A stretch of 20,203 nt of DNA from a virus. Made by a program: the position numbers and the translations under genes. The number at the start of each line of letters is the position of its first letter. The first letter of the stretch is position 1. This document shows positions 1-20,203 of the stretch, piece after piece. The DNA lies in the IMG/VR virus record IMGVR_UViG_3300012924_000267, positions 1 through 20,203 of that record; one strand, 5' to 3'. The notes beneath the pieces were generated by a model, which searched no databases, was not told the origin of the DNA, and saw only the letters and a program-made list of their open reading frames with translations.

Positions 1-1803
1 GCGAAGGGCGACGTCGATCGCTCGACCACGGCCACGGTGGTCGCGGCCACGATGGGCGCCGGTCCGTCGGGCTTCGACATCACGGTCAACCCGCTCTACA
101 CCACGCGAAAGATCGCGCAGCCGCCGGCCTGCGAGATCTGGCGCACGATCGTCGCGCCCATCGCCGAGTCCCCGTTCTACCTGATCACGAGCGGTGATTC
201 GTCAGTCCTGTCGGGCAGCAACAAGTACATCGCGAACGACCCCACGGTGTTCCCGCTGCCGACGGTCCACGACGCGCTCGCGGACACGGCGATCACGATC
301 CTCCAGAGCAACCCCGAGAACGGGACGCTCCTCGAGTCACTGGCGCCGCCCGGCGCCACGATCGTGCTCGCATCGGACACCCGATTGTTCCTCGCGGGCG
401 TCGCAGGCGACCCCGACCGGATCTGGTACTCGAAGCAGCGCAACGCGTTCGAGGTCGCCGCGTTCCACGACGCGCTCGTGATCGATGTGCCCCGCGCCGG
501 CGGCGACATCACCGCGATCGCGTTCCTCAACGAGACGCTGATCGTGTTCCGTCAGTACGCGATCTACGCGTTCGCCGGCGACGGCCTCGACAACTTCGGC
601 GAGGGACAGAACTACGGTCCCGGCCGGATCCTGTCGCTCGACATCGGCGCCGTGTCGCAGGAGGCCGTGGCGCTCGGCCCGATGGGGCTGGTGTTCAAGA
701 GCTCGAAGGGCTGGCAGTTGCTCAACCGCGGCTGGGCGATCGACGACATCAGCGATGGCCCGTCCGCGTTCGACGCCGACACCGTGCAGGCGATCCACGT
801 CGTCGAGTCGCAGTTCCAGATCCGCATCCTGACCGACCAGCGGCTCATCGTCTGGGACTACCGCCCATCGGTGAACCAGTGGTGTGAATGGACCATCGCC
901 GGCGGCCTCGACGCGATCATCTGGAACGGGACCTACGCCTACCTCACGAGCTCGACCGCGATGCTCGAGCAGGCGGTGTTTGCAGGGGTTACCTACGGGC
1001 AGGACGTCGAGAGCACGTGGGTGAAGCTCAACGACCTCCAGGGCTACGGCCGCGTCGCGCAGATCATGATCTTGGGCGAGTTCCGCAGCGCGTTCCTGCT
1101 GCGCATCCGCGTCGCCTATGACTACCAGAGCGACGGCGCCGGCGGCTGGGTCTACACCGACGACTTCCCGTGGGACGCGAACCTCGGCTCCACGACCGTC
1201 GGCGGTCCGCTTCAGGTCAAGCACGGGCCGTCGCGGCAGCAGTGCCAGGCCATCAAGGTCCGCCTGACCGCAGTGTCGGAGGCGTTCCGCGCTGCGCTGC
1301 TCACTGCCGTCCTGCCGAACCCGGTGCAATGCCTCTCCGGTGGCAACTGGAACGCCGGACTCGCGCCGCTCGCGCCCTACCTCGGTGAGCGCGGCAACGT
1401 CGTGACGTTCACGTGCTCGTTCGATGCGATCGCCGCCGGCTCGTTCGTGATCGACGTCCGCGATCACCTGCGGTGGGACCAGGGCGCGCAGCGCTGGGTG
1501 GAGGCCCTCAACAACGTCGGGATCCGCGTGCAGAGCCGCACCGGATCTGCGCCGACGGTCGGCCAGATCGAGGCGGCGATCAGCGCCGGGTCTCTGCTGT
1601 GCTTCATCGTGAGCGCGGACGTGTCGCCGTCGAAGGTGCTCAACGCCACCGCGATGAACGGGACCACGACGAGCGGCCAGTTTTCGAGCGGCGCGTACGG
1701 GCCGCCGCTCAGCGAGGCGCTCAAGCTCACCGGCCTCGCGCTGCTGGTCGGGAGCCACCCCAACAAGCTGAACCAGCGGCTCCCCGCCGCGCAAAGGACG
1801 TAG
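1..1803 (+). CDS. Tail nozzle / DNA-stabilisation-like protein, 5' partial
   Basis: The reading frame is open from base 1, so the gene starts before the window; 600 codons are visible, ending in TAG. The protein is beta-rich with repeated Trp/Tyr-Gly blocks (IWYSKQRNAFE near residue 145, LIVFRQYAIYAF near 180, LIVWDYRPSVNQWCEW near 280), the texture of beta-propeller tail nozzle proteins of the P22 gp10 / T7 gp12 type. In podoviruses these plug the portal and join it to the tail needle or spikes. The position directly before ejection-type genes fits. The C-terminal 150 residues look different, more like an added receptor or capping domain. I recognise the fold by texture and context only, not by a diagnostic motif; a generic minor tail protein is the alternative. 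Confidence 0.6.
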   Translation, partial: AKGDVDRSTTATVVAATMGAGPSGFDITVNPLYTTRKIAQPPACEIWRTIVAPIAESPFYLITSGDSSVLSGSNKYIANDPTVFPLPTVHDALADTAITILQSNPENGTLLESLAPPGATIVLASDTRLFLAGVAGDPDRIWYSKQRNAFEVAAFHDALVIDVPRAGGDITAIAFLNETLIVFRQYAIYAFAGDGLDNFGEGQNYGPGRILSLDIGAVSQEAVALGPMGLVFKSSKGWQLLNRGWAIDDISDGPSAFDADTVQAIHVVESQFQIRILTDQRLIVWDYRPSVNQWCEWTIAGGLDAIIWNGTYAYLTSSTAMLEQAVFAGVTYGQDVESTWVKLNDLQGYGRVAQIMILGEFRSAFLLRIRVAYDYQSDGAGGWVYTDDFPWDANLGSTTVGGPLQVKHGPSRQQCQAIKVRLTAVSEAFRAALLTAVLPNPVQCLSGGNWNAGLAPLAPYLGERGNVVTFTCSFDAIAAGSFVIDVRDHLRWDQGAQRWVEALNNVGIRVQSRTGSAPTVGQIEAAISAGSLLCFIVSADVSPSKVLNATAMNGTTTSGQFSSGAYGPPLSEALKLTGLALLVGSHPNKLNQRLPAAQRT

Positions 1804-1812
1804 GAGCGCACC

Positions 1813-2736
1813 ATGGGATACGGCGATTACCTCTCAGGCCTTGCGCTCGGCGGCCCTCTCGGCGCGGTGGCGAATGGCCTATCCGGCGGCGCGGTCACGA
1901 ACGCGATCAGCGGCGCGATGAACAGCCCCGACGCCGAGCTCGAGGCGCAGCGCAAGCGGCAGCTCCAGCAGCAAGCGGGCGCGGCCGGCGGCTTCGCGGA
2001 CACCGCGCAGGGCAACTACAACAACATGACCGCGCAGGGTCAGCAATCGCTCGACGCGCTCCGCAAGCTCGCGAATGGCGAGAACTCGGTGTCGGCGCTG
2101 CAGCTCCGTCAAGGACTCGATCAGAACCTCGCGACGCAACGCTCGATGGCCGCGGGTGCGAACCCGCAGAACGCCGCGATGGCGGCGCGCAACGCCGCGA
2201 TGAACATGGGCCGATCGGCATACGGGATGACCGGCCAGCAGGCGGTCGCCGGTCTTCAGGAGCGTAACCAGGCCCAGCAGAACCTCGCGCAGCTGCTCGG
2301 CACGATGCGCGGGCAGGACGTCAACGCGGCGCTCGGCTCGCGCGGCAACGCGATCAACGGTTACGGCGCCGGTGCCTTCGGCCAGCAAGCGCCGTCGCTC
2401 GTGCAGCAGTACGGGCCCGCGGTCCAGTCACTCGGGCAGATGGCCGCGATGTCCGACGAGCGACTCAAGACGGGCATCAAGGACGGCGGCAAGGACGCGG
2501 ATCGCGCGATGGAGGGCCTGAAGGCCTACCGCTTCCGCTACAAGTCCGAGCGACACGGCAAGGGCGAGCGGCTCGGCGTGATGGCGCAGGGTCTGGAGAA
2601 GGCCGGGCTCGGCCACGCGGTGATCGAGACGCCCGAGGGCAAGGCGATCCACGCGGGTCATCTCGCGGCCAGCAACACCGCCATGGTGGCACGTCTCGCC
2701 GAGCGCCTCGGCAAGCTCGAGGGCAAGGCGAAGTAG
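1813..2736 (+). CDS. Internal virion/ejection-like protein with C-terminal S74-like autocleavage domain
   Basis: 307 aa, ATG start 9 bases after the previous stop, preceded by AGGAG at 1802-1806. Residues 1-60 begin with a small hydrophobic Gly/Ala segment; residues 40-210 are Gln/Ala/Asn-rich helix, as in T7 gp14-like ejection proteins. From residue 214 the protein changes to SDERLK, then a Tyr/Arg-rich segment, a GERLGVMAQGLE block near 251-262, and a helical tail. That order matches the intramolecular chaperone (peptidase S74) domain of phage spikes and fibres, where the Ser of SDxRLK and the Lys five residues later form the self-cleaving dyad; here these are S214 and K219. This suggests the last 94 residues fold as a chaperone and are released. 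The S74 match is good; the ejection role is inferred from composition and from the two following genes. A tail-tip protein is the alternative. Confidence 0.65.
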   Translation: MGYGDYLSGLALGGPLGAVANGLSGGAVTNAISGAMNSPDAELEAQRKRQLQQQAGAAGGFADTAQGNYNNMTAQGQQSLDALRKLANGENSVSALQLRQGLDQNLATQRSMAAGANPQNAAMAARNAAMNMGRSAYGMTGQQAVAGLQERNQAQQNLAQLLGTMRGQDVNAALGSRGNAINGYGAGAFGQQAPSLVQQYGPAVQSLGQMAAMSDERLKTGIKDGGKDADRAMEGLKAYRFRYKSERHGKGERLGVMAQGLEKAGLGHAVIETPEGKAIHAGHLAASNTAMVARLAERLGKLEGKAK

Positions 2737-2737
2737 C

Positions 2738-4822
2738 ATGGCGCTGACCGACGACATCGCCGGCGCTGGGGCCATGCCCTGGTGGCAGCAGGCGTGGCCC
2801 GATGGGCCGCCCGGCATGGGCCCGGTCCCGCCGCCCGTTACGGACGAGCTCGCCGGCGCGCCGCCGGCGCCACCGCCGGTCGATGCCGCGCCGCCGCTGC
2901 CGTTCGCCGGGCCGCCGGGCCCGGAAGATCAGCCGCTCTCGATCCCGCCGCCTCCGGTCGATGCCGCGCCGCCGCTGCCCTACGGCGCGGAGCCCGTCGC
3001 ACAACCGCCGCCACCGGCGCCGGCGCCCGACGCGATCGCCGGAGGGATCGCGCCCGGAACGCCGCACGATGTCGCGCTCGACCAGGCGCAGCCAGCGCTC
3101 CCCGAGGAATACGAGACATCGCGCGAGCTCGCGGCCGACTACATGCGCGACCCGTACAAGGCGGCCGCCGCGCAGTACGACCTCGACAACCGGCGTCAGG
3201 ACTTCGTCGCGCAGCAACAGGCGAAGATCGACCTCGAAGACGCGAAGCAGCAGACCGCGAGCTACTTCAACTACCAGCAGGCCATGGCGCGGTCGCAGGC
3301 CGCGCGCGAGAAGCTCAACGCCGACAGCGATGCGATCGCGAATACAAGGCTCGACCGAGGCCGCTGGTTCAACAACCTCGACACGATCGGCCGCGCGGGC
3401 ACGTGGCTGGCCGCGCTCTCGGGCGGACTCGTCGCCGGCACCACCGGCGGCAACGGCCACAACCAGGCGATGGACTGGATCGACAAGCAGGTCAGCGCCG
3501 ATGTCGATGCCCAGCAGGCCGACCTCCGCAACCGCGGCACCGAGCTGACGCGCAAGCAGGGCCTCATCAATGACCAGTCCGCCGCTGATGCCGACCTCTA
3601 TCACCAGGCCGAGGTCATGCGGCTCGCGGGCTACAAGCGCGCGCTCGCCAGCCTCCAGACCCAGCAGCAGCAGTTCGACCCGCGCACCACGCGCTCGCTC
3701 GGCATCGCCCAAGTCATGAACGGCGTCGCTGGACGGATCCAGCAAGTCCAGGACGCCTATCAGAAGGCCGACCTAGACAATCAGATCAAGCAGGGCGAGT
3801 ACAACATCAAGGTCGGCGAGCTCGGCGTGAAGCAAGGCGAGCTCGATCTGAAGAAGCGCGAGCTCGCGCTCAAGCAGGCCGGCGGCGGCAAGGACGTCCT
3901 CCAGCCGCGCGAACTCCAGGCGCTCTACAAGTCGCAGGGCATCGACATCCCTCTTCCGCCCAAGCCGATGACCCTCGCGGATCACGTGAAGCTCATGGAA
4001 GCGGTCGGCAAGGGTCGCGAGGCGCAGTCGTCCGAGGCCTCAACCACCGTGCAGGGCCCCGACGGTCATCCACTCACCGACGACAAGGGTGCGGTGATTC
4101 GCCTCCCAGCGGAGGAGACCGCGAAGATCAACGACAACATCACGCAGACGCAGGACTTCGTCAACGTGCTCGGCGAGGCGCGCCGCATGCTCGCGAATGA
4201 CCCATCGTCGATCGATCGCCAAACGTGGGCGAGCATTACGACGAAGTTCGAAAAGGCGAAGATGAACTTCATCAAATCGATGGGCGCGAACCCGTCGAGC
4301 CGAGAGATGCAGGCCGTTGAGGAGCTGTTCGGTCCGAACTTCGAGAACTACAAGGACCGGCTGCTGAACAAGCGCACCGGGCTTCGCCGCATCGACGACA
4401 TGATCGACTCGGCGAAGGACGACGTCACCATCGCGCTGCGGCAGAAGGCTCGCTATCGCGGCGCGCCCGTCATCACGGACACGTCGCGGCCACCGGGACA
4501 CGTCGAGACGCTCGATGAGCGCGAACTCAACACGCTGCTCTCATCGCCGACCGGCGGAGTCGGCGCTGGCCTGGACGTCTCGCAGCTGGCTCAGACCGCG
4601 AGCCGCGGCGGGCTGACCGATGACCAGCAGCTGCTCCTGAACGACCTCGCGCGCCAGCTCGGCAACACAGAGCCAGCCGGCCGCGCTCATGCATTCGACC
4701 AGCTCAACAAGGCCCTCATGAACTCGGAAACGCCGGCGGTCCGCAGCGAGGCAGCAAAGATCCTTTCGAGCCACGGCTATCGACCGAAGGGCCCGCAGAT
4801 CGGCCCGCCAGGGGACCAGTAA
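2738..4822 (+). CDS. Large helical internal virion (DNA ejection) protein candidate
   Basis: 694 aa, ATG one base after the previous stop, so translationally coupled. Residues 1-110 are Pro/Ala-rich and disordered, with an 11-residue unit PPPVDAAPPLP repeated twice. Residues 125-340 are long charged helices rich in Gln, Ala and Arg, broken near residue 222 by a hydrophobic Gly-rich stretch (TWLAALSGGLVAGTTGG) that could insert in or cross a membrane. Residues 340-385 contain Lys/Glu/Leu heptad-like repeats. The C-terminal third is mixed helical. No enzyme motif is visible. Size, low complexity, helix content and place in the late operon match podoviral ejectosome proteins (T7 gp15, P22 gp16/gp20 type), which leave the capsid and line a channel through the host envelope. 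Assignment is by context and composition. Confidence 0.55.
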   Translation: MALTDDIAGAGAMPWWQQAWPDGPPGMGPVPPPVTDELAGAPPAPPPVDAAPPLPFAGPPGPEDQPLSIPPPPVDAAPPLPYGAEPVAQPPPPAPAPDAIAGGIAPGTPHDVALDQAQPALPEEYETSRELAADYMRDPYKAAAAQYDLDNRRQDFVAQQQAKIDLEDAKQQTASYFNYQQAMARSQAAREKLNADSDAIANTRLDRGRWFNNLDTIGRAGTWLAALSGGLVAGTTGGNGHNQAMDWIDKQVSADVDAQQADLRNRGTELTRKQGLINDQSAADADLYHQAEVMRLAGYKRALASLQTQQQQFDPRTTRSLGIAQVMNGVAGRIQQVQDAYQKADLDNQIKQGEYNIKVGELGVKQGELDLKKRELALKQAGGGKDVLQPRELQALYKSQGIDIPLPPKPMTLADHVKLMEAVGKGREAQSSEASTTVQGPDGHPLTDDKGAVIRLPAEETAKINDNITQTQDFVNVLGEARRMLANDPSSIDRQTWASITTKFEKAKMNFIKSMGANPSSREMQAVEELFGPNFENYKDRLLNKRTGLRRIDDMIDSAKDDVTIALRQKARYRGAPVITDTSRPPGHVETLDERELNTLLSSPTGGVGAGLDVSQLAQTASRGGLTDDQQLLLNDLARQLGNTEPAGRAHAFDQLNKALMNSETPAVRSEAAKILSSHGYRPKGPQIGPPGDQ
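2876..2979 (+). repeat. In-frame 26-bp direct repeat in proline-rich leader
   Basis: A 26-bp unit at 2876-2901 recurs exactly at 2954-2979, 78 bp later, so the reading frame is kept. It encodes PPPVDAAPPLP twice in the disordered N-terminus of the 694-aa virion protein. It looks like a local tandem duplication of a linker rather than a binding site. Confidence 0.8.
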
Positions 4823-7038
4823 TGGGCGACACGGTCACATTGACGAGCCCCGAGGGCGAGCGTGTCGACGTCCCGCAGGCGGATGTTCCGACGTATCTCG
4901 GTCGCCGCTTCACTGTCGAGACGCCGGATCAGCAGCTCTCGGCGGTGAGGTCCAACATCCGCGAAAAGGAGTACGGCGGCGCGGCTGGCAAGCTCGCGAC
5001 CGCCGGCATCAGCGCGCTTGGAACGGCCACGTTCGGCGCCTCGGATGCGGGGCTCAGCGCGCTCGGGATCGATGAGGCGGCGGACACGCTGCGCGCCGTG
5101 AACCCCACGAGCAGCACGATCGGCACGGTCGGCGGCGCCATCATCCCATTCGCGGGTCAGCTCGCCGGCGCTGCACGTCTCGGCAAGGCGGCCGCGATCG
5201 GCGAGGACGCGCTGACCGCCGAGCGCGCGGCATCGGGCCTGTCCTCGAAGTTCCTGCTGGGCGGCGAGACCACCGGCGGGGTCGGCAGCGTCGAGCGCGG
5301 CCTCGGGCGCGCCGGCAAGGCGCTCGACAGCAGCGCGGTCGCCGGCGATGCCGCGCGCGCCGCGCCGGACCTGGCCGGGCTCGACATCAAGGGACTCGAT
5401 GCCGCGCACGAGACCGAGGTCGGCGAGCTCGCCACGCAGCAGGGCGCCGCCCGCGCGAAGGCGGTCGGGGATGCCACGGCCTACCGCCAGGCGGTCCGCG
5501 AGGCCAATCCGTGGCTCGTGATCGACGAGGGCGAGGGCTCGGCGGCGCTCACCAAGAGCAACAAGACGCTGCGCGCCGCGCTCGATGACCCTCGCGGGCT
5601 CGCCGAGAACCCCCGCTCGCTGCTCAAGCCGCTCCGCCAGCAGGAGGACGCGCTTGCGGCCGCGCTCGAGGACCGCACCGCCATCACCGCGAAGCTATCC
5701 GAGACGAACAGCAAGCTCGCCGCCGGGCTGGAGCAGGACCTCGCGGAGTCTGGCCCCTTCGTCAAGGAGCTCGAGCTCTCGGGCAAGACGGCCAAGCGCT
5801 ACGGCAGCTACGCCGGCGTGAAGGTCGGCAAGGGCGCGGTCACCGTGGCGCGCGACGACGCGCAGGGCTTCCTCGAGGCGCTCAAGGGCGGACAGGTCTC
5901 CGGCCAGAGCGAGGAGGCGCTCGGCAAGTTGCCCGAGCTGCTCGAGCGGAACCGCGCGCTCCAGGAGTCGATCACCGAATCGCTGGTCCCGAAGGCGGAG
6001 CTGACCTCGCCGCGCCTGCAGGCGATCAAGGACGCCAAGGCGGCACTCCAAATGCCGCTGGCGCCCAAGTCCCTCCCGCAGCAGATGCTCGAGGGCCACG
6101 TGTTCGGCGCGGCCACGGCGCTGGCGTCCCCGCTCGGACACTTCGCGCCGGTGATCGGCGCGAAGGCCTCGAAGCTCGTGGGGGACCTGGTGTTCGGCAA
6201 GCTCGGCAAGGACGTCGCGGCGACCGCGGCGCGCACCGCCGAGAACGCCAAGGCCTTCCTGGGGACCGCCGCGAAGTCCCCGCTGGTCCCCGTGCTGGCG
6301 ACCCGGGTCCTCGCGAACGCCGCGTTCGGCCCGCGTGACCCCAAGGCCCCGCAGCCGACGGACCTCGCCGGGCTCTACCACGCCCGCTCCGCCGAGCTCC
6401 GCGCGCAAACCGCCTACGACGAGACCGGGACCCCGCGGATCCGGCCCGAGGCGCGCCAGGCGATCGCCAAGCAGCTCGCGCCGATCGGCATGGTCTCGCC
6501 GGTGCTCGCCGACAAGATGGAGACCACGGCCGTCGCGCGGATCGAGTGGCTGGCCAGCCAGCTGCCGCGCCGCCCGGACATCGGCGGGATCCCGATCGGC
6601 GGCCCCGACCGCTGGAAGCCCAGCGAGCTCGACATGCGCTCGTTCGCCCGCAAGGTCGCCGCGGCCGAGCACCCCGAGGGCGTCGAGCACCGGCTCGCGC
6701 ACGGGACCATCACGCCCGAGGACGTCGCCGCCTACCACGCGGTCTACCCGGAGCGCGCCGCGCAGCTCAAGCAGATGGTCCTGGAGCAGCTCCCCGACCT
6801 GAAGCAGGCGCTGCCGTACCGCAACCGCCTCGCGCTCTCGATGTTCACCGGCATCGCGGTCGACCCCGCGCTCGAGCCGCGGATCCTCCGCGTGCTCCAG
6901 GGCAACTTCGCCGCCGAGCCGAACACGAACGGCGGCACGAGCCAGCCGACCGTCACCCCGAACCCGAGCTTCGGCTCGCTCCGCAAGTCCGTGGAGCAGC
7001 CGACGCCAGTGCAGCAGCAGGCCGCGGGTCGCAGCTGA
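4822..7038 (+). CDS. Large internal virion (DNA ejection) protein candidate
   Basis: 738 aa; the ATG shares one base with the previous TAA (TAATG), so it is coupled to the 694-aa gene. The N-terminal 50 residues (TLTSPEGERVDVPQADVPTY) look like a small soluble domain. Residues 55-130 have several Gly/Ala hydrophobic helices (AGISALGTATFGASDAGLSAL, IGTVGGAIIPFAGQLAG), and further amphipathic Ala-rich helices recur near 425-500. The middle is long Glu/Lys/Leu helix. The C-terminal 250 residues contain conserved-looking Pro/Trp motifs and a Gln-rich end. No transglycosylase or peptidase signature is seen. Together with the two genes before it, this makes a three-protein set like gp14-gp15-gp16 or gp7-gp20-gp16. 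A tape-measure role is less likely given the nozzle-like gene and the small downstream tail genes. Confidence 0.55.
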   Translation: MGDTVTLTSPEGERVDVPQADVPTYLGRRFTVETPDQQLSAVRSNIREKEYGGAAGKLATAGISALGTATFGASDAGLSALGIDEAADTLRAVNPTSSTIGTVGGAIIPFAGQLAGAARLGKAAAIGEDALTAERAASGLSSKFLLGGETTGGVGSVERGLGRAGKALDSSAVAGDAARAAPDLAGLDIKGLDAAHETEVGELATQQGAARAKAVGDATAYRQAVREANPWLVIDEGEGSAALTKSNKTLRAALDDPRGLAENPRSLLKPLRQQEDALAAALEDRTAITAKLSETNSKLAAGLEQDLAESGPFVKELELSGKTAKRYGSYAGVKVGKGAVTVARDDAQGFLEALKGGQVSGQSEEALGKLPELLERNRALQESITESLVPKAELTSPRLQAIKDAKAALQMPLAPKSLPQQMLEGHVFGAATALASPLGHFAPVIGAKASKLVGDLVFGKLGKDVAATAARTAENAKAFLGTAAKSPLVPVLATRVLANAAFGPRDPKAPQPTDLAGLYHARSAELRAQTAYDETGTPRIRPEARQAIAKQLAPIGMVSPVLADKMETTAVARIEWLASQLPRRPDIGGIPIGGPDRWKPSELDMRSFARKVAAAEHPEGVEHRLAHGTITPEDVAAYHAVYPERAAQLKQMVLEQLPDLKQALPYRNRLALSMFTGIAVDPALEPRILRVLQGNFAAEPNTNGGTSQPTVTPNPSFGSLRKSVEQPTPVQQQAAGRS

Positions 7039-7051
7039 GAGGAGAACTACT

Positions 7052-7561
7052 GTGGACAATTACAACAGAGCAGGATCCGGCGACCTGGATGCCATCAAGA
7101 GCGACGGCACCCTGGCGCCGAACGTCGAGGGCGTCGGATGCACGCTGACTGCGGGCACCTGGTACTTCCCGTTCGGATCGCAACTCTCGCCGACGCCAGC
7201 CGATACCGCGCTGATCGAAGGTCAGCTCGCATGGGCCGCCGCGGTCGCCGGTGCGATCACCGTCGAGTTCACGAACTTCCCCGCCAAGCGTGGTGGGCTG
7301 CCGATCGGCGCCCGCGTCGACGTCGCCGACAACGACGCGACGGCCGGGAACTGGATCCAGAGCAACCCATCCACCGCCCAGGTCGACGTGGTTGGCACCG
7401 GCAACACCGTCGCTGCGGCCACCGTCACCGCCGGCGGCACGAACGCCGGCGGTGCGATGTACTCGATGGGCAACGTCGGGGCGCGCCGCGGCCGCTTCAA
7501 GCTCGTCCTTACCGTCGGCGGGGTCGTTCGCAGCGCCATCCACGGGAAGGTCGGCGTGTAG
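7052..7561 (+). CDS. Probable small structural or tail protein
   Basis: 169 aa with a GTG start at 7052, chosen because GAGGAG lies 8 bases upstream (7039-7044) and no in-frame ATG gives a sensible N-terminus. The protein is Thr/Gly/Ala-rich beta sequence (AAATVTAGGTNAGGAMYSMG) with few charges, typical of phage tail or head decoration proteins. The central segment (VAGAITVEFTNFPAKRGG) resembles beta-sandwich tail proteins, but no family is recognised. It sits between the ejection-like genes and a probable adhesin and has GC content like its neighbours. Function is not known; virion protein is inferred from place and composition. Confidence 0.55.
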   Translation: MDNYNRAGSGDLDAIKSDGTLAPNVEGVGCTLTAGTWYFPFGSQLSPTPADTALIEGQLAWAAAVAGAITVEFTNFPAKRGGLPIGARVDVADNDATAGNWIQSNPSTAQVDVVGTGNTVAAATVTAGGTNAGGAMYSMGNVGARRGRFKLVLTVGGVVRSAIHGKVGV

Positions 7562-7563
7562 CT

Positions 7564-8409
7564 GTGATCGGCCACCGGATCGGCAAGCGAATCGGTCGCA
7601 CCTTCGGGAAGGCGATCGGTATCGGCGTCGACGAGCTCGGCGGTGGGGCGGCCAGCCCGATGGCGGGCGTCACCCGCGATGCGACGTCGGGCTGGTACAT
7701 GCCAGCGACCGCCGGCGAGTGGACGACGACGTTCAACGTCGCTGGCCTCTCCGGTAAGAGCGCGCTGTCGAGCTGGAACTTCGGCGCGCCGGCGAGCGGC
7801 AACGTCTCCGACCAGCTGGCGGCGGGCAACACGCTGACCGTCGCCGGCGCGTCGTGGCTGTACCAGCAGGCCGTTGCCGGCTGGGCCAACAAGGCAATGA
7901 CGTTGCCCGACGCGGCAGCGAACCACAACGCGCAGAACACCACGACGGTCCCCGACATCGCTACGACCTCGGGCCTGCTGCTCCTGTACATCCTCACGCC
8001 GGGCGCGATCCCCGCGGCGAGTCGCCGGATCCATCGCTTCGACTCGACCACCGGCGCCGTCTTCGGCGTTGCGGTCACGACTGGCGTGGCGCAGTGCACG
8101 ACGCAGGGCGCGGGCGGGACCACCGTCAATGGCGCGAGCAACATCTGCACGAACACCGTCCACATCGTCGCGCTCCAGGTCAACGTGACCACGCCGGGCG
8201 CGTTCGTGTTCACGGACCAGGACAAGATCGTCGGCACGGTCGGCACGTATGCCGGGCTCGCGGTCGGCGTCGGTTCGTCCGGCGGCACGTCGGCGGCCAT
8301 CGGCTACCTCTGGGGCGGTCTGCTGACCGGCGCGAACGCCGAGCTGACGAGCGCCCAGTTCAAGGCGCTGTTCCAGACGCTCACCCCTCTCACCATGTCG
8401 TGGAGCTGA
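7564..8409 (+). CDS. Probable tail fibre/adhesin, LamG-like beta-sandwich
   Basis: 281 aa. I place the start at GTG 7564, two bases after the previous stop; the frame stays open far upstream but that part overlaps the preceding gene. The N-terminus (IGHRIGKRIGRTFGKAIGIG) is basic and amphipathic and may be the virion-attachment peptide. The rest is a Thr/Ala/Gly/Asn-rich beta protein ending in a block (GYLWGGLLTGANAELTSAQF) that resembles the last strand and helix of concanavalin/LamG folds, where LT-x-A-Q-F/I-x-x-L is usual. Such domains bind glycans in phage receptor-binding proteins. The LamG call is by pattern only. Confidence 0.5.
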   Translation: MIGHRIGKRIGRTFGKAIGIGVDELGGGAASPMAGVTRDATSGWYMPATAGEWTTTFNVAGLSGKSALSSWNFGAPASGNVSDQLAAGNTLTVAGASWLYQQAVAGWANKAMTLPDAAANHNAQNTTTVPDIATTSGLLLLYILTPGAIPAASRRIHRFDSTTGAVFGVAVTTGVAQCTTQGAGGTTVNGASNICTNTVHIVALQVNVTTPGAFVFTDQDKIVGTVGTYAGLAVGVGSSGGTSAAIGYLWGGLLTGANAELTSAQFKALFQTLTPLTMSWS

Positions 8410-8411
8410 TC

Positions 8412-9713
8412 ATGCAGAAGCGCCTCTCCGATGCCGAGTCCTGCTGCGTTCTCGCGCGCGACCCGCTCACGCTCGCCACCGCGATCGCACTGCTGATCGC
8501 ATCATGCAGCCGGCCATCCACGGTCACCGTGCATCAGCAGATCGACATGGCCACGCCGTGGACCATGCACACGATCGTTGCCGGCGCGAGCTCCGGGCAG
8601 CACGTCGGTGCCGATGGCGTCGACATCCAACACGGCGTCGCTGCCGTCCCGTGGGAGCAGGGCAACGCGACATCGCTGACCGTGCTCGCGACGGGCGTCA
8701 CCACGACGTTCCCGATCAGTCAGAGCGGACCCGAAGACGCCAAGCTGTGCGACCTCGACAAGGACGGCCTCGACGACCTGGTCATCGTCGCTCGCGCGCG
8801 GATGTACGTGGTCTACGGCGGTACGAGCACGCCCGTCTCGATCACCGCATCCCAGGGCCATGCGACGTGGATCCAGGCGGCGTGCGGCGATTCGACGGGC
8901 AACGGCACGCTCGACATCTTCGCCGGTTCGTACGGTGGCAGCGCAGCCACGCCCGCGGTGATCGCGCTCCTGCACAACCCCGGCACCCGTGTCGGCACCG
9001 CGTGGACCTTCGAACAGCTCACATACGCGGGCTGGACGATGTCGGTCATCCCATACGACTACGACGGCGACGGTGACCTCGACCTGGTCGTCACGGATCG
9101 CGCCGGCTACAAGCTGCCCGGCGACACCGTGCCGCGCACCGACCTGACGGGCTCGCGGTGGATCGAGCACGTCATGACCGCGCCCGCGGGATGGACGAAC
9201 CACACCATCTTCGGTTCGCCGTACACCGGTGACGAGATGTTCGGGCGGGTACTCGCGGCCGGCGAGATGCTCGAGGGTCGTTCCCACGCGGGGCAGTCCT
9301 CGACGATCGCGACGCACGGCACGACCAGCGCGACGCTCTACGTCGATACGAACACGGGCCGCCACTACCAGGGTGCGGACGTCGGCGACATCGACCAGGA
9401 CGGGCTGCCAGACATCGCGGTGTCGACGTGGGAGAGCAACACGTGCTGCTCCGATACGGTCGTCGGCGTCTACTGGCTCCGGAACAACGGCGACGGCACG
9501 TACACCTGGGGCAACGTCGGCGGCGGGACCGGGACGAAGTACGACAACATGCTGTTGTACGACGTCGATGGTGATGGCGACCTGGACGTCGTCGACACGG
9601 AGCAGATCAACCAGCTTGGGCTCGTGTGGTTCGAGAATCCGCTGGCGCCGGTCGCGCCGGACAGTGCGCCCGATGCTGCGGTCGACGCGCCGCACGAGTG
9701 TGGAGCGCCGTAG
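8412..9713 (+). CDS. FG-GAP/VCBS repeat lipoprotein
   Basis: 433 aa, ATG 8412 with GGAG 5 bases upstream. A hydrophobic segment at residues 19-31 ends in the lipobox I-A-S-C (Cys32), so it is predicted to be exported and lipidated. The body has at least five Asp-rich calcium loops of FG-GAP blades: DLDKDGLDD near 114, DSTGNGTLD near 160, DYDGDGDLD near 216, DIDQDGLPD near 326 and DVDGDGDLD near 384, spaced like blades of a beta-propeller. The C-terminus is an Asp/Ala/Pro tail (PDSAPDAAVDAP) ending in a Cys. Such proteins are common on the surface of myxobacteria-like hosts and are unusual in phages. It may be a host-derived lysogenic-conversion or receptor-masking protein, or a virion adhesin whose leader is fortuitous. 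Confidence 0.75.
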   Translation: MQKRLSDAESCCVLARDPLTLATAIALLIASCSRPSTVTVHQQIDMATPWTMHTIVAGASSGQHVGADGVDIQHGVAAVPWEQGNATSLTVLATGVTTTFPISQSGPEDAKLCDLDKDGLDDLVIVARARMYVVYGGTSTPVSITASQGHATWIQAACGDSTGNGTLDIFAGSYGGSAATPAVIALLHNPGTRVGTAWTFEQLTYAGWTMSVIPYDYDGDGDLDLVVTDRAGYKLPGDTVPRTDLTGSRWIEHVMTAPAGWTNHTIFGSPYTGDEMFGRVLAAGEMLEGRSHAGQSSTIATHGTTSATLYVDTNTGRHYQGADVGDIDQDGLPDIAVSTWESNTCCSDTVVGVYWLRNNGDGTYTWGNVGGGTGTKYDNMLLYDVDGDGDLDVVDTEQINQLGLVWFENPLAPVAPDSAPDAAVDAPHECGAP

Positions 9714-9715
9714 CT

Positions 9716-10078
9716 GTGTCCGACGCGCAGTTCACCATCCTCATCAGCGCGATCAGCGCCGTTGCGGTCGCGCTGGCCGGTGCGCTGCGATGGGCCGTCG
9801 GACGCGTCACCACGTCCAACGACAGGGGGACCGCTGCGCTCGTGGCCAACACCGCGAGCAACGCCGTGCTGGTGACCAAGATGGACGAGCTCATCCGGTC
9901 GTTCGGACGCGTCGAGGAGCGATTCGAGTCCCACAGCGGCGTGACCGCGGTCCCCGACGAGATCCGCCAGATGAAGCCGAAGAAGAACCCGCGCGCCCGC
10001 ACGAACCCGCTCGGCACGCCGGTGATCGGCGCCTATCGGCCGCCGCGCACGGGCTCTCACCATGACGACGAGGACTGA
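9716..10078 (+). CDS. Small membrane-anchored coiled-coil protein, lysis-region
   Basis: 120 aa; GTG 9716 follows the previous stop by two bases, with GGAG at 9702-9705. One N-terminal membrane helix (residues 5-28, ILISAISAVAVALAGALRWAVG), then an amphipathic helix containing MDELIRSFGRVEERFESH, then a basic, Pro-rich tail ending in HHDDED. This layout fits an inner-membrane spanin or an XhlA-like holin partner. Adjacent holin-like, lipoprotein and endolysin genes support a lysis role. No family motif confirms it. Confidence 0.55.
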   Translation: MSDAQFTILISAISAVAVALAGALRWAVGRVTTSNDRGTAALVANTASNAVLVTKMDELIRSFGRVEERFESHSGVTAVPDEIRQMKPKKNPRARTNPLGTPVIGAYRPPRTGSHHDDED

Positions 10079-10080
10079 CG

Positions 10081-10377
10081 ATGCTGACCTTCTGCGAGCC
10101 CGACGTACTGGTCGTTGACGTCGAGGACGAACCCCTCCCACGACGCCGATCGATCACGCAGGACCTGACCTTGTACGTGCACAGCGATTCTGGTGCGTGG
10201 CACCGCAAGGCCATCGGCGGGCTCACCACCGCATGCGGCGAACCGATCGTGCGTGGCGCTGCGCTGATGCACGAGCGCTACGTGGGCTACCTGTGCCCGA
10301 GGTGCTTCACCCCGTACGAGCTCGCGCTCGCCGCGGCGGCTGACAAGAAACGAAAGGACGAGGCCGATGACTTCTAA
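10081..10377 (+). CDS. Small zinc-ribbon-like protein
   Basis: 98 aa, ATG two bases after the previous TGA. Metal-ligand residues are C52 (TTACGEP), H64, C72 and C75 (LCPRCF), with H41 (HRKA) as a further candidate, so a single zinc site is likely. The acidic N-terminus and the Lys/Asp-rich C-terminus are probably disordered. Small proteins of this H...TxCG...CPxCF layout are frequent in phages of high-GC hosts but have no assigned role. It interrupts a lysis-type cassette without looking like a lysis protein. Its 3' end overlaps the holin-like gene by 11 bases. Confidence 0.6.
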   Translation: MLTFCEPDVLVVDVEDEPLPRRRSITQDLTLYVHSDSGAWHRKAIGGLTTACGEPIVRGAALMHERYVGYLCPRCFTPYELALAAAADKKRKDEADDF

Positions 10378-10636
10378 AATCTGGGCTGCGATGCGGGAGC
10401 TTGCGAGCTCCAAGAAATTCCAGGCCGCGGTGCTGTCCGCCATGTTGTGGGCGCTCGGCAAGCTCGGGCTCAAGCTCGATGCGACCGACCTGCTGCCGAT
10501 CGTGGGCCCGCTCTGGCTCTACATCTTCGGCCAGGGCCTTGCCGACTTCGGCAAGAGCGCAGCGCAGGTCACGACCGCGAGCTACCCGTCGCTCGTCTCA
10601 ACGCCACCCGCCACCGCCCCACAGGTCGCGCCGTGA
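10367..10636 (+). CDS. Holin-like membrane protein
   Basis: 89 aa, ATG 10367 inside the end of the zinc gene, with AAAGGACGAGG upstream as ribosome site. A positively charged N-terminus (ASSKKFQ) precedes a hydrophobic helix (residues 19-34), a short polar turn (LKLDATD), and a second hydrophobic helix (residues 43-58, LPIVGPLWLYIFGQG) followed by ADFGKSAA and a Pro/Thr-rich tail. The block P-I-V-x-x-x-x-x-Y-I-x-G-Q-G-x-A-D-x-G-K is one I associate with small two-helix phage membrane proteins often annotated as holins. Position before an exported lipoprotein and an endolysin fits. It would open the inner membrane at the end of infection. Confidence 0.6.
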   Translation: MTSKIWAAMRELASSKKFQAAVLSAMLWALGKLGLKLDATDLLPIVGPLWLYIFGQGLADFGKSAAQVTTASYPSLVSTPPATAPQVAP

Positions 10637-10986
10637 AGATCGCGATCTGGGTCCTGACCCTGGCGCTCGCAGCCTGCGGCGCATCCGCGCGCGACCGGGC
10701 GATCGCCACCGCGCTCACCACGACCAACGCCGCGGCGCTGACCTTCGAGAAATGGGACGCGCTGCACCAGGGCGTGCTCGTCGCCAAGGCGCCCGACTAC
10801 GCCACGGGCAAGGCCGAGCTCGCGCAGTACCGACTCGAGCAGACCAAGGTGGCCCAGCTCCTCGCCGGCGCGTACCGAGCCATCGCGACCGCGGCGACGC
10901 TCGAAGATGACCACAGCCTGCTCGGGGTCGCGCAGGCCGCGCTCCTGCTCCAGGACGAGCTCCAAGCCCTGAAGGTGATGCCATGA
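10633..10986 (+). CDS. Small lipoprotein, o-spanin candidate
   Basis: 117 aa; GTG 10633 overlaps the holin-like stop in a GTGA junction. The N-terminus is a clean lipoprotein signal: basic residue, hydrophobic core IAIWVLTLALA, lipobox L-A-A-C with Cys15. The mature part is about 100 residues of Ala/Leu-rich amphipathic helix. In lysis cassettes of Gram-negative phages an outer-membrane lipoprotein is commonly the o-spanin, partner of a membrane-anchored i-spanin (possibly the 120-aa protein at 9716). It is longer and more helical than typical Rz1 and is not Pro-rich, so an unrelated envelope lipoprotein is possible. Confidence 0.6.
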   Translation: MKIAIWVLTLALAACGASARDRAIATALTTTNAAALTFEKWDALHQGVLVAKAPDYATGKAELAQYRLEQTKVAQLLAGAYRAIATAATLEDDHSLLGVAQAALLLQDELQALKVMP

Positions 10987-11183
10987 CGCTCGAAGAGGAT
11001 CTCGCGCTCGTCTCGGCCGGCCTCGACGCGATCGGGAAGATCGTATCGACGCTCCGGGATGCGAAGGATGGCAAGATCAGCGCCGCCGACGCGCTTGCCG
11101 GCATCGACGCAGTCAGCAACGCGCTCGCCGCCAACAATGCCGCCGCCGATGCCGCGCTCGCAGCGCGGTTCCCCAAGCCGTGA
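10983..11183 (+). CDS. Small helical protein, lysis cassette
   Basis: 66 aa; ATG overlaps the lipoprotein stop by ATGA and its own stop overlaps the endolysin GTG by GTGA. It is nearly all Ala/Leu/Asp-rich helix with a break at DAKDGKISAADALAG, which recalls an EF-hand-like or hairpin turn, and ends in RFPKP. No signal peptide or membrane helix. The tight coupling to lipoprotein and endolysin suggests a role in lysis timing, but nothing in the sequence identifies it. Confidence 0.55.
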   Translation: MTLEEDLALVSAGLDAIGKIVSTLRDAKDGKISAADALAGIDAVSNALAANNAAADAALAARFPKP

Positions 11184-11794
11184 TCGACGATGTGGGCAAC
11201 CCGCGCCCGTGCTCGCCAGCCGAGGCGGTCCAGCGTGCCCTCTCGCTCGTGAACAACGGCGGCGAGTACCAGCTCGGCACCGGCGACTACCAGCCGGTGA
11301 TGCGCGGCGGCCGCATGATCGACCTGCCGTGGACGCAGCGCGGCGAGGCGGTCGGGTGTGACTGCGCCGGGTTCGCGATCAGCTGGTGCTACAAGCTGCG
11401 CCGGCATCGCCCGGGGTTCAACCACGGGGACTGGGCGAGCGTCGAGGACGATCTCAATAGCAACAGCGCGATCGAGGACGCCGAGCACCGCCGCGAGCTG
11501 TTCGCGATCGCCGACCGGCCGATGCCCGGAGACCTGCTGGCCTACCCCACGATCCACCTGCCCGGCCACCCACAACCGTTCATCGGCCACGTGGGCATCG
11601 TGGTCGCGGTCAACCGGTGCGCGGAGTGGGACCCGGCCATGCCGCAGTACCACCTCCTGGACGTCGCCCAGGTCTGCGGTCCGAACGGCAGGCGGCCGGC
11701 CTGCGTGCGCACCGACGGCTCGGTCTGGGACCGCCACACTGCGAACTGGCCCAAGATGGAGCACCGGACCAAGGTTCTCCGTGCGCTCCCCTGA
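11180..11794 (+). CDS. NlpC/P60-like cysteine peptidase/amidase, probable endolysin
   Basis: 204 aa with GTG start in a GTGA overlap. The catalytic Cys motif is seen at residues 59-64 (GCDCAGF; Cys62 in the D-C-x-G-F context), followed by MPGDLLAY near 115 and the His motif GHVGIVVAV (His137), the order and spacing of NlpC/P60 and CHAP peptidases. The third polar residue could be D161 or Q164. The enzyme would cut peptidoglycan stem peptides or the amide link to glycan. No signal peptide and no obvious wall-binding domain; the Cys-rich C-terminal 50 residues may bind substrate. Its place after a holin-like gene and a lipoprotein supports endolysin rather than a virion-associated lysin. Confidence 0.75.
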   Translation: MIDDVGNPRPCSPAEAVQRALSLVNNGGEYQLGTGDYQPVMRGGRMIDLPWTQRGEAVGCDCAGFAISWCYKLRRHRPGFNHGDWASVEDDLNSNSAIEDAEHRRELFAIADRPMPGDLLAYPTIHLPGHPQPFIGHVGIVVAVNRCAEWDPAMPQYHLLDVAQVCGPNGRRPACVRTDGSVWDRHTANWPKMEHRTKVLRALP

Positions 11795-12026
11795 CGACGA
11801 CCAGGAGCAGCTCGAGCTTCCGCTCGTGGCGCGCTCCGCGCTCGACCAGGAGCTCGCCGCGCGCTACGAGCTCGAGGTCGAGACGACTGACGGCTGCCAG
11901 ACCTGCGATGGATCCGGCGTGATCGAGATCGACCAGTTCAATAGTCGACGCGGGCACTTCACGAAGATGTTCCCCTGCCCTGGCTGCACCGAGCCATCGA
12001 CCCGCCTCACGAACAAACGCACCTGA
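11781..12026 (+). CDS. Small DnaJ-type zinc-finger protein
   Basis: 81 aa; GTG 11781 lies 14 bases inside the end of the endolysin gene. I chose it because everything upstream in this frame is antiparallel to the endolysin's codon pattern. Residues 39-46 are CQTCDGSG, a CxxCxGxG knuckle as in DnaJ's cysteine-rich domain, and residues 66-69 are CPGC, so four Cys make one zinc site. The N-terminal 30 residues are acidic helix with an LELPL segment that could be a clamp- or partner-binding peptide. Function unknown. Confidence 0.6.
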   Translation: MRSPDDDQEQLELPLVARSALDQELAARYELEVETTDGCQTCDGSGVIEIDQFNSRRGHFTKMFPCPGCTEPSTRLTNKRT

Positions 12027-12078
12027 GTTGCATGTGAGGCCTGCTACCATGGCCCCGTCCAACCTGGAGGAATGGACG

Positions 12079-12318
12079 ATGTCCCGACGGTCCGAACTTG
12101 CCGAGACACCGGTGCTCGAGCTCGTGAGCATGCTGATCCACGAGCAGTGGCAGACCGAGCAGTTGCGCCGCGAGAACGCTCGCCTGCGCGAGGCCCTGTC
12201 GCGCGCGCAGTGCGGCGACCTGGGGGTGGGGCCAGCCACGTCCTGTCAGCTGCCGCGCGACCACGACGGCCTGCACGCCAACGAGGACCCCAAGGGTCTG
12301 GTTGTCCGGTGGAGGTAG
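12079..12318 (+). CDS. Small coiled-coil protein with C-x-LP-xxHxGxH motif
   Basis: 79 aa. ATG 12079 is preferred because GGAGG (12066-12070) sits 8 bases before it; an in-frame ATG at 12049 lacks a ribosome site. Residues 13-44 form a leucine-heptad helix (LRRENARLREAL), likely a dimer coiled coil. Residues 45-66 contain C45, C56, H62 and H66 (CQLPRDHDGLHA), a compact Cys/His pattern I have seen in short phage and actinobacterial proteins and read as a metal site. No function is known. It is followed closely by another small late gene. Confidence 0.55.
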   Translation: MSRRSELAETPVLELVSMLIHEQWQTEQLRRENARLREALSRAQCGDLGVGPATSCQLPRDHDGLHANEDPKGLVVRWR

Positions 12319-12319
12319 C

Positions 12320-12496
12320 ATGGCGAAGCCCAGGCGCCGGCGCCGCGCCCAGCGACCGAAGCCCGACCGCGACATGCAGGACGTCCTGACGTGCTTCTGG
12401 CTGTGCTCGCTCGAGATGGCCGGCGACCGGCGGCTCGGACCGCCGGAGGACCTCGCGATCGTCATGGGCGTGCAGCGGTCCTGTTTTCAGGCGTGA
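12320..12496 (+). CDS. Small basic protein, last gene of late operon
   Basis: 58 aa, ATG 12320 with GGTGGAGG just upstream. The N-terminal 19 residues are strongly basic (KPRRRRRAQRPK), then a helix with two Cys (LTCFWLCSLEMAG). It may bind nucleic acid, but no family is recognised. Its last 35 bases overlap the end of the opposing early operon tail to tail. Confidence 0.45.
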   Translation: MAKPRRRRRAQRPKPDRDMQDVLTCFWLCSLEMAGDRRLGPPEDLAIVMGVQRSCFQA

Positions 12497-12827
12497 CGCG
12501 CGAGACGAGGTTCCGCGCCGCCTGGCGGAGGAACTGCGCCCGTGTCATCTGCGCGAGCCTGGCGGCATGGTCGATGGCCTCGAGCTCGTCGCGGGTCAGG
12601 AGCACGCCGACCCGGACGTTGACGACCCGCTTGAGCGCCGCGGCCGCGCGAGATGATCGCGGCTTGCGGTTGAGGGTCCCCGCCCCGTCGCACGTCGCGC
12701 AGGTGGCGCCCTTGGGCCGCGTCCAGCCCGCGCCGCCGCAGTCGGGGCAGACGTAGATCGGACGCCGGCGGATCACGACACGGTTCGAGATCTTGCCGCC
12801 GATGGTCGCTGAGGTTCGGATCGTCAT
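12462..12827 (-). CDS. Zinc-ribbon plus ribbon-helix-helix protein
   Basis: 121 aa, start ATG in an ATGA overlap with the upstream gene. Residues 27-50 hold two DnaJ-like knuckles, CPDCGGAG and CATCDGAG (C27, C30, C43, C46), forming one four-Cys zinc site. Residues 70-108 read as a CopG/Arc ribbon-helix-helix: a beta strand (VNVRVGVLL), then T-R-D-E-L-E-A-I-D helix, then a second helix (TRAQFLRQAARNL). Such folds bind DNA as dimers. As the last gene of the replication operon it could be a late or copy-control regulator. The fusion of these two modules is unusual. RHH call is by pattern and fairly good. Confidence 0.65.
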   Translation of the reverse strand: MTIRTSATIGGKISNRVVIRRRPIYVCPDCGGAGWTRPKGATCATCDGAGTLNRKPRSSRAAAALKRVVNVRVGVLLTRDELEAIDHAARLAQMTRAQFLRQAARNLVSRVTPENRTAARP

Positions 12828-13159
12828 GGCTCGCCCCTAGCGCTGTGCCACGCGATCAGCTCACCCGCGGTAGTCCAGTCCCACGCGTCAGGCTCGCCGC
12901 GCGCCTCGACCTGCTCGTGCAGCCCTGGGCGCGCGCCAGCCTGGTCGGATCCAGGCGTCAGGCAAAGCGCGCGAATGCCGGCGATCGTTGGCCACTCACT
13001 CGTTGTGACCACGAGCTTCGCCACGGCAGCTCGAACAGCATCCACAGGGAGGTCGCGCAGCATGGTCTCGAAGATGACGACCGTGCCCTTGCACACCCTG
13101 GCGTCGGGATAGCTGGCCAGCAGCAACGACAGCACACCACGAGCGTCTTGCGAGGTCAT
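12824..13159 (-). CDS. G39P-like helicase loader/inhibitor
   Basis: 111 aa, start ATG with a strong GGAGGGG site in the upstream gene's last codons, and ATGA overlap. Residues 8-65 match the pattern of the SPP1 G39P / DnaI N-terminal family: helix (VLSLLLASYPDA), T-V-x-x-F-x-x-M-L-x-D-L, a helix (VDAVRAAVAKLVV), then W-P-T-I-A-G-I-R-A-L. These proteins bind the replicative helicase and hold it until loading at the origin. The C-terminal 40 residues are Gly/Glu-rich and probably flexible, as in G39P. It directly follows a DnaC-like ATPase, so the two probably work on the host DnaB helicase. Family call is by pattern. Confidence 0.6.
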   Translation of the reverse strand: MTSQDARGVLSLLLASYPDARVCKGTVVIFETMLRDLPVDAVRAAVAKLVVTTSEWPTIAGIRALCLTPGSDQAGARPGLHEQVEARGEPDAWDWTTAGELIAWHSARGEP

Positions 13160-13856
13160 GTTCCCCTCCGAAGCGATGTTCCCTTACTTGCGAACCACGA
13201 GCCACACTCGCGGATGCGGTCTGCGATCCGAGAATCGTAACGCTTCTTGAACTGGTCGATGGTCAGGTTCGTCGTGATCAACAGCGGTCGCTGGTCGCCG
13301 TAGTACACGTCGAACAGCACATCGAGATCCGCGAGGAACGAGCCCTTGGAGTCGAGGTATTCCACGGCGAGGTCGTCGAGCACGAGCCCGGGCGCGCCGT
13401 GCACAGCGTTGCGCTCCTCGCGGTCGTAGCGCGACTCCGCAGCGAGCATCGCGGCGCGCTTGAACAGCGGCGGAATGCGCTGCTGGAGCGCCCACCACGT
13501 CGCCGCGACCGTCTTGCCGCATCCCTTGTCGCCCGATAGCACGAGCACGTTGTGCTTCGCGATGTCCCAGCGCGCGCAGCGGCGCACGAGCGGGTTCTCG
13601 GCGTCGATATGCTCGCACGCGGAGAGCGCCCGGCGTGGAAAGCCGTTGCTCGCATAGCGCTCGAGTCGAGCATCGTGCTGGGCCCTTCGCTCGAGCTTGT
13701 CCTGGCCTTCGCGTTGGGCTCGGATTCGCTCCTCGTGGGCTTCCCACTGCTCTTCGGTCCACGTCGAGGACCCGGTCAGAATGCTCACGACTGGCGCGAG
13801 TGCGACTGCTTCGCCGATCGGCTTTGGTTCGTCGTCGTTGTCGTCGTTGTCTTGGC

Positions 13857-13860
<4 letters not shown>
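13156..13860 (-). CDS. dnaC-like: DnaC/IstB-like AAA+ helicase loader
   Basis: 234 aa, ATG in an ATGA overlap with the initiator gene. Walker A is GDKGCGKT (residues 110-117), Walker B is LVLDDL (159-164), sensor I is LLITTN (193-198), and RIADRIREC (211-219) carries the arginine-finger/initiator-specific box found in DnaC, DnaI and phage loaders. Residues 1-75 are acidic then charged helix, with no zinc finger, and probably contact DnaB or the organiser. The loader opens or delivers the replicative helicase at the phage origin using ATP. No helicase gene is in view, so the host's is presumably recruited. Confidence 0.85.
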
Positions 13861-14796
<936 letters not shown>

Positions 14797-14816
<20 letters not shown>

Positions 14817-15204
14817 CGCGCTCTCCCTGTGAACGCATCGCCCACGCGACGGTGGTCCGGTGCAGAGCCCGCGCCCGCCACAGCCGCAGCTGGTCGCGCG
14901 TGAGGTTGAAGAACGCGCCGGCGTGATCGGTGCGCTCGCGGTGGTGCTGCGAGCACAGGGGCGCGCACGTGTCGTCGGAGGCCTTCTGGCCGAGCCCGCG
15001 CTCGCCCAGGTGGTCGGCCTCGACGCGGCCCGTGCACGGCGTCATGCGGTCCGGGTCTGGAGGGTCGGCGCGCACCGCGCACGGCTGGCGCTTGACCCAC
15101 TTCATGAACGGGACATCGCGCTCGCGGCGCCGGTACTTCGACGTGCGCGATCGGGGGCGGAGCCACGCCTTGCGGCGGAGCGGTGTCTTGCGGGTCAGCA
15201 TCAT
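14797..15204 (-). CDS. HNH (His-Me finger) nuclease-like protein
   Basis: 135 aa, ATG 15204 in an ATGA overlap, with GCGAGG upstream. The N-terminal 35 residues are Arg/Lys-rich and likely contact DNA. Then come C42 and C57, the motif VEADHLGERGLGQKASDDTC (D64-H65), and LCSQHH (C84, H87, H88) with H94 and N100 beyond. This is the C...C-DH...C-x-x-H layout of zinc-stabilised HNH nucleases such as the DUF968 and Ref-like phage families, in which the His of ADH is the general base. Its place in the replication operon suggests recombination or processing of replication intermediates. It could instead be a homing or host-attack nuclease. Confidence 0.65.
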
Positions 15205-15653
15205 AGGCCTCGCTGGAAGCGCTCCAGCAGCTGCGTGCCGATGCGCTCGGCAAGGTCACCGCGCGCGATCGCGGTCAGGGCCTCGCCGAGGCGCTCGGCG
15301 AGCGTGATGGTCTCGGCGTCGCTGGTAGGCTTGTCATGCTCCAGGAGGTGCAGCGGGCGCTCTTTCCAGCCGAACAGGAGCTCGCGAAACACCCGGCCGC
15401 GAAGTGTGGCGGCAGCGTCGGCTACGTTGCTGAGCACGAAGTCGACGAGCTCGGCCCGTTGCCGCAGGTTGATATCCATGCCGCCGATCGTCACGCGCTG
15501 GAGATGCGGCACCGTGCTGATCAGGAAGAAGATCTGATCATGGTGCGGGTCGCGATGGACACGTGTTCCATCGTGCGAGTGCAGGTTCACCTGCTGGGAC
15601 GTGAGGATTTCCGACATCCTAAGGATCGTCTCAATCGTGCCGATCGTGGTCAT
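15201..15653 (-). CDS. Early operon protein of unknown function
   Basis: 150 aa, ATG in an ATGA overlap with the upstream gene and coupled to the nuclease gene. The N-terminal half is mixed beta with many His (HSHDGTRVHRDPHHDQIF), the C-terminal half is long helix rich in Ala, Leu and Glu (ELVDFVLSNVADAAATL, AERLGEALTAIARGDLAERI). The His cluster near residues 25-40 could bind metal, but there is no complete catalytic pattern. I do not recognise a family. Operon position suggests a DNA metabolism or regulatory role. Confidence 0.55.
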   Translation of the reverse strand: MTTIGTIETILRMSEILTSQQVNLHSHDGTRVHRDPHHDQIFFLISTVPHLQRVTIGGMDINLRQRAELVDFVLSNVADAAATLRGRVFRELLFGWKERPLHLLEHDKPTSDAETITLAERLGEALTAIARGDLAERIGTQLLERFQRGL

Positions 15654-15946
15654 GACGACGGCCTCCTACCGACGTTGAGCGCCGCGGCGAGCTCGCGCGC
15701 GCTGGCGATCGGCGCGACCGCAGCGAGGCACATCCCGCAGCACTCCGCCGCCGGCGGCGTCTTGTTCACCTCGATGAAGGCGTCACCGTGCTCGAAGTCC
15801 CGCATCGAGAAACGCCCATTGCAGGGCGTCGACATGCTGTCGGGCTCGACGCGAACGAGGGTGTGGTAACGGCGGTCGCCGCTCGCGGTGTGCCGCGCCC
15901 ACACGGCGCCGGGCGTGAGATCGATCGGCGCGATGACACACCTCAT
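15650..15946 (-). CDS. Small Cys-rich protein, first gene of early leftward operon
   Basis: 98 aa. ATG 15946 is chosen because GGAGG lies 7 bases upstream; the frame stays open farther up but only as antisense of the lipoprotein gene. Cys residues are C3, C42 (TPCNGRF), C69, C70 and C73 (ECCGMC), with H19, H28 and H53, so a zinc site is plausible. Residues 1-35 read as two beta strands (GAVWARHTASGDRRYHTLVRV). Function unknown. The operon's promoter should lie between here and the divergent lipoprotein start at 16000, but no clear -35/-10 is seen in that 53-base gap. Confidence 0.6.
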   Translation of the reverse strand: MRCVIAPIDLTPGAVWARHTASGDRRYHTLVRVEPDSMSTPCNGRFSMRDFEHGDAFIEVNKTPPAAECCGMCLAAVAPIASARELAAALNVGRRPSS

Positions 15947-15999
15947 GGGTGCGCCTCCATGTTGTCGGGCTTGAGGTCGCGATCGGTTACGATGGGGCG

Positions 16000-16599
16000 A
16001 TGCGAGCCATCGTGATCGTGGTGTTGCTGGCCGGGTGCCCACATCGGCCGTTGGCTCCCGGGGAGACACGCTGCTACAGCGCGCCGATGTTCGGTGGCGT
16101 GCAGACGCACTGCGAGACGGGGCAGCCCCAGCAGCCGCAAGGGCCGCCGCCCGGCCCATCTCCGTATCGGCCGCCGCCCGTCTACCAGCCTGGCGCACCT
16201 GGTTCGGCGCAGACGGTTCCGACCGACTACGGAATGTTGCCGCGCCAGGATCGGCCAGTGGCTGGGCCGGAAGTCAGGATTACCGAGTCCCCGCCATGGT
16301 GCTTCGATCGCGTCGTCGACGGTGGTGACGGCAGCTGCGATGACTCGCTGGTCGCCTGCAACCATGCTCGAGTGCGCTACGCGACGAAGCTCTTCGCTGG
16401 AAACCTCGACGCCCTCAGCGAGTGCTCGCTGCGCACGGCTACGGCTTGCATCGACACATCGTCGGTGCTGACCGGTGGATACGTGCGCGTATGCGCGACG
16501 AGCCTGGATGCGTGCGATCGCTGGATCGAAGCGCTGCGCTCGAGCGCTGACGCCAAGATCCTCACCGAGCGCTGCTACATACTGCGCGCCAAGTCGTAG
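16000..16599 (+). CDS. Cys-rich surface lipoprotein (possible lysogenic-conversion gene)
   Basis: 199 aa. ATG 16000 with GGGG just before gives a textbook lipoprotein leader: MRAIVIVVLLAGC, lipobox L-A-G-C, Cys13. Starts further upstream would spoil it. A Pro/Gln/Gly-rich linker (residues 50-100) leads to a compact C-terminal domain; there are ten Cys besides the lipidated one (for example PPWCF, GSCDDS, VACNH, ERCYI), probably paired as disulfides. The style matches outer-membrane lipoproteins of Myxococcota. It lies alone on its strand between the early operon and the repressor, so it probably has its own promoter and could be made in lysogens, for instance for superinfection exclusion. That role is inference. 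Confidence 0.7.
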   Translation: MRAIVIVVLLAGCPHRPLAPGETRCYSAPMFGGVQTHCETGQPQQPQGPPPGPSPYRPPPVYQPGAPGSAQTVPTDYGMLPRQDRPVAGPEVRITESPPWCFDRVVDGGDGSCDDSLVACNHARVRYATKLFAGNLDALSECSLRTATACIDTSSVLTGGYVRVCATSLDACDRWIEALRSSADAKILTERCYILRAKS

Positions 16600-16607
16600 C
16601 TCAAGCA

Positions 16608-16802
16608 TCACGGGAGCAACTCGGCCGGCGTAGTCTTCAGAGCCTTGGCCCACGCGGCGAGGTCATCGATCCGGAGCGAAGTCGCCCCGGTCTCGATGCG
16701 ATGCACGCGATCCTTCGTGGTGCCGAGCCGACTTGCGAGTTGTCGCAGGGTGAGCCCGAGTTCCTGGCGTCGCGCCTTGATGCGATTTGGTGTGGACTTC
16801 AC
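16608..16802 (-). CDS. XRE-family repressor (CI/Cro-like)
   Basis: 64 aa, a single HTH_3 domain: residues 18-45 (TLRQLASRLGTTKDRVHRIETG) are the helix-turn-helix, followed by LRIDDLAAWAKALKTTPAELLP. The start is GTG 16802; an in-frame stop 9 bases earlier, inside the operator, rules out a longer form. There is no Shine-Dalgarno sequence, so translation is weak or leaderless. It has no LexA-like cleavage domain, so induction would not be by RecA-stimulated self-cleavage. The operator palindrome lies 8 bases upstream of the start codon, so the protein probably represses both its own gene and the divergent one. It ends 8 bases from the convergent lipoprotein gene. Confidence 0.85.
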   Translation of the reverse strand: MKSTPNRIKARRQELGLTLRQLASRLGTTKDRVHRIETGATSLRIDDLAAWAKALKTTPAELLP

Positions 16803-16810
16803 GGAGAATA

Positions 16811-16829
16811 AGTCTCACGCTTTGAGACT
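16811..16829. promoter_or_regulatory. Operator O1, perfect 19-bp palindrome
   Basis: AGTCTCA-CGCTT-TGAGACT, seven-base arms with a 5-base spacer, between the two divergent HTH genes. The same GTCTCA-N5-TGAGAC pattern recurs at two more sites. The spacing suits a dimer of a small XRE protein. A further half-site, TGAGAC, lies at 16855-16860. TTGAGA within the site (16822-16827) could be the -35 of the rightward gene, though no good -10 follows. Confidence 0.75.
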
Positions 16830-16888
16830 CGGTGCAAGCCAACGTTGGGGTCGGTGAGACCGTCTACGCCGTTACCGTCGGGGAACCG

Positions 16889-17284
16889 ATGGAAAAGCAG
16901 CCGATCTCGAGGCCGAATGCGCCGGCTAAGGCAGATGTTGACCGCGTCACGCGCAGGTTCGAGCGGCTCAACAGCGGTACCGACTTCATCGACGCCGTAA
17001 TCGCAGCAGGGTTCGGCCGAGCCACCGCATTCCGCTTGCGCAACGGCGAGGCGAGCCTCGCGACGCTCCGCAAGTTCGAAGAATGGGTGGTCAAGCAGGA
17101 GAATGCTCGAGGCATTCGCTCTTCGGAGATCGCGCGCGCAATCGAGGAATGGACGGAGCTCGGCGACGATCTCGCGAAGCTTGACCCCGATCGGTTCAAC
17201 GAGATGCTCACCGCGCTGCGCGCGATCGTCGGGGCGACGAAGACGATCGACAGCGCAATGCGGACGATGTTCCGTCCTCGGTAG
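16889..17284 (+). CDS. Second HTH regulator, Cro- or CII-like position
   Basis: 131 aa from ATG 16889, preferred over GTG 16832 because the longer form would run over the operator region and has a composition unlike the rest; GGGGAA precedes the ATG at a short distance. Residues 12-70 look like a variant HTH: FIDAVIAAGFGRATAFRLRNGEASLATLRKF without the extra length of CI proteins. Residues 80-131 are a helical C-terminal domain (EEWTELGDDLAKLDPDRFNE) closely resembling the next gene, probably for dimerisation. It is divergent from the repressor across operator O1, which is the place of cro in a lambda-like switch. Confidence 0.65.
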   Translation: MEKQPISRPNAPAKADVDRVTRRFERLNSGTDFIDAVIAAGFGRATAFRLRNGEASLATLRKFEEWVVKQENARGIRSSEIARAIEEWTELGDDLAKLDPDRFNEMLTALRAIVGATKTIDSAMRTMFRPR

Positions 17285-17403
17285 CCACCGGGGTTCCACC
17301 GGTCCGGCATTCCGGAGCGGCGCGAAATCCCACGTTCGTCGTCGAGCATCATAGGGCTGTGTTACGTCTGGAAGGTCAACCGGCGTAGCCAGAGGCGATA
17401 CCA

Positions 17404-17616
17404 ATGACCGACGTGCAGGCAACAGGCGAAGTACTCGGCGATGACGTGAAGGCCGAGTGGGTGAAGTTGGCCGAGCGGCTCTCCACGGCGAGCCCTGACA
17501 AGTTCCGAGAGGTCCTGTCGGGCATGCGCGAAGTGGTCGACGCCCAGGAGCTGCTGGCGCGATACGACCGCACCTTGCTGCGTGGAAGACCGAGCAGATC
17601 ACCTCAGCTTAGCTGA
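17404..17616 (+). CDS. HTH-less paralogue of the upstream regulator's C-terminal domain
   Basis: 70 aa, ATG 17404 with AGAGGCG upstream. Residues 18-64 align without gaps to the last 47 residues of the upstream regulator (EWVKLAERL versus EWTELGDDL, SPDKFREVL versus DPDRFNEML), about 16 identities by eye plus many similar residues. The DNA-binding part is absent and replaced by a short acidic start. A free dimerisation domain would be expected to form inactive heterodimers with the regulator. Lambda-like switches seldom have such a part, so this is a candidate anti-regulator. Duplication then loss of the HTH is the simplest origin. Confidence 0.65.
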   Translation: MTDVQATGEVLGDDVKAEWVKLAERLSTASPDKFREVLSGMREVVDAQELLARYDRTLLRGRPSRSPQLS

Positions 17617-17617
17617 G
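17603..17617. repeat. 15-bp perfect palindrome at gene end
   Basis: CTCAGCT-T-AGCTGAG overlaps the stop of the HTH-less paralogue. It has no T-run after it, so it is not a standard terminator, and it differs from the GTCTCA operators. It may be another protein-binding site or an mRNA 3' hairpin. Confidence 0.5.
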
Positions 17618-17628
17618 CGATCTCGCCA

Positions 17629-17645
17629 GTCTCACCGAATGAGAC
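17629..17645. promoter_or_regulatory. Operator O2, perfect palindrome
   Basis: GTCTCA-CCGAA-TGAGAC has the same arms and 5-base spacer as O1. It lies 8 bases upstream of the -35 of the right-arm promoter and 41 bp, centre to centre, from O3, close to four helical turns, which would allow cooperative binding on one face. Confidence 0.75.
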
Positions 17646-17653
17646 GAAACCGC

Positions 17654-17681
17654 TTGACCGGTCTCGGTCGTCTCATGTACT
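17654..17681 (+). promoter_or_regulatory. Promoter of right-arm operon
   Basis: TTGACC (17654-17659), 16-base spacer, TGTACT (17676-17681). The predicted start site, about 7 bases downstream, is at 17688-17690, right at the ATG of the first gene, so the transcript is leaderless or nearly so. Operator O3 covers the -10, so bound repressor would block it. Confidence 0.6.
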
Positions 17682-17686
17682 GATAC
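17670..17686. promoter_or_regulatory. Operator O3, near-perfect, on the -10 element
   Basis: GTCTCA-TGTAC-TGATAC matches the O1/O2 pattern at 11 of 12 arm positions with the same spacer length. It overlaps the -10 hexamer TGTACT. A half-site GTCTCG sits at 17661-17666. Confidence 0.6.
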
Positions 17687-17689
17687 TGA

Positions 17690-17869
17690 ATGCGGGGAAT
17701 CGAAGTTGGAAGCCGGGTACTGGTCGAGGTCGGCCTCAACACCTACAAGTTCGGCAGGGTGAAGCTGGTCACCAGCTCGTGGTGCCGTGTGTGCCTCGAC
17801 GGTGAGAACGGCGCGGCGTTCGACTGGCACTGGGAGCGGGTGCGACCGGTCGTTGAGGAGGCCGCGTAG
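17690..17869 (+). CDS. Small protein, first gene of right-arm operon
   Basis: 59 aa from ATG 17690 to TAG. No Shine-Dalgarno sequence precedes it, and the promoter predicts a leaderless message. The sequence (SRVLVEVGLNTYKFGRVKLV, then WCRVCLDGENGAAFDWHWE) reads as a small all-beta fold like an SH3 or Tudor barrel, with a CxxC. The product is too short for a firm family. The next ATG follows the stop immediately. Confidence 0.55.
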   Translation: MRGIEVGSRVLVEVGLNTYKFGRVKLVTSSWCRVCLDGENGAAFDWHWERVRPVVEEAA

Positions 17870-18079
17870 ATGCGGGACCCTGCCACCGGTGCGGTCGTCA
17901 GCCGCAACCGCCGTTCGCTCAAGCTCCTGCCCGCGCTTGAGCATATCCACATGGCCTCCATCGTCGAGGCGTGGGAGCGCTACCGGACGGTCCGCGCCGC
18001 GGCTCGCGCGCTCGACATGCCGAAGTCGACGTTCCACGACCACCTCCAGGTCGCGCTTGGCCGGAGCGTGCAGCCGTGA
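17870..18079 (+). CDS. Small Fis/HTH_8-like DNA-binding protein
   Basis: 69 aa, ATG directly after the previous TAG, with GAGGAGG upstream. Residues 39-62 (RTVRAAARALDMPKSTFHDHL) are a helix-turn-helix of the Fis/HTH_8 or HTH_psq type: A-A-R-A-L, turn, S-T-F-x-x-H-L recognition helix. The first 25 residues are basic. As the second gene after the operator-controlled promoter it may be an early regulator. It overlaps the next gene by GTGA. Confidence 0.6.
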   Translation: MRDPATGAVVSRNRRSLKLLPALEHIHMASIVEAWERYRTVRAAARALDMPKSTFHDHLQVALGRSVQP

Positions 18080-18183
18080 ACCTCCGACGCATCGACCTGG
18101 TGGACCTCGCCGCCGGGCTCGTCATCATCGCGGTGGTCATCGGCATCGCGGCGCAAGTTCTCTCGTGGCTGGTGCTCGCGTGA
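18076..18183 (+). CDS. 35-aa single-span membrane protein
   Basis: GTG start in a GTGA overlap, stop in the next GTGA. A short polar start (NLRRIDLVDL) is followed by one strongly hydrophobic helix (LVIIAVVIGIAAQVLSWLVL). It could be a small toxin, an exclusion protein or a membrane regulator; nothing decides between these. Its reality is supported by tight coupling on both sides. Confidence 0.5.
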   Translation: MNLRRIDLVDLAAGLVIIAVVIGIAAQVLSWLVLA

Positions 18184-18350
18184 CACACCGCGGGTTCCCG
18201 GGCGAGGACGACTGGTCGGGCGAGCTCGAGCGCCGCCTCGACCGCGACAACGAGCACGAGCCGGTGCAGTTCCATCGGCAGCGCCCCACCCGTCTCGAGG
18301 TCATGTCGCGCCAGCTGTCGGCACTCGCGGCCGGTCGGAAGGAGCGCTAG
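18180..18350 (+). CDS. Small charged protein, unknown
   Basis: 56 aa from GTG 18180 in a GTGA overlap. It is highly charged: acidic first half (EDDWSGELERRLDRDNEHE), basic second half (RPTRLEVMSRQLSALAAGRK). Probably helical and soluble. No family recognised; support comes from coupling to both neighbours. Confidence 0.45.
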   Translation: MTHRGFPGEDDWSGELERRLDRDNEHEPVQFHRQRPTRLEVMSRQLSALAAGRKER

Positions 18351-18530
18351 ATGCGCGACGACTGCACCGCCTCCCACGAGGCGTCCAAGACCGACGACGC
18401 GCTGTGGGCCTCGTTCGAGCAGATCGGCTCGATGCCGACCTACAACGACGAGCCCGGCTCACCGCAGACCATCCTCCTGGCCAACTGCCCGCGCTGCCAC
18501 TCGACCATCTGTCGCGAGGTCAAGCCGTGA
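18351..18530 (+). CDS. Small zinc-ribbon protein
   Basis: 59 aa, ATG directly after the previous TAG. A C-terminal CPRCHSTIC (C46, C49, H50, C54) suggests a zinc knuckle. C5 and H9 near the start could complete it. The middle is acidic. Such very small ribbons recur in phage early regions, often without known function. Confidence 0.5.
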   Translation: MRDDCTASHEASKTDDALWASFEQIGSMPTYNDEPGSPQTILLANCPRCHSTICREVKP

Positions 18531-18724
18531 TCAACGTGCCGCTCGATATCGGCGACGCGACGGTACTCGGCCATCAACTCCGCGCCCTGGCCGCGACCGG
18601 CCACCCCAACGCCGAGGCGTGCGCCCTCATGCTGCGTGTCGGCGACGCGATGCTTGATGCCGTCGCATCCGCGGCTGACCAACGGCGGGCGCACGAGCTC
18701 TCGCTGAAGCTGGGGAAGCCGTGA
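18527..18724 (+). CDS. Small helical protein, unknown
   Basis: 65 aa from GTG 18527 in a GTGA overlap. Almost all Ala/Leu helix (ATVLGHQLRALAATG, CALMLRVGDAMLDAVASAADQ) ending in a charged stretch. It looks like a two-helix hairpin, possibly a dimer. No family recognised. Confidence 0.5.
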   Translation: MINVPLDIGDATVLGHQLRALAATGHPNAEACALMLRVGDAMLDAVASAADQRRAHELSLKLGKP

Positions 18725-18957
18725 CCGTCCTCTTCGCCGCCGTCTATATGCTTGGCGTATGCACGCCGCTGTTCCTCAGCGCGCTGCTTCAGATGCGCGC
18801 CGCCACCGCATCAGCCGCCGCGGGCCCAGCCGCGCGCCTTCCAACGCCTGAGGGCCCGCGGCCGCTGATTCCTGTCGCGAGACTACACCGCGATCTGCGC
18901 GCCGACATCACCCAAGCGCAGCGGCGCGACCGCTGGCGCGCGAAAGGAACACCGTGA
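18721..18957 (+). CDS. Small membrane-anchored protein
   Basis: 78 aa from GTG 18721 in a GTGA overlap. The N-terminus is one membrane helix (VLFAAVYMLGVCTPLFLSALL) with a short outer part, then an Ala/Pro linker and a basic cytoplasmic tail (RRDRWRAKGTP). Could be a membrane-bound early or superinfection-exclusion protein; no family recognised. Confidence 0.5.
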   Translation: MTVLFAAVYMLGVCTPLFLSALLQMRAATASAAAGPAARLPTPEGPRPLIPVARLHRDLRADITQAQRRDRWRAKGTP

Positions 18958-19160
18958 GCAAGAAGCTACCGAAGACAGTGCTCGTCATCCTGGACGATGC
19001 GAGCGATGGCGATGGCGATGGCCAGTACCTGCTGTCGTTCTTCAACACGCCTGACGACATCGAAGCCATCGACGACGGACAGACGGTCGGCGTCTATGAA
19101 CTGGTGGAAACGAAGGTCAAGCGCGAGTCGCATGAGCTCGTGAAGGGACGACGCAAGTGA
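18954..19160 (+). CDS. Small acidic protein, unknown
   Basis: 68 aa from GTG 18954 in a GTGA overlap. A basic start, a beta strand (TVLVILDD), an Asp/Gly-rich turn (SDGDGDGQ), then strands and a helix (TVGVYELVETKVKRESHELV). A small alpha/beta fold is likely. No known function. Confidence 0.5.
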   Translation: MSKKLPKTVLVILDDASDGDGDGQYLLSFFNTPDDIEAIDDGQTVGVYELVETKVKRESHELVKGRRK

Positions 19161-19567
19161 CCGAGCCAGAAAAGAAGCTGCCCGTGCAGATCCTCGCGAC
19201 AGCCACCGAGAACCGCACCGTCGGTCGCTGGAAGAAAGCGCACATCCGCAAGACGCTCGCGACGCTCGACGCCGAAGAGGCACGCGACATCGTGTTCGTC
19301 TCCGTGCAGGCCTGCTCCGGCGAGCTCGTCTCGTCGTTCGGCACCATCAAGCTCCGTATGCGGACCTATGTCGATTGGGAGGCGATGGTGCGCGCCTTGG
19401 TCATGTCGAACGTAATCGATGGCCTGCTCGCGACGTACACCAAGACGAGCGACCCATACATCCAGGCTCCCGACGGCTGGTCGGCCGAAGCTAAGGCCGA
19501 GGCGGTCCACACCAGCAGGAAGCGCCGCCCGGTGAAGGCGGCCGCGCGCCGAGTCCGCCGGCGCTGA
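19157..19567 (+). CDS. Basic-tailed early protein, unknown
   Basis: 136 aa from GTG 19157 in a GTGA overlap. Residues 1-90 look like a compact alpha/beta domain (LPVQILATATENRTVGRWKK, EEARDIVFVSVQAC). The last 25 residues are Lys/Arg/Ala-rich (RKRRPVKAAARRVRRR), typical of a nucleic-acid-binding tail. It ends the coupled chain of GTG genes. The domain is not one I recognise. Confidence 0.55.
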   Translation: MTEPEKKLPVQILATATENRTVGRWKKAHIRKTLATLDAEEARDIVFVSVQACSGELVSSFGTIKLRMRTYVDWEAMVRALVMSNVIDGLLATYTKTSDPYIQAPDGWSAEAKAEAVHTSRKRRPVKAAARRVRRR

Positions 19568-19755
19568 ACGTTTCGCGGCGCCGCTGATGATGAGCCACGG
19601 ACTTCACCAGGCCGTGGACTCGCTCCCCCGCAGTCACTGGCGCCGCACCTTCTCGATCGCAACCAACCAGGAGGTGCACCAAGGACGAACGAACCAGATC
19701 AGCTGTCCTCAGACAGCGGAAGAAACAGTCACCGGACGATCCGCCCGGTGATCTA
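19568..19755. other. Non-coding stretch with three hairpins
   Basis: No convincing gene lies here. A 54-codon ORF (ATG 19587 to TGA 19751) has no ribosome site. Three stem-loops are seen: 19592-19621 (CCACGG/CCGTGG extended by GAG/CTC with a bulged A), 19702-19717 (GCTGTC-CTCA-GACAGC), and 19729-19751 (TCACCGG/CCGGTGA, 9-base loop). They lead directly into the tRNA-like element, so the stretch may be one structured transcript. Confidence 0.45.
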
Positions 19756-19811
19756 CGAGGCGTAGCACGTGGCCGTGCAGCGTTGTCCCGGTTCGATTCC
19801 GGGCGCCCCGA
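19756..19811 (+). ncRNA. tRNA-like element without anticodon arm (or attachment-site remnant)
   Basis: A perfect T arm, CCCGG-TTCGATT-CCGGG, at 19787-19803 is followed by CGCCCCG (19804-19810) and A. Upstream, CGAGGCG (19756-19762) pairs with CGCCCCG at six of seven positions, then comes TA and a hairpin GCACG-TGGC-CGTGC (19765-19778) in the place of the D arm. No anticodon arm follows; only eight bases separate this arm from the T stem. C1-G72 with A73 is the pattern of proline tRNA. It cannot be a normal tRNA. Possible readings are a functional tRNA mimic, a decayed tRNA, or the tRNA 3'-end identity block of an attP site. Confidence 0.6.
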
Positions 19812-19853
19812 CGACCTGAAGTTCAGTTCCATTCCAACCATAAAGGGGTCGAG

Positions 19854-20156
19854 ATGAGCGACGCGACGATTTACGTGGTGATTGCCGAGCGAGGATGGGT
19901 GTTCGCCGGGCGCCTGACCCGCGAGGGCGACTACGCAGTCCTGGCGGACTGCCACAACGTCCGCCGATGGGACGCGAACCGCGGCATCGGTGCGCTAGCG
20001 CTCGAGGGCAAGGACGAAAAGACGGAGCTCAAGTTCTGCGGACGCGTGCGCATCCACGTGCTCGCGGTGGTCGCCGACGTCGAGTGCGACCAGGCGATCT
20101 GGAACGAGATCCTCGGAGCGCCGCGCGCTTCCACGAAGAAGTCGCGAAAGTCCTGA
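19854..20156 (+). CDS. DUF6948-like small protein
   Basis: 100 aa, ATG 19854 with AAAGGGG about 7 bases upstream. An alternating beta start (ATIYVVIAERGWVFAGRL) leads to RRWDANRGIGALALEGK and a C-terminal strand block (GRVRIHVLAVVADVECDQ). The W-x-A...G-x-x-A-L-A-x-x-G and the V-x-I-x-V-L-x-V...E layout match small phage proteins of the DUF6948 type as I recall them, function unknown. It follows the tRNA-like element without overlap and seems to be a separate transcription unit or a restart. Confidence 0.6.
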   Translation: MSDATIYVVIAERGWVFAGRLTREGDYAVLADCHNVRRWDANRGIGALALEGKDEKTELKFCGRVRIHVLAVVADVECDQAIWNEILGAPRASTKKSRKS

Positions 20157-20158
20157 AC

Positions 20159-20203
20159 GTGAGCGCTCTGCACGGCGCAGGTTCTCGAGACCGCTACGGC
20201 TCC
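20159..20203 (+). CDS. Possible gene start, cut by window end
   Basis: GTG 20159, two bases after the previous stop, opens a frame that runs to the window end (15 codons, MSALHGAGSRDRYGS). The close spacing is like that of the other genes here, but there is no clear ribosome site, so this is only a possibility. Confidence 0.3.
   Translation, partial: MSALHGAGSRDRYGS

Follow-up and report, generated by a model that had tools for sequence, protein, structure and literature searches.

The window analysed here is the whole 20,203-nt stretch of the IMG/VR virus record IMGVR_UViG_3300012924_000267, and it is 100% identical to part of IMGVR_UViG_3300015242_000011, a 39,017-nt contig bounded by a direct terminal repeat of 77 nt. 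Given this repeat, the parent genome is probably circular, with a length of 38,940 nt. The locus described here contains a tRNA-like fold without an anticodon arm, preceded by a hairpin and flanked by two ORFs that are both co-directional with it (Table 1). A search for near relatives by way of the flanking protein, the integrase and the terminase returned only the identical parent contig, two weak bacterial integrases and terminase (TerL) relatives that are fragments and do not contain the element. BLAST of the element against phages and plasmids gave matches at chance level. No close bacterial relative was found for host assignment; going by the style of the proteins, a Myxococcota host would be our guess. 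The genome is rich in low-complexity repeats. For example, a low-complexity ORF with GYGSGDG-type units occupies positions 20157-20203 and continues into the end of L006, between the element and the HTH/integrase genes, and a simple repeat coding AVAVAVAV is found at window positions 13860-14816 on the minus strand, in an ORF adjoining a DnaC-like helicase loader gene.

Table 1. Features at and around the tRNA-like element, in window numbering (continued beyond the window for the last two rows).
Feature	Position	Strand	Basis or remark
Upstream ORF, 136 aa	19157-19567	+	no match in PHROG; 188 nt separate its end from the element
Hairpin TCACCGGACGATCCGCCCGGTGA	19729-19751	+	immediately 5' of the element; terminator-like if read on the - strand
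tRNA-like fold without anticodon arm, 56 nt	19756-19811	+	sequence
Acceptor stem, 5' strand CGAGGCG	19756-19762	+	sequence, CM alignment, tRNA-Pro homology (CGGGGCG)
Linker U8 A9	19763-19764	+	sequence, CM alignment
D-arm GCAC / loop GTGGCC / GTGC, GG kept in loop	19765-19778	+	sequence, CM alignment
Spacer AGCGTTGT, 8 nt, in place of anticodon arm and variable loop	19779-19786	+	
T-arm CCCGG TTCGATT CCGGG	19787-19803	+	sequence, CM alignment, tRNA-Pro comparison
Acceptor stem, 3' strand CGCCCCG, and discriminator A73	19804-19811	+	sequence
Downstream ORF, 100 aa	19854-20156	+	no family match; starts 42 nt past the element
Tyrosine integrase (PF00589)	20766-21872		L006:17300-18406 (-)
tRNA-Phe(GAA) 3' fragment GGACTGAAAATCCGCGTGTCGTTGGTTCAACTCCGACCCTGGGCACC	near 23115-23164	-	outside the window; L006 about 16004-16051 (+), G001 about 36004-36051

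The earlier note had described an anticodon-less tRNA-like element at this site, and its coordinates and pairing proved exact. In the acceptor stem, six of the seven positions pair (19756-19762 with 19804-19810), A3.C70 being the sole mismatch, and the D-stem (4/4) and the T-stem (5/5, with a canonical T-loop) are fully paired, which leaves 15 of 16 stem pairs intact. The D-loop lacks the usual A14 and A21, CCA is not encoded at the 3' end, where CGA comes after A73, and the proline anticodon arm is absent, with only the 8-nt spacer in its position. ARAGORN called no tRNA at the element, and Rfam missed it at gathering thresholds and also gave nothing above the cut-off at an E value of 10. A covariance model built from the elements of other phages and trained without the one studied here did find it, at 37.3 bits and with an E value of 2.9e-12 for 39 kb of sequence, aligning over its full length and with no inserted arm. 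A descriptor specifying an acceptor of at least 6/7, a 4-bp D-stem whose loop has GG, a 5-bp T-stem, a TTCRANN loop and a spacer of 6-12 matched the 38,940-nt genome at the element site only and had no match in 400 first-order-Markov genomes of the same dinucleotide make-up. The element is not a chance pattern. It would not be discoverable from thermodynamics alone: the isolated 56-mer folds into the tRNA-like shape with pair probabilities of 0.7-1.0, its folding energy is about that of shuffled sequences (z 0.18, for the 56-nt stretch 19757-19812, shifted one base 3'), and in longer leader contexts rival pairings break the acceptor stem and in some cases also the T-arm.

The earlier note had also remarked on a tRNA-Pro-like 3' end, and this likeness held up. 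The element was compared with 731 tRNAs called by ARAGORN in the sampled loci, after their anticodon arms had been cut out and duplicates removed, and each of the 14 that matched best is a tRNA-Pro. Similarly, the bacterial genes checked in which the T-loop is followed by NNNCGCCCCGA (T-arm/CGCCCCGA 3' end) were all tRNA-Pro genes. Bacterial tRNA-Pro is the best-matching isotype of all and shares with the element C1:G72, the acceptor 3' end CGCCCCG-A73, the TAGC start of the D-arm and a tRNA-type T-loop; the acceptor is identical at 13 of 14 positions and the eight nearest tRNAs are Pro. In contrast to bacterial tRNA-Pro, the element is ARAGORN-negative, has no anticodon arm and no CCA, has a broken 3:70 pair and a shorter D-loop. 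Such a single-isotype appearance is seen for this element only and not for the other anticodon-less elements described below. Four stem pairs differ between the element and the closest sampled tRNA-Pro genes. At D12:23, T49:65 and T51:63 both sides have changed with pairing kept (D12:23 is A-U in the element and mostly G-C in tRNA-Pro), whereas at 3:70 a change on one side has produced the broken A.C. We infer the direction of these changes from tRNA-Pro genes of other lineages, the true ancestor not being among those compared.

The earlier note took the element to be unusual, but elements of its kind form a set that recurs in phages: 109 IMG/VR contigs match a pattern in which an ordinary D-arm (one D-arm pattern) is followed by a T-arm that is too close to leave room for an anticodon arm. 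The window element has the architecture of the set, in which acceptor and U8A9 are followed by a D-arm and a T-arm that only a short spacer separates, with the anticodon arm absent, and the commonest spacer in the set is 8 nt, equal to its own. Acceptor stems with 7/7 pairs are present in 57 of 108 elements (48 distinct), where random pairing would give about 0.1%, and the acceptor sequences of the 48 distinct elements are diverse. A 48-row alignment, for which nearly all rows had been picked for an acceptor of at least 6/7, contains double changes in all seven acceptor pairs and in three T-stem pairs, with 97.9% of cells pairing. Its covariation score is 0.716, compared with 0.160 +/- 0.014 after shuffling and no more than 0.15 in the slid controls; the D-arm and inner T-arm were set by the search pattern and carry no evidential weight. 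Homologous loci differ in a compensatory manner, in the T-stem between L074 and L138 and at pair 1:72 (C1-G72 versus G1-C72) between L070 and L140, while the L106 and L152 elements are identical at 60 of 61 positions within dissimilar flanks. Most of the set elements tested were found by the Rfam tRNA model with 34-52 bits and the arm deleted. Discriminator and acceptor sequences vary widely across the set and CCA is encoded in only five of 59 members, a pattern that speaks against a single synthetase charging them. Alanine identity was considered as a common feature and rejected, with G3:U70 present in only 8 of 48 elements.

The D-stem variant of the window element (GCAC/GTGC) had 20 other matches in IMG/VR, none of which forms more than 5/7 acceptor pairs, and many matches to this variant resemble ordinary anticodon arms or unrelated sequence. 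Among the matches listed, elements with longer spacers often carry a mini-hairpin in place of the anticodon arm; in the second length scan, counts above spacer 16 are to be read as at least the number given. Examples from IMG/VR with spacers of 13-21 are L094, L081, L266 and L311, in which the mini-hairpin has a 2-5-nt loop. It is possible, although only suggestive, that the mini-hairpin elements represent another kind of tRNA that does not decode. A consensus query gave no match in complete E. coli genomes, and the covariance model detected mostly normal tRNAs in bacterial genomes.

Cultured phages carry such elements as well. A 58-nt copy is present in Polaribacter phage Danklef_1 (43546-43603), where it sits in a co-directional gene run, is annotated as 'tRNA-OTHER, Undet (NNN)' and scores 71.8 bits. 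It shares with the window element the architecture lacking an anticodon arm; the Danklef_1 copy is intact, with a 7/7 acceptor and a canonical D-arm, whereas the window element is divergent. Lactococcus phages bIL309, ul36 and D2544 contain a 61-nt copy without RNA annotation, located past the lysis genes and/or beside an integrase or repressor gene. Across the set, the genes flanking 60 sampled positions code for terminases, head proteins, HNH proteins and unknowns, and some elements lie near other tRNAs. Among the families listed for these 60 positions there was no integrase, nor did a weakly seeded home-made integrase profile find one near set elements. Because of these heterogeneous flanking genes and the lack of an integrase among the families listed, we rejected an att role for the set as a whole, although the Lactococcus copies are near the integrase end.

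For the window copy itself, two observations favour the option that it serves as the integrase target: the 3' end is tRNA-Pro-like and, in the circular genome, the integrase gene begins about 0.95 kb downstream of the element. However, situated 1.2 kb past the integrase is a tRNA-Phe 3' fragment of 47 nt that reaches from the anticodon region to the 3' end; over 47-48 nt, its identity to bacterial genes identified by ARAGORN as tRNA-Phe is 85-87%. The usual form of an attP is a tRNA 3' fragment. The tRNA-Phe fragment has this form, and so the anticodon-less element is not needed as an integration site. From this fragment, we suggest that it is probably the phage attP and that integration would take place at tRNA-Phe. 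The 5' acceptor strand and D-arm, both of which the element has, are moreover not required of an attP, and the exact 22-nt block of T-arm and acceptor was present in none of 398 Pseudomonadota genomes, a phylum that may not be that of the host. The textbook fragment thus largely displaces the attP option of the earlier note, and we consider it very improbable that the element is an attP for a host tRNA-Pro gene. Integrating elements are known to leave tRNA 3' fragments behind (PMC9897764), and these, too, are pieces of tRNA that a mobile element carries close to an integrase; the window element differs from them in that it has kept a 5' half as well as a 3' half and lacks the middle. By eye, the integrase seems to have a serine in place of the first catalytic arginine, the expected region being AGGSASEVESLDW.

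We propose that the element derives from a tRNA-Pro gene and is a tRNA-like RNA that has no anticodon arm and does not decode, would be cut from a leader and may act as mRNA punctuation or as a tRNA mimic. This is the most likely of the readings weighed, and we give it even weight for and against. The element retains the top half of a tRNA, that is the acceptor stem, the D/T elbow and the discriminator, and groups with the recurring set in tailed phages, whose members are mostly 56-62 nt long. It would be transcribed within the leader of the downstream ORF and could be cut by RNase P at its 5' end, between 19755 and 19756. RNase Z or exonucleases might then produce the 3' end after 19811, and the released RNA could act on the flanking phage mRNA as a processing or stability signal, or persist as a stable tRNA mimic. 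Decoding by the element is impossible. Prolyl-tRNA synthetase reads the anticodon, and good charging of the element is therefore unlikely. In favour of a tRNA-like RNA are the full-length match to a model built without it, the set-typical spacer, the covariation of the set, the three double-changed pairs in the window copy and the copies in isolated phages. Against it, the element reaches only 37 bits compared with 45-72 for the clear set members scored, a score no higher than that of ordinary tRNAs with an arm insertion; A3.C70 is broken, and A14, A21 and CCA are missing; the persisting Pro isotype resembles a recent decay product; the fold is disfavoured in long transcripts; and, beyond the identical parent contig, no close relative was found that would show purifying selection.

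A serious alternative, and the main rival for the window copy, is therefore a phage tRNA-Pro gene in decay, in which a deletion of about 15 nt took the anticodon arm and left a non-functional remnant. The clear Pro isotype, with the matching acceptor and nearest tRNAs that set this copy apart from the other anticodon-less elements, would be expected of such a remnant, as would the one broken pair, the reduced D-loop and the missing CCA. Yet three of the four differing stem pairs are compensatory relative to the sampled tRNA-Pro genes, among which the true ancestor is not included, and the spacer has the commonest length in a covarying set from many phages, which is not expected from random deletions. 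We regard decay as possible, while leaning against it. The stems preserved by paired mutations across unrelated phages suggest, for the set, a non-translational job over simple decay. An abundant tRNA mimic could also be a decoy or sponge engaging enzymes or defence nucleases that grip the acceptor and T-arm and not the anticodon. The set retains acceptor, T-arm and elbow while acceptor sequence and discriminator vary, which fits shape over charging identity. As an example of such a nuclease, Cas12a3 cleaves CCA tails and grips the acceptor and T-arm of tRNA (PMC12851939); a decoy role against Cas12a3-like nucleases is speculative, and with so few set members encoding CCA we think a decoy unlikely. 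RNAs of the P1 C4 / P4 CI type are RNase P substrates, and the position of the element in a leader beside hairpins of a temperate phage would suit a similar small RNA that RNase P frees from its leader for an antisense or immunity role. Rfam gave no C4 match even at an E value of 10, and the element is a real tRNA fold and not an antisense hairpin, making this the least probable of the explanations that we weighed.

The usual explanation for phage tRNAs is that they serve decoding, either through codon supply or through resistance to anticodon nucleases. Recurring phage tRNA-like genes that are unable to decode, with acceptor and T stems changing in matched pairs, separate 'being a tRNA' from 'translating' and make other phage uses of the tRNA fold directly testable. 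Extending our proposal to the set, small tRNAs that do not decode may form a class of their own in many tailed-phage lineages, maintained by selection for a translation-independent role, with the window element as a divergent, tRNA-Pro-derived example; we hold this to be just short of an even chance. In this class, the anticodon arm would have been removed (spacer mode 8-9 nt) or shrunk to a mini-hairpin, and candidate roles are mRNA punctuation by RNase P and keeping enzymes that handle tRNA, or nucleases of defence systems, occupied. Anticodon-less genes are invisible or 'Undet' in annotation and may have been overlooked in many sequenced phages, including laboratory Lactococcus phages. Anticodon-loop mutants of tRNA are on record (PMC10264068), and in the open-access full-text literature we found no description of phage tRNAs from which the anticodon arm is missing.

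Another known parallel in layout is the tRNA-like domain of tmRNA (SsrA), which like the element has an acceptor, a reduced D-arm and a T-arm without an anticodon. A tmRNA was nevertheless rejected as a candidate, with the Rfam tmRNA models scoring sub-threshold (8.6-13.8 bits) and neither an mRNA-like domain nor a reading frame for a tag being recognised. Two further phage loci combine anticodon-less elements with other structured RNAs. In L092:1356-2052 a match to a full-length tRNA and a tmRNA of the alpha/permuted type accompany an anticodon-less element within 700 nt, and in L131, a single phage contig, an anticodon-less element (1102-1160) and a GOLLD RNA (10294-10682) are found about 9 kb apart.
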